Origin: Phascolarctobacterium sp.
GTDB taxonomy: Bacteria; Bacillota; Negativicutes; Acidaminococcales; Acidaminococcaceae
Reading direction: 5' to 3'
Assembly (NCBI GenBank): GCA_017623055.1
Contig: JAGAPX010000015.1
Coordinates: forward strand, 1 to 49,398
Length of the DNA: 49,398 bases
The position numbers were made by a program, and so were the translations under genes. Every line of letters starts with the position of its first letter. The stretch's first letter is position 1. Below the pieces are notes generated by a model that saw only the letters and a list, made by a program, of their open reading frames with translations, was not told where the DNA came from and did no database searches. Below, piece after piece: positions 1 through 49,398 of this stretch.

Positions 1-432
1 ACCGCCCAACGCACCTACCTTGCCGTTGTGCGTGGCAATATTAAAACAGATAGCGGTGTGATTGAAACGCAAATCTCCCGCGACAAGGACGACCGCAAGA
101 AGATGGCGGTAGTCAAAGAAGGTGGACGTAACGCCATCACTGAATACGAAGTTGTGGAACGCTTTGGCAAGTACACTATTGTAAAGTGCAAGCTTAAGAC
201 GGGACGCACACATCAAATTCGCGTACATATGGAATATTTAGGTTATCCTCTCGTTGGTGACCCCAAGTATTCTCCTATGAAGACGCCTTTTTCCATTAAC
301 GGACAGGCGCTGCACTCCCTGACCTTAGCCTTTGACCATCCTCGCACTGGCGAGCGTATGGAGTTCGAGGCGAAGCTACCGGAGGATTTGCATAAAATTG
401 TTACCAGACTGCGTTTAGGGCAGTTCACTTAA
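1..432 (+). CDS. RluD-family 23S rRNA pseudouridine synthase, 3' part
   Basis: The open frame runs in from the left edge and ends at a TAA at 430-432, so only the last 143 codons are present and the catalytic Asp motif lies outside the window. The visible part has the C-terminal signature of the RluA/RluD family: a KCKLKTGRTHQIRVHM block (codons about 63-78), followed by LGYPLVGDPKY and the HSLTLAFDHPRTGE segment. These enzymes convert specific uridines in 23S rRNA to pseudouridine. In many Firmicutes this gene directly precedes pyrR, as here (45-bp gap), which supports the assignment. Which family member (RluD or another) cannot be decided from the fragment. Confidence 0.9.
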   Translation, partial: TAQRTYLAVVRGNIKTDSGVIETQISRDKDDRKKMAVVKEGGRNAITEYEVVERFGKYTIVKCKLKTGRTHQIRVHMEYLGYPLVGDPKYSPMKTPFSINGQALHSLTLAFDHPRTGERMEFEAKLPEDLHKIVTRLRLGQFT

Positions 433-471
433 TAGAAAATAGCGTAAGACGCAATATATTATGGAAGGTGA

Positions 472-1026
<555 letters not shown>

Positions 1027-1065
1027 TTAAATCACTGTAAAATTTATAGATACGAGGTGGAAACT

Positions 1066-1704
1066 ATGGGTAATTGGATTGCACAACGTAATGAACTTTT
1101 AGGTAAATTTGTTATCAAAAATTTAGCTAAACGTAATATGGAAGGCTACTACTGCGCAACAAAGGAAGAAGCTTTGGCAAAAGCATTGGAGCTTATTCCT
1201 GAAACTGATGTAGTTGCTTGGGGTGGTTCTGTTACCATTGACGAAATTGGTCTTTTGGCAGCTGTTAAAGCAAGAAACCCTGTAATTGACCGCGACACTG
1301 CTGCAACCATGGAAGAAAAGGTTGAGCTGATGTGTAAAGGTTTGACCTGCGATACCTTCCTTATGAGCACCAACGCTATGAGCGAAGATGGTATCCTCGT
1401 TAATATCGATGGCAACGGTAACCGTGTGGCTTCCTTAATCTTTGGACCTAAACAAGTTGTAATCATTGCAGGCGTTAATAAAATTGCTAAAGATTTGGAC
1501 AGTGCCATCGCTCGTGTGCGTAGCAATGCTGCTCCCATCAACGCACAACGCTTTGCCGGCATTAGCACTCCATGCGCTAAAACCGGTGTGTGCTCCAGCT
1601 GTAATGCTCCTGATTGCATGTGTTGCCAAGTGGTTGTTACCCGTCACAGCCGTCAAGCAGGTCGCATCAAAATTATCCTCGTAGGTGAAAACTTAGGCTT
1701 CTGA
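1066..1704 (+). CDS. LUD-domain (LutC/YkgG-like) protein
   Basis: 212 residues from the ATG at 1066. A GTG at 1057 is in frame but overlaps the GAGGTGG ribosome site at 1054-1060, so the ATG is preferred. The protein has the LUD (DUF162) fold signature: AWGGSVTIDEIGLL (around residues 50-63), LMSTNAMSEDGILVNIDGNGNRVASLIFGPKQVVIIAGVNKI in pieces through the middle, and a C-terminal cysteine group CSSCNAPDCMCC followed by RIKIILVGENLGF. Family members take part in lactate oxidation (LutC) or are uncharacterised; stand-alone proteins of this type have no firm function. No lutA or lutB is nearby. Its place between pyrR and udp suggests cotranscription with nucleoside salvage, but this gives no clear role. 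Confidence 0.85.
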   Translation: MGNWIAQRNELLGKFVIKNLAKRNMEGYYCATKEEALAKALELIPETDVVAWGGSVTIDEIGLLAAVKARNPVIDRDTAATMEEKVELMCKGLTCDTFLMSTNAMSEDGILVNIDGNGNRVASLIFGPKQVVIIAGVNKIAKDLDSAIARVRSNAAPINAQRFAGISTPCAKTGVCSSCNAPDCMCCQVVVTRHSRQAGRIKIILVGENLGF

Positions 1705-1725
1705 TTTTGAAAGGAGTAGTTGATT

Positions 1726-2523
1726 ATGGAAAAGCGTTACGCTGCTCCCGATGAAGTTTTGTATCATATTGGTTTTAGTGCCAATGACATAAAGGGTGCT
1801 AAGATTGCCATTCTCCCTGGTGACCCGGGTAGAGTAGAAGGCTTGGCAAAATCCATTAGCGAAGAAGTGGAATACGTTGCTACCCATCGTGAGTACACAA
1901 GCTGGTTGGCTTATTTTGAAGGCACTCCTATTTTAGTATGCTCTACCGGTATGGGCGGTCCTTCCGTTGGTATCGGTATTGAAGAGCTGGCGCGTGTAGG
2001 CATTACTCACTTTATCCGCGTGGGAACTACTGGTGCTATTCAAGAAAACATTGACTTGGGCGAAGTAATCATTAACAACGCGGCAGTGCGTCTTGATGGT
2101 ACATCCAAGCATTACGCTCCGCTGGAATTTCCTGCGGTGGCAAGCTTTGAAATTGTTTCTGCGCTGGTGCAAGGGGCTAAGGAAAATGAAGTGCCGTATC
2201 ATCTGGGCGTTTCTGCTTCCTCTGATACCTTTTGGCCCGGTCAAGAGCGTTACGATAGCTTTACAGGCTACGTTCCGCGCGACTTCCAAGGTAGCCTTAA
2301 AGAATGGCAAGCCTTGGGCGTACTTAATTACGAAATGGAAACCTCTGCTTTGTTCGTCATTGCGAAAATCTTTGGTTTAGAGGCAGGTGCTATTTGTGCA
2401 GCTGTAGCGAAGCGTACTGATAGCGAAGCGGTTGCTAAAGGCGACTACTACGCAACTGGTATGGCTCGCATTGGTGTAGTTTTGAGAAGGGCTTTACAGA
2501 TTTTGTTATCTGAAAGCAGGTGA
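1726..2523 (+). CDS. udp: Uridine phosphorylase
   Basis: 265 residues from the ATG at 1726, which follows AAAGGAG at 1710-1716; a TTG six bases upstream is in frame but less likely. The sequence follows the enterobacterial Udp pattern closely: LPGDPGRVEGLA, the phosphate/ribose-binding VGTTGAIQ, the substrate-binding VRLDGTSKHYAPLEFPAVA block, SASSDTFWPGQERYDS and NYEMETSALF. It splits uridine and phosphate into uracil and ribose 1-phosphate. PyrR (uracil to UMP) is encoded just upstream and DeoB (ribose 1-phosphate to ribose 5-phosphate) 4 bp downstream, so the three enzymes form a uridine salvage route. Confidence 0.95.
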   Translation: MEKRYAAPDEVLYHIGFSANDIKGAKIAILPGDPGRVEGLAKSISEEVEYVATHREYTSWLAYFEGTPILVCSTGMGGPSVGIGIEELARVGITHFIRVGTTGAIQENIDLGEVIINNAAVRLDGTSKHYAPLEFPAVASFEIVSALVQGAKENEVPYHLGVSASSDTFWPGQERYDSFTGYVPRDFQGSLKEWQALGVLNYEMETSALFVIAKIFGLEAGAICAAVAKRTDSEAVAKGDYYATGMARIGVVLRRALQILLSESR

Positions 2524-2527
2524 TAAA

Positions 2528-3733
2528 ATGTCACGTACAATTATTTTATTGATGGATTCCTTTGGGATTGGTTATGCTCACGACGCTGCAAGCTATGGCG
2601 ACAAGGGCGCAGATACCTTGGGGCACATCTGTCAATGGTTTAAAGGAAATAGTGAGCGTCCTTTGTACTTGCCAAATCTTGCCAAGCTTGGTCTTGAAGT
2701 TGCGGCAGAGCTTAGTCGCGGTAAAGAGCTTCCTGCTAGCTTGGGTGCTGCTTACGAGTGCGGGGCGTATACTTACGCAGAAGAAGTGAGCAAGGGCAAG
2801 GATACTTTAAGTGGTCACTGGGAAATCTCAGGGGTACCAGTAGATTTTGATTGGGGCTACTTTCCTGAAGTTTCCAACTGCTTCCCCAAGGAATTAGTGG
2901 ACGCACTTATTAAGGAAGGAAATTTACCGGGAGTTTTAGGTGAACGCCACGCTTCCGGTACCCAAATCATCGAAGAATTAGGCGAAGAGCATGTGCGTAC
3001 TGGTAAGCCTATTATCTATACTTCCGCAGATAGCGTACTGCAGATCGCTGCTCACGAGGAAGCCTTTGGTTTAGAGCGCTTGTATGAATTGTGCAAGCTT
3101 GCCTTTAAATTGGTACAGCCCTATAAAATTGCTCGCGTCATCGCTCGTCCCTTCGTTGGTACTTGTGCAAAGGATTACTCTCGCACAACTAATCGTCATG
3201 ATTACGCAGTGCCTGCTCCTAAGAAAACACTTCTTGATAAAATGGTAGAAAGCGGTGGCAATGTCTATGCTGTGGGTAAAATCGCAGACATCTTTGCACA
3301 TCGAGGCATAACTAAGCATTATGCGGCAGGCGGTCTGGATAAGATTATTGATGCTACTAAGCAGGCAATCCATGACGCGCCGGATAACACCTTGGTATTT
3401 GCCAATTTTGTAGATTTTGACTCTTCCTTTGGTCATAGACGTGACGTGGAGGGTTACGGCAAAGCTCTTGAGCATTTCGACAGTCGCTTGCCGGAAATAT
3501 TAGAGCTTTTCCAAGCAGAAGATTTAGTTTTAATTACTGCTGACCACGGCAATGACCCCACTTGGGAAGGAACAGACCACACTCGTGAGAAGGTACCTGT
3601 ACTTTTCTTTGGTGGTAATGTGAAAAATAAACAGCTTGCTTCCATGCATACCTTTGCTGATATGGGACAAACCATTGCAAGCTTTATGAATATTGAACCT
3701 ACTGAAACTGGTACGAAAGCAGATTTATTTTAA
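2528..3733 (+). CDS. deoB: Phosphopentomutase
   Basis: 401 residues, close to the usual 390-410. An alkaline-phosphatase-superfamily protein that interconverts (deoxy)ribose 1-phosphate and 5-phosphate using two metal ions. Visible motifs are the N-terminal metal site LLMDSFGIGYAHDAASYGDKGADT (read as separate short blocks), the KDTLSGHWEI segment around residue 95 carrying the phosphorylated Thr, and the C-terminal metal ligands in ITADHGNDPTWEGTDHTRE. It starts 4 bp after udp, behind the AGCAGGTGATAA stretch at that gene's end, so the two are almost certainly cotranscribed and joined in ribose 1-phosphate use. Confidence 0.96.
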   Translation: MSRTIILLMDSFGIGYAHDAASYGDKGADTLGHICQWFKGNSERPLYLPNLAKLGLEVAAELSRGKELPASLGAAYECGAYTYAEEVSKGKDTLSGHWEISGVPVDFDWGYFPEVSNCFPKELVDALIKEGNLPGVLGERHASGTQIIEELGEEHVRTGKPIIYTSADSVLQIAAHEEAFGLERLYELCKLAFKLVQPYKIARVIARPFVGTCAKDYSRTTNRHDYAVPAPKKTLLDKMVESGGNVYAVGKIADIFAHRGITKHYAAGGLDKIIDATKQAIHDAPDNTLVFANFVDFDSSFGHRRDVEGYGKALEHFDSRLPEILELFQAEDLVLITADHGNDPTWEGTDHTREKVPVLFFGGNVKNKQLASMHTFADMGQTIASFMNIEPTETGTKADLF

Positions 3734-3745
3734 GGAGGTGCTCCT

Positions 3746-4315
3746 ATGAAAAAGATATTTGCTTGCTTAACCTTTCTGTTAGTATTATTTTTAGGAATTG
3801 GCGCACCTCAAGTTACGGAAGCTGCTTTTCCAGAACGTCCTGTTGGCTTCGTTGTTATCGACAAAAGTGGGGGCGTGGACGGTGCCGTTTACAAGGAATG
3901 GCGTAATGTCGTAAGATGGGCGTACCGTTTCCCCAACTATAAAATTGTAGATAGCGGTATGCCGCAAGAAATTGTGGGCAACGTTCTGCGTAAAAATGTT
4001 AAGGTTACTCCTGAACTTTTGGCAACGCTTGCTGAAGAAAGCAAAGTGGACGTACTCGTCATCGCAAAAGTTTACGATATGGAAGACTATATTGTGAATG
4101 GTGGCTTTGGTCCCTTTGATGACGATGGTCCTTATGTTAGAGTAATACTTTCTGCCGATTTGTACGTTTACAAAAAAGACGGCAACAAGTTCTTGAAGAA
4201 GCGTTTGCGTGAAAACGAGCTGAAGGATTTAGGCAACTACGATAAGCCTGCTGAAACCATTAAGTGGGATTTGGCGAATCTTGTAAACAAGATGGAAGGC
4301 AGACCGAGAATTTAA
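3746..4315 (+). CDS. Secreted protein of unknown function
   Basis: 189 residues with a clear signal peptide: MKK, a hydrophobic core FACLTFLLVLFLGIGA, and a probable cleavage near residue 27 after TEA. The mature part is soluble, with a segment PVGFVVIDKSGGVDG, a stretch VDVLVIAKVYDMEDYI and no cysteines. No catalytic motif is recognised. The start follows a strong AAGGAGGTG 12 bp behind deoB, so it is probably translated from the same mRNA. The VLVIAKVYDM...VRVILSADLYVY pattern is the kind of alternating hydrophobic strand seen in small periplasmic lipoprotein-like domains, but this is only an impression. Confidence 0.75.
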   Translation: MKKIFACLTFLLVLFLGIGAPQVTEAAFPERPVGFVVIDKSGGVDGAVYKEWRNVVRWAYRFPNYKIVDSGMPQEIVGNVLRKNVKVTPELLATLAEESKVDVLVIAKVYDMEDYIVNGGFGPFDDDGPYVRVILSADLYVYKKDGNKFLKKRLRENELKDLGNYDKPAETIKWDLANLVNKMEGRPRI

Positions 4316-4325
4316 GTTTATAAAC

Positions 4326-4364
4326 AAAAAGCGTTAGAGATTTTTAAAATCTCTAACGCTTTTT
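4326..4364. terminator. Bidirectional rho-independent terminator
   Basis: An 18-bp near-perfect stem AAAAAGCGTTAGAGATTT / AAATCTCTAACGCTTTTT with a tiny loop lies between the convergent genes ending at 4315 (+) and 4389 (-). A-tract and T-tract flank both sides, so it can stop transcription in either direction. Confidence 0.9.
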
Positions 4365-4388
4365 AGCTTCTTATTTACTTTTTAACCC

Positions 4389-4829
4389 TTATGCTTCCAA
4401 GCCTTTGATGAAGTCAGCTGCAAGGAGTACGCCTTTTTCAGTAGTCGGAGCGCATTTGTCATGGGGTTCAGTGGGTTGGAATTTGCCACCACGGATATCG
4501 TAGCATTTTTGAGAGCCATAAGCTTCTTCAAATTTTGCAGCGAAGTCTTTGGTAACTTCGTTCAGCTTAGGTCTATCCCAGCCTTTAGCAGCGCCGTAAA
4601 TGCCAAGGAACATCAACGCGCCTTTGTACAGACCACATTGCATACGGTAGTCGCGGTGTTCCATGATACCGTTTAATGCGTCAAGAACTTGTTGGTCAAG
4701 GGGAAGCTTGAACAGCTCGCTCATGCAGTAGAGCATGGTCATGCCACAGCTAAAGGTTTTGCCCATAAAAAGTTCGTCAGAACGTTTTTTCAAGAATTCA
4801 ATTTCTTCTGCGGTTAAATAATTTGCCAT
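4389..4829 (-). CDS. C_GCAxxG_C_C family redox protein (variant)
   Basis: 146 residues. The start is the ATG at 4829, preceded on its own strand by GGAGTG; a GTG nine bases upstream coincides with the end of the neighbouring gene. The layout fits the family named after its cysteine pattern: FSCGMTMLYC near residue 28, QCGLYKGALMFLGIYG near residue 68 (the GCAxxG element, here CGLYKG), KCYDI near residue 110 and HDKCAPTTEKG near residue 125. These small proteins are thought to bind metal or act in redox reactions; none has a firm role. It lies 5 bp downstream of the metallo-hydrolase gene and is probably in the same transcript. Confidence 0.75.
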   Translation of the reverse strand: MANYLTAEEIEFLKKRSDELFMGKTFSCGMTMLYCMSELFKLPLDQQVLDALNGIMEHRDYRMQCGLYKGALMFLGIYGAAKGWDRPKLNEVTKDFAAKFEEAYGSQKCYDIRGGKFQPTEPHDKCAPTTEKGVLLAADFIKGLEA

Positions 4830-4834
4830 TGGTA

Positions 4835-5506
4835 TCACTCCAATTCAATAGTTTCGCCGGGTTTTACAACAAGCACTTTGCTGGAAGTGGTTGCTTCAAC
4901 ATCAGCTTTGTATGCTTCAACATCTTGGGCGATGGGCGGCCAAGTGTTGTAGTGAACGGGGATAACGTATTTTGCGCCAAGGAACTTAGCTGCGAGGGCA
5001 GCGTCTTTGGGATCCATAGTGAAGTTGCCGCCGATGGGAAGAATTGCGTAATCGAAAGCGTCCAATTGGGGCAGCAGTTGCATATCGCTAAAGAGAGCGG
5101 TGTCGCCAGCGAAATAGAACTTGGTGTCGTAGAAGTCAACTACGAAACCGCAAGCGTGACCACCGGGAATACCACTGCCGTGGAAAGCAAGGGTCAAACG
5201 AACTTTGCCGAAGGGGAATTTATAGGTGCCACCCAAATGCATTGCGTGTGCTTTGCAACCGTTTTCTTCTGCCAGGTAGCAGATTTCTGCGGTGGAGATG
5301 ATGGTTGCGTCGTTAGCTTTAGCAATTTCAAAAGCATTACCGATATGGTCGAAGTGAGCGTGGCTTACAAAAATGTAATCTACTTTAATGTCTTTGGCTT
5401 CCAAGCCTTCCGGGTTGCCGTCAAGGAACGGGTCAAAGATAATGGTAGAATTATTTTTTTCAATGGTAAAGCAGGCGTGGTTAATAAAATGATATTTAGC
5501 AGTCAT
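4835..5506 (-). CDS. Metal-dependent hydrolase, UPF0173/UlaG-like metallo-beta-lactamase fold
   Basis: 223 residues. The start is the ATG at 5506 behind AAGGAG; a GTG three codons further upstream overlaps that site. Metal ligands are seen in order: HACF near residue 10, VSHAHFDHIGNA (HxHxDH) near residues 49-60, GHACG, FAGDTALF and VIPVHYNTWP. This matches the UPF0173 (YtkL) family of soluble Zn or Mn hydrolases whose substrates are unknown. Two overlapping TATAAT-type hexamers on the minus strand at about 5539-5551 may supply its promoter, although no clear -35 is seen. Confidence 0.9.
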   Translation of the reverse strand: MTAKYHFINHACFTIEKNNSTIIFDPFLDGNPEGLEAKDIKVDYIFVSHAHFDHIGNAFEIAKANDATIISTAEICYLAEENGCKAHAMHLGGTYKFPFGKVRLTLAFHGSGIPGGHACGFVVDFYDTKFYFAGDTALFSDMQLLPQLDAFDYAILPIGGNFTMDPKDAALAAKFLGAKYVIPVHYNTWPPIAQDVEAYKADVEATTSSKVLVVKPGETIELE

Positions 5507-5584
5507 CAAAATCACTCCTTAAAATTATTTACATACCTATTATACATTATATTGGAGCATTTTCGTAGATTTTATTCTAAAACT

Positions 5585-5613
5585 TTGCACTTATCATCAA
5601 AATAAGGTACAAT
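5585..5613 (+). promoter_or_regulatory. Sigma-A type promoter for the glucosaminidase gene
   Basis: TTGCAC at 5585-5590, a 17-bp spacer, and TACAAT at 5608-5613; the start codon of the next gene is 34 bp downstream. Confidence 0.75.
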
Positions 5614-5647
5614 TTATACTGTACCACTATTTGTTTAGGAGAGGCAC

Positions 5648-6748
5648 ATGAAATTTTTAAAACTTTCTGCGGCGCTGGCAGTTGCCAGCTGCTTTCTGAT
5701 AAATTCCATAGCGAGTGCGACAATGAAAGAGGAACACGAAATGTCTGGAGCGAAGCCAACCGTCAAAAATGAAAAGGTTGTTTCCAAATCAAAAGCTCCT
5801 GCCCAAATTGAGAAGAAGCTTTCCAAAACGAAAGGCTCTGTTCCAAATCAGAAAGAAGCTTCCAAAATTAAGAAGGAGCTTCCGAAATCGAAAGATGCTT
5901 TCAAAATAGAAGCCAAGCTTGATACTAAGAAGGCTCAGGAAAAAGTTAAGCCTGTTAAAAAAGAATTTTGGCGTGGTATGGAGCTTCCTGCAAATTACAA
6001 GCAGATTTCTATTTTGGGAGACGCAGTTGCTACCAAGGGTCAGGCTGTTAATTTGATTAAGCGAAACAATCCCAAGGTGAAGCTGGAATGTGACGTGGAA
6101 GAAATTGTGGCATTCTACTGGGCAGAGGCACAGCGTGAGGGCGTGCGTCCGGACATTGCCTTGGCTCAGGCTCTTGTAGAAACTGGTTACTTTGGTTTTG
6201 GCGGCACCGTGAAGCCTAAACAAAATAATTTCTGTGGCTTGGGTACTACCGGTAAAAAAGTTAAGGGTGCCAAGTTTAAAACTCCGGAGCTTGGCGTGCG
6301 TGCCCACATCCAACATTTGCTTGCTTATTCTACTAAGAAGAAGCCTTCCACTAAAATTGTAGACCCTCGTTACGAATTGGCACACGCCATTCGTAGTGAG
6401 CGTGGCTTTGTAGATAAATGGTCCGGTTTGCAAGGTACTTGGGCTATGGGTTCCCAATACTGCGAAAAGATTATGGTAATCTATCAGGCAATGCTTGGTA
6501 TGGAAATGAGCGAGGCTGAAAAGAAAGAACTGCTTGCTCGTCAAAAGCTGGAGCAGGAACAACGTGAGGCTAGGCTGAAAAACGATAAAAAGTATCGTAA
6601 GCAAATGGAAAAAGAAGCCAAGGAGCGAGAGAAGGCTCGCAAAAAGGCTGAGAAAGAAGCCAAGAAGCGTAAACAAAAGGAAGCTGAGCACAAAAGACAC
6701 GAACGTGTAGACAAAGTTGTGCGTGAAGATAAAGACAAGGATAAATAA
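5648..6748 (+). CDS. Secreted glucosaminidase-domain peptidoglycan hydrolase with Lys-rich linker
   Basis: 366 residues. A signal peptide covers residues 1-24 (cleavage near SIASA). Residues 30-106 form a low-complexity lysine/serine/proline-rich linker built from short imperfect units such as KSKAPAQIEKKL, SKTKG and ELPKSKD. Residues about 145-285 are a glucosaminidase (lysozyme-like) domain: the probable catalytic Glu178 in ALAQALVETGYFGFGG, then NNFCGLGTTG and a C-terminal FVDKWSGLQGTWAMG segment. Residues 290-366 are an almost entirely charged Lys/Glu/Arg helix, probably a coiled coil. Family members cut N-acetylglucosaminyl bonds in peptidoglycan. The basic linker could bind cell wall or anionic envelope polymers (inference). 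It has its own promoter. Confidence 0.85.
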   Translation: MKFLKLSAALAVASCFLINSIASATMKEEHEMSGAKPTVKNEKVVSKSKAPAQIEKKLSKTKGSVPNQKEASKIKKELPKSKDAFKIEAKLDTKKAQEKVKPVKKEFWRGMELPANYKQISILGDAVATKGQAVNLIKRNNPKVKLECDVEEIVAFYWAEAQREGVRPDIALAQALVETGYFGFGGTVKPKQNNFCGLGTTGKKVKGAKFKTPELGVRAHIQHLLAYSTKKKPSTKIVDPRYELAHAIRSERGFVDKWSGLQGTWAMGSQYCEKIMVIYQAMLGMEMSEAEKKELLARQKLEQEQREARLKNDKKYRKQMEKEAKEREKARKKAEKEAKKRKQKEAEHKRHERVDKVVREDKDKDK

Positions 6749-6763
6749 TTTGAGGTGATAGAT

Positions 6764-7228
6764 ATGCATATCGTTCTGTTTGAACCTGAAATTCCCGGTA
6801 ACACCGGTAACATTGCCCGCCTATGTGCGGCGACTGGTTGCCATCTGCATTTGGTGCGTCCCTTGGGATTTTCTGTAGAAGATAAATATTTGAAACGTGC
6901 TGGCTTGGACTATTGGCACTTGGTTGACATTCATTATTACGACAGCATTCACGAAGTGCTGGAAAAATTCAAGGACAATCCTAAATATTTGTTGACTACT
7001 AAAGGTCACAAATCCTATAGCGACGTTAGCTACGCTGCGGACAGCGTGCTGATTTTTGGCAAGGAAACCGCAGGCCTGCCTGCTTGGATGCACGAAGAGT
7101 ACGCAGAAGGTTGTGTGCGTATCCCTATGATTAGCGAGGCACGCTCCTTGAACTTGTCCAACGCTGTTGCCATCGTTGCTTACGAAGCGTTGCGTCAACA
7201 AGAAAATTTTGCAGGCTTAACTGTTTAA
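6764..7228 (+). CDS. trmL: tRNA (cytidine/uridine-34-2'-O)-methyltransferase TrmL
   Basis: 154 residues, typical for a minimal SPOUT methyltransferase. The ATG at 6764 follows GAGGTG; a GTG at 6755 is in frame but lies inside that ribosome site. SPOUT motifs are present: EIPGNTGNIARLCAATG (residues 8-24), LIFGKETAGLP near residue 105 and IPMISEARSLNLSNAVAIVAYEALRQ at the C-terminal trefoil knot. TrmL methylates the 2'-OH of the wobble nucleotide in tRNA-Leu isoacceptors. A tRNA-Leu(TAA) gene, a likely substrate, is in this window at 30300. Confidence 0.95.
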   Translation: MHIVLFEPEIPGNTGNIARLCAATGCHLHLVRPLGFSVEDKYLKRAGLDYWHLVDIHYYDSIHEVLEKFKDNPKYLLTTKGHKSYSDVSYAADSVLIFGKETAGLPAWMHEEYAEGCVRIPMISEARSLNLSNAVAIVAYEALRQQENFAGLTV

Positions 7229-7240
7229 AAGAGGTACATC

Positions 7241-7597
7241 ATGATTATCATTAAAGAGTTTGATTTTGACGCTGCTCATTATTTGCCTGCGTACAATGGC
7301 AAGTGCGAGCATTTGCATGGTCATACCTACAAGCTGGTGGTAAAGGTGGAAGGCACGCCTGACCACGAAGGTATGGTTATAGATTTTATTAAACTGAAAA
7401 ATTTGGTTAAGGAGGAAGTACTGGTGCATCTTGACCACGCTTGCCTCAACGACGTGCTGCCTGTTCCTTCCGCAGAAAATATTTCCGTGTGGGTGTGGAA
7501 CAAATTGGAAGCACTGCTGAAAACTGACCGTTACCATTTATATGAAGTAGAAGTTTGGGAAACACGTACCAGTGGCTGCGTGTATAGAGGTGACTGA
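7241..7597 (+). CDS. 6-pyruvoyl/6-carboxy-tetrahydropterin synthase (PTPS/QueD family), possibly dual-function
   Basis: 118 residues, a tunnel-fold COG0720 enzyme acting on 7,8-dihydroneopterin triphosphate. Zinc ligands are His13 (FDAAH) and His26/His28 (HGH). The active-site stretch reads Cys22-Glu23-His-Leu-HGH. QueD enzymes use the Cys four residues before HGH; folate-type PTPS-III enzymes use a Glu three residues before it, and this protein has both. The rest of the proton-relay set, Asp65-His66 and Glu107, is present. It overlaps folE2 by one base and is followed by folP and folK, with no folB in the run, so it may supply 6-hydroxymethyl-dihydropterin for folate as well as, or instead of, the queuosine precursor. 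Automatic annotation would call it QueD. Confidence 0.9.
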   Translation: MIIIKEFDFDAAHYLPAYNGKCEHLHGHTYKLVVKVEGTPDHEGMVIDFIKLKNLVKEEVLVHLDHACLNDVLPVPSAENISVWVWNKLEALLKTDRYHLYEVEVWETRTSGCVYRGD

Positions 7598-8364
7598 TGA
7601 AGGACGTACAAGGTGAAAAAGATTTACGTTGCGTGCCTTTGAAACACGTTGGCATTAAAGATTTGCGTTGGCCCATCGAACTGCGCGATAAAACCAAGGG
7701 AACCCAGCACACCGTTGCCAAAGTAACTTTGGCAGTGGATTTGCCCCACGATATGCGCGGTACCCATATGAGTCGCTTTGTAGAATGCTTGCAAACTTTG
7801 GGGCCTGTTGGCTTGCACGAAATCGAAAACATTTTAGATACTTTGAAGGAACGCTTGCAGGCTGAAAAGGCTTTGCTCCAATTGGAGTTCCCTTACTTTA
7901 TTACCAAGGTTGCTCCCGTTAGCGGACAAACTGCACCTATGGATATTGACTGCATCTACACAGCAGAAAAGGGTGCAGAATTAAAATGGAAGATTTGCGC
8001 AGAGATTCCTGTGCAAACCTTATGCCCCTGCTCTAAAGAGATTAGCTCCTATGGCGCTCATAACCAAAGGGCATTTGCTAAGATTGAGATTGCTGCCAGC
8101 GATATGGTTTGGATTGAAGAACTCGTTGACATTGCTGACGCAGGTGCAAGCTCCCCAGTGTATGGCTTGTTGAAACGTCCTGATGAAAAATTCGTGACAG
8201 AGATGGCTTACGATAATCCTCGTTTCGTAGAGGACGCAGTACGTGAAATTGCCCTACGTTTGGAAGAAGATAAACGCATCACTTGGTACCGCTGTGAAGT
8301 GGAAAGCGTGGAGAGCATTCACAACCACAACGCTTTTGCAGTGGTAGAAAAAGGCTGGAAGTGA
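7597..8364 (+). CDS. folE2: GTP cyclohydrolase FolE2 (type IB)
   Basis: 255 residues, the normal FolE2 length. It converts GTP to 7,8-dihydroneopterin triphosphate, the first step of folate and queuosine synthesis. Diagnostic features are VPLKHVGIKDLRWPI at the N-terminus, RGTHMSRFVE, the CPCSKEIS segment with the active-site Cys at about residue 147, and the C-terminal ESIHNHNAFA. The ATG overlaps the preceding stop as TGATG, which implies translational coupling. FolE2 uses a range of metals, unlike strictly Zn-dependent FolE. Confidence 0.95.
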   Translation: MKDVQGEKDLRCVPLKHVGIKDLRWPIELRDKTKGTQHTVAKVTLAVDLPHDMRGTHMSRFVECLQTLGPVGLHEIENILDTLKERLQAEKALLQLEFPYFITKVAPVSGQTAPMDIDCIYTAEKGAELKWKICAEIPVQTLCPCSKEISSYGAHNQRAFAKIEIAASDMVWIEELVDIADAGASSPVYGLLKRPDEKFVTEMAYDNPRFVEDAVREIALRLEEDKRITWYRCEVESVESIHNHNAFAVVEKGWK

Positions 8365-8368
8365 AAGC

Positions 8369-9559
8369 ATGTTATTGAAAGTAAATAAGGAAATGCTTGC
8401 TGACGCTATGGAAAGTATTGGCGTCCACAAGGCAAGCCTTCCTATTTTTGCCAATAAAAACCAAATATTGCCTTTGAAATTATTACAGGTGCGCACTCCT
8501 GCGGCGAACATCATCAAGCAGGAAATGTTGGCGGCTGGCGGTGACGCTGCTGTTCCTACGGGTTGCGTGTTGAATAAGGACAAATATTCCGACGTACTGC
8601 TGCTTGGCACTCGCAAGCATTACAATCTGCTTTTGAAAAAGCTGGAGCTGATGCCTTACTTTGGTATGGATAAGGTTAAGGCGGAGCTGAAAGCAGTATT
8701 AAATGAAGAAAAGTTACAGACCGTTCTTGCTGACGGTAGGGTACTGAACTATGATAAGGTGCTGATTATGGGCATCTTGAACATTACACCTGATTCTTTT
8801 TACGAAAATTCTCGTACTGCTATTGAAGAAGTGGTGGCGAAAGCTGGGCAAATGCTTGCTGACGGAGCAGACATTCTTGATATTGGTGGTGAGTCCACTC
8901 GTCCGGGAAGTGAAGCTGTTGCAGCAGAAGAAGAGCAGGCGAGAGTGTTGCCTGTTATCGAAGCCTTGCGCAAGGCTTATCCAGATGCTGTTCTTTCCAT
9001 TGACACCTATCGTGCTTCCACCGCAAGGCTTGCCATCGAAGCAGGTGCAGATATTATCAATGACATCAGTGCCATGGAAGCAGATGCTGAAATGATTGAC
9101 GTTGTATGTGAAACAAAAGCGCCCATTATTTTGATGCACATGCGTGGCACTCCCAAGGATATGCAAAACCAATGCGAATATAAAAACGTGGTAGAAGAAG
9201 TTGCTGTTTACTTAGCGGAGCGTGCTGAACTCCTGCGTGAACGAGGCGTTGGAGCTGACAAGATTATCCTCGATCCGGGGATTGGCTTTGCCAAGAATGC
9301 AGAGCAAAACTTGAAGTTGATGCGTGACCTTCACGCTCTTACAAGCTTTGGCTACCCGGTGCTTCTTGCTACTTCTCGCAAAGGAACCATTGGCAAGGTG
9401 CTTGGTGACCTACCTGCGGAAGAACGCTTGGAGGGAACCATTGCAACCAGCTGTCAAGCAGTTTACGCAGGAGCAAATATGGTACGCGTTCACGACGTTA
9501 AGGAAAATTTACGTGCGGTGCGTATGCTGGAGGCGATTTTATGTCCAGAGCGTATGTAG
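8369..9559 (+). CDS. folP: Dihydropteroate synthase with N-terminal extension
   Basis: 396 residues against about 270-285 for a classic FolP. The DHPS TIM barrel starts near residue 130: MGILNITPDSFYENSR, DGADILDIGGESTRPG, AGADIINDISAME, ILMHMRGTP, IILDPGIGFAK, LLATSRKGTIG and the final VRVHDVKE are all present, so the pterin and pABA sites look intact. Residues 1-128 form an extra domain with no recognised motif. The gene begins 4 bp after folE2 and its end overlaps folK by 19 bp, which argues for translational coupling along the folate run. Confidence 0.95.
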   Translation: MLLKVNKEMLADAMESIGVHKASLPIFANKNQILPLKLLQVRTPAANIIKQEMLAAGGDAAVPTGCVLNKDKYSDVLLLGTRKHYNLLLKKLELMPYFGMDKVKAELKAVLNEEKLQTVLADGRVLNYDKVLIMGILNITPDSFYENSRTAIEEVVAKAGQMLADGADILDIGGESTRPGSEAVAAEEEQARVLPVIEALRKAYPDAVLSIDTYRASTARLAIEAGADIINDISAMEADAEMIDVVCETKAPIILMHMRGTPKDMQNQCEYKNVVEEVAVYLAERAELLRERGVGADKIILDPGIGFAKNAEQNLKLMRDLHALTSFGYPVLLATSRKGTIGKVLGDLPAEERLEGTIATSCQAVYAGANMVRVHDVKENLRAVRMLEAILCPERM

Positions 9560-10002
9560 CACTTGGCAGTAATCTTGGAGATAGGGAAGAAAACCTGCGT
9601 ACTGCTTTTAAGCATCTGCAGGAAAATGGAGTAGACGTTATCAAAACTTCTACCTTTATAGAAACAGAACCCTACGGCGTGACGGACCAACCCGGCTTTG
9701 TCAATGCAGTGTGCCAGGTTGAAACAGAGCTTGCGCCCTTGGAACTGCTGCGCTTGTTTTTGAGCATTGAGCAGGAAATGGGGAGAGTACGCCTGCGCCG
9801 TTGGGGCGAGCGTAATATTGACCTTGATTTACTGCTGTACGAAGATGCGGTGCTGGAAAGCGAGGAGCTGACCTTGCCCCATCCCGATATGCAGAATAGG
9901 GACTTCGTGCTCATCCCCTTTGCAGAGATTGCGGGAGAGGTAGTGCATCCTGTTATCGGAAAAACTATTAAACTATTGAAAGAAGAATTACTATGCAAAT
10001 AA
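9541..10002 (+). CDS. folK: 2-amino-4-hydroxy-6-hydroxymethyldihydropteridine pyrophosphokinase
   Basis: 153 residues. HPPK motifs are VALGSNLGDREENL at residues 6-19, TEPYGVTDQPGFVNAVCQVET, EMGRVRLRRWGERNIDLDLLLY (the catalytic loop and Mg-binding DLD) and LPHPDMQNRDFVLIPFAEIA. It moves pyrophosphate from ATP to 6-hydroxymethyl-dihydropterin, giving the substrate for FolP. It starts inside folP and its last 10 bp overlap pepT. Confidence 0.97.
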   Translation: MSRAYVALGSNLGDREENLRTAFKHLQENGVDVIKTSTFIETEPYGVTDQPGFVNAVCQVETELAPLELLRLFLSIEQEMGRVRLRRWGERNIDLDLLLYEDAVLESEELTLPHPDMQNRDFVLIPFAEIAGEVVHPVIGKTIKLLKEELLCK

Positions 10003-11213
10003 ATAAAAGCGCTCTTTATGAGCGCTTTAAATCTTACGTAAATTTTGAAACTACTTCTGACGGCAAAGCGACTTGCTTCCCGTCTACGGCAAAGCAGCTT
10101 GACTTGGCACGTTATCTTGTTGACGAACTCAAAGCTCTTGGCTTGAGCGAAGTGGAAATGACGGAGCATGGTTACGTGTTGGCAACACTGCCTGCTAATA
10201 GGTCAGAAGCTTTGTCTGTAATTGGTCTTATTGCTCATATGGACACCAGCGACGAAGCAAGCGGTGCTAATGTGCAAGTTCAGTTGCACCAAGGCTACGA
10301 TGGCAGGAATCTTGTGTTGAGTGAAGACAATGTACTGAAAACAAAGGACTTTCCTGAAATCTTGAACTATGTTGGTCAAGATATCATTACCTCTGATGGA
10401 ACTACTTTGCTTGGCGCAGACGACAAGGCTGGTATTTGCGCCATCGTTTCTGCCTGCGAGTACCTGCTTGCTCACAATGAAGTGAAGCATGGTAAGGTAC
10501 GCATCTGCTTTACTCCCGACGAAGAAGTTGGTCGTGGTACGGAGTACTTCCCTTTGGAAAGATTCGGTGCTGATTTTGCCTATACCGTTGACGGTGGCGA
10601 AATAGGGGAGTTGAACTACGAAACCTTTAACGCGTGCAACGCTATCATAATTTTTAATGGTGTTTCCGTACATCCGGGAAGCGCGAAAAATAAAATGCGT
10701 AATGCAGTGAGCCTTGCTGCCGAATGGCAAATGGCTTTGCCCGCAGGTGAACGCCCTGAATATACGGAAGGCTACGAAGGCTTCTATCATACTGTGCGCA
10801 TTAACGGTGGCACTGACCGTGTAGAGATTGATATGATTTTGCGTGACCACAATAAAGCTTTGCTTGCAAAGCGTAAGCAAGTGGTGCTTGATTTAGCAGG
10901 CTTTATGAACACTAAGTATGGTGTTGGAACTGTGGAGTGCAAGCTTACTGACTGCTACAGTAACATGAAGGAATATATTCTGCCCAAGTACGAGGTGGTT
11001 GAGCGCGCGGAACAGGCAATGCGTAAGGCGAATGTGCTTCCGAAAATTGTTCCCGTGCGTGGCGGTACGGACGGTGCGCGTCTTTCTGAAATGGGTTTGC
11101 CCTGTCCCAACATTTTTGCAGGGGGACACAACTTCCACGGACGCTTTGAGTATTTGCCCTTGCAATCTTTGATTAAAGCTACAGAAGTTGTTATTAACTT
11201 GGTTCAAAAATAA
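9993..11213 (+). CDS. pepT: Peptidase T (tripeptide aminopeptidase, M20B)
   Basis: 406 residues, the usual PepT length. Zinc ligands and catalytic residues are visible: LIAHMDTSDE near residue 78, GADDKAGICAI near residue 140, CFTPDEEVGRGTEYF near residue 172, and GGHNFHGRFEYLP at the C-terminus. It removes N-terminal residues from tripeptides in the cytosol. The ATG at 9993 lies inside folK and no other start fits. A strong hairpin (10006-10028) lies inside the first codons and may affect its expression. It has no metabolic link with the folate genes it is joined to. Confidence 0.95.
   Translation: MQINKSALYERFKSYVNFETTSDGKATCFPSTAKQLDLARYLVDELKALGLSEVEMTEHGYVLATLPANRSEALSVIGLIAHMDTSDEASGANVQVQLHQGYDGRNLVLSEDNVLKTKDFPEILNYVGQDIITSDGTTLLGADDKAGICAIVSACEYLLAHNEVKHGKVRICFTPDEEVGRGTEYFPLERFGADFAYTVDGGEIGELNYETFNACNAIIIFNGVSVHPGSAKNKMRNAVSLAAEWQMALPAGERPEYTEGYEGFYHTVRINGGTDRVEIDMILRDHNKALLAKRKQVVLDLAGFMNTKYGVGTVECKLTDCYSNMKEYILPKYEVVERAEQAMRKANVLPKIVPVRGGTDGARLSEMGLPCPNIFAGGHNFHGRFEYLPLQSLIKATEVVINLVQK
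10006..10028 (+). other. Strong hairpin inside the start of pepT
   Basis: A perfect 9-bp stem AAAGCGCTC / GAGCGCTTT with a 5-base loop covers codons 5-12 of pepT, just past the folK stop. It resembles a terminator or attenuator stem but has only a short T run after it. Confidence 0.5.
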
Positions 11214-11216
11214 AAG

Positions 11217-11252
11217 TAGAGCTCAGAAGAAAAATCTTCTGAGCTCTTTTTC
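11217..11252 (+). terminator. Rho-independent terminator after pepT
   Basis: Stem AGAGCTCAGAAGA / TCTTCTGAGCTCT with an A4 loop, followed by a T run. It ends the trmL-fol-pepT run and also lies just beyond the convergent small gene at 11258. Confidence 0.92.
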
Positions 11253-11257
11253 ATGTC

Positions 11258-11476
11258 TTAATCCCAACGTTTTAACAAATCTTGGATGATTTGCTCTTTA
11301 GTTTTGTTAGGCTTACGTTTCTTTTCAAAGTTACGGAAGTTGTTGTCGCGGTGGTCTGTGGAATAATCCGCGTAATCAAAATCATCATAGCTTCTTTCGT
11401 AGCTACGGTTGTAATCACCGTGACCATCGTCAAAATAAAAGGGAGTATTGTTTATTTGAAAGAGTTGTTCTTGCAT
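11258..11476 (-). CDS. Small Tyr/Asp/Arg-rich protein of unknown function
   Basis: 72 residues, minus strand. The ATG at 11476 follows a good ACGGAGGC site, which is the best evidence that it is real. The middle (residues 16-45) is rich in Asp, Tyr, Arg and Ser (YNRSYERSYDDFDYADYS), then a basic KKRKPNKTKEQ stretch and a C-terminal helix IIQDLLKRW. No signal peptide, cysteine or membrane segment is present. The composition suggests a disordered protein; no function is proposed. Confidence 0.6.
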   Translation of the reverse strand: MQEQLFQINNTPFYFDDGHGDYNRSYERSYDDFDYADYSTDHRDNNFRNFEKKRKPNKTKEQIIQDLLKRWD

Positions 11477-11569
11477 GGCATTAGCCTCCGTGATTTGCTA
11501 CGTCCATTTTAACACGTTTCCTGCCAAGAAAAAAGCGTATAGATAAGTTTTAATTGGAGCCTTTTGGTA

Positions 11570-11591
11570 GCAGGAAAAAGCCTTTTCTTGC
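11570..11591. other. Hairpin in the region upstream of ppsA
   Basis: A 9-bp stem GCAGGAAAA / TTTTCTTGC (one G-T pair) with a 4-base loop, inside the 270-bp intergenic region 11477-11746. Apart from this, the ppsA promoter and its palindrome, nothing else is recognised there. Confidence 0.4.
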
Positions 11592-11660
11592 AGAAGTAAT
11601 AACATTAAATGCGAAGCTTTGGCTTTTAAAATATGTTGTGATAATTTTTCTGAAAGCCTC

Positions 11661-11689
11661 TTGAAAGTAAAATACAAATGTGATATAGT
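11661..11689 (+). promoter_or_regulatory. ppsA promoter
   Basis: TTGAAA at 11661-11666, a 17-bp spacer, and TATAGT at 11684-11689. The start codon of ppsA is 58 bp downstream. The -10 is buried in a perfect palindrome. Confidence 0.8.
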
Positions 11690-11700
11690 GTACACTATAT
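11683..11700. promoter_or_regulatory. Perfect 18-bp palindrome over the ppsA -10, probable operator
   Basis: ATATAGTGTACACTATAT is its own reverse complement and overlaps the -10 and the likely transcription start of ppsA. The position is that of a repressor operator. The AGTGTACACT core resembles operators of GntR-type regulators in general form, but no regulator gene lies next to it. Confidence 0.6.
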
Positions 11701-11746
11701 TAATTATACAGTTTAGTAAAAGTATATTATAAAGGAGAGTCTAATC

Positions 11747-14131
11747 ATGGAAAAAGAAAAACAGTTCCTTCTTTGGTTTGAACAACTGGAAAGAGAAGAC
11801 GTTGCTATTGTTGGTGGCAAGTCCTCCTCTTTGGGCGAAATGACCGCTAAGGTTGACGTTCCCGTTCCTTATGGCTTCGCTACTACTGCTTACGCTTACA
11901 GATACTTCTTTGAAAAAAGTGGTTTGGACAATGAAGTACGTGAACTGGTTGGCGAGCTGACTGACGTTGAAAACAGTGCTCTGCTTCGCGACGTATGCGC
12001 TCGTATCCGTCAAGCTATCCTTGAAAAAGAAATGCCCCAAGATTTGCAAGATGCAATCGCTGCAGCTTACGAAGAACTGGGTCAAAAAATGAATATCGAC
12101 CAACCCTACGTTGCAGTTCGCAGCTCTGCTACGGCAGAAGATTTGCCGGACGCAAGTTTCGCTGGTCAACAAGATACCTATTTGAACGTACAAGGCGCTG
12201 AAACCATCGTTGCTAAAGTTAAAGAATGCTATGCTTCCTGCTTTACCGACCGCGCTGTTTACTATCGTGAAAAACAAGGCTTCGATCATCTGGACGTTGC
12301 ATTGAGCGCAGCAATTCAGATGATGGTATTCTCCAAAGCTGCAGGCGTTATGTTCACTGTTAACGTTGCAACTGGCGACGACCAAAACATTTTGATGGAA
12401 GCTGCTTGGGGCTTGGGCGAATATGTTGTTCAAGGCACCGTAACTCCTGACAACTACACCGTTTGCAAAAAAACTCACAAAATTATTGAGAAAAACGTAA
12501 ATGGTCAAGATATCCAATTGGTTCGCAAAGCTGGCGGCGACTGCGAAGAAATCATGGTTCCGTTGGACGAACAAAATATGCAAAAGCTGACCGATGAACA
12601 AATCATCGAATTGGCTGGCTATGCTAAAAAGATTGAAGAACACTATGGCTGCTACATGGATATGGAATGGGGCGTTGACGAACGTGATGGCAAACTCTGG
12701 ATTTTGCAAGCTCGTCCCGAAACCGTATGGAGCCGTCGTAATAAAGAAAATGGTGGTGCACCGAAAGAGGAGAAAAAAGCTGTGACTACTGATCGCAAAG
12801 TTATCGTTAAAGGCTTGCCCGCTTCCCCGGGTCAAGTTTCCGGTAAAGTACATGTTATCCTTGATCCTTCCCGCATTGACGAATTCAAGGAAGGCGAAAT
12901 TCTTGTAACTGAAATGACCGCTCCCGACTGGGTACCGGCAATGAAAAAAGCGAAAGCTATCGTTACTGATAGCGGCGGTATGACCTGCCACGCTTCCATC
13001 GTTAGCCGTGAACTTGGTATTCCTTGTATCGTAGGTACCAAGAGCCGTGGCGAAGCAGCTACTGCTACCATTCCCGACGGCATTGACGTAACCATCGACG
13101 CTACCCATGGCGTAGTATATGAAGGTATCTTGGAAGAACCTAAAAAAGAACAAGCTGCTCAACAAGGCGCTGTTGTTGCTGAATACTTCCCGCCCACCGG
13201 CACCAAAGTTTATATGAACCTTGGCGACCCCGAATTGGCAGAAAAATATTCCAACCTGCCTTGCGACGGTATCGGTTTGATGCGTGAAGAGTTCATCTGG
13301 ACTACTTACATCCATGAACATCCGCTGCACTTGATTAAGATTGGTCAACCTGAAAAAGTTGTAGACCAACTTGCAGAAGGTATGCGTCAAGTGTGCCAAG
13401 CTATGGCTCCGAGACCGGTAACCCTCCGCTTCAGCGATTTCAAATCCAGCGAATACCGTGACCTTAAAGGTGGCGACGAGTTCGAACCCTATGAACCCTC
13501 CGCACTCCTTGGCTGGCGTGGCGCTTCCCGTTACTATGACCCCAAATACATCGACGCTTTCAAACTGGAATGCCTCGCTGTTCGTAAAGTACGTGAAGAA
13601 TTTGGCTTGAAAAACCTCCACGTAATGATTCCCTTCTGCCGTAACGTAGAAGAATGCGAAAAAGTAGTTAATATCATGGCAAGCTGTGGCTTGGCTCGTG
13701 GTAAAGACTTCAAAGTTTGGCTGATGGCAGAAATTCCTGCTAACATCATCTTGGCTGACCAATTCAACAAATATGTTGATGGTTACTCCATCGGCTCCAA
13801 CGACTTGACCATGCTGGTATTGGGCTGCGACCGTGACAACGACACCGTATCCCACATCTATGATGAACGTAACCTTGCTGTTAAACGTGCAATCCGTCAC
13901 CTCATCGACGTTGCTCACAAAGACGGCAAAACCGTTTCCATCTGCGGTCAAGCTCCCAGCGTATATCCCGAATTCTGCGAATTCCTCATTAAGAGCGGTA
14001 TCGACAGCATTTCCGTTAACCCGGACACTGTTAAATTCACCAAAAAACTTGTTGCTCAAGTTGAACAACGCGTAATGCTGGACGCTCTCACCGGTCGTGG
14101 TCGTGCAGAAGTTGAGGATTTGACCTGGTAA
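11747..14131 (+). CDS. ppsA: Phosphoenolpyruvate synthase (pyruvate, water dikinase)
   Basis: 794 residues, the usual PpsA length. Order of domains: N-terminal ATP-grasp domain (VGGKSSSLGEM near residue 23; VRSSATAEDLPDASFAGQQDT near residue 125; WILQARPETVWSR near residue 323), central phosphohistidine domain with the catalytic His in DSGGMTCHASIVSRELGIPCIVG near residue 415, and a C-terminal PEP/pyruvate barrel (GIGLMREEFIW, the MIPFCRN stretch, and GSNDLTMLVLGCDRD). It makes PEP from pyruvate and ATP for gluconeogenesis, which fits an organism living on organic acids. The ribosome site is AAAGGAG; the codon use is strongly biased, as in a highly expressed gene. No PpsR-type regulator adjoins it. 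Confidence 0.96.
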   Translation: MEKEKQFLLWFEQLEREDVAIVGGKSSSLGEMTAKVDVPVPYGFATTAYAYRYFFEKSGLDNEVRELVGELTDVENSALLRDVCARIRQAILEKEMPQDLQDAIAAAYEELGQKMNIDQPYVAVRSSATAEDLPDASFAGQQDTYLNVQGAETIVAKVKECYASCFTDRAVYYREKQGFDHLDVALSAAIQMMVFSKAAGVMFTVNVATGDDQNILMEAAWGLGEYVVQGTVTPDNYTVCKKTHKIIEKNVNGQDIQLVRKAGGDCEEIMVPLDEQNMQKLTDEQIIELAGYAKKIEEHYGCYMDMEWGVDERDGKLWILQARPETVWSRRNKENGGAPKEEKKAVTTDRKVIVKGLPASPGQVSGKVHVILDPSRIDEFKEGEILVTEMTAPDWVPAMKKAKAIVTDSGGMTCHASIVSRELGIPCIVGTKSRGEAATATIPDGIDVTIDATHGVVYEGILEEPKKEQAAQQGAVVAEYFPPTGTKVYMNLGDPELAEKYSNLPCDGIGLMREEFIWTTYIHEHPLHLIKIGQPEKVVDQLAEGMRQVCQAMAPRPVTLRFSDFKSSEYRDLKGGDEFEPYEPSALLGWRGASRYYDPKYIDAFKLECLAVRKVREEFGLKNLHVMIPFCRNVEECEKVVNIMASCGLARGKDFKVWLMAEIPANIILADQFNKYVDGYSIGSNDLTMLVLGCDRDNDTVSHIYDERNLAVKRAIRHLIDVAHKDGKTVSICGQAPSVYPEFCEFLIKSGIDSISVNPDTVKFTKKLVAQVEQRVMLDALTGRGRAEVEDLTW

Positions 14132-14173
14132 TAACTGAATAACTTAAACGTATTTTGTTCAAGAGCTTAATGG

Positions 14174-14218
14174 CTCCTGTATTGCAGTACCCTTTGCAGT
14201 ACAGGAGTCTTTTCTTTT
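14174..14218 (+). terminator. Rho-independent terminator after ppsA
   Basis: Stem CTCCTGTATTGCA / TGCAGTACAGGAG (13 bp with one T-G pair) followed by a T-rich TCTTTTCTTTT tract. Confidence 0.9.
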
Positions 14219-14230
14219 AACGCAGGAAAT

Positions 14231-14246
14231 TGTTTCACGTGAAACA
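14231..14246. other. parS centromere site (ParB-binding)
   Basis: TGTTTCACGTGAAACA is a perfect 16-bp palindrome and matches the bacterial parS consensus TGTTNCACGTGAAACA described for Bacillus subtilis and many other bacteria. It lies in an intergenic gap between the ppsA terminator and the next gene. parS sites mark the origin-proximal chromosome domain where ParB and SMC load, so this window probably lies near oriC (inference). No second copy was seen in the window. Confidence 0.88.
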
Positions 14247-14270
14247 TTTACTAAGATTGGAGGTGATTTG

Positions 14271-14729
14271 ATGTATGAAGTTTTAATTTTAATTTTTACC
14301 CTTGCCCTTGCAATCCATATCTATACTGATTTTAAGGAACAATTGCTGTACGATAAGGTGTCCGCTGTTTTGTTTGGGGCAGGGATACTTTACACTTACT
14401 ATTTTGGAAATTGGTGGGAAGCTTTTTTAGGGAGCCTTAGCTGCGTAGGGATAATGCTTTTTATTTACTGGGTAAGTAGGGGCGGAATGGGTTTTGGCGA
14501 TGTGAAGCTTGCCTTTGTTTTAGGTGTGTGGCTTGGTTTGGAGCAAGGTCTTTTATGTCTTTTACTTGCTTTCATAGCAGGAGGAAGTATTGGCGTATTG
14601 CTTTTACTTACTGGAGTTAAATCTCGTAAGGATGCCATACCCTTTGGCCCTTACCTATGCGTAAGTGCTTGGGTAAGTCTAATTTTTGGGCAAAAATTAT
14701 TATTGTGGTACTGGCAATTATGGTCATAA
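14271..14729 (+). CDS. Prepilin peptidase (A24 domain only)
   Basis: 152 residues from the ATG at 14271, behind GGAGGTGA; a TTG just before it is less likely. It is a polytopic membrane protein with about five hydrophobic segments. The two aspartates expected of type IV prepilin peptidases are Asp20 (IYTDFKEQ) and Asp77 in the GMGFGD motif (GxGD). The N-terminal methyltransferase domain with zinc cysteines found in PilD is absent, so this is the short CpaA/TadV-like or reduced form. It is followed by PilM/N- and PilO-like genes, which suggests service to a pilus or pseudopilus whose other genes are elsewhere. Confidence 0.85.
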   Translation: MYEVLILIFTLALAIHIYTDFKEQLLYDKVSAVLFGAGILYTYYFGNWWEAFLGSLSCVGIMLFIYWVSRGGMGFGDVKLAFVLGVWLGLEQGLLCLLLAFIAGGSIGVLLLLTGVKSRKDAIPFGPYLCVSAWVSLIFGQKLLLWYWQLWS

Positions 14730-14755
14730 ACAACTTTTAGAAAAGAGGATGCCTA

Positions 14756-15631
14756 ATGAAAAATATTTTTAATGGTTTAAAAGGCTTAAGTAGATTTTGG
14801 CAGCTTCCAGCTGAAAAGCAAATGGCAGTAACTTTAGATGAAGAACAGGTTTATTTTTGTCAACTAACCTTGCCTATGATGCCTGCAAAGGAGGTTGCTG
14901 AAGCTGTACGTTGGGAGCTAGCCTTACACGTTCCCTATGCGGAAGGAAGCTTTTACTATGATTACAAGATTTTAGGGAATAGTGACGGCATGCAAAATAT
15001 TTTGGTTGCTGTTATTTTAAAGAAGCTACTAGCTGAACTAGATGAAGCTGCCAGGGCGCAAGACCTTGTCCTAACTTCAGTAAGCATTGCCGGTTTTGAA
15101 GAGCAAGGGTTTAATTTGGTACCTGATGCTGCAAAACGCAAGCGTGTTCCGATGGCAAAGCTGTATGGTTTTGGAACGGTAAGCGTTGTAGTTTTGGGAG
15201 TGCTGCTTATTTCTGGAGGGTGGTGCTATAAAACGGTGCAAGCTGGTCGTTTACAAAAGGTTCAGGCACAAATCCAAAACTTAAGCCTGTGGCAGGAGCG
15301 ATACGAAGAGCAGGAGGCAAGGTCGCAAAAAATAAAAGTCTTTTCTGAGGCGCTACAAAAACTGGAAAGGGAAAGGTTATTGTGGAGCAAGGTACTTCCT
15401 GTTTTGGGAAGCAGTACTCCAGAAAATTGCTGGCTTACCAATATAAAACAAAGGGAAGCAAGTAAATTTGTGGAGGTATATGGCAAGGCAAAGAGTATGG
15501 AAGAAGTAAAAAAGCTTTTAGGAAATTTACAGGCAAGTAAAATTTTTAGCAAGGTTACTCTAGCAGAGACGAATGCTAATAAAGAAAATAATTTGGGCTA
15601 TAAAATAATTTTGCAGGGAAGGGAGAAGTAA
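14756..15631 (+). CDS. PilM-PilN-like fusion protein (type IV pilus inner-membrane platform)
   Basis: 291 residues. Residues 20-125 resemble only the middle of PilM (AKEVAEAVRWELALHVPY, then YYDYKILG, then an ILVAVILKKLL segment); the nucleotide-binding first part and the rest of PilM are missing. Residues about 136-158 are a transmembrane helix, 160-205 a coiled coil, and the remainder a periplasmic PilN-like domain including PENCWLTNIKQRE and a final VTLAE...YKIILQG strand pair. The layout is like GspL of type II secretion, in which cytoplasmic and periplasmic parts are joined. It is read with the PilO-like gene 1 bp downstream. The ribosome site is AGAGGA. Confidence 0.72.
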   Translation: MKNIFNGLKGLSRFWQLPAEKQMAVTLDEEQVYFCQLTLPMMPAKEVAEAVRWELALHVPYAEGSFYYDYKILGNSDGMQNILVAVILKKLLAELDEAARAQDLVLTSVSIAGFEEQGFNLVPDAAKRKRVPMAKLYGFGTVSVVVLGVLLISGGWCYKTVQAGRLQKVQAQIQNLSLWQERYEEQEARSQKIKVFSEALQKLERERLLWSKVLPVLGSSTPENCWLTNIKQREASKFVEVYGKAKSMEEVKKLLGNLQASKIFSKVTLAETNANKENNLGYKIILQGREK

Positions 15632-15632
15632 A

Positions 15633-16178
15633 ATGAAAAGATTAAACGATTTTTGTAGAAGTCTTAGCGAGGAGCAAAAGAGCTTGCTTGGTTTTAGTAC
15701 TGTCTTGGTTTTTCTTTTAGCACTTTTATTTTTTATCTTTGTTCCCATGGTGGAGGAAGCCTTGCTTGCAAAAGAGGAATGTTCAAAATTGGAAGCAAAG
15801 CTGGCGAATTACAAGGCTCTTTCTCAAAAGCAGGACTATGTTAAAGTTTCTAAGGAGCAGTCTGAAAAATTACAGACCTTAGAAAAACGCTTGCCTCAAA
15901 ATTTAAAGCAGGATGATGTGATGGGGGAACTACATTCTTTAGCAGGAAAGAGTAGTGTGAAATTGAATGCTCTTAGGCAAACTGGAAAGGAGTATTCTAA
16001 AAAACAAAGTATTCCTTTGTATTTGGAATGTAGTGGTGCTTATGGAAATGTTCTAAAATTTTTGAAAGCCTTGGAAAACGAAGGAGGCTTTAAAAAATTA
16101 AGCGAGGTACAGATAAAAGGAGAAGAGCGTACCGGTAATTTAGAGCTTGTAGCGGTGGTTATTGCTTACAAAAATTAA
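15633..16178 (+). CDS. PilO-like protein
   Basis: 181 residues. One transmembrane helix at about residues 19-42, a coiled coil from 45 to 95 (KEECSKLEAKLANYKAL and following), then a small periplasmic ferredoxin-like domain with IPLYLECSGAYGNVLKFLKALEN, a typical PilO element. PilO pairs with PilN in the inner-membrane alignment complex of type IV pili and type II secretion. It follows the PilMN-like gene directly, consistent with a hetero-complex. No pilQ, pilB, pilC or pilin gene follows. Confidence 0.75.
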   Translation: MKRLNDFCRSLSEEQKSLLGFSTVLVFLLALLFFIFVPMVEEALLAKEECSKLEAKLANYKALSQKQDYVKVSKEQSEKLQTLEKRLPQNLKQDDVMGELHSLAGKSSVKLNALRQTGKEYSKKQSIPLYLECSGAYGNVLKFLKALENEGGFKKLSEVQIKGEERTGNLELVAVVIAYKN

Positions 16179-16212
16179 ATAATGTCTAAATTATGTTTTT
16201 TCTATGTTTTTT

Positions 16213-16241
16213 ATGTCACAAATTATCCTTTGTGCTATAAT
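16213..16241 (+). promoter_or_regulatory. Promoter of the RND efflux operon
   Basis: TATAAT at 16236-16241 with a weaker ATGTCA (4 of 6) at 16213-16218, 17-bp spacer; 34 bp before the start codon. Confidence 0.6.
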
Positions 16242-16275
16242 CATTCTATGATTATTTAAAATTGGGGGAAGTGTA

Positions 16276-17412
16276 ATGAATTTTCAAGACCGCCGTGTAA
16301 AAATTTTAGTAGGGTTATGCGTACTGCTTTGCTTGGTAGTAGGCTACCGTATTTTTGATAATATCCAAAAAAATAAGGAGCGTGCTGCCAGAATCAACAA
16401 GGGCAGGGAAGTTGCAGTAGAAACTGCTTTGCCTAAGCGTGTTACCATTGTGCCGAAAATGATTTTCTCCGGCAGTCTTGACCCTGAATGGCAAGCAGAG
16501 GTTGCGCCTAAGGTTGATGGTCGCATTGAAAAAGTTTTCGTCAAAGAAGGCGACAAGGTTACCAAGGGACAAGTGCTAGCAACTTTGGAACAAGTAGACA
16601 TTGATGCAGAAGTTTTAAAGGCTCGCTCTGAATATGTGGAAGCTAAAACCAATTTGCGCAAAGCAGCTCGTGATTTGGAACGTTATGAAAAACTTTACCA
16701 AGCTGGCGCTGTTTCCGAGCAAACTGTTGACGACTACCGCTTTGCCCATGAAAATGCAGATGCTCAACTGAATGCAGCATTAGGTAACTTGCGTGGCAAG
16801 GAATCTTCTTTGAGCGGTACTAACATCGTTGCGCCCGCTGATGGCATTATTGCGAAACGTTACTTCCAAGAAGGTTACTATGCTAAGTCCGGCAACGTTC
16901 TTTTTGCTATTGCTGATATCAGCACCTTGAAAACCGTTATCAATATTCCCGAAGGTCAAATCGCAGGCGTAGCAGTTGGCAACGAAGCGAAGATTACTTT
17001 GCCTGCTTTTGAAAATCGTGAAATCATTGGCAAAATTACTAGCATTGCTCCTGTTGCTGATTTGCCTGCTCACACTTTCTCCACCGAAATTAGCGTGGAT
17101 AATCCTGAAGGCTTGCGTGCAGGCGTGTTCGCAACCGTAAAGCTTGTGGCTGAACCTCGCGACAACGTGCTGACCATTCCCATGCACGCCATCGTTATGC
17201 GTGACGACCAAAAAACCGTGTACGTTGTTGACGAAGAAAATAAAGTTAGCCGTCGCGTGCTTGCTGTTGGCTACTGCAACGAAGAGTATGCAGAAATTCT
17301 TAGCGGTTTGAAAGATGGCGAGGTTATTGTAACCAGAGGTCAAAACAAACTGCGTGAAGGCAGCAAAATTAAAGTTGATAAAGTAGAAAAAGAAGATAAG
17401 GCAGGAAAATAA
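16276..17412 (+). CDS. RND efflux periplasmic adaptor (membrane fusion protein)
   Basis: 378 residues. An N-terminal hydrophobic anchor (VGLCVLLCLVVGYRIF, residues 12-27) has no lipobox, so it is a membrane-anchored rather than lipid-anchored adaptor. It then shows the usual order: a lipoyl half-motif APKVDGRIEKVFVKEGDKVTKGQVLATL near residues 78-103, an alpha-helical hairpin (about 105-180), the second lipoyl half IVAPADGIIAKRYFQEGYYAKSG, a beta-barrel, and a membrane-proximal domain (VLTIPMHAIVMRDDQKTVYVV). It links the pump encoded 2 bp downstream to an outer-membrane channel, which must be encoded elsewhere. The ribosome site is GGGGGAA. Confidence 0.92.
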   Translation: MNFQDRRVKILVGLCVLLCLVVGYRIFDNIQKNKERAARINKGREVAVETALPKRVTIVPKMIFSGSLDPEWQAEVAPKVDGRIEKVFVKEGDKVTKGQVLATLEQVDIDAEVLKARSEYVEAKTNLRKAARDLERYEKLYQAGAVSEQTVDDYRFAHENADAQLNAALGNLRGKESSLSGTNIVAPADGIIAKRYFQEGYYAKSGNVLFAIADISTLKTVINIPEGQIAGVAVGNEAKITLPAFENREIIGKITSIAPVADLPAHTFSTEISVDNPEGLRAGVFATVKLVAEPRDNVLTIPMHAIVMRDDQKTVYVVDEENKVSRRVLAVGYCNEEYAEILSGLKDGEVIVTRGQNKLREGSKIKVDKVEKEDKAGK

Positions 17413-17414
17413 AC

Positions 17415-20400
17415 ATGATTGGTACATTTATACGTAGACCCGTATTTACTACCATGTTTGTTTTGATGCTGGTAGTATTCGGTATCCGCTGCTATCCAAA
17501 TATTGGTGTGGACTTAACACCTGACGTAGACTTGCCCTTGGTAAGTGTGCGTGTAACTTATGATGGTGCTTCCCCGCAAGAAATGGAAACACTTATTACT
17601 AAACCTATCGAGAACAGTGTCAGCCAAGTTGCTGGTATTAAAACACTTTCTTCCACAGTTCTCGAAGGCTATAGTGAAACCGTACTTGAATTTGAATTTG
17701 GCGTTGACCCACAAGATATGTCCTCTGAAGTACGTGAAAAGGTTGCCCGTGTACGTCGTCGTTTGCCTGACGATATTGACGAGCCCGTTGTACAAGCGGT
17801 AGACTTGGCGGCACGTCCGATTTTGATGTACACTTTCTCCTCCGAAGTAAGAAGCCGTAGTGAAATTCGCCGCTTCGTAGAAGACAGCTTGGTTGACGAG
17901 CTGTGTATGGTTGAAGGCGTTTCCGAAGTAAACGCATACGGTGCCAGCCAACGTGTTATCCGTTTGGTTGCCAAGCCGGAAAAATTAGCTGAATATAATA
18001 TTGCCTTCCAAACAATCTTCGATAAGATTAACGATGGAAACTATAATACTCCCGGTGGCAAGGTTAAAAACAATGATATGGAAATTACTGTCCGTACCAT
18101 TGGTAAGTATGAAAATATTGACGATGTAAAGAGCATCGTTGTAGCTAACAATAATGGTAGACCCGTCTACATTACTGACGTTGTTGACGTAATCGACGAT
18201 TGGGCAGATGAAGATACCTATGGTGCTACTAACGCTAAACCTTCCGTATTGGTTTTCGTGCGTAAGCAATCCAAGACCAACACCGTTGACGTAATTGACG
18301 GTGTTAAAGAAAGAATGGAAGAGCTGCAACAACGCGTCATTCCTCCTGATATTGAAATCAGTATCGTTCGTGACCAATCTACTTTTATTCGTGAAAACAT
18401 TGCTGACGTTTGGAACGCTATCCTTTTTGGTGGCTTCTTGGCACTTTTGATTACCTACTTGTTCCTGCGCGACTTCCGTGCGACCATCGTAGGCAGTCTT
18501 TGTATTCCTACTTCCATCGTGGCAACCTTCTTTATGATGAAGGTGCTGGACTTTACCTTCAATAATATGTCCTTGATGGCGTTGTCCCTTGCGGTAGGTA
18601 TTTTGATAGACGACGCGATTGTTGTTATCGAAAATATCTTCCGTCATATGGAAATGGGTAAATCTCCTCTCGTAGCAGCTCAACACGCTACTGAAGAACT
18701 TTCTCTTGCGATTTTGGCAACCTCTCTGTCCTTGATGGCAGTATTCGTGCCCGTAGGTAACATGGGTGAGGTAATTGGTCAGTACTTTAAGCAATTTGGT
18801 CTTTCCGTTGCCTTTGCAATTGCGTTCTCCACTTTGACCGCTTATTCCTTAACTCCAATGGTTTCTGCTTACTGGCTTAAACCTGCTGACGAAGAACAAG
18901 CTAAAAAAGAACGTAATAAGTATTTGCAAAAATTCTTGGATAAATTTGAAGCTGGCTTCCAATTTATCCGTAAGCTTTATGATGAAACTATGGTTGTGGT
19001 TATCCGCAATCCTAAAAAGGTTTTGCTGGGTGCTTTCTTGTCATTGTTCATTAACTTTGCATTGCTTCCCTTCGTAGGCATGGAGTTCCAACCCACTTAC
19101 GACTCCGGTGAGTTTACAGTAAGCTTTAAGGCTCCCATTGGTACTGGCTTGGATAAAACTGTTGAACTGGCGAAACCCATTCAAGATGAAATCATGAGCT
19201 ATCCGGAAGTTAAGGTTGTAGCACTGAACATTGGTGCTGCTCGTAACCCGGTAAACCAAGGCTCCTTTGAAATTCGCTTGCATCCTTCCAGTGAACGTGA
19301 CCGTACTATGATGGAAATCATGGACGAACTGCGTGTCTTTGTGCGTGGGGTAGAGGGCGTAAATGCCAACGTAGTATCCAACCAAGGTGGCGGTCGTGGT
19401 GACAGACGTCCCGTACAAGTTGGTTTGCGTGGTAATGACATTAAACAATTAAAAGCTTACGCTTTGGAATTGGCTGATAAAGTTCGTCAAGTTCCTGGTG
19501 CAACTGACGTAGATATTTCTGACTCTGATGACCAACCGGAAATCGTAATCAAGCTTGACCAAGCGCGTGCGAGCTCCTTGGGCTTGGATTCTACTTCTGT
19601 TGGTGAAGTCGTAGAAATGGCTTTTATGGGCAAATCTACTGGTAACAGTTACACCATTGGTGATAATGACTACGACATCATTCTGCAAATGCCTCACGAA
19701 TGGCGTACCAATATTAACGACGTAAGAAATCTGCGTATCTCTAATGATGATGGTCAGTTCATCCGCTTGGGTGACGTAGCAGACGTTGAATTGAGCAGTG
19801 GTCCGACTCGTATTGAACGTGAAGACAAGCGTCGTCAAATCGTAGTGTATGCTAACACCGTAGGTATTTCTCCCGGTGATTTGATTAAGGTTATTGAAGA
19901 ACAACTGCTTCCGGAAATGAACATGGAAGCTGGCTATAGCTATAAGATGGTAGGCCAAGCTGATATGATGGCACGTACCTTTAGAGAAATTCGCAACGCT
20001 ATTATTTTGGCGATTGTTGTAGTTTACATGGTACTGGCTGCTCAGTTCGAAAGCTTTGTTCAACCTTTGGTAATCATGACCTCTTTGCCCTTCGCAATCA
20101 TCGGTGCAATCTTAGGTCTTTTGGTTGCAGGTCAAACTGCCAACATGATGAGTATGATTGGTTTGACCATGCTCTTGGGCTTGGTAACTAAGAATGCGAT
20201 CCTTCTGGTTGACTACGCAAACCAAGCTCGTGAAGAGGGCGTGCCTTTGCGTCAAGCAGTTCTTGATGCTTGTTCCCTGCGCTTGCGTCCTATCTTTATG
20301 ACCACCTTGTCCACTATTTTGGCAATGCTTCCCATTGCTTTTGGTATCGGTGAAGGTGCGGAACTGCGTCAATCCATGGGCGTAGTATTGGTAGGCGGTC

Positions 20401-20498
20401 TGTTTACCTCTACTATTTTGACCTTGCTGGTTATTCCCAACATCTACATTCTCTTTGAAGAATGGAAAGAAAAACATAATGCAGGAAAAACCGCTTAA
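17415..20498 (+). CDS. RND (HAE1-type) multidrug efflux permease
   Basis: 1027 residues, the standard AcrB/MdtB-type length. It starts FIRRPVFTTMF, as pump proteins of this group do, followed by TM1, a large periplasmic loop with EKVARVRRRLPDDIDEPVV, and the TM4 proton-relay pair in VGILIDDAIVVIENIFRHME (near residue 400). A second loop follows (GMEFQPTYDSGEF) and a second membrane half ending with the GLTMLLGLVTKNAILLVDYA motif. It uses the proton gradient to export hydrophobic or amphiphilic compounds across the outer membrane. Substrates cannot be told from sequence. Presence of this pump is one of the strongest signs of an outer membrane. No regulator or TolC gene adjoins. Confidence 0.95.
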   Translation: MIGTFIRRPVFTTMFVLMLVVFGIRCYPNIGVDLTPDVDLPLVSVRVTYDGASPQEMETLITKPIENSVSQVAGIKTLSSTVLEGYSETVLEFEFGVDPQDMSSEVREKVARVRRRLPDDIDEPVVQAVDLAARPILMYTFSSEVRSRSEIRRFVEDSLVDELCMVEGVSEVNAYGASQRVIRLVAKPEKLAEYNIAFQTIFDKINDGNYNTPGGKVKNNDMEITVRTIGKYENIDDVKSIVVANNNGRPVYITDVVDVIDDWADEDTYGATNAKPSVLVFVRKQSKTNTVDVIDGVKERMEELQQRVIPPDIEISIVRDQSTFIRENIADVWNAILFGGFLALLITYLFLRDFRATIVGSLCIPTSIVATFFMMKVLDFTFNNMSLMALSLAVGILIDDAIVVIENIFRHMEMGKSPLVAAQHATEELSLAILATSLSLMAVFVPVGNMGEVIGQYFKQFGLSVAFAIAFSTLTAYSLTPMVSAYWLKPADEEQAKKERNKYLQKFLDKFEAGFQFIRKLYDETMVVVIRNPKKVLLGAFLSLFINFALLPFVGMEFQPTYDSGEFTVSFKAPIGTGLDKTVELAKPIQDEIMSYPEVKVVALNIGAARNPVNQGSFEIRLHPSSERDRTMMEIMDELRVFVRGVEGVNANVVSNQGGGRGDRRPVQVGLRGNDIKQLKAYALELADKVRQVPGATDVDISDSDDQPEIVIKLDQARASSLGLDSTSVGEVVEMAFMGKSTGNSYTIGDNDYDIILQMPHEWRTNINDVRNLRISNDDGQFIRLGDVADVELSSGPTRIEREDKRRQIVVYANTVGISPGDLIKVIEEQLLPEMNMEAGYSYKMVGQADMMARTFREIRNAIILAIVVVYMVLAAQFESFVQPLVIMTSLPFAIIGAILGLLVAGQTANMMSMIGLTMLLGLVTKNAILLVDYANQAREEGVPLRQAVLDACSLRLRPIFMTTLSTILAMLPIAFGIGEGAELRQSMGVVLVGGLFTSTILTLLVIPNIYILFEEWKEKHNAGKTA

Positions 20499-20543
20499 GA
20501 AAGCGAATACTAACACAATGCTTTTGAGCGGAGGATTACACCT

Positions 20544-21302
20544 GTGACTTTACAAGATGATAAAATTTTAGAAATTATAAATAAGTTTAAGAATCAAGAG
20601 CTGCCCGAAGAGGCAGCTCTTGCTCAAATTAAGAGTTTGCAGTACACTGACTTGGGTTTTGCCAAATTGGATAACAATCGTGCGGAACGACAAGGATTCC
20701 CAGAAGTTATCTACTGCGCCGGTAAAACTCCGGAGCAATGTGCAGAGATTATGTACGCGTTAAGTTTGAACAATGCCAACGTACTTGCAACTCGTGCAGA
20801 TAAAAATGTATATGAAGCTATCAAGGCTAAAGTTCAAGACGTGCGCTATCACGAAGAGGCGCGCGTTGTTGTGCTTGAAAGAAAGCCTTTGCCAAAAGAT
20901 GAGGAACGTGTTATAACAATCGTTACTGCTGGGACTAGCGATATTCCTGTAGCGGCAGAAGCTGCTGTAACCGCAGAGATTATGGGTAACAAGGTGAACT
21001 GCGTTTATGACGTAGGTGTTGCTGGTATTCATCGTCTTTTTGCTCAGCTGGAAGTTATCCGTGCTGCAAACGTACTTATTGTCGTTGCCGGAATGGAAGG
21101 AGCTTTGGCTAGCGTTGTTGGCGGTTTGGTGAACAAGCCAGTTGTGGCAGTGCCTACCAGCGTAGGCTATGGTGCAAACTTCGGCGGTCTATCCGCACTT
21201 TTGGGTATGCTCAACAGTTGCAGTGCGGGGGTAGCCGTAGTAAATATTGATAATGGTTTTGGTGCAGGACGTTTGGCAAGCATCATTAACCATATGAGGT
21301 AA
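20544..21302 (+). CDS. larB: Nickel-pincer cofactor biosynthesis protein LarB
   Basis: 252 residues, starting at a GTG behind GCGGAGGA. LarB carboxylates and hydrolyses the pyridinium ring of nicotinic acid adenine dinucleotide in the first step of nickel-pincer nucleotide synthesis. The C-terminal half is PurE-like: VTAGTSDIPVAAEAAVTAEIMG (around residue 128), DVGVAGIHRLF, VAGMEGALASVVGGLVNKPVVAVPTSVGYG and GLSALLGMLNSC. The N-terminal half has the family YCAGKTPEQCAEIM segment. larC follows 5 bp downstream. Neither larE nor the lactate racemase larA lies in the window. Confidence 0.95.
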   Translation: MTLQDDKILEIINKFKNQELPEEAALAQIKSLQYTDLGFAKLDNNRAERQGFPEVIYCAGKTPEQCAEIMYALSLNNANVLATRADKNVYEAIKAKVQDVRYHEEARVVVLERKPLPKDEERVITIVTAGTSDIPVAAEAAVTAEIMGNKVNCVYDVGVAGIHRLFAQLEVIRAANVLIVVAGMEGALASVVGGLVNKPVVAVPTSVGYGANFGGLSALLGMLNSCSAGVAVVNIDNGFGAGRLASIINHMR

Positions 21303-21307
21303 ATATA

Positions 21308-22669
21308 ATGAAGGCAATTTATTTAGAAACTTTTGCCGGCATCAGCGGTAATATGCTTTTAGGAGCATTGCTTGATGCAGGCTTTCCTATAGACGTTTTA
21401 AAAAGTGAATTGGAAAAATTAAACTTGGGTGAGTATGAGCTGGTGCATCAAAGAGCTAACAAGCTTGGCATTGATGCGCAATATTTTAATGTGCTTTTGC
21501 CTCACGGTCACGAGCATAGCCATAACCACGAGCATACTCACGAAGAACATACTCACACTCACGAGGCGCATTTCCATTGTCAGGAGTACGCTCATACTTA
21601 TGACCCTGCTTCTCACCACGAAGAACATCACCACCACGAACATGGTTATCACCATCACGAACACGAGCATCACGAATTGCCTCATACTCACCATCATCAT
21701 GAGCACCGTAATCTGGCAGATGTCATGAGTATTATTGACGCTTCCTCCTTGTCCCAAAGCATTAAGGATAAGGCAAGGGAAGTTTTCACTGCCATTGCCA
21801 TTGCGGAAGCAAAGGTACATGGTAAAGCGGTAGAGGAGGTTCACTTCCACGAAGTTGGTGCCATTGATACCATTATAGATATCGTTGGCTGTCTTTTGGG
21901 CTTGGAATATTTAGGCATTGAAAAAGTTTATGTGGGCAAGATTACTACTGGTCACGGCTTTGTAAAATGTGCTCACGGTTTAATGCCTGTACCTGCTCCC
22001 GCAACTGCAGAGCTTTTGCAGGGCTTGCCCCAAGAAAAGGGCAGGGTTGCCAAAGAGCTGACTACTCCTACCGGTGCGGCACTTGCCAAAGTTTTAGGCG
22101 AGACCGCTTTGGAATTGCCTGCTAACTTTACCTGCGAAAAGATTGCTTACGGTGCAGGAACCTGGGAACTGGAAATCCCCAATGTTTTGCGTGTGCACGT
22201 AGGTACTATTGCTGACGAAAAGAGCAGTGGAATTTTAGAAGTAGCTTGTAATATTGACGATATGAGTGGCGAAGTTTTCGCCTATGTTATAGAAAGATTG
22301 CTTTTAGCAGGTGCGCTTGATGCGTGGGCTGAACCCATCGTTATGAAAAAGGGTAGACCCGCTTATAAATTAGTGTTCCTTGTTGTGGAAAGTAAGCTGA
22401 CAGAATTGCTTGATGTGGTTTTTGAGGAAACTACTACTTTGGGCGTGCGTTATCACCAGGTTGAACGCACTGTCTTAGAGCGTAGAAGTGCAGTCGTTGC
22501 AACTCCTTATGGCTCCGTGGCTGTGAAGTACGGTTTGTGCAATGGTGCTGTGGTAAATATTGCACCGGAATTTGAAAGCTGCAAGGAGATTGCTGCCAGC
22601 GCCAAGGTTTCTTTGAAGAAGGCAATGCAATATGCTCAAATTGCCGCTGAGGAATTGTTGAATGAGTAA
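21308..22669 (+). CDS. larC: Nickel-pincer cofactor nickel insertase LarC, with His-rich insert
   Basis: 453 residues in one uninterrupted frame; in Lactiplantibacillus plantarum larC needs a ribosomal frameshift, which is not needed here. Typical parts are LETFAGISGNMLLGALLDAGF at the N-terminus, EVHFHEVGAIDTIIDIVG (near residue 177), the C-terminal ACNIDDMSGEVFAYVIERL (near 315) and PIVMKKGRPAYKL. Residues 66-133 form an insert with 32 histidines among 68 residues, mostly HxH and HHHH runs with Glu and Thr, presumably for binding or storing nickel. LarC uses CTP to insert nickel into the pincer nucleotide. It overlaps rnhC by 8 bp. Confidence 0.95.
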   Translation: MKAIYLETFAGISGNMLLGALLDAGFPIDVLKSELEKLNLGEYELVHQRANKLGIDAQYFNVLLPHGHEHSHNHEHTHEEHTHTHEAHFHCQEYAHTYDPASHHEEHHHHEHGYHHHEHEHHELPHTHHHHEHRNLADVMSIIDASSLSQSIKDKAREVFTAIAIAEAKVHGKAVEEVHFHEVGAIDTIIDIVGCLLGLEYLGIEKVYVGKITTGHGFVKCAHGLMPVPAPATAELLQGLPQEKGRVAKELTTPTGAALAKVLGETALELPANFTCEKIAYGAGTWELEIPNVLRVHVGTIADEKSSGILEVACNIDDMSGEVFAYVIERLLLAGALDAWAEPIVMKKGRPAYKLVFLVVESKLTELLDVVFEETTTLGVRYHQVERTVLERRSAVVATPYGSVAVKYGLCNGAVVNIAPEFESCKEIAASAKVSLKKAMQYAQIAAEELLNE

Positions 22670-23573
22670 TGATTTTACTGCTTATTTGGCAGAGCTTAGA
22701 GAAAAACTTAACAGTGTCGCTTCCGTAAGTGAAGAAAAAGATATTGCCTACGGTCATCAGTTTAAGATAGTGCGTGGCAGTGAAAAAGCTGTGCTTACTG
22801 CGTACGACGGCAAAAAGGGTAGACGTTTAGTGTGGGGCGGTGCGGAAAGTCCGTTACGCTCTGAACTACAGGCGGTGGTAGAAGGTAAGCCCGTATCCTT
22901 ACTTGCTCAAGATGTTCCTGCTTTGCAGGGTATGTGGGCAGGTAGTGACGAATCTGGTAAGGGTGACTTCTTCGGACCTTTAGTTGTAGCCGCTGTCATA
23001 GTAGATGAAACTACTGCTGAAAAATTAAAGCAGGCTGGCGTAAAGGATTGCAAGCTGCTCAGTGATAAAAAGATTTTGCAGTTGGAAGATGTTATTAAAG
23101 AAAGTGTAGTTGACTGTGCTGTTTTGGAATTAAAGCCACACATTTATAATATGCGTTATGAACAGGTAAAGGCTGAGGGGGACAACCTTAATCAGCTTTT
23201 GGGGTATGGTCACGTGGCGGCGCTTAGTCAAGTGCTTGCTAAACATGGCGAGTGCAAGGGTGCGCTTATTGACCAGTTCACCAAGAGCAATGCAGTTTTG
23301 AAAAGCTTGCAGGCGAAGTTTCCCACCATGACATTTAAGCAGCAGCCTAAAGCAGAAAGCGACCTTGCCGTTGCAGCTGCTTCTGTTTTGGCGCGGGCAA
23401 GGTTCTTGCGTAGCATGGACGAGCTGGCACTTTTATCAGGAGAAGAGGAGCTTCCCAAAGGTGGGGGCGAGCTGGCGACGGAATGCGCGAAGCGGATTGC
23501 GGAGCGTTTGGGGAAAGAGGCTCTTCGTAAATTTGTTAAAATGCATTTTGCCAATTATGCAAAATTGCCATAA
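22662..23573 (+). CDS. rnhC: Ribonuclease HIII
   Basis: 303 residues. An N-terminal TBP-like substrate-binding domain (residues 1-85) precedes the catalytic domain that opens with AGSDESGKGDFFGPLVVAAV (acidic residues Asp94 and Glu95 by this count). The other conserved segments KDCKLLSDKKI, LIDQFTK and AESDLAVAAASVLARA are present. RNase HIII removes RNA from RNA-DNA hybrids; the G-K-G context is that of HIII rather than HII. The last three codons and the stop fall inside the left arm of a 123-bp inverted repeat, so the native C-terminus may have been changed by that element. Confidence 0.95.
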   Translation: MSNDFTAYLAELREKLNSVASVSEEKDIAYGHQFKIVRGSEKAVLTAYDGKKGRRLVWGGAESPLRSELQAVVEGKPVSLLAQDVPALQGMWAGSDESGKGDFFGPLVVAAVIVDETTAEKLKQAGVKDCKLLSDKKILQLEDVIKESVVDCAVLELKPHIYNMRYEQVKAEGDNLNQLLGYGHVAALSQVLAKHGECKGALIDQFTKSNAVLKSLQAKFPTMTFKQQPKAESDLAVAAASVLARARFLRSMDELALLSGEEELPKGGGELATECAKRIAERLGKEALRKFVKMHFANYAKLP

Positions 23574-23682
23574 GCACCGTTATGCTGTGTCACAGCTTGC
23601 TTACTTGCTCGACGTACGCCAAGTACGCCATCGCGGCATAAGCATCGCTGTTCCTTGCCTTCCGGTACTTCTAACAATTTTG
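23560..23682. repeat. 123-bp imperfect palindromic element at the end of rnhC
   Basis: The outer 20 bases (23560-23579) match the reverse complement of the last 20 (23663-23682) at 16 of 20 positions, opening with eight identical bases. Further inside, 23592-23602 pairs with 23640-23651 (one-base gap), and the centre contains CGTAC-GCCAA-GTACG. The whole element can fold into one long arm. It includes the rnhC stop and fills almost the whole gap to the next gene. It looks like a dispersed palindromic or MITE-like unit; no second copy was found in the window. Confidence 0.6.
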
Positions 23683-23694
23683 AAGGAATATATT

Positions 23695-24549
23695 ATGGGG
23701 AAAAAAATAATCGTAAACGCCGACGACTTCGGCTTACATACAGAAATAAATAAAGGCATCATCAAAGGCTATCAGGAGGGCTTCATTACAAGCACCTCCT
23801 TAATGTGCAGCGCGCCTGCCTTTGAGGATGCAGTTGCCTTGGCACGTCAGAACGATAGGTTAGGGATTGGTATTCACTTGACCTTGGTTGGAAGCGTGCC
23901 TTCCGTTTTGTCTAAAGAAAAGATTACTAGTTTGGTTGATGAAAATGGATTATTTCCAGAAAATTACGTAGTTTTTGCCAAAAAGTTTTACACAGGTCAA
24001 ATAAAAATGGTACAATTAGAGTCAGAACTGCGTGCCCAAATCGAAAAGGCTTTGGCGACAGGTCTAAATGTTACTCACGTGGACAGTCATCAGCATACTC
24101 ATGTGCTTCCCGGTATGACGGGTTTAGTTGTGAAGCTGTGCAAGGAGTATAAAATAAAAAACATTCGCATTCCGCAAGAGGGGTATTTCTTTAGCGGAGG
24201 CTTTGCAGGCGGGCTTGGACGCAAAATTGGACGTGCAGGCTTGTCTTTCTGTGCCTGCTTGGCAAGGACGCAGGCGAAAAGTGCAGGACTTACTTATCCA
24301 GATAGCTTTTTTGGAATGTTGGCAGGCGGTAATTTAAATGAAGAGCTTGTTGGCAATATCCTTACTGCTTTGCCTGAGGGCGTTAGTGAAATTATGACTC
24401 ACCCAGGTTTGAACAAGCAGGAGCTGGATAAACATTTTACTTGGAATTATCACTGGGAGGACGAGCTAGGTGCTTTCCTCTCTGAAAAAAATAAAAATCT
24501 TTTGGAGCAACGCAAGATTGCTCTAATAAATTTTGGTGGTCTTAAATAG
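23695..24549 (+). CDS. ChbG/HpnK-family (YdjC) carbohydrate deacetylase
   Basis: 284 residues from the ATG at 23695, behind GAAGGA. The frame stays open far upstream, but that part only reads through rnhC and the palindromic element. Metal-site motifs are VNADDFG (residues 6-12), GIHLTLVG near residue 60, THVDSHQHTHVLPGM near residue 126, and a C-terminal IMTHPG. Family members remove acetyl groups from N-acetylated sugars or sugar-lipids (chitobiose in ChbG, acetylglucosaminyl-hopanoid in HpnK). Here it abuts a flippase-like protein and a GT39 transferase, so a lipid-linked sugar is the more likely substrate (inference). Confidence 0.88.
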   Translation: MGKKIIVNADDFGLHTEINKGIIKGYQEGFITSTSLMCSAPAFEDAVALARQNDRLGIGIHLTLVGSVPSVLSKEKITSLVDENGLFPENYVVFAKKFYTGQIKMVQLESELRAQIEKALATGLNVTHVDSHQHTHVLPGMTGLVVKLCKEYKIKNIRIPQEGYFFSGGFAGGLGRKIGRAGLSFCACLARTQAKSAGLTYPDSFFGMLAGGNLNEELVGNILTALPEGVSEIMTHPGLNKQELDKHFTWNYHWEDELGAFLSEKNKNLLEQRKIALINFGGLK

Positions 24550-25557
24550 ATGTCAGAAAAACTGATGAAGCGCTTGACGATATTATTTGCCTGCGTGGTG
24601 ATGATATCCGTAGCGGTAATTTATTTTACATTTGATATAAGGGCGTTGGAATATCTGACCATGTTCGAGCCTAAGTGCATTTTGCTGGCGTTAAGCTGCC
24701 TTGCCGTAGGCTTGTTCTTTGACGGCTTACGTCTTATTACCTTGGCAGATGTTACGGGTGCGAAGCTTACCTTGAAGCAAGTGGTGAACGTTGTTTTGAG
24801 TAACTATTTCTTGGCATTGGTAACTCCCGGTGCCAGTGGTGGTGCCATTGCGCAAATTATGTTTATGCGTAAGGCAGGCGTTCCTGTTGCTAAAGCTACG
24901 GTAGTAGTTTTGGTGCGTACCATTATGTCCATTTTCTTCCTTATCTTGTTGGTACCTGTTGTGCTTCACAGTGACAGCGATATTGGCGAATGGATGCCTG
25001 CTTCCGTCATTACAGCTGTGTCCTTGATTTTTACTTCTCTACCCGTTGTAGCCTTTTTCTTGATGCGTACTACTTATCCGGAAAAATGGTTGGATAAACT
25101 GACTAAGAAGTTCTCCTATACAACGCGCCAAAACTGCTTCATTTGGTACGAAGAGTTTAAAAATGCATTTAAGATTATGGCGCAGCATCCCTTAAAAGTG
25201 TTTAGAGCCTTTATTGAGTCCGGCTTGAGTTTGTTAGGCATTTATGCTACTGTTCCTGCCTTTTTCACAGGCTTGGGAGATTTTAGTTTTGACTTGTTCC
25301 AAGTTATGGGTAGAATGATTCTCTTGAACTTGGTATTATATTTCTCTCCCACTCCCGGTGGTAGCGGGGTGGCAGAGGTGGGCTTCGTTGCTCTTTTCTC
25401 CAACATTCTGCCTGATGGTACTGTTGGTATTATGGCTGTACTGTGGCGCTTTGCCGCAGAATACTTACCCTTCTTATTAGGTGCTACTGTTTCTATTCGT
25501 GCCTTTGGTGCTGATGTAATGAATATGGCAAGTATCAGTAGTGGTAAGAAAAAATGA
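24550..25557 (+). CDS. UPF0104 / lysylphosphatidylglycerol-synthase-type transmembrane protein
   Basis: 335 residues, with about eight hydrophobic segments and no soluble catalytic domain. Family signatures are YFLALVTPGASGGAIAQIMFMRKAGV (around residue 92) and YFSPTPGGSGVAEVGFVALF near residue 262. These are the paired helical elements seen in the YbhN/AglD group and in the membrane part of MprF, which flips lipids. The start ATG directly follows the previous stop (TAGATG), so the two genes are coupled. It may move or bind a lipid intermediate shared with its neighbours. Confidence 0.88.
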   Translation: MSEKLMKRLTILFACVVMISVAVIYFTFDIRALEYLTMFEPKCILLALSCLAVGLFFDGLRLITLADVTGAKLTLKQVVNVVLSNYFLALVTPGASGGAIAQIMFMRKAGVPVAKATVVVLVRTIMSIFFLILLVPVVLHSDSDIGEWMPASVITAVSLIFTSLPVVAFFLMRTTYPEKWLDKLTKKFSYTTRQNCFIWYEEFKNAFKIMAQHPLKVFRAFIESGLSLLGIYATVPAFFTGLGDFSFDLFQVMGRMILLNLVLYFSPTPGGSGVAEVGFVALFSNILPDGTVGIMAVLWRFAAEYLPFLLGATVSIRAFGADVMNMASISSGKKK

Positions 25558-25598
25558 CGTGCTTTCATTAGAATTATTTAGGTGTTAGAGGTTATGTG

Positions 25599-27158
25599 AT
25601 GAATCAATACGAAAAGAAAAGCCTGCTGGTTTTAGCGGCGGTAATAATTTTTATGGTATTCTTCGGAATTGGTGGCGTGCCTCTGCTGGATCCGGACGAA
25701 CCCGTTTATGCAGAGACTGCTCGCGAAATGATATTGACAGGGGATTATTTGTCTCCGCGTATTTTTGGTGACTACTGGTACGACAAACCGCCTATGTACT
25801 ATTGGCTGGTAGCTTTGGCTTTCCACGTTTTTGGTGACGGCGAATTTGCAGCACGCTTCCCTGCAGGTCTGATGGCAGGCGGTACAGCGTTGATGCTGTA
25901 TTTTTCTGTTACCAAGCTGTTCAACGAGAAAGCTGGCTTCTGGTCTTCTATGGTGCTTTCTAGCAGCATTATGTTCTTTTATATGGGTAAGGCTGCAGTT
26001 ACGGATACGACGCTACTCTTCTTTATGACTGGTGCGCTCCTGTGTTTCCTGCATAAGCGTTATTGGTTGATGTATGTGTGCATGGCACTTGCTACTGTAA
26101 CGAAGGGTCCTATTGGCGTTGTTTTCCCCGGAACAATAATCTTTTTGTATCTGCTCTTTATGGGACAGCTTCGCGAAATTTTGCGTATGCATGCTATTCG
26201 TGGTATCCTCTTATACTTTTTGATTGCAAGTCCTTGGTATTACGCAATGTATACCGTACATGGCATGGATTTCATCAACACCTTCTTGGGCTTCCATAAT
26301 ATTACCCGCTTCACTACTCCGGAGCATGCTAGCCGTGTAACCTTCTGGTATTATCTGCCGGTTATTATTTTAGGTATGTTTCCTTGGACTGGCATACTTT
26401 TGCAATCCATCAAGTCTTCTATAAGCGATAGTCGTATTGACGATATGCGTACCTTGATGTTTATGCACGTGTGGTGGGTCTTCGTTCTACTGTTCTTTAC
26501 TATTTGCAAGACCAAATTAGTTTCTTACATTCTGCCTATGTTCCCGGCGTTAGCGATAATTATTGGTTGGAATATTTCCAGAATGGTAGCCAAAATGCGA
26601 TACAATACAACTTTCTATAGTTGGATTGTAGGTAGTGGTGTTATGTTCAGCGTATTGGGTGTGGGCTGGATTATCGGCGGTCAGCAATTGCCGGAGCTGG
26701 AGTTCAGCGGTTTAGTGTTAGGCGGTTTGACCTTTGTGTTAGGCTTCGCCGCGTTATTTACCCTGTGGTACTACCGTGATGTAGAAATGGCAAGCTGGCT
26801 GCACGTAGCAACTGGTGCTACAATTATGGTTGTTGCCTTTGCCTTCATAATGCCAATCATTGCGGATAGGTTTAGTGTTAAAACTATCAGTCAGGTTTAT
26901 CGTGAGGAATGTAATCCTGGTCCTGAAATTTATGTAGATAAATTCCTGCGTCCTGGCTTCATGTACTACGCTGGCAAGCCTGGTATTGAAATGTTGCCTA
27001 AGACCAGTGCTTTTGCAGAAGCTTTGCGTACAGACGAACATAAATATTTCTTGGTGCGTGGCTTGGAATATCGTCGCTTGTTAAAAGTGCAGCCTAAACC
27101 GGACAATCTCCACCAAGTTGCAGAAATAGCTGATATTTATTTGCTGGAACAAAAATAA
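25599..27158 (+). CDS. Glycosyltransferase family 39 (ArnT/PMT-like) membrane protein
   Basis: 519 residues from the ATG at 25599; a GTG just before it is equally possible. It is a polytopic membrane protein with about eleven hydrophobic segments. The N-terminal luminal motif LDPDEPVYAETAREMI (residues 30-45) carries the Asp-Glu pair of the ArnT/PMT superfamily, followed by DYWYDKPPMYYWLVA, the lipid-linked sugar-binding KPP element of ArnT. It has a short soluble C-terminal part. Relatives transfer sugars from undecaprenyl phosphate to lipid A or proteins. With a sugar deacetylase and a flippase-like protein upstream, an LPS-modifying role is plausible, but the sugar and acceptor are unknown. 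Confidence 0.85.
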   Translation: MNQYEKKSLLVLAAVIIFMVFFGIGGVPLLDPDEPVYAETAREMILTGDYLSPRIFGDYWYDKPPMYYWLVALAFHVFGDGEFAARFPAGLMAGGTALMLYFSVTKLFNEKAGFWSSMVLSSSIMFFYMGKAAVTDTTLLFFMTGALLCFLHKRYWLMYVCMALATVTKGPIGVVFPGTIIFLYLLFMGQLREILRMHAIRGILLYFLIASPWYYAMYTVHGMDFINTFLGFHNITRFTTPEHASRVTFWYYLPVIILGMFPWTGILLQSIKSSISDSRIDDMRTLMFMHVWWVFVLLFFTICKTKLVSYILPMFPALAIIIGWNISRMVAKMRYNTTFYSWIVGSGVMFSVLGVGWIIGGQQLPELEFSGLVLGGLTFVLGFAALFTLWYYRDVEMASWLHVATGATIMVVAFAFIMPIIADRFSVKTISQVYREECNPGPEIYVDKFLRPGFMYYAGKPGIEMLPKTSAFAEALRTDEHKYFLVRGLEYRRLLKVQPKPDNLHQVAEIADIYLLEQK

Positions 27159-27163
27159 AAGCT

Positions 27164-27196
27164 AAAACACCTGTGAGAAATTTACAGGTGTTTTTT
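27164..27196 (+). terminator. Rho-independent terminator after the GT39 gene
   Basis: Stem AAAACACCTGT / ACAGGTGTTTT with a 9-base loop, merging into a T6 run. Confidence 0.9.
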
Positions 27197-27197
27197 G

Positions 27198-27226
27198 TTT
27201 ACCCATTATTCACAAAGTGCTATAAT
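27198..27226 (+). promoter_or_regulatory. Promoter of xpt-permease operon
   Basis: TTTACC at 27198-27203, 17-bp spacer, TATAAT at 27221-27226. The leader is only about 30 nt, too short for a purine riboswitch. Confidence 0.75.
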
Positions 27227-27262
27227 GTTTCTAAGTTTATTAATAGTTTCGGAGGGTTGTTT

Positions 27263-27838
27263 ATGAAATTATTAGAAGAAAAAATTTTAAAGGATGGCGT
27301 TATCAAAACTGGTAACGTTCTTAAAGTTGATAGCTTTTTAAATCATCAAATAGATGTACCTTTTGTTGCGAAGCTTGGTGAAGAATTTAAAAAATTATTT
27401 GCTGATAGACCTATCAATAAAATTTTAACTATCGAAGCTTCCGGTATTGGTATTGCCAGCATTGCGGCAATGTACTTTAATGTGCCTGTAGTCTTTGCTA
27501 AAAAGGCGAGCGGAACCAATATGGATAAGGACGTTTATTTTACCAAGATTTATTCTTACACTCATAACAAGGTTAACGAGGTAGTAGTTTCCAAACGTTT
27601 CCTTAGCGTTGATGACCACGTGCTGATTATTGATGACTTCCTCGCTAATGGCTGTGCGTTGGAAGGTTTGATTGAAATTGTTCGTCAAGCTGGCGCTACT
27701 GTTGAAGGTGTTGGTATTGCCATTGAAAAAGGTTTCCAAGGTGGTGGCGACAAGCTGCGTGCAAGTGGTATCCGTGTAGAATCTTTGGCAATCATTGAAA
27801 AGATGGATTCTCAAAGCAAAACCATTGAGTTTAGATAA
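27263..27838 (+). CDS. xpt: Xanthine phosphoribosyltransferase
   Basis: 191 residues, the normal length. The ATG at 27263 follows GGAGG; the frame is open further upstream but that part overlaps the promoter. Xpt converts xanthine and PRPP to XMP. The PRPP loop is VLIIDDFLANGCALEGL (near residue 122); other family features are the N-terminal LLEEKILKDGVI with FLNHQIDV and the IEASGIG block near residue 60. It is followed 9 bp later by an NCS2 permease, as xpt-pbuX in Bacillus. Confidence 0.96.
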   Translation: MKLLEEKILKDGVIKTGNVLKVDSFLNHQIDVPFVAKLGEEFKKLFADRPINKILTIEASGIGIASIAAMYFNVPVVFAKKASGTNMDKDVYFTKIYSYTHNKVNEVVVSKRFLSVDDHVLIIDDFLANGCALEGLIEIVRQAGATVEGVGIAIEKGFQGGGDKLRASGIRVESLAIIEKMDSQSKTIEFR

Positions 27839-27847
27839 GGAGTTGCC

Positions 27848-29161
27848 ATGACTAAGGAAAGCGTTGACAATATTTATCAGCTTGATGGGAAGGTGCCTTT
27901 AGGAAAGGCTATACCTTTTGGCTTGCAACATGTTTTGGCGATGTTCGTTGCTAACATCGCGCCTATTCTTATTGTGGCAGGCGTGGTGAAGATGCCTGTG
28001 GAAGCAAGTGCTGCCCTTATCCAAACTGCTATGATTATTGCGGGGTTGGGCACTTTGATTCAGCTTTATCCTGTGTGGCGTGTAGGTAGTGGCTTGCCCA
28101 TTGTTATGGGGATCAGCTTTACCTTCGTTTCCATTTTCTGTGTTATCGGTAGTAAGTTTGGTTATGGTACTGCCATGGGTGCTGCTTTAGTAGGTGGTAT
28201 CTTGGAAGGCTTGTTAGGCTTGTGTGCTGCATACTGGCGTCGTTTTATTCCGCCCATCGTTGCGGCTACTGTTGTTGCTGCCATAGGTTTCTCTTTGCTT
28301 GGCATTGGTGCTAACTCCTTTGGTGGTGGTTTTGGCAATCCTAACTTTGGTGATGCTAAGTATATTACCGTGGGCAGCATTACCTTGGTAAGCTGTTTGG
28401 CTTTCAATATTTTTGCTAAGTCATTCTACAAACAGCTTTCCGTTCTTTTTGGGTTGGTAGTTGGCTACATTGTAGCGTTCTTCTTTGGATTAGTTGATTT
28501 AAGTAGATTGGCTACTGTAGATTTGATTTCTATTCCTAAGTTTATGCCCTACGAAATGAATTTTGACCTCGGCGCTATTTTCTCCGTGTTCTTAATTTTC
28601 CTCGTATCTGCCTCTGAAACCATTGGTGATACCTCCGCAATGACGGCGATTGGTTTGAATCGTGAGGTTAAGGAAGAGGAAATTTCCGGTTCCATTACTT
28701 GTGACGGTATTGTGAGCAGTATCTCTTCCTTATTTGGTTGTATGCCCATTACTTCCTTCAGTCAAAACGTAGGCTTGATTGCCATGACCAAGGTTGTTAA
28801 CCGCTTTGCCATTATGACTGGCGCAGTGATTATGATTATGGCAGGTTTGTTCCCTGCTCTTGGTGTAATCCTTGCTTCTTTGCCTGAACCTGTACTCGGT
28901 GGCTGCACCTTGATGATGTTTGGCTCCATCGTAGTAAGTGGTGTGCAAATGATTGCTTCCTGTGGTTATAGCCAACGTAATGTTATTATTGCTTCCTTGG
29001 CTATGAGCATTGGCTTAGGCTTTACTCAAACTCCTGCGATTTTTAAAATATTCCCGGACTTGGTACGCAATGTTTTTGCAGAAAACTGTGTAGCGGTAGT
29101 ATTTATTGTGGCAGTAGTTTTGAATTTAATCTTGCCTGAAAGAATGGAAGGCGACAACTAA
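27848..29161 (+). CDS. NCS2-family purine (xanthine/uric acid) permease
   Basis: 437 residues, about 12-14 membrane segments. NCS2 features: GLQHVLAMFVANIAPILIVAG (residues 21-41), the SASETIGDTSAMTAIGLNRE stretch around residue 258 with the substrate-binding Glu, and CMPITSFSQNVGLIAMTKV near residue 300, whose SxNxG-type element is the signature. The Asn-Val-Gly form favours xanthine or uric acid over uracil. It is cotranscribed with xpt, so PbuX-type xanthine uptake is the best reading. It starts behind AAGGAG. Confidence 0.9.
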   Translation: MTKESVDNIYQLDGKVPLGKAIPFGLQHVLAMFVANIAPILIVAGVVKMPVEASAALIQTAMIIAGLGTLIQLYPVWRVGSGLPIVMGISFTFVSIFCVIGSKFGYGTAMGAALVGGILEGLLGLCAAYWRRFIPPIVAATVVAAIGFSLLGIGANSFGGGFGNPNFGDAKYITVGSITLVSCLAFNIFAKSFYKQLSVLFGLVVGYIVAFFFGLVDLSRLATVDLISIPKFMPYEMNFDLGAIFSVFLIFLVSASETIGDTSAMTAIGLNREVKEEEISGSITCDGIVSSISSLFGCMPITSFSQNVGLIAMTKVVNRFAIMTGAVIMIMAGLFPALGVILASLPEPVLGGCTLMMFGSIVVSGVQMIASCGYSQRNVIIASLAMSIGLGFTQTPAIFKIFPDLVRNVFAENCVAVVFIVAVVLNLILPERMEGDN

Positions 29162-29180
29162 AAATTAAAGCGAAAAAATT

Positions 29181-29207
29181 GACGGCAGAATTTTTCTGCC
29201 GTCTTTT
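29181..29207 (+). terminator. Rho-independent terminator after the purine permease
   Basis: Stem GACGGCAGAA / TTCTGCCGTC with a 3-base loop, then TTTT. A TATAAT at 29212-29217 just behind it may start the next gene, though no -35 is clear. Confidence 0.92.
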
Positions 29208-29245
29208 ATGTTATAATGTCAGAAGAAAGAAGAGGTATCTGACTA

Positions 29246-29911
29246 ATGGCTAAAAAAATTACTGAGATAGCAGAAAGTTTACATGAGTGGAAGCTTTTAA
29301 AAGAGTTACCTAAAAGTTTGGGAAGCTTTACCTTGCGAGAGGGAATTGGAATTAACGGTAATATCTTGAACATTGCTTCGTACGTGGATGAAACAAACCA
29401 TTGCTCTGTCGATTTGATTTATACAGGTGAAACCTTTGACTACGTAGTTGTAAAAAATGTAGGCTTACATACTTTTTGTGATGATAGGTTTTTTACGCGT
29501 GACCAAGACCATTTTGGAGAAGTTGTTTTGAAAAACTTGCCAGGTCTTTTGGAGAGCATGGGAAAACATAATTGCAGGACTATGGGTTATGAAGCAGAAG
29601 AGATGGGGTTTGCAAGCTGGGACTATTGGCGCAAGTTGCCGCAAAAAATAGGAAGCTTTGAGCTTTATATTACTCCGGATTGTCCTTTGGAATATATCAA
29701 CGGCTCTTGGATTATTTTGGACTATAGTGATTTCGAGAATGGTAACCAGGTAATGTTTTTATATAATAGCTTCCGCAATGAGCTCTTTGCTGAATTGAAG
29801 AAGGGGTATTTACCCTTGACAACAGAAGAATTCAATGCTAATTCTCTTGAAAAATTAACAGCGTTAATAGAAGAAAAGCTGCAAAAAACTTTAGAAGGCT
29901 TGGAAAAATAA
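29246..29911 (+). CDS. Hypothetical protein with an internal duplication
   Basis: 221 residues, soluble, acidic, with no signal peptide. The family is not recognised. The two halves look related: a Trp-containing helix then LPKSLGSFTL (residues 21-30) and LPQKIGSFEL (residues 131-140) are 110 residues apart, exactly half the length. Each is followed by a NGN/NGS segment and a run of beta-strand-like residues ending near an aromatic YVVVKN or VMFLYN stretch. This suggests two copies of a small alpha-beta domain. The start is preceded by AAGAGGTAT. It stands alone between a terminator and the tRNA cluster. Confidence 0.75.
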   Translation: MAKKITEIAESLHEWKLLKELPKSLGSFTLREGIGINGNILNIASYVDETNHCSVDLIYTGETFDYVVVKNVGLHTFCDDRFFTRDQDHFGEVVLKNLPGLLESMGKHNCRTMGYEAEEMGFASWDYWRKLPQKIGSFELYITPDCPLEYINGSWIILDYSDFENGNQVMFLYNSFRNELFAELKKGYLPLTTEEFNANSLEKLTALIEEKLQKTLEGLEK

Positions 29912-29919
29912 AAAAGTTG

Positions 29920-29948
29920 TTGACAAGATAGTAGTGAATCTGTATAAT
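29920..29948 (+). promoter_or_regulatory. Perfect consensus promoter of the tRNA cluster
   Basis: TTGACA at 29920-29925, 17-bp spacer, TATAAT at 29943-29948; the first tRNA begins 19 bp further on. This is the strongest promoter in the window, as expected for stable RNA. Confidence 0.95.
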
Positions 29949-29966
29949 ACTATTTGTAGTTGAATT

Positions 29967-30043
29967 GGCCCGGTGGTTCAGTTGGTTAGAATGCCGCCCT
30001 GTCACGGCGGAGGTCGAGGGTTCGAGTCCCTTCCGGGTCGCCA
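29967..30043 (+). tRNA. tRNA-Asp (GTC)
   Basis: 77 nt including encoded CCA. The acceptor stem GGCCCGG pairs with CCGGGTC (one G-T pair), the discriminator is G, the anticodon stem-loop is CCGCC-CTGTCAC-GGCGG with anticodon GTC, and the T arm contains GGTTCGAGTCC. Confidence 0.97.
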
Positions 30044-30049
30044 AACTAT

Positions 30050-30125
30050 GCCTCGGTAGCTCAGTTGGTAGAGCAAGGGACTGAAAATCCCTGTGTCCAC
30101 AGTTCGATTCTGTGCTGAGGCACCA
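30050..30125 (+). tRNA. tRNA-Phe (GAA)
   Basis: 76 nt with CCA. Acceptor GCCTCGG pairs with CTGAGGC, the anticodon loop CTGAAAA sits between GGGA and TCCC, anticodon GAA, and the T loop is TTCGATT. Confidence 0.97.
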
Positions 30126-30129
30126 TTTA

Positions 30130-30205
<76 letters not shown>

Positions 30206-30210
30206 ATTAA

Positions 30211-30284
30211 GGCGACATAGCCAAGCGGTAAGGCAGAGGTCTGCAAAACCTTTATCCCCGGTTCGATTCCGGGTGTCGCCTCCA
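30211..30284 (+). tRNA. tRNA-Cys (GCA)
   Basis: 74 nt with CCA. Acceptor GGCGACA pairs with TGTCGCC, anticodon GCA in the loop CTGCAAA, T loop TTCGATT. Confidence 0.97.
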
Positions 30285-30299
30285 TATTTTGTTTTGTCT

Positions 30300-30388
30300 G
30301 CCGCGGTGGCGGAACTGGCAGACGCAAGGGACTTAAAATCCCTCGGGTAGTGATACCCGTACCGGTTCGATTCCGGTCCGCGGCACCA
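30300..30388 (+). tRNA. tRNA-Leu (TAA)
   Basis: 89 nt with CCA, a class II tRNA with a long variable arm (CGGGTAGTGATACCCG). Acceptor GCCGCGG pairs with CCGCGGC. The anticodon loop CTTAAAA between GGGA and TCCC gives TAA. Its wobble base is a probable target of TrmL (6764). Confidence 0.97.
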
Positions 30389-30408
30389 AATAAATATATG
30401 ACAAGAGT

Positions 30409-30440
30409 ATCTCAATGCGAAGTGCATTGGGATTTTTTTG
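30409..30440 (+). terminator. Rho-independent terminator after the tRNA cluster
   Basis: Stem ATCTCAATGC / GCATTGGGAT (one T-G pair) with a 5-base loop, then T7. The remaining ~200 bp to the next gene holds only its promoter. Confidence 0.88.
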
Positions 30441-30547
30441 TTTTTGGGATAAATTTGTATGCAAGATGATGTTTGACTTAAGCAACATACAGCGAGGAGT
30501 AGTGCTGTATTTTAAACAAAAAGTTGATAAAATTTATACAAAAATAT

Positions 30548-30575
30548 TTCAGAGAAAGAATTAATATGATATAAT
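30548..30575 (+). promoter_or_regulatory. Promoter of the TAXI-TRAP operon
   Basis: TATAAT at 30570-30575 with a weak TTCAGA (4 of 6) at 30548-30553, 16-bp spacer; the leader to the ATG at 30638 is about 55 nt. Confidence 0.55.
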
Positions 30576-30637
30576 TTTAGTAAGTAATTGTGAAATTACT
30601 GCATCGGAATTATTTTAAAAAGAAAGAGGTAAAATTT

Positions 30638-31645
30638 ATGAAAAAATTATTAGCTCTCATGATGTTAATCGTTATGGCGTTCACCGTAGCTGCTTGTGGC
30701 GGCGGTGACAAAAAAGCTGACAAAGCTGCAGCTGGCAAAGTTGATCGCAGCAAGGAATTCATTACCGTTTTGACCGGTCCTACCAGCGGTATTTACTTCC
30801 CCATCGGCGGTGCTTTCTCTAAAGTTGTTGGCGAAATGGGTTACAAAACCTCTGCAACTGCAACTGGCGCAACTGCTGAAAACATCAACGCAATTTTGAC
30901 TGGCAAAGGCGAATTGGCTATTGCTATGAGTGACTCCGTAATCCAAGCTGTTGAAGCTTTTGGTGCTTACCAAGGCAAACCCAAAGCTGAAGACCTGCGC
31001 GCTATGATGGGCTTGTGGCCGAACGTTTGCCAAATCGTTACCACCAGCGACAGCGGCATCACCAAATTTGAAGACCTGAAAGGTAAACGTGTAGGCGTTG
31101 GCGCTCCGAACTCCGGCGTAGAACTGAACGCTCGTATGATGTTTGAAGCTCACGGCATGACCTATGCTGATGCAAAAGTTGACTACTTGTCCTATGGCGA
31201 AGCTATCGACCAAATTAAAAACGGTCAATGCGACGTTGCATTCGTAACCTCCGGTCTTGGCAATGCTACCATTAAAGAATTGGGCACCTCCAAAGAAATC
31301 GTATTCGTTCCTGTTGAAGGCGAAGCTCTGAAAAAATTGACCGCTAAATATCCGTTCTATGTAGAATGGAAAATTGGCAAAGACGTATACGGCACCAAAG
31401 CTGACACCACCACTGCTGCAGTTATGAACATCATGCTCGTTAGCAAAAAATTGTCTGACGACGTAGTTTATGACCTGGTAAAAGGCTTCTATGATCCGAA
31501 AGGTTTGGAAACCATCGGTGCTGCTCACGCTACTGCAAAACGTGAAATCAAACTTGACACCGCTCTCCGTGGTCTCAAAGGCACTTCCGTAAAACTGCAT
31601 CCGGGTGCTGAAAAATTCTACAAAGAAAAAGGTTTGCTGAAATAA
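30638..31645 (+). CDS. TAXI-family TRAP transporter solute-binding lipoprotein
   Basis: 335 residues from the ATG at 30638 behind AAAGAGGT; the frame extends 48 bp upstream without a ribosome site. The signal peptide ends in a lipobox VAAC with the lipidated Cys20, followed by a Gly/Lys/Asp/Ala linker. The mature part has the TAXI hallmarks: TVLTGPTSGIYFPIGGAFSKV (residues 43-63), ATGATAENINAILTGKGELAIAMSD, LKGKRVGVGAPNSGVELNARMMFEAHG, and QIKNGQCDVAFVTSGLGNATIKEL. It captures an organic acid outside the membrane and passes it to the permease encoded at 32168. The substrate is unknown. Codon use is highly biased, which points to strong expression. Confidence 0.95.
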   Translation: MKKLLALMMLIVMAFTVAACGGGDKKADKAAAGKVDRSKEFITVLTGPTSGIYFPIGGAFSKVVGEMGYKTSATATGATAENINAILTGKGELAIAMSDSVIQAVEAFGAYQGKPKAEDLRAMMGLWPNVCQIVTTSDSGITKFEDLKGKRVGVGAPNSGVELNARMMFEAHGMTYADAKVDYLSYGEAIDQIKNGQCDVAFVTSGLGNATIKELGTSKEIVFVPVEGEALKKLTAKYPFYVEWKIGKDVYGTKADTTTAAVMNIMLVSKKLSDDVVYDLVKGFYDPKGLETIGAAHATAKREIKLDTALRGLKGTSVKLHPGAEKFYKEKGLLK

Positions 31646-31652
31646 TGTAATT

Positions 31653-31673
31653 AAATTTAGTTCAGCTAAATTT
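31653..31673 (+). other. Intercistronic hairpin
   Basis: An 8-bp stem AAATTTAG / CTAAATTT with a TTCAG loop lies between the binding-protein gene and the DUF1850 gene, and there is no clear ribosome site for the latter. Such hairpins often lower expression downstream of an abundant binding protein or protect its mRNA 3' end. Confidence 0.5.
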
Positions 31674-31680
31674 TAATCCT

Positions 31681-32181
31681 ATGTCAAAAAAGACATTAAT
31701 TACCGTATTTCTAACCATATCTATTATTGCTGCCGGCCTTTTTGGCTGGCAGCAGTTATATTCGGACGAAAAAGTATTGCGTATTTACGACTACTTCACA
31801 CAAAAGGAGTATGTTCGCTATCCTGTAAAGACAGGGGATAAGCTTTTCTTCGGCTGGATACATTCTTGGGAGCGTATTTCCTGGCACGAGTACTATCACA
31901 TCAACGCTGACAATACTTTGGAGCTGGATACGATTTCCTTCCCAGCTTTTGGGGCAGGAATCCCAGAAAACAAGGGTAAGCGTACTGTTGTGAGAAATGG
32001 ACGCATCTACATGGAAGAGATTGGTCAAATCTTTCCTCATTTTGTATGGATAAACTCTCACCTTGCGACGAGAGACATCAAAGTTAATGACGTGCTTTTG
32101 ACAAGCGGAAGGCTCTTACCCGAACACACTAGATTAGTATTAGTAATTGAAAGGAGGGGGATTTTTGATGACGGATATTGA
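31681..32181 (+). CDS. DUF1850 protein of the TRAP operon
   Basis: 166 residues. One N-terminal membrane segment (LITVFLTISIIAAGLFGWQQL) and an exported part with FGWIHSWERISWHEYYHI near residue 57, a pattern seen in DUF1850 proteins, which are frequently found between TAXI binding proteins and their permeases. Function is unknown, perhaps an accessory to the transporter. The ATG lacks a clear ribosome site, so translation may depend on the upstream gene; its end overlaps the permease gene by 14 bp. Confidence 0.8.
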   Translation: MSKKTLITVFLTISIIAAGLFGWQQLYSDEKVLRIYDYFTQKEYVRYPVKTGDKLFFGWIHSWERISWHEYYHINADNTLELDTISFPAFGAGIPENKGKRTVVRNGRIYMEEIGQIFPHFVWINSHLATRDIKVNDVLLTSGRLLPEHTRLVLVIERRGIFDDGY

Positions 32182-34147
32182 TAAAAAAGCATTAGAGAAT
32201 AAAGATGCTATCTCTATGGAAGCAACTGAAGAAATGCAAAAGAAATCTGAAGAGATTATTAAAAAGTTGGATAAAGAATCCAGCACAAGAACATTTTCCG
32301 GTCTTATGAAAAAGATTTTCTTTGTATCTTGCATTCTGATTTCCTGCTACCACCTTTATACCGCAACCTTTGGCCCGCCCCTGACATTGATTCATCGTTC
32401 CATTCACGTAGCGATGATGTTGGCTTTGACTTTCTTGATGTATCCCCTTAACAAGAAAGCAAGCTTTACCACTCCTTCCATTTTGGACTGGCTTTTAGTA
32501 GCAGCTTCTTGGGCTGCACCTTTCTACATTTCTACTGGTTACCAAGGTTTCGTTGAACGTGCCGGTAACGCAAACTTTATGGATATGTGTATGGCAACTT
32601 TGCTGGTATTGCTGGTATTGGAAGCTTCCCGTCGTGTAAACGGCAACGTATTATCCATTTTGAGTTTGGTATTTATTGCTTATGGTTTGTGGGGGCGCTC
32701 CATGCCCGGTATGTTCATGCACCGTGGCTATGACTGGACCAGTCTTTCTAACCACTTCTTTGCTAACACCGAAGGTATCTATGGTACTTCCGTAAGCGTA
32801 TCTGCCAGCTACATCTTCTTGTTCATTCTCTTTGGTGCTGTAATGAGCAAGTCTGGTATGGGTCAATTGTTTAACGATATGGCTCTTGGCTTGGCTGGTC
32901 ACACCAAAGGTGGCCCTGCGAAAGTATCCGTTTTGGCTTCTGGTCTCTTGGGTTCCATTAACGGTTCCGCAGTAGCAAACGTAGTAACTACCGGTGCATT
33001 CACCATTCCTTTGATGAAGAAAACCGGTTACTCCAAAGAATTTGCTGGCGCAGTAGAAGCAGGCGCTTCCGTTGGCGGTCAATTATTGCCCCCGATTATG
33101 GGTGCTGCTGCCTTCATTATGGCAGAAATGCTTGGCGTAAAATATTCCAGCATTATCGTTTGGGCTGCTATTCCGGCGCTTCTGTACTATCTGGGTATCA
33201 TTATACAAGTACAATTACGTGCATCTAAAGACGGCTTGGTTGGTTTGCCGAAGGATCAACTGCCTTCCATTAGCGCAGTTATGAAAACTCGCGGTCACTT
33301 GTTGTTCCCCGTATTCTTCCTGCTCTATATGCTGTTCTTCTCTGGTACTACCGTTATTTACTCCGCGGTATTGACCATCGTTGTTACCGTTATCACTGCG
33401 CAAATCAAAAAAGAAACTCGCATGAGCTTCCAAGATTTGCTGCAAGCTTTGGCAGATGGTGCGAAGCAAACTGTTTCCGTTGCAATCGCTTGCGCGTGCG
33501 TAGGCATTATCATTGGCGTTTGCTCTAAAACCGGTTTCGGTTTGACCATGGCGAACACCATCATCGCTCTTGGTGGTACCAGTATTCTCTTCACTTTGGT
33601 ATTCACCATGATTACCTGTATGATTCTTGGCATGGGCTTGCCTTCCATTCCTGCGTACATCATCACCGCAGCAATTGCAGCTCCTGCTTTGTCTAAATTG
33701 GGTATCCCGCCTGCAGCAGCGCATATGTTCTCCTTCTATTATGCAATGTTTGCAAACCTGACTCCGCCTGTAGCACTGGCTTCTTTCGCAGCAGCTGGTC
33801 TTTCTGGTGGCGACCCCATGAAAACTGGCGTTGCTTCTGTAAAATTGGCAATTGCAGGCTTCATCGTACCCTTTATGTTCGTGTTCTCTCCGCAGCTGAT
33901 GCTTATCAACACTACCTTCATCGAAGGTTTGTGGACTGCAACAACTGCGTGCGTTGGCGTATTCCTGTTGGCAGTTGGTGTTGAAGGCTACTTCATGGCA
34001 CACGTTCCTATGTGGTTGCGCTTAGTTGCTACTGCTGGTGCACTTGGTCTGATGATTCCTGGTCTGATGACTGACGCAGTTGGTATCGTAGTATTGGCTG
34101 GCGTATACTTCCTTCAAAAGAAAAAGGCTGACGCTGAAAAAGCTTAG
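32168..34147 (+). CDS. TRAP transporter fused permease (DctQM-type, TAXI associated)
   Basis: 659 residues. The ATG at 32168 follows AAAGGAGGGGG; a GTG/ATG further upstream is in frame but has no better site. A charged cytosolic N-terminus (residues 1-45) leads into four membrane segments (the DctQ-like part) and then a DctM-like part of about twelve segments with GGPAKVSVLASGLLGSINGSAVANVVTTG near residue 250, GGQLLPPIMGAAAFIMAE near residue 300, and MGLPSIPAYIITAA near 490. This is the 4TM-12TM fused form. It runs on an ion gradient. With 30638 and 31681 it forms a complete TAXI-TRAP system. Confidence 0.95.
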   Translation: MTDIDKKALENKDAISMEATEEMQKKSEEIIKKLDKESSTRTFSGLMKKIFFVSCILISCYHLYTATFGPPLTLIHRSIHVAMMLALTFLMYPLNKKASFTTPSILDWLLVAASWAAPFYISTGYQGFVERAGNANFMDMCMATLLVLLVLEASRRVNGNVLSILSLVFIAYGLWGRSMPGMFMHRGYDWTSLSNHFFANTEGIYGTSVSVSASYIFLFILFGAVMSKSGMGQLFNDMALGLAGHTKGGPAKVSVLASGLLGSINGSAVANVVTTGAFTIPLMKKTGYSKEFAGAVEAGASVGGQLLPPIMGAAAFIMAEMLGVKYSSIIVWAAIPALLYYLGIIIQVQLRASKDGLVGLPKDQLPSISAVMKTRGHLLFPVFFLLYMLFFSGTTVIYSAVLTIVVTVITAQIKKETRMSFQDLLQALADGAKQTVSVAIACACVGIIIGVCSKTGFGLTMANTIIALGGTSILFTLVFTMITCMILGMGLPSIPAYIITAAIAAPALSKLGIPPAAAHMFSFYYAMFANLTPPVALASFAAAGLSGGDPMKTGVASVKLAIAGFIVPFMFVFSPQLMLINTTFIEGLWTATTACVGVFLLAVGVEGYFMAHVPMWLRLVATAGALGLMIPGLMTDAVGIVVLAGVYFLQKKKADAEKA

Positions 34148-34159
34148 TTTTTAAAATTG

Positions 34160-34190
34160 CGGCTCACATTTGTGGGCCGTTATTTTATTT
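34160..34190 (+). terminator. Rho-independent terminator after the TRAP operon
   Basis: Stem CGGCTCACA / TGTGGGCCG (one T-G pair) with a 2-base loop, then TTATTTTATTTT. Confidence 0.82.
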
Positions 34191-34245
34191 TGTAGGGGAG
34201 AGTTCTTGGTGTATAATGGAAGCAAGAATTTTTAAAGGTGATGTT

Positions 34246-34989
34246 ATGAAGATTATAATTTCTCCGGCGAAGAAGATGCGTGTCGATAATGATACCTTTG
34301 TTCCATTAAGTAAGCCGGAATTTTTACATAAAACTTTGCAAATTAAAGAAACTCTTTGCAAAATGGATTTGCCTGCCCTGCAGAAGCTGTGGGAGTGTAA
34401 TGACGAAATTGCTTCACTTAATTTTAAGCGTTTGCAAAATATGAACTTAGAACGAAATCTTACGCCTGCAGTTTTTGCCTACGATGGTTTGCAGTACCAG
34501 CACATTGCTCCCAATGTTTTAGAAGAAAACGCTCTTAAATATTTGCAAGAGCATCTTAGAATTTTGTCCGGCTTTTATGGAATACTGCGAGCCTTAGATG
34601 GAGTAGTACCTTATCGTTTAGAGATGCAGGCGCGTTTAAGTTGCGACGGTTATAAAAATCTCTATGCCTTTTGGAATAGCTTGCTTTATGATGAGCTTAC
34701 TAAGGATGATGGGGAAGTGCTTAACCTTGCGTCCAAGGAATACTCCAAAGCAGTTGAGCCTTACGTTACGGAAAGTGTGCGCTTTGTAACTTGTACCTTT
34801 GGTACTTATGTGAATGGTAAGCTAAAGGTGATGGCAACGGAAGCCAAGATGGCGCGTGGTGCAATGGTACGCTTGTGTGCAGAAAATAACGTGCAGTACG
34901 TAGATGAAGTGAAGGCGTTTAATGTGCGAGGGTACGTTTATCATGAAGAGCTTTCCTCAGAGACGGAGTTTGTGTTTGTGAAGGAATAA
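34246..34989 (+). CDS. yaaA: Peroxide stress protein YaaA (DUF328)
   Basis: 247 residues. The ATG at 34246 follows AAAGGTG; an in-frame ATG at 34216 lies on the end of a TATAAT box (34212-34217) and so is rejected. The N-terminus MKIIISPAKKM is the family signature, and ILSGFYGILRALDGVVPYRLEMQ (near residue 102), the YKNLYAFW segment and the C-terminal KAFNVRGYVYHEELSSETEFVF fit the whole-length family. YaaA in E. coli limits free iron and DNA damage under hydrogen peroxide. It stands alone, between the TRAP terminator and the accessory island. Confidence 0.95.
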   Translation: MKIIISPAKKMRVDNDTFVPLSKPEFLHKTLQIKETLCKMDLPALQKLWECNDEIASLNFKRLQNMNLERNLTPAVFAYDGLQYQHIAPNVLEENALKYLQEHLRILSGFYGILRALDGVVPYRLEMQARLSCDGYKNLYAFWNSLLYDELTKDDGEVLNLASKEYSKAVEPYVTESVRFVTCTFGTYVNGKLKVMATEAKMARGAMVRLCAENNVQYVDEVKAFNVRGYVYHEELSSETEFVFVKE

Positions 34990-35005
34990 ACAGTATATCT
35001 AAGAT

Positions 35006-35031
35006 GGTAGGTTGTTTTGAGTAGGCCTACC
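35006..35031. other. Stem GGTAGG/CCTACC with an inner palindrome, downstream of yaaA
   Basis: GGTAGG at 35006-35011 pairs with CCTACC at 35026-35031; within it GTAGGCCTAC (35021-35030) is a perfect palindrome. There is no T run, so it is a weak terminator at best and might be a protein-binding site before the HipA-like gene. Confidence 0.35.
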
Positions 35032-35036
35032 TAGAT

Positions 35037-35066
35037 TTGAAAGTATGTACATAAAAATGGTATAAT
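35037..35066 (+). promoter_or_regulatory. Promoter of the HipA-like gene
   Basis: TTGAAA at 35037-35042, 18-bp spacer, TATAAT at 35061-35066; start codon 64 bp downstream. Confidence 0.7.
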
Positions 35067-35130
35067 GTATTGCACGAGTTTGCCCAAGCAAATTTAGATG
35101 AATTGTTTAAAATTATATTGAGGTATTACT

Positions 35131-36288
35131 ATGTTCTACATCTTAATGAATAAGCAGACACCAATCTGCAAACTTCAAATTGATACATCTGACAATTTCA
35201 TAATTGAAGACATCCTTGAAGTTTATAACACCGCTGCTTTTCCTATTGGTGTAGACGTCGTTGCAGGCAAGCCTCAAAAGAAAAGTTTGGCTAAATGGTG
35301 GGCGGGACGTGCCGTTCCCGGTAGTCGTGTAGGTGGTAGTAGCTTTGAGGCTCGCTACAATGTTAAGCTTGCTGCACTCCCTTTTAAAAACCATGGTCTC
35401 AGTTTAAGTGACCAATACTGGATTAAACCTTGTGATGCAGATATCAAATGGGAGGGCGTGAACTTTTTTGCCAATGAGTTTTCTCTAGACGTTGGTAATG
35501 CGCTGTTTGATTCTTCCTATCAATCAGTTCAGCTTGATTTCATGTCACCGGATAACACTTCTGATGGCATGCTTCCCAAGCGTTGGGTGCGAGATGAGTT
35601 AACAGGGAAGACCGTTCTATTAAAAGCAGGCAGTGGGCCGTTGGAGCAGGAGCCTTTCAACGAGCATATTGCTACCAAAATTTTTGAGCGTTTAAATGCT
35701 GTTCCCTACGTTGATTATAAAATTGTTCGTGACGGCGACAAGTTTTTGAGTAGCTGTGAGAACTTTATTACTACGGATACGGAGCTTGTCACTGCGGCAA
35801 GTATGATGTTGACCTTGTCACCTGTAACTACGAAGCACTCTAATAAATATGATTTTCTTCTGAAATGTTGTGAGCAGTTTGATATTCCCAAAGTTAAAGA
35901 AACCTTGGACGTAATGCTGGCAGTTGACTATCTTATTTGCAATTCTGACAGACATTATGGAAACTTTGGCTTCATTCGTGATGTTAACACTTTGAAATTC
36001 AAAGGTGTTGCTCCAATTTATGACAATGGTACTAGCCTGTGGAACAAGTATGCTCAAGTTGGGAAAAACTTTGAGGCAAAGGCTTTTGCTAATTCCCACG
36101 AGGAGAATATTAAGCTGATAACTAATTGGGATTTATTAGACTTGCAAAAACTGAAAGATATAGATGATATTGTTAAAAGTGTTTTGGTGTTTAATGATTA
36201 CTTAGCACCGAAGCGTATTGATGATGTAGCAAAAGCTGTAAAAGAACAGTTGAAGAAGTTACAGAAAATAAAGGAAGATGTAAAATAA
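35131..36288 (+). CDS. HipA-like protein kinase without a HipB partner
   Basis: 385 residues. The C-terminal two thirds follow the HipA/CtkA kinase fold: a nucleotide-binding strand and loop VLLKAGSGPLEQEPFNEHIAT (around residues 162-182), the catalytic loop YLICNSDRHYGNFGF (near residues 267-281; Asp273 is the likely base and Asn278 a metal ligand) and the Mg-binding APIYDNGTSLW (Asp298). The N-terminal part, with WWAGRAVPGSR near residue 56, is not like E. coli HipA. HipA kinases phosphorylate Ser/Thr on targets such as GltX; CtkA-type relatives act alone. No HTH HipB gene adjoins. It begins the accessory island, behind GAGGT. Confidence 0.8.
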   Translation: MFYILMNKQTPICKLQIDTSDNFIIEDILEVYNTAAFPIGVDVVAGKPQKKSLAKWWAGRAVPGSRVGGSSFEARYNVKLAALPFKNHGLSLSDQYWIKPCDADIKWEGVNFFANEFSLDVGNALFDSSYQSVQLDFMSPDNTSDGMLPKRWVRDELTGKTVLLKAGSGPLEQEPFNEHIATKIFERLNAVPYVDYKIVRDGDKFLSSCENFITTDTELVTAASMMLTLSPVTTKHSNKYDFLLKCCEQFDIPKVKETLDVMLAVDYLICNSDRHYGNFGFIRDVNTLKFKGVAPIYDNGTSLWNKYAQVGKNFEAKAFANSHEENIKLITNWDLLDLQKLKDIDDIVKSVLVFNDYLAPKRIDDVAKAVKEQLKKLQKIKEDVK

Positions 36289-36293
36289 TAAAA

Positions 36294-36317
36294 CAGCCTA
36301 TCCAAACGGGTAGGCTG
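36294..36317 (+). terminator. Hairpin after the HipA-like gene (possible terminator)
   Basis: Stem CAGCCTATCC / GGGTAGGCTG (10 bp, one T-G pair) with a 4-base loop. The downstream AATTTATC is only weakly T-rich, so efficiency is uncertain. A GCCTAC at 36344-36349 could also pair with its GTAGGC. Confidence 0.5.
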
Positions 36318-36361
36318 AATTTATCTGTAGAATTTTATATTTTGCCTACGAGGTAATAGAT

Positions 36362-37192
36362 ATGAAAACTAAATTAAATGATATTTTTTATTTTTACAAG
36401 TTATCTGTTAAAGACATATTTGGGTTTGTTAAATATATGTCTAAAAAATTTTTGAGATATCATATGGTAATAACGTTTGTTGTTATATTAGTTTGGTGTG
36501 CTAAACAATATTTAGATAGTAACGATTTCGAAAAGCTTACTGGGGTATTAATAAGTATAATAGCTGCAATTTTATTTGAGGGGTATAGAGGGTATAGAAA
36601 AGATGTTGAAAATAAAAAGATAGTAGCATTTTGTTTAAATGATTTGGTAAATACAATAAGTAGAGAAATTTTCATTCTTAACAATCTAAAAGGTTTAATG
36701 ATTAGATTGGTTGTTGATTATAAATATAATAATATATTGTACGGGGATAAGAAGATAGTTAATGTTAAAGAAAGGGATGTTAGAAAAATTTTAGAGCTAT
36801 TGATAAGAGATATTACTTTATTTGATAAATTAAAAATTTATCCTGAGTTCAGAATTGTTAATGGGAAAGAGGTTTATGAAAAGTATTTGAATGATCATTA
36901 TGAAATTGGACTTGAATTCTATGAGTCATTGAAAGTTAGTTGTGCTAATAAAATATATTGGGTTGCGAAAGAAACTTATAATACAGTTACTACTTATGAA
37001 AATGATCCTGTTTTGTTAGAACAGTTACTGACATTTAAAAACTTGGTAAAAAATTTTGGGGATGATGAATTAAAGCCAGATATTTATAGGAAAGGAACTT
37101 TTTGTGCCACATATGGAGAAGTTTTAAAAGTTCTTATAAATATGTTGTTAATGATAAAACTTAGAGATAAATATCTAGATAGTATAAAATAA
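36362..37192 (+). CDS. Two-transmembrane protein of unknown function, copy A
   Basis: 276 residues; family not recognised. An amphipathic N-terminus (1-30) is followed by TM1 (about 34-51, VITFVVILVWC), a short loop, and TM2 (about 60-73, GVLISIIAAILF). TM2 runs into the motif LFEGYRGYRKDVENK at 71-85. The remaining 190 residues are mostly helical and charged, with YEIGLEFYESLK (near 180) and RKGTFCATYGE (near 243). It is homologous to the next gene along its whole length. A two-helix hairpin plus helical cytosolic part recalls membrane effectors of defence systems (for example SLATT-type), but no direct match can be claimed. Base composition is much richer in A+T than the core genes. The ribosome site is GAGGT. 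Confidence 0.75.
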   Translation: MKTKLNDIFYFYKLSVKDIFGFVKYMSKKFLRYHMVITFVVILVWCAKQYLDSNDFEKLTGVLISIIAAILFEGYRGYRKDVENKKIVAFCLNDLVNTISREIFILNNLKGLMIRLVVDYKYNNILYGDKKIVNVKERDVRKILELLIRDITLFDKLKIYPEFRIVNGKEVYEKYLNDHYEIGLEFYESLKVSCANKIYWVAKETYNTVTTYENDPVLLEQLLTFKNLVKNFGDDELKPDIYRKGTFCATYGEVLKVLINMLLMIKLRDKYLDSIK

Positions 37193-37277
37193 ATATATTT
37201 TATGTAAGTATTAAACAATTTAGAATTAAAAATTTTATTATGGAGTAGTTGGTTGTTGTTTTAGGGATGTGTTAAGT

Positions 37278-38081
37278 ATGAAAGGCAAACTTCTTAGATT
37301 TAATGATTTTTATAAAAAATCATTTGTGGATGTAAGCAGATATATTAAGTATATATTTGACAAAATAGTAAAATATCAGATATTTATAATTTTGTCGGTA
37401 GTAGTTTGTAGTATTGTTAGAGTGTTTTTAACAGATGATACTCGGTTTAGCACTTTTTTAGGGGTGGTTGTGAGCATAAGTGCAGCATGTTTATTTGAAG
37501 GTTATAGGTGTTATCGAAAAGATATTGATAATAAAGTTATTATAGAATGTTGTTGCTATGACTTTTATATGGTAATGGACAAATTAACTATTTTCTATTT
37601 CTGTGAAACCAAATTAATTCATATGTCAGTGATAGCAGGTTCCCAATTTAAAACTGTGATTACAGCTGAAAATTTAATTCAGCAATTGAAAGCATTGAAT
37701 ATTATATTGAAAAAGTTTAATGGCCTAAAAATAGTGCCAGATGATAAAAGATATTTTGATAATGAAGAATATGAAGTTGGAATAGATGTTTATCAGTCAT
37801 ATAAAGATGTACTTAAAAATGAAATTCATCCTCGACTAGAAAAGATATTGAATACTTTGATAGTTTATTCTGGTGATACAAAATTAGTTTCAGATTTTTA
37901 TGTCCTATATAATTCAGTAGAAGATATTGTGATGAATGATTTGTGGCCCGAAGCATTTAGAAAGGGGCAACCTTGTACGACATATTTTACGCTTATCGAG
38001 TTGACAGATAAGATTATAAATATGCTTGAACAAATGAAGAAGTATTTGAATGATGAGCAATGTGAAAAATTAAAACTGTAA
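37278..38081 (+). CDS. Two-transmembrane protein of unknown function, copy B
   Basis: 267 residues from the ATG at 37278 (AGGGA 10 bp before it; an in-frame GTG at 37269 is too close to that site). It is a diverged paralogue of the gene upstream: same N-terminal amphipathic part, TM1 (about 34-50), TM2 (about 60-73), the shared motif LFEGYRCYRKDIDNK at 72-86, YEVGIDVYQSYK matching YEIGLEFYESLK, and RKGQPCTTYFT matching RKGTFCATYGE. The pair therefore comes from a tandem duplication but differs at most positions, so both copies have probably been kept for distinct roles. It is followed by the type III restriction-modification operon. Confidence 0.75.
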   Translation: MKGKLLRFNDFYKKSFVDVSRYIKYIFDKIVKYQIFIILSVVVCSIVRVFLTDDTRFSTFLGVVVSISAACLFEGYRCYRKDIDNKVIIECCCYDFYMVMDKLTIFYFCETKLIHMSVIAGSQFKTVITAENLIQQLKALNIILKKFNGLKIVPDDKRYFDNEEYEVGIDVYQSYKDVLKNEIHPRLEKILNTLIVYSGDTKLVSDFYVLYNSVEDIVMNDLWPEAFRKGQPCTTYFTLIELTDKIINMLEQMKKYLNDEQCEKLKL

Positions 38082-38104
38082 TTTATTGATTTTGCCTTTC
38101 GTGA

Positions 38105-38110
38105 TATAAT
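38105..38110 (+). promoter_or_regulatory. Probable -10 box of the mod-res operon
   Basis: TATAAT at 38105-38110, 62 bp before the chosen mod start; no good -35 is found (TTTATT at 38082-38087 matches 3 of 6). Confidence 0.4.
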
Positions 38111-38172
38111 GACAATAGAATTTTATACCTACAGGGCAGTTGTGTAGAGTATGAGCAAGGGATGTGTGTTTT

Positions 38173-40131
38173 GTGATTAAAGAAATTAGCAATGCTAATG
38201 AAAATGTGACCGCTAATGGTTACGAAGTTCAAAAATTGAAACAAGCCTTACCGCAATGCTTTACCAGCGATGGCTCGTTCAATATGGAAGCGTTCAAGGC
38301 AATCTTGGATGGTAATGTAAATATTACTAATGAAAGTTACGAGCTTAAATTCTTAGGAAAGAGTTATGCTCGTCTACTTGCCTCTTTGGATACTGAAACA
38401 ATTATTGTTCCCAATGAGGAACATAATAGTAAACCTGAGAATGTTAACAGCGAGAATGTTTATATTACAGGTGATAATTTAGATGCGTTAAAACATTTGT
38501 TGAAATCTTATGAAGGAAAAATTAAATGCATTTATATAGACCCGCCTTATAACACAGGCAGTGATGGGTTTGTTTATAATGATAAGTTCAATTTTACTAA
38601 AGATGAATTGATTAAGAGGCTTAGTATTGATGATGAACAAGCTGATAGAATTATGAGCTTAATAAGCGGCAATTCAGCGTCTCATTCAGCTTGGCTTACC
38701 TTCGTGTTTTCTCGTTTGATTTTAGCAAGAGATTTATTGTCAAAAGATGGTGTGTTTTTTATTAGTATAGATGACAATGAACAAGATGGTTTGAAATTAT
38801 TGTGTGATAACATAATTGGTGAAGAAAACTTTATTGCCCGCATAATACATAAAAATAACTCTATGAAAAATCAAAGTAAGTATGTAGGGGTATCTACCGA
38901 ATATGTTTTAGTTTATTCAAAAGATATTGATAGTTTAAATAAGGTAACGGATTGTTGGCGTATTGATAAAAAAGGTGCTAATGATATTTGTAATTTGTTT
39001 AAAAAATTGAAAAATAAAGGATTGTCTTTAGATGAAATTAGGGCAGAAATTATGGAAATGTATAGACGTCCTAAGTATGCACATCTTAGTAGATGGAATA
39101 AAGTTGATGAGAATGGTGTATTTAAAGATGCTGATTTATCTAGAGCTAATGGTCCCAAAGATTATACAATCATTAATCCTGCTACTGGAAAACCAGTACC
39201 GATTCCTTCTCGAGGGTGGGGAAAAAGTTACGAAGAGCTGATTAGACTTCAAGAAGCTGATTTGATTTATTATGGGGATGAAAATACTCCTCCCGGTATG
39301 AAATCTTATATCAACGAAGACAGTGAGAGTGTATTTGATAATTTTATTTTTGCAGATACTGCTGCTGATAAAAAAATTATTAAGAGCCTTTTTGGTGATG
39401 AAGTGTTTGAGTATCCCAAGCCTTTAGGTATGTTGAGGCAGTTTATTGAATTGACTATGAATGAAAACGATATAATTCTAGACTTTTATGCCGGTTCCTC
39501 AACGACAGCACATGCTGTTCTGAAAAATAATACTGAAAATAATAGGAAAAATAAATTTATTATGGTTCAAATTGCTGAGCCAACAAAAATAAATTCTGTT
39601 GCACGAAAAGCTGGTTACGAGACTATTGACCAAATTGGTCGTGAACGTATCATTCGTGCTGCTGCCAAAATTAGAGAAGAACATCCTGAAACCACGGCAG
39701 ATTTAGGCTTTAAACATTACATTCTGCAAGATGTTCCTGAAAAGAAATTGACTGAACTTGAAGATTTTGATCCTGATGCAATGTTTGCGGAAGAAAAAAT
39801 TTTAGAATATTTTACCAAGCCTACCGTTTTAACTACCTGGCTTGTTAAAGATGGTTATGGTTTTAATGCTAAAGTAGAAGAAATTAAACTTGATGATTAT
39901 ACTGCATACTATTGTAACAACCATCTTTATTTCTTAGATGCTAATTTTGATGATGAAGCAATGAAAGCTTTGTACGAAAAATATGACGCAGAAGTTTCTT
40001 TTAAACCTGAAAACGTAGTTCTTTTTGGCTACAGTTTTACCTATACTCAAACTGTTTCATTGAAAGATAATTTGAGAAAACTGAAGGCTGTAGAAGATAA
40101 TAAGAACATAAACGTAATCGTGAGATACTAG
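38173..40131 (+). CDS. mod: Type III restriction-modification adenine methyltransferase (Mod)
   Basis: 652 residues from the GTG at 38173 (AAGGG at 38157-38161); a GTG at 38164 is also in frame but almost touches that site. It is a beta-class N6-adenine methyltransferase: motif IV DPPYNTGSDGFVY comes first (residues 123-135), then a long variable stretch that holds the target-recognition domain, then the AdoMet-binding motif I DFYAGSSTTAHAV (residues 437-449). It recognises an asymmetric site and methylates adenine on one strand. The C-terminal part (about 500-652) is the usual Res-contact region. It is followed 9 bp later by res. No simple-sequence repeat that could cause phase variation is seen. 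Confidence 0.95.
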   Translation: MIKEISNANENVTANGYEVQKLKQALPQCFTSDGSFNMEAFKAILDGNVNITNESYELKFLGKSYARLLASLDTETIIVPNEEHNSKPENVNSENVYITGDNLDALKHLLKSYEGKIKCIYIDPPYNTGSDGFVYNDKFNFTKDELIKRLSIDDEQADRIMSLISGNSASHSAWLTFVFSRLILARDLLSKDGVFFISIDDNEQDGLKLLCDNIIGEENFIARIIHKNNSMKNQSKYVGVSTEYVLVYSKDIDSLNKVTDCWRIDKKGANDICNLFKKLKNKGLSLDEIRAEIMEMYRRPKYAHLSRWNKVDENGVFKDADLSRANGPKDYTIINPATGKPVPIPSRGWGKSYEELIRLQEADLIYYGDENTPPGMKSYINEDSESVFDNFIFADTAADKKIIKSLFGDEVFEYPKPLGMLRQFIELTMNENDIILDFYAGSSTTAHAVLKNNTENNRKNKFIMVQIAEPTKINSVARKAGYETIDQIGRERIIRAAAKIREEHPETTADLGFKHYILQDVPEKKLTELEDFDPDAMFAEEKILEYFTKPTVLTTWLVKDGYGFNAKVEEIKLDDYTAYYCNNHLYFLDANFDDEAMKALYEKYDAEVSFKPENVVLFGYSFTYTQTVSLKDNLRKLKAVEDNKNINVIVRY

Positions 40132-40140
40132 GAGGACGCC

Positions 40141-43089
40141 ATGGAACTAGTATTAGAACGAGGGTTAGAGCATCAACAAAAAGCTATAGATGCAATTACT
40201 AGTGTTTTTGATGAAGTAACTTTTGAACAATCTAAGTTTAGCTATCAAAATCCAAAGATTCATTTTTATCAAAATGATTTAAAACAAACAATAAAAAGGG
40301 TTCAAGAAAAGGTGATGCCTGAACATAGAGGCAGTTCCTCTTTTGATGGTTACCTTAATCTTGATATTAAAATGGAAACTGGTACAGGTAAGACATATGT
40401 TTATACTAAAGCTATTTACGAAATGTACTATAGATATGGTTTAAACAAATTTGTTATTGTAGTACCTACACTACCTATTAAAGCTGGCACTAGGCAATTT
40501 ATGGAAGATGTTTATGCTAAGAAACATTTTTCTGATGAATATGGTGCTGAAATTGAATTGCTTACTGTTGAAGCGCTAAAAAAGAAAAAAGGTAAGCAAT
40601 ATTTTCCAAGTGTGGTAAGGGACTTTGTTAATGGAAGCAATCGTAATACTCGCAAGATTTATGTGTTGCTTTTAAACAGTCATCTCTTAACTAATGCTAA
40701 GTTACTTACAACTGAATATGATTATAGTGTTGAAGGACACTATCAACCTTTAAAAGCAATTGCTGCTACAAATCCTATTGTTATTATTGATGAACCACAT
40801 CGTTTTTCTAAGGGTCAAAAGGCTTTTAGTGAGATTGTTAGTAAAATTCAACCACAATGTATTATTAGATTTGGTGCTACTTATCCTGAAACAACTATCG
40901 GTAAAGGTAAGAATAAGCAGGTTATAAAAGACTATCATAATTTGATTTATGAATTGGATGCTTGTGATTCCTTTAACCAAAATCTTATTAAAGGTGTTGC
41001 TAAAGAACATTTCCAACCCCTATCTGATAAGGAAGAGAAAATTAAGATTGTAAAAGTTGTGAAAGGTACTTCTGTAACGTTCCATTATAAGAAAAGTGAC
41101 CAACCGAATAAAGTAATTACTTTGGGGGTAGGAGATCCTTTGTCTTTGATAACAGAGGAACTTGAAGGTGTGACTATTACTGGTATTAAGACATCTACCG
41201 TTGAGTTTTCTAATGGTCTAGAAAAAACACAAGGTGAAGAATTAGATGTTGATATCTATATGAGTTCTTACCAAGAGCAAATGGTAAAACTTGCGTTGCT
41301 TAGACATTTTGAAACTGAACGTCTTAATTATTGTAATAATAAATTAAGAATTAAGACCTTGGCTCTTTTCTTTATCGATGATATCTATTCTTATCGACAA
41401 CAAGATGGTGGCGATAAAAAGCCTTATCTTAAAGAATTGTTCGAGAAGAATTTAAAAGAAATATTGGAACAAGAGATTGCTAAGTGTACTACTCAAGAAG
41501 CTAAGTATAAGGAGTACCTTGAAGCCAGTTTGTTGAATATTTCTGATTGCCATGCGGGTTATTTTGCACAAGATAACTCTGATTCTGATGAAGAAATTGC
41601 TAAAGAAGTTAATGATATTCTTCATAATAAAAAACAACTGCTTTCTTTTGAGAATCCTGATGGAACGCATAATGTTAGACGCTTTTTGTTTAGTAAATGG
41701 ACATTAAAAGAAGGTTGGGATAATCCAAATGTCTTTACTATTACCAAGCTTCGTTCTAGTGGTAGCGATAATAGTAAATTACAAGAGGTTGGTCGTGGTT
41801 TGCGTTTGCCTGTTGATGAAAATGGTAACCGCATTTCTGGCGTGCAATTCTATTTAAACTATATCGTTGATTTTACTGAGGCAGATTTTGCAGAAAAGCT
41901 TGTTGCTCAAATCAATGGTGAAAGACCTGCTGCAATTAATATTACGGACGAGCTCATACGCACTGTTGCTGAAAAACGTAAGGTTGATGTCAATGCGTTG
42001 TTTGGTGAATTGTTTAATGGTGGATTTATTGACTTTACCAAAAAGATTGTTCCCGAAAAACGTAGCGAGTTCTTAGAGAAGTATCCTGAATTTGCTGATG
42101 GTGTTAAAGAAGGTAAAATTAAGGATAGAAATTCTGAAACTGCTAAAGATATTAAAATACGTCCTGCTAAGTACGATGAAATTAGACAGTTGTGGGAAGC
42201 AGTTAATCAAAATTATATAATTACTTTTGATTCTGAATTAGATGATAATTTACCAGAAGAAGTACTTAAAATTTTGGTTAATTATAGAATTTTCTCTGCA
42301 ACAACTTATTCTAGTAAACGTGATGTTATTACTACAGATGGTAGCACGGTAGTTGTTAGCGAAGGTAGTAATGTCGAGTTTATTGTTGAAAATCCGTTGC
42401 CGTACGGAGAGTTCTTGCAACGAATTAATAAGGCTACTGGGATTCCAATAACTATTATGCACAATGCAATGGTGCAATACACTAAGACCAAGGGTAATAT
42501 TGATAAAGCCTTAATAAGTGAGCGTGCTGTTAGTAATTTTGTGCAAAGGTTTAACGAATGGAAGTTAGCTGCGTTGCAAGGTCGTTTTAACTATAAACGA
42601 TGCAATACTGTTAATAAAAAGACTGCTTTAAGTAATGCGGATGGTTCTCCTAAAAATGTTATTGCTAGTGGTAGAATTGGCACTAAAATTTTAGCGGGCG
42701 AAGCTTCTGCAAAATATCTGTATGATACTATTGCTTATGATTCTCCACTTGAAAAGCAAAATGTATTAGCAGGGGATATTGAAGAAATTATCGTTTATGG
42801 TAAAATTCCTCGTAGAAGTATAGCGATACCTACGATTGCAGGTGGAACTTATAGCCCTGATTTTATGTATGTTGTGAAAAAAGCAAATGGTGAGAAAGAG
42901 CTTAACATTATAGTTGAAACAAAAGATGTTGAGAATAAGACTGATTTGCGTGGTATTGAACAAATTAAAATTGATTGTGCATCCAAATTTTTTGAACAAG
43001 TATCTAATGATGGATTCAAGGTTTCTTTCCATACACAGATAAAGAATAAGCAAATAAAAGAGATAATCGAAAGTGTGTTACAAGGGTGA
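40141..43089 (+). CDS. res: Type III restriction enzyme Res subunit (SF2 helicase-endonuclease)
   Basis: 982 residues, the usual Res length. ATPase motifs: Walker A METGTGKTY (79-87), motif II DEPH (217-220, the form used by type III Res), FGATYP (motif III), and the helicase C-terminal GWDNPNVFTITKL with QEVGRGLRLPV (motif VI). A C-terminal PD-(D/E)xK nuclease is visible: Pro906-Asp907 and Glu926-Thr-Lys928. All parts look intact, so the system should be active. With Mod it translocates or slides along DNA and cuts between two unmethylated head-to-head sites. The ATG follows AGGAGG at the mod stop. Confidence 0.95.
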   Translation: MELVLERGLEHQQKAIDAITSVFDEVTFEQSKFSYQNPKIHFYQNDLKQTIKRVQEKVMPEHRGSSSFDGYLNLDIKMETGTGKTYVYTKAIYEMYYRYGLNKFVIVVPTLPIKAGTRQFMEDVYAKKHFSDEYGAEIELLTVEALKKKKGKQYFPSVVRDFVNGSNRNTRKIYVLLLNSHLLTNAKLLTTEYDYSVEGHYQPLKAIAATNPIVIIDEPHRFSKGQKAFSEIVSKIQPQCIIRFGATYPETTIGKGKNKQVIKDYHNLIYELDACDSFNQNLIKGVAKEHFQPLSDKEEKIKIVKVVKGTSVTFHYKKSDQPNKVITLGVGDPLSLITEELEGVTITGIKTSTVEFSNGLEKTQGEELDVDIYMSSYQEQMVKLALLRHFETERLNYCNNKLRIKTLALFFIDDIYSYRQQDGGDKKPYLKELFEKNLKEILEQEIAKCTTQEAKYKEYLEASLLNISDCHAGYFAQDNSDSDEEIAKEVNDILHNKKQLLSFENPDGTHNVRRFLFSKWTLKEGWDNPNVFTITKLRSSGSDNSKLQEVGRGLRLPVDENGNRISGVQFYLNYIVDFTEADFAEKLVAQINGERPAAINITDELIRTVAEKRKVDVNALFGELFNGGFIDFTKKIVPEKRSEFLEKYPEFADGVKEGKIKDRNSETAKDIKIRPAKYDEIRQLWEAVNQNYIITFDSELDDNLPEEVLKILVNYRIFSATTYSSKRDVITTDGSTVVVSEGSNVEFIVENPLPYGEFLQRINKATGIPITIMHNAMVQYTKTKGNIDKALISERAVSNFVQRFNEWKLAALQGRFNYKRCNTVNKKTALSNADGSPKNVIASGRIGTKILAGEASAKYLYDTIAYDSPLEKQNVLAGDIEEIIVYGKIPRRSIAIPTIAGGTYSPDFMYVVKKANGEKELNIIVETKDVENKTDLRGIEQIKIDCASKFFEQVSNDGFKVSFHTQIKNKQIKEIIESVLQG

Positions 43090-43121
43090 TGCCACTTTCG
43101 GTACGAAAAGAGGTATGAAAA

Positions 43122-44378
43122 ATGGCTAATGGCTTTGAGGCACTGAAGGTTTGTGCCCATACAGTTGAACAATTGACCAAGATGGGTATCAAGAAGCCCA
43201 TGCCTGTACAAGAGCAAGCAATTCCTGCTCTGTACGCTGGTAAGGACGTAATCGCCAGAGCACAAACAGGTACCGGTAAAACCTTAGCGTTTTTGGTACC
43301 CTTGGTGGAAAAAATAGATACTACTAAACCTTACGTGCAGGCGTTGGTAATAACTCCCACTCGCGAGTTGTCCCAACAGGTTGCCAACGAATTGAAAAAA
43401 ATTACTGGCGACAGGGACATCAAAGTTCTCGCTGTAACCGGCGGTCGCGACTTTGAATTACAAAAGCATAAGCTGGATGGCAAGAGCCACGTGCTTATCG
43501 GAACTACTGGCAGATTGCTTGACCATATCCGCAAGGGGAACACTTCCCTTGGCGGTGTGAAGTACCTTGTTCTTGACGAAGTTGACGAAATGCTCCTGCA
43601 AGGTTTCATTGACGAAGCTAGCGAACTTATCGCTATGACCAGTCCTGAACGTCAAACCATGCTCTGCTCCGCAACTTTGAATGAGGAAGTTCGTAAGCTT
43701 GGTAAACGCATTACTCGTAACTGCTCCCTCATCGACATTAACCCTGCTGAAGCTACCGTCGATAAAATTCAACAAATCTGTTTGAAAACTACGGAAGAGT
43801 ATAAAAATAAAGCAGTTGCTTCCTTGATTGACCGCTATAATCCGTATTTGGCAATTGTGTTCTGTATTAGCAAGGAACGTACTAAAGAGCTTGGTGATTG
43901 GCTGGGAACTCAAGGTTACAATGTGGATGTGCTTCACGGCGAAATGTCTGCTGCGAAACGCAAGACTGTTATGAAAACCTTTAGGGATGCCAAGATTCAA
44001 ATTCTGGTAGCAAGTGACCTTGCTGCCCGTGGTTTGGACGTTGAAGGCGTGACCCACGTTATCAACTACGATATTCCTCACGATGTTGATTGGTATGTGC
44101 ACCGCATTGGCAGAACTGGTCGCGCAGGTAACGAAGGCGTTGCTGTTACCTTATACACTGCTGACGAAGTGAAGTGGTTGAAAAATATCGAAAGCAAGTT
44201 GAATATTACCATGGAACGCCAAAACTTGGAGGGTAAGACTGTGGTGCGCCGCACTACAACTTCTTTTGCACCTAAGAAGAAAAAAGCAGGCGCTCCTAAG
44301 CGTGGTAGAAATGCTGTTGCAGATAAAAGAAAAGCTCCCAAGACTGGTTCTAACAGAAGACAAACTTCTAAAAAATGA
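43122..44378 (+). CDS. DEAD-box RNA helicase (DEVD variant)
   Basis: 418 residues. Motif order: Q motif with KKPMPVQEQAIPAL, Walker A ARAQTGTGKT (near 46-55), PTRELSQQ, GTTGRLLDH, motif II LDEVDEM (Val in place of the usual Ala of DEAD), SAT, and the second domain with VASDLAARGLDVEGVTHVINYDIP and HRIGRTGRAG. A basic Lys/Arg-rich tail (residues about 375-418) probably binds RNA. It unwinds short RNA duplexes in ribosome assembly or mRNA decay. It starts 32 bp after res without an evident promoter, so some read-through from the island is likely. The ribosome site is AGAGGT. Confidence 0.93.
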   Translation: MANGFEALKVCAHTVEQLTKMGIKKPMPVQEQAIPALYAGKDVIARAQTGTGKTLAFLVPLVEKIDTTKPYVQALVITPTRELSQQVANELKKITGDRDIKVLAVTGGRDFELQKHKLDGKSHVLIGTTGRLLDHIRKGNTSLGGVKYLVLDEVDEMLLQGFIDEASELIAMTSPERQTMLCSATLNEEVRKLGKRITRNCSLIDINPAEATVDKIQQICLKTTEEYKNKAVASLIDRYNPYLAIVFCISKERTKELGDWLGTQGYNVDVLHGEMSAAKRKTVMKTFRDAKIQILVASDLAARGLDVEGVTHVINYDIPHDVDWYVHRIGRTGRAGNEGVAVTLYTADEVKWLKNIESKLNITMERQNLEGKTVVRRTTTSFAPKKKKAGAPKRGRNAVADKRKAPKTGSNRRQTSKK

Positions 44379-44384
44379 TTTCTA

Positions 44385-44416
44385 AGAGATTGCTCGAAGC
44401 GAGCAATCTCTTTTTA
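44385..44416 (+). terminator. Rho-independent terminator after the helicase gene
   Basis: Stem AGAGATTGCTCG / CGAGCAATCTCT with a 3-base loop and a T-run, one of the strongest in the window. Confidence 0.93.
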
Positions 44417-44445
44417 TTTACATAGACACGTGATAGGTTTATAAT
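44417..44445 (+). promoter_or_regulatory. gltX promoter
   Basis: TTTACA at 44417-44422 (5 of 6), 17-bp spacer, TATAAT at 44440-44445. It begins in the T-run of the preceding terminator. The 44-nt leader has no room for a T-box. Confidence 0.85.
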
Positions 44446-44489
44446 TATTCTGATATAGAATTTTTATTTTTAGAATGGAGAAGAATACT

Positions 44490-45956
44490 ATGTCTGAAAT
44501 TAGAGTTCGCTTCGCTCCCAGTCCTACTGGTTACTTACATATTGGCGGTGCCCGTACCGCACTTTTCAATTGGCTTTTTGCAAAGAAGATGGGCGGTAAA
44601 ATGGTACTGCGCATTGAAGATACAGATACAGAACGTTTGAAGGAGGATTCCGTCAGCCAAATTTTGACCAGCCTGAAATGGTTAGGCTTAAATTGGGACG
44701 AAGGTCCCGAAGCTGGCGGTGAGTATGGTCCGTACTATCAATCTGAGCGTCAGGAGATTTACACCAAGTATGCTCAACAATTGGTCGCAGAAGGCAAGGC
44801 TTACTACTGCTTCTGCACTTCTGAAGAATTAGAGGCGGAACGTGAGAAGCAACGTGCGGCAAAGGAACCATTCCGCTACGCTCGCACTTGTCGTGAATTA
44901 GACCCTGCCGTTGCCAACGCTCGCAAGGAAGCAGGGGAACCGTGCTCTATTCGTATCAAGATTCCCACAGAAGGTAGCGTCGTTGTCCACGACTTGATTC
45001 ACGGTGACGTAACCTTTGATTTAAAACAATTGGACGATTTTGTCATTGTCAAAAGCAATGGTATGCCCACCTACAACTTTGCCGTTGTTGTGGACGACCA
45101 TTTGATGAAAATGAGCCACGTTCTTCGTGCGGAAGAACATCTTTCCAACACTCCCAAACAGCTTTTAATATACGAAGCTTTAGGATGGGAACCGCCTGCT
45201 TTCGGACATATGCCTATGATTTTGGCACCTGACCGTTCCAAATTGAGCAAGCGTCATGGTGCAACCTCTGTTGAAGAATTTAGAGACCAAGGTTATTTGC
45301 CGGAAGCTATTGTAAATTACTTGACCCTCCTTGGTTGGGGACCTGGTGATGAAAGGGAAATCTTTAGCCTGACAGAAACCGTTGAGCTCTTTGAGTTGGA
45401 GCAAATGTCTAAGAAAGCAGCTGTGTATGATACTAAGAAGCTGACTTGGATGAACGGTCAATATTTGTCAGAGCTTCTCTTAGAAAAAATCTTGCCGGAA
45501 GCAGAAGTTTTCTTCATTAAAGAAGGCTTGTGTGACGAAGCTTGGCTTGCAGAAAATAAAGAGTACTTTGCCAAATTGATTGATACCGTCCGTGTGCGTG
45601 TGAAGACTTTGCAGGAGGTAGTGGATGCTTCTACTTACTTCTTTAAAGATTTAGAAGGCTACGACGAAAAGGGTGTAGCTAAACACTTCAAACCGGAAGC
45701 AATCGACCTTTTGGAAAAGTGCATTGCTGCTGTTGAAGCTGACGAGGTTTACGACCTTGCCAGCACCGAAACTGCCTACAATAAAATTGCCGAAGATAAC
45801 GGCTTGGCATTGGGTAAGGTTATTCACCCCACACGTTTGGCACTGACCGGTAGAACTGTTAGTCCTGGTATGTTCGACGTAATGGTGCTTTTAGGAAAAG
45901 AGAAAACCTTGGCGAGAATGCGCAAGGCTATTGAATATATTAAGACTTTAGAATAG
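44490..45956 (+). CDS. gltX: Glutamyl-tRNA synthetase
   Basis: 488 residues from the ATG at 44490, which follows GGAGAAG; the in-frame ATG at 44475 overlaps that site and has none of its own. Class I motifs: the HIGH element as PSPTGYLHIGGARTALFNWLF (residues 9-29) and KMSKS as DRSKLSKRHG near residue 250. It charges tRNA-Glu, and in bacteria lacking GlnRS also tRNA-Gln. In E. coli GltX is the HipA target, and a HipA-like kinase lies 9 kb upstream here, but this closeness alone proves nothing. Confidence 0.97.
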   Translation: MSEIRVRFAPSPTGYLHIGGARTALFNWLFAKKMGGKMVLRIEDTDTERLKEDSVSQILTSLKWLGLNWDEGPEAGGEYGPYYQSERQEIYTKYAQQLVAEGKAYYCFCTSEELEAEREKQRAAKEPFRYARTCRELDPAVANARKEAGEPCSIRIKIPTEGSVVVHDLIHGDVTFDLKQLDDFVIVKSNGMPTYNFAVVVDDHLMKMSHVLRAEEHLSNTPKQLLIYEALGWEPPAFGHMPMILAPDRSKLSKRHGATSVEEFRDQGYLPEAIVNYLTLLGWGPGDEREIFSLTETVELFELEQMSKKAAVYDTKKLTWMNGQYLSELLLEKILPEAEVFFIKEGLCDEAWLAENKEYFAKLIDTVRVRVKTLQEVVDASTYFFKDLEGYDEKGVAKHFKPEAIDLLEKCIAAVEADEVYDLASTETAYNKIAEDNGLALGKVIHPTRLALTGRTVSPGMFDVMVLLGKEKTLARMRKAIEYIKTLE

Positions 45957-45967
45957 GAGGTAGGTTC

Positions 45968-46822
45968 ATGAAAATATTTTTAACTGCTTTATTGTGCATG
46001 CTGTTGTGCGTTCCTGCTTTTGCGGACCAACAGACCACTGTGCTTTCTGCACCTGCTTCCATTAAGAAGGCAACAGGTTTGTTACCCTACATCGACGGCA
46101 GCAATGACCCATTGCTGGAAAAAGAAGCCAATAATATTTTGCAAAAGTATGCAGAAGAATTGGTGGACAAGGTTGGCAACAAAGGTACCATTGCCTATGC
46201 CGTACAGCTGAACCGTCCCAGTTTGGTAAGCGTACTGCTGCAAGCAAATAATGAGAAGAAGGTTGCCTACAAGGGTGTGAACCTTGACTTAACTACTGGT
46301 CGTGAATTTATTGTGTACGATTTCTTTACTAAGGACGATAATGTGAAAGAGACCTTGGGCGATTATGCAGACGTGCTCTTTTCTGAAAAGGGCATCTACA
46401 CCCGCGAAAGCGAAAAGACTGGCTACACTGCTTTTGTACCCTATAGCAAGCTGATGGCTAGCATGCGCATTGGCGAAGCAGGTCGTCTTGTACAAATTGC
46501 CAAGCTGACCCGCAATGCGGAGGGCAAAACTTTGACCGTACCCAACGGTAGCATGATGGCAATGAAGCTGGACTCCAACCCTACCACTGGTTACCGTTGG
46601 ATTGTGACCTATCCCGAAGGTGCGGAGAACGCTATTAAAAATGTAGGTAGTTCCTTTATCATGCCCCGTGGTGATGACCAACGTACTGGTATGCCCGGTG
46701 TGGAAATTTTGGTGTTCACTGCTCAAGAGCCTGGCACCTATAACTTGAAGCTTGATTATAAACGTCCTTGGGAACGTATTGGCATAGATAGCTTTAACTT
46801 TACCGTTGTTGTGAAGGAGTAA
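45968..46822 (+). CDS. Secreted protein with C-terminal chagasin-type (I42) protease-inhibitor domain
   Basis: 284 residues. Signal peptide 1-19 (cleavage after AFA). Residues about 55-175 resemble the DUF4163/DUF3298 exported domain: YAEELVDKVGNKGTIAY, YKGVNLDLTTGREFIVYDFF, and an acidic VLFSEKGIYTRES region. Residues about 185-284 carry the three loops of chagasin inhibitors of papain-type cysteine peptidases: NPTTGYRW (204-211), GMPG (241-244, in place of GxGG) and RPWE (266-269) within GTYNLKLDYKRPWE. The protein probably lies in the periplasm or outside the cell. It starts 11 bp after gltX behind AGGAGGTAGG and ends 2 bp before the U32 gene. Confidence 0.85.
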   Translation: MKIFLTALLCMLLCVPAFADQQTTVLSAPASIKKATGLLPYIDGSNDPLLEKEANNILQKYAEELVDKVGNKGTIAYAVQLNRPSLVSVLLQANNEKKVAYKGVNLDLTTGREFIVYDFFTKDDNVKETLGDYADVLFSEKGIYTRESEKTGYTAFVPYSKLMASMRIGEAGRLVQIAKLTRNAEGKTLTVPNGSMMAMKLDSNPTTGYRWIVTYPEGAENAIKNVGSSFIMPRGDDQRTGMPGVEILVFTAQEPGTYNLKLDYKRPWERIGIDSFNFTVVVKE

Positions 46823-46824
46823 AT

Positions 46825-49299
46825 ATGGATAACTCTAAGGAAAGAATTATAGAATTACTTGCTCCTGCCGGAAGCTGGGAAGCTCTTGAAGCTGCAGTGA
46901 ACGCAGGCGCAGACGCAGTATATATGGGTGGCAAAGCCTTTGGTGCTCGCCAATACGCTAGTAACTTCGATAGGGAAGAGATGGCAAAGGCAGTTTATTT
47001 TGCCCATATGCACCGCGTAAGAATTTATATTACCGTAAATACCCTTGTTGATGATAGCGAGATGCAGGATTTGGCAAGCTACTTGCTTTTCCTCAACAAT
47101 GTTGGTGTTGACGGCATCATCGTGCAGGATTTGGGTGTAATCCGCTTGGCTAAGCAAATCGTGCCTGACCTGCCCTTACACGCTAGCACTCAAATGACCG
47201 TTACCAATAGCAGTGGCGTTGATTTTTCCATTGAAGCTGGTATGGAGCGTACCGTAGTGGCTCGTGAGCTTAGTTTGGAAGAAATCAAAGCTGCCTGTAG
47301 TCGTGGTACGGAAATTGAAACCTTTATCCACGGTGCGTTGTGCGTATGCTATTCCGGTCAATGCTTGATGAGTAGCTTGATTGGTGGTCGCAGTGGTAAC
47401 CGTGGTCGCTGCGCTCAACCTTGTCGCTTACCCTACAAGCTGATGAACTCTAAAGGCGAAGATATGCTGGCTGGTAAGGATGCTGGTCAATATCTGTTGA
47501 GTCCCAAGGATATGAACACCTTGGAAATTTTGCCAGAGCTTATTGAAGCTGGTGTAGTTTCTTACAAAATAGAAGGTCGCATGAAGCGTCCTGAATATGT
47601 TGCCGTGGTGGTAGATGCTTACCGTCGCGCCATCGACAGCTATAAAGCTGGCAACTACAATGTACCCCAACAAGACTTAGATAATATTGAACAAATCTTT
47701 AATCGTGACTTTACTACTGCCTATATGACCCATCGTCCCGGTCGTGAGATGATGAGTGACCGTCGTCCCAATAACCGTGGCGTTTTGGTTGGTCGTGTGG
47801 CAAAGCTGGACAAAGCTCGTAATAAAGCTACCATTAAATTAGATAAAGAACTTCACTTAGGTGATGGCTTGGAATTTTGGGTAAGCGTTGGTGGTCGTGT
47901 TGGTACCACCGTTACCGAAATGCTCCGTGGTGGTGAAAGCGTTAGCGTTGCCAAGGTAGGGGAGCAAGTTACCATTGACGTACCCAATGGCGTGCGCCTT
48001 AATGACCGTGTGTTCCGTACTTTGGATGCGGGGCTGATGGCTTACGCTCAACAATTCTTTGGACCTGATTCTAAGAAGCGTATCCCCGTTGATGCAGTTG
48101 TAACTGCTAAGTTGGGCGAGCCTATGAAAATTATGCTTACTGATGACGAAGGCAACGTAGGCTACGGTGAAACTAACTTTATCGTGGAAGAAGCACGTAA
48201 GCGCGCTCTTGATGACGATGTAGTTCGCAGGCAGGTGGACCGCCTTGGTACTACAGAATACTTCCTTAACAGCTTGACCTTTGAACACGACGACAACGTG
48301 ATGGTGCCTATGAGCGAAATGAACGAAGCACGTCGTATGGCAGCAGAATCTTTGGACGCTGCCCGTTTGGAAGCATTTGCTCCTGCCCGCAAGCAACGTC
48401 ATAGCTACAAGGCAGAGCTTGTGCCTCGCGAAAAAGGTAATCGCAATCGCAACGCCATTATTACCGTCCACTGCGATACTGTTCTTAAAGTGGAAGAAGC
48501 ATTGCGTGGTGGTGCAGATAGAATCCTCTTTGCCGGTGACGCCTTTAGTACTAAGATAATTACTAATGAAGATTACCGCACTGTGGTAGCTCTTGCTCGT
48601 AAGGCTGGTAAGGAAGTTGCCTTTGCTACCCCGCGTATTATTAAGGAAGCACAGCTGAAATTCTTTGACAAGCTTTTCGCTTTGTGGAACGAGCTTGCTC
48701 CTGATTATGTTTACATCAGCAATAATGGTTTGTGGCCTTTGGCTAAGAAGTATGAAAACTTAAAGCTGTGGGCTGATATGACCCTTAATATTTATAATGT
48801 ACAGTCCCTTGAATTTTGGAACGAAGCTGGTGCCCAAGGCGCGTTGCTTTCTCCAGAGCTTACTATGGGACAAGTAGAGTATTTAGCAGCAGTATCTCCC
48901 ATGCCCGTAGAATGTATGGTGCAGGGAAGATTGGAAATGATGGTTTCCGAATACTGTGTTGGTGGCAGCTTCTTAGGCGATTTGCACAAGGGTGCCTGCA
49001 AGTTCAACTGCAAGGAGCCTTTGTTCTTAGGTGACCGCAAGGACGCAGCTTTCCCCGTTGTGGGTGACCAATACTGCAAAATGCACATCCTCAACGCCCA
49101 CGAGCTTTCCATGTTGACCAACATCAAGCATATGGAAGATATCGGTGTTGCCAGCCTGCGTATTGACGGACGCAACTACGATGCTAAAGACGTAGGCGAA
49201 TTAACTAGAATGTATAAGCAAGTTTTGCGTGGCGAAATGCACATTGAAGAAAACTTGCCTAACACTACCCGCGGTCACTACTTCCGCGGAGTGCTCTAA
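46825..49299 (+). CDS. U32-family protein, RlhA-like (23S rRNA hydroxylation)
   Basis: 824 residues. The N-terminal U32 domain opens ELLAPAGSWEALEAAVNAGADAVYMGG in pieces (residues 10-36) and includes PLHASTQMTVTNS and the HGALCVCYSGQCLMSS / GRCAQPCRLPY segment near residues 172-205, whose four cysteines bind the iron-sulfur cluster in RlhA. The C-terminal half fits the DUF3656-containing long form, ending with a second barrel. E. coli RlhA hydroxylates C2501 of 23S rRNA; older annotation as collagenase-like peptidase is doubtful. The ATG follows AAGGAG, 2 bp after the preceding gene. Confidence 0.9.
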   Translation: MDNSKERIIELLAPAGSWEALEAAVNAGADAVYMGGKAFGARQYASNFDREEMAKAVYFAHMHRVRIYITVNTLVDDSEMQDLASYLLFLNNVGVDGIIVQDLGVIRLAKQIVPDLPLHASTQMTVTNSSGVDFSIEAGMERTVVARELSLEEIKAACSRGTEIETFIHGALCVCYSGQCLMSSLIGGRSGNRGRCAQPCRLPYKLMNSKGEDMLAGKDAGQYLLSPKDMNTLEILPELIEAGVVSYKIEGRMKRPEYVAVVVDAYRRAIDSYKAGNYNVPQQDLDNIEQIFNRDFTTAYMTHRPGREMMSDRRPNNRGVLVGRVAKLDKARNKATIKLDKELHLGDGLEFWVSVGGRVGTTVTEMLRGGESVSVAKVGEQVTIDVPNGVRLNDRVFRTLDAGLMAYAQQFFGPDSKKRIPVDAVVTAKLGEPMKIMLTDDEGNVGYGETNFIVEEARKRALDDDVVRRQVDRLGTTEYFLNSLTFEHDDNVMVPMSEMNEARRMAAESLDAARLEAFAPARKQRHSYKAELVPREKGNRNRNAIITVHCDTVLKVEEALRGGADRILFAGDAFSTKIITNEDYRTVVALARKAGKEVAFATPRIIKEAQLKFFDKLFALWNELAPDYVYISNNGLWPLAKKYENLKLWADMTLNIYNVQSLEFWNEAGAQGALLSPELTMGQVEYLAAVSPMPVECMVQGRLEMMVSEYCVGGSFLGDLHKGACKFNCKEPLFLGDRKDAAFPVVGDQYCKMHILNAHELSMLTNIKHMEDIGVASLRIDGRNYDAKDVGELTRMYKQVLRGEMHIEENLPNTTRGHYFRGVL

Positions 49300-49327
49300 T
49301 ATAATGAAGAAAGACTGAGGTAGTTTC

Positions 49328-49398
49328 ATGGCTCGATACGCTATAAAAACCTTAGAATTTGATAAAGTAAAAAATATTTTGGCAGATAAGACTGCAAC
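49328..49398 (+). CDS. mutS2: Endonuclease MutS2, first 23 codons
   Basis: The frame begins at the ATG at 49328 behind TGAGGTAG and runs off the right edge. The fragment includes AIKTLEFDKVKNILADKTAT, the characteristic MutS2 N-terminus. MutS2 has been linked to suppression of recombination and rescue of collided ribosomes. In many Firmicutes it follows a U32 gene, which supports the call even from this short piece. Confidence 0.82.
   Translation, partial: MARYAIKTLEFDKVKNILADKTA

Follow-up and report, generated by a model that had tools for sequence, protein, structure and literature searches.

The window (the whole stretch of DNA that was analysed, 49,398 nucleotides from a Phascolarctobacterium sp. 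genome that is 98.3% complete in 46 contigs) contains an open frame at 7241–7597 on the + strand, which was translated into a 118-residue member of the COG0720/PTPS family (131.3 bits against Pfam PTPS). The gene lies in a tightly packed run, all on the + strand, in the order trmL-PTPS-folE2-folP-folK-pepT, and the features of the locus are as follows:

6755..7228, + strand: trmL (NCBIfam TrmL), upstream neighbour, ending 12 bases before the PTPS start
7231..7234, + strand: GAGG, ribosome-binding-like, ahead of the PTPS start codon (sequence match only)
7241..7597, + strand: COG0720/PTPS gene, PTPS-III type with Glu and Cys, proposed FolB replacement
7304..7324, + strand: active-site stretch C22 E23 H24 L25 H26 G27 H28 (CExxHGH)
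7597..8364, + strand: folE2, GTP cyclohydrolase (NCBIfam 276.6 bits, cut-off 215)
8369..9559, + strand: folP, dihydropteroate synthase, extended at its N-terminus by about 130 residues (NCBIfam 336 bits, cut-off 162.6)
9541..10002, + strand: folK, 6-hydroxymethyl-dihydropterin pyrophosphokinase (NCBIfam 152 bits, cut-off 54.1)
9993..11213, + strand: pepT, end gene of the run (NCBIfam)
11218–11247: terminator-like hairpin after pepT

The PTPS and folE2 frames share one base (TGATG), and beyond folE2 the genes of the run are joined by a 4-base gap or by overlaps. NCBIfam scores above the cut-offs bore out the order PTPS, folE2, folP, folK that had been given in the sequence-only reading, a folate gene neighbourhood of the kind expected around a PTPS-III enzyme; FolC is also present in the genome. 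Sequences around the operon that resemble promoters or terminators scored no further than about two standard deviations from what shuffled sequence gave. Riboswitch control was ruled out for the preQ1 and THF classes, as no match exceeded the Rfam gathering score in the window or in eight que or tgt loci. The N-terminal 130 or so residues of FolP (window 8369–8764), ahead of the DHPS domain, had no Pfam match at a threshold as loose as E ≤ 10; FolP frames in family loci are of similar length and clostridial FolP is shorter. The closest named relatives (98–99% identity) belong to Phascolarctobacterium MAGs that come from the gut of roe deer, and it is from their names that the family is taken to be Acidaminococcaceae. 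Elsewhere in the window, a C_GCAxxG_C_C putative redox-active protein (Pfam 48.4 bits) is encoded at 4389–4838 on the − strand, and five tRNA genes are clustered at 29967–30385.

The active site of the PTPS protein reads K21-C22-E23-H24-L25-H26-G27-H28, in which Cys falls where QueD has it (CxxxHGH) and Glu where PTPS-III enzymes have theirs (ExxHGH), so that the translation agrees with the earlier claim of both residues in one CExxHGH site. C22, H26, G27 and H28 were invariant in a 10-row alignment of CExxHGH and QueD copies, and chance occurrence of the motif was ruled out by its presence in 52/52 family (Acidaminococcaceae) genomes with any COG0720 match. By sequence the enzyme therefore has the Glu of PTPS-III proteins, the full CExxHGH motif of PTPS-I/III hybrids and the CxxxHGH of QueD (PTPS-I), and it scores 100.3 bits against the NCBIfam QueD model TIGR03367 (cut-off 89.25). 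Because this model accepts the protein, automatic annotation is likely to misname it QueD, and the caution that such a label would hide the folate step was well placed. The gene is the only COG0720 gene of the genome; a second copy, for which a search had been suggested, was not found there.

Pribat et al. reportedly showed in 2009 that an E. coli folB mutant is complemented by bacterial proteins that have both Glu and Cys. The E. coli QueD structures (PDB 4ntm and 3qn0, titled 6-carboxy-5,6,7,8-tetrahydropterin synthase, which we take to be E. coli QueD) represent the queuosine synthesis enzyme of the same fold family by sequence (about 69 bits against the window protein in phmmer), with the Cys and HGH positions shared but with KCGRLHGH and hence no Glu after the Cys. 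For PTPS-III, the accessible part of PMC5615194 describes a Glu 'replacing or accompanying' the Cys and an enzyme that substitutes for FolB, and replacement of FolB by PTPS-III is also stated in the accessible part of PMC3223725; FolB substitution of this type is a known solution in other bacteria. The window enzyme resembles these bacterial PTPS-III proteins in its Glu at ExxHGH (here accompanying Cys), in the lack of folB and in its folate neighbourhood, and differs in nothing essential in sequence or context. According to the available text of PMC2229834, the PTPS of Plasmodium falciparum carries Glu at this position (Glu38), makes 6-hydroxymethyl-dihydropterin and needs Glu38 to do so, while with the E38C change it acts like any ordinary PTPS. 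In that protein (PDB 1y13) the Glu is equally far from HGH (FRETLH-GH compared with KCEHLHGH), but Arg stands for Cys beside it and the eukaryotic protein is longer. In the titles and abstract openings covered, to which subscription papers mostly did not belong, no treatment was found for the Acidaminococcaceae.

The earlier suggestion that folB is missing was followed up with FolB (PF02152), which gave no match in the genome at E ≤ 10, so that no folB gene elsewhere in it speaks against a bypass. FolB was found in 183/250 genomes of a sample of the class, in 0/58 genomes of the family and in 0/4 other genomes of the order; of the 67 FolB-negative genomes, 20 were listed by name and the others follow from setting aside the 183 listed positives, and one family genome (G250) was sampled neither for FolB nor for QueC, so that those counts cover 58 genomes of the family rather than 59. 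An assembly gap as the cause was ruled out, the absence being common to all 58 family genomes tested. COG0720 motifs were then read in 136 of the genomes in which PTPS was matched, comprising every FolB-negative one (59) and 77/166 FolB-positive ones, the latter picked because they scored best or had several copies and hence not a random draw. Left out of this reading were the third copy of G026, which is truncated, and one short match of G105. A CExxHGH copy was present in 57/59 FolB-negative genomes versus 2/77 FolB-positive genomes. The Fisher value for this association (2.8e-33) ignores kinship and is not usable as a probability; most of the 57 genomes are kin, and independent events are few. 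The two FolB-negative genomes without such a copy are incomplete (G071, 85%; G123, 65%). Within the family, COG0720 matches were obtained in 52/59 genomes, with exactly one CExxHGH copy each, and the remaining 7/59, two of them more than 90% complete, gave no COG0720 match. One of the two CExxHGH copies in FolB-positive genomes (L226, in G175) sits in a QueD branch; the other (L227, in G200, of another family) is of the folate type and groups with a family member, perhaps as a result of transfer. Two genomes of another family (f12) are also FolB-negative with CExxHGH copies, but these form a loose group with the copies of the order, and a common origin is possible.

In a quick tree of 99 sequences (120 columns, few for the purpose, with the motif columns kept), the family CExxHGH copies and clostridial folate-operon copies (Caloramator, Thermobrachium and Anaerosalibacter among them) formed a 42-row branch that is CExxHGH throughout (SH-aLRT 98), and seven family QueDs fell outside it, so that the window enzyme is placed apart from the QueDs of its family. 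Among the nearest 80 named loci, folP or folK lies within 4 kb in 67, which are free of que genes, and 12 have neither sort of gene, two of which (L090 and L139) have folE2; these loci were gathered by peptide patterns from the window protein, one of them spanning the motif, and CExxHGH in 80/80 is thus expected and no evidence. In one locus from an Altiarchaeota MAG (L128, 5965–9532), queC, queE and a folE2-like gene adjoin a CExxHGH gene, whose product may be a genuine enzyme of the queuosine or archaeosine side with this motif. With this locus and the CExxHGH QueD of FolB-positive G175, the motif alone does not decide function.

As FolB is absent clade-wide and CExxHGH copies track FolB-negative genomes, a FolB bypass is well supported by genomics, and the earlier proposal that this enzyme replaces FolB is very probably correct. 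The explanation in which we have high confidence is a PTPS-III type enzyme with Glu and Cys that makes 6-hydroxymethyl-7,8-dihydropterin in place of FolB and that, in this organism, very probably serves folate only. FolE2, encoded next door, would supply dihydroneopterin triphosphate, which the PTPS enzyme would turn directly into 6-hydroxymethyl-7,8-dihydropterin with the help of Glu23; FolK and FolP would then use this product, and FolB would not be needed. The Plasmodium and bacterial precedents make this conversion the most likely reaction.

The sequence-only reading had further raised the prospect of service to both queuosine and folate, which the queuosine genes did not bear out for this organism. 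Tgt is present in the genome, with QueA and QueH nearby. QueF was not found in the genome and is absent in 4/4 genomes of the genus; QueC was not found in the genome and is also absent in three genus mates (weak QueC-like matches in the genome were rejected as MnmA and GuaA). QueE was not found in the genome by a search with TIGR03963 at E ≤ 1e-20, a model and threshold that missed a divergent QueE in G195. The window enzyme thus neither co-occurs nor clusters with QueE and QueC as a QueD should, and the de novo pathway (QueE, QueC, QueF) in which a hybrid would take part was not found in this genome. A set of QueA, QueG or QueH plus Tgt is tabulated in the accessible part of PMC6593275 as needing external queuosine or preQ1, and with the de novo genes missing, queuosine would here be made from an imported precursor, the PTPS enzyme serving folate only; it is the missing de novo genes that make the folate-only role very probable.

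QueE (TIGR03963) was found in 11/59 family genomes, and 11/11 of these also have an ordinary QueD without Glu that adjoins QueE by coordinates, as in L166, where it is the first gene of a queD-queE-folE-queC-queF run. In G195 the divergent QueE stands beside an ordinary QueD and QueC, which brings the separate QueD to 12/12 QueE genomes; visible de novo queuosine synthesis therefore has its own QueD to do it, and the relatives with QueE lend the hint of dual function no support. A third kind of COG0720 paralogue was also seen, of about 160–215 residues with GEAxYLHGH, which lacks both Cys and Glu where they normally stand, in nine family genomes (L177–L185) and five others (L234, L235, L236, L237 and L238); one adjoins queF (G231), and the start of L234 is zinc-ribbon-like (CxxC).

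A true dual-function PTPS-I/III enzyme, acting in folate and queuosine synthesis in this organism, is accordingly unlikely. It would fit the intact catalytic-type Cys and the same CExxHGH motif of the hybrids, which according to the accessible part of PMC5041015 (from its reference 55) work in both pathways; such hybrids are defined by that double work, however, whereas the window genome lacks QueC, QueF and a detectable QueE, the three genus mates lack QueC and QueF, and QueE genomes of the family keep a separate QueD. It would also fit another 24/58 family genomes with a strong QueC (E ≤ 2.4e-40), no QueE seen and no second QueD-type copy; these may import a precursor that enters before the QueC step or hold a missed type of QueE as in G195, and in genera with QueC but without QueE seen the enzyme may have a dual function. 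The neighbours of QueC in the three loci read (L188, L190 and L192) are QueT and QueF, with no QueE nearby. An ordinary QueD with an incidental Glu beside the Cys, folate being made otherwise or imported, would agree with the equivalog match above the NCBIfam cut-off and with the CExxHGH copy inside a QueD branch in G175, but is very improbable given the lack of QueC and QueF as partners, the place of the gene in a folate operon, the tie of CExxHGH copies to FolB absence, the tree position apart from the QueDs of the family and the retention of folE2, folP, folK and folC.

If the enzyme replaces FolB, the role of its Cys can be considered separately. In QueC-less family genomes of nine genera, Cys was kept in 20/20 CExxHGH copies, with the codon varying (TGC in 12, TGT in 8); Glu was kept in the same 20/20 copies, also with both of its codons used, and several nearby residues vary. 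Cys kept while its codon varies suggests, at the level of sequence, that the residue is under selection without de novo queuosine synthesis, although some genera may have lost QueC only recently and several of the genomes are incomplete MAGs, which weakens the test. That the enzyme makes 6-hydroxymethyl-dihydropterin and that the Cys is a neutral leftover of a QueD ancestor is a reading to which we give a near-even chance: the Plasmodium enzyme works with Arg beside Glu (FRETLH; accessible part of PMC2229834), and Cys would thus be generally dispensable for the reaction, but the retention in nine genera with two codons points to selection. We put forward more tentatively that the Cys of PTPS-III enzymes with Glu and Cys may be a working part of the folate reaction, neither a leftover nor a sign of queuosine synthesis, and that the branch may be a folate-specialised class misread as bifunctional. 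Since the QueC-less relatives keep the Cys, CExxHGH alone is no proof of dual function and should not be taken as such. The family offers a natural test set for the role of the Cys, as its members have this enzyme both alongside queuosine genes and in their absence.

For a common gut family, an enzyme has thus been identified that very probably fills the gap in folate synthesis. The analysis adds that the family is free of FolB throughout the sample, that queuosine and folate have separate genes wherever QueE is seen, and that the motif does not by itself amount to dual function. Under an automatic QueD label, a working folate step would go unseen, and a queuosine step would be suggested of which this genome could make no use.
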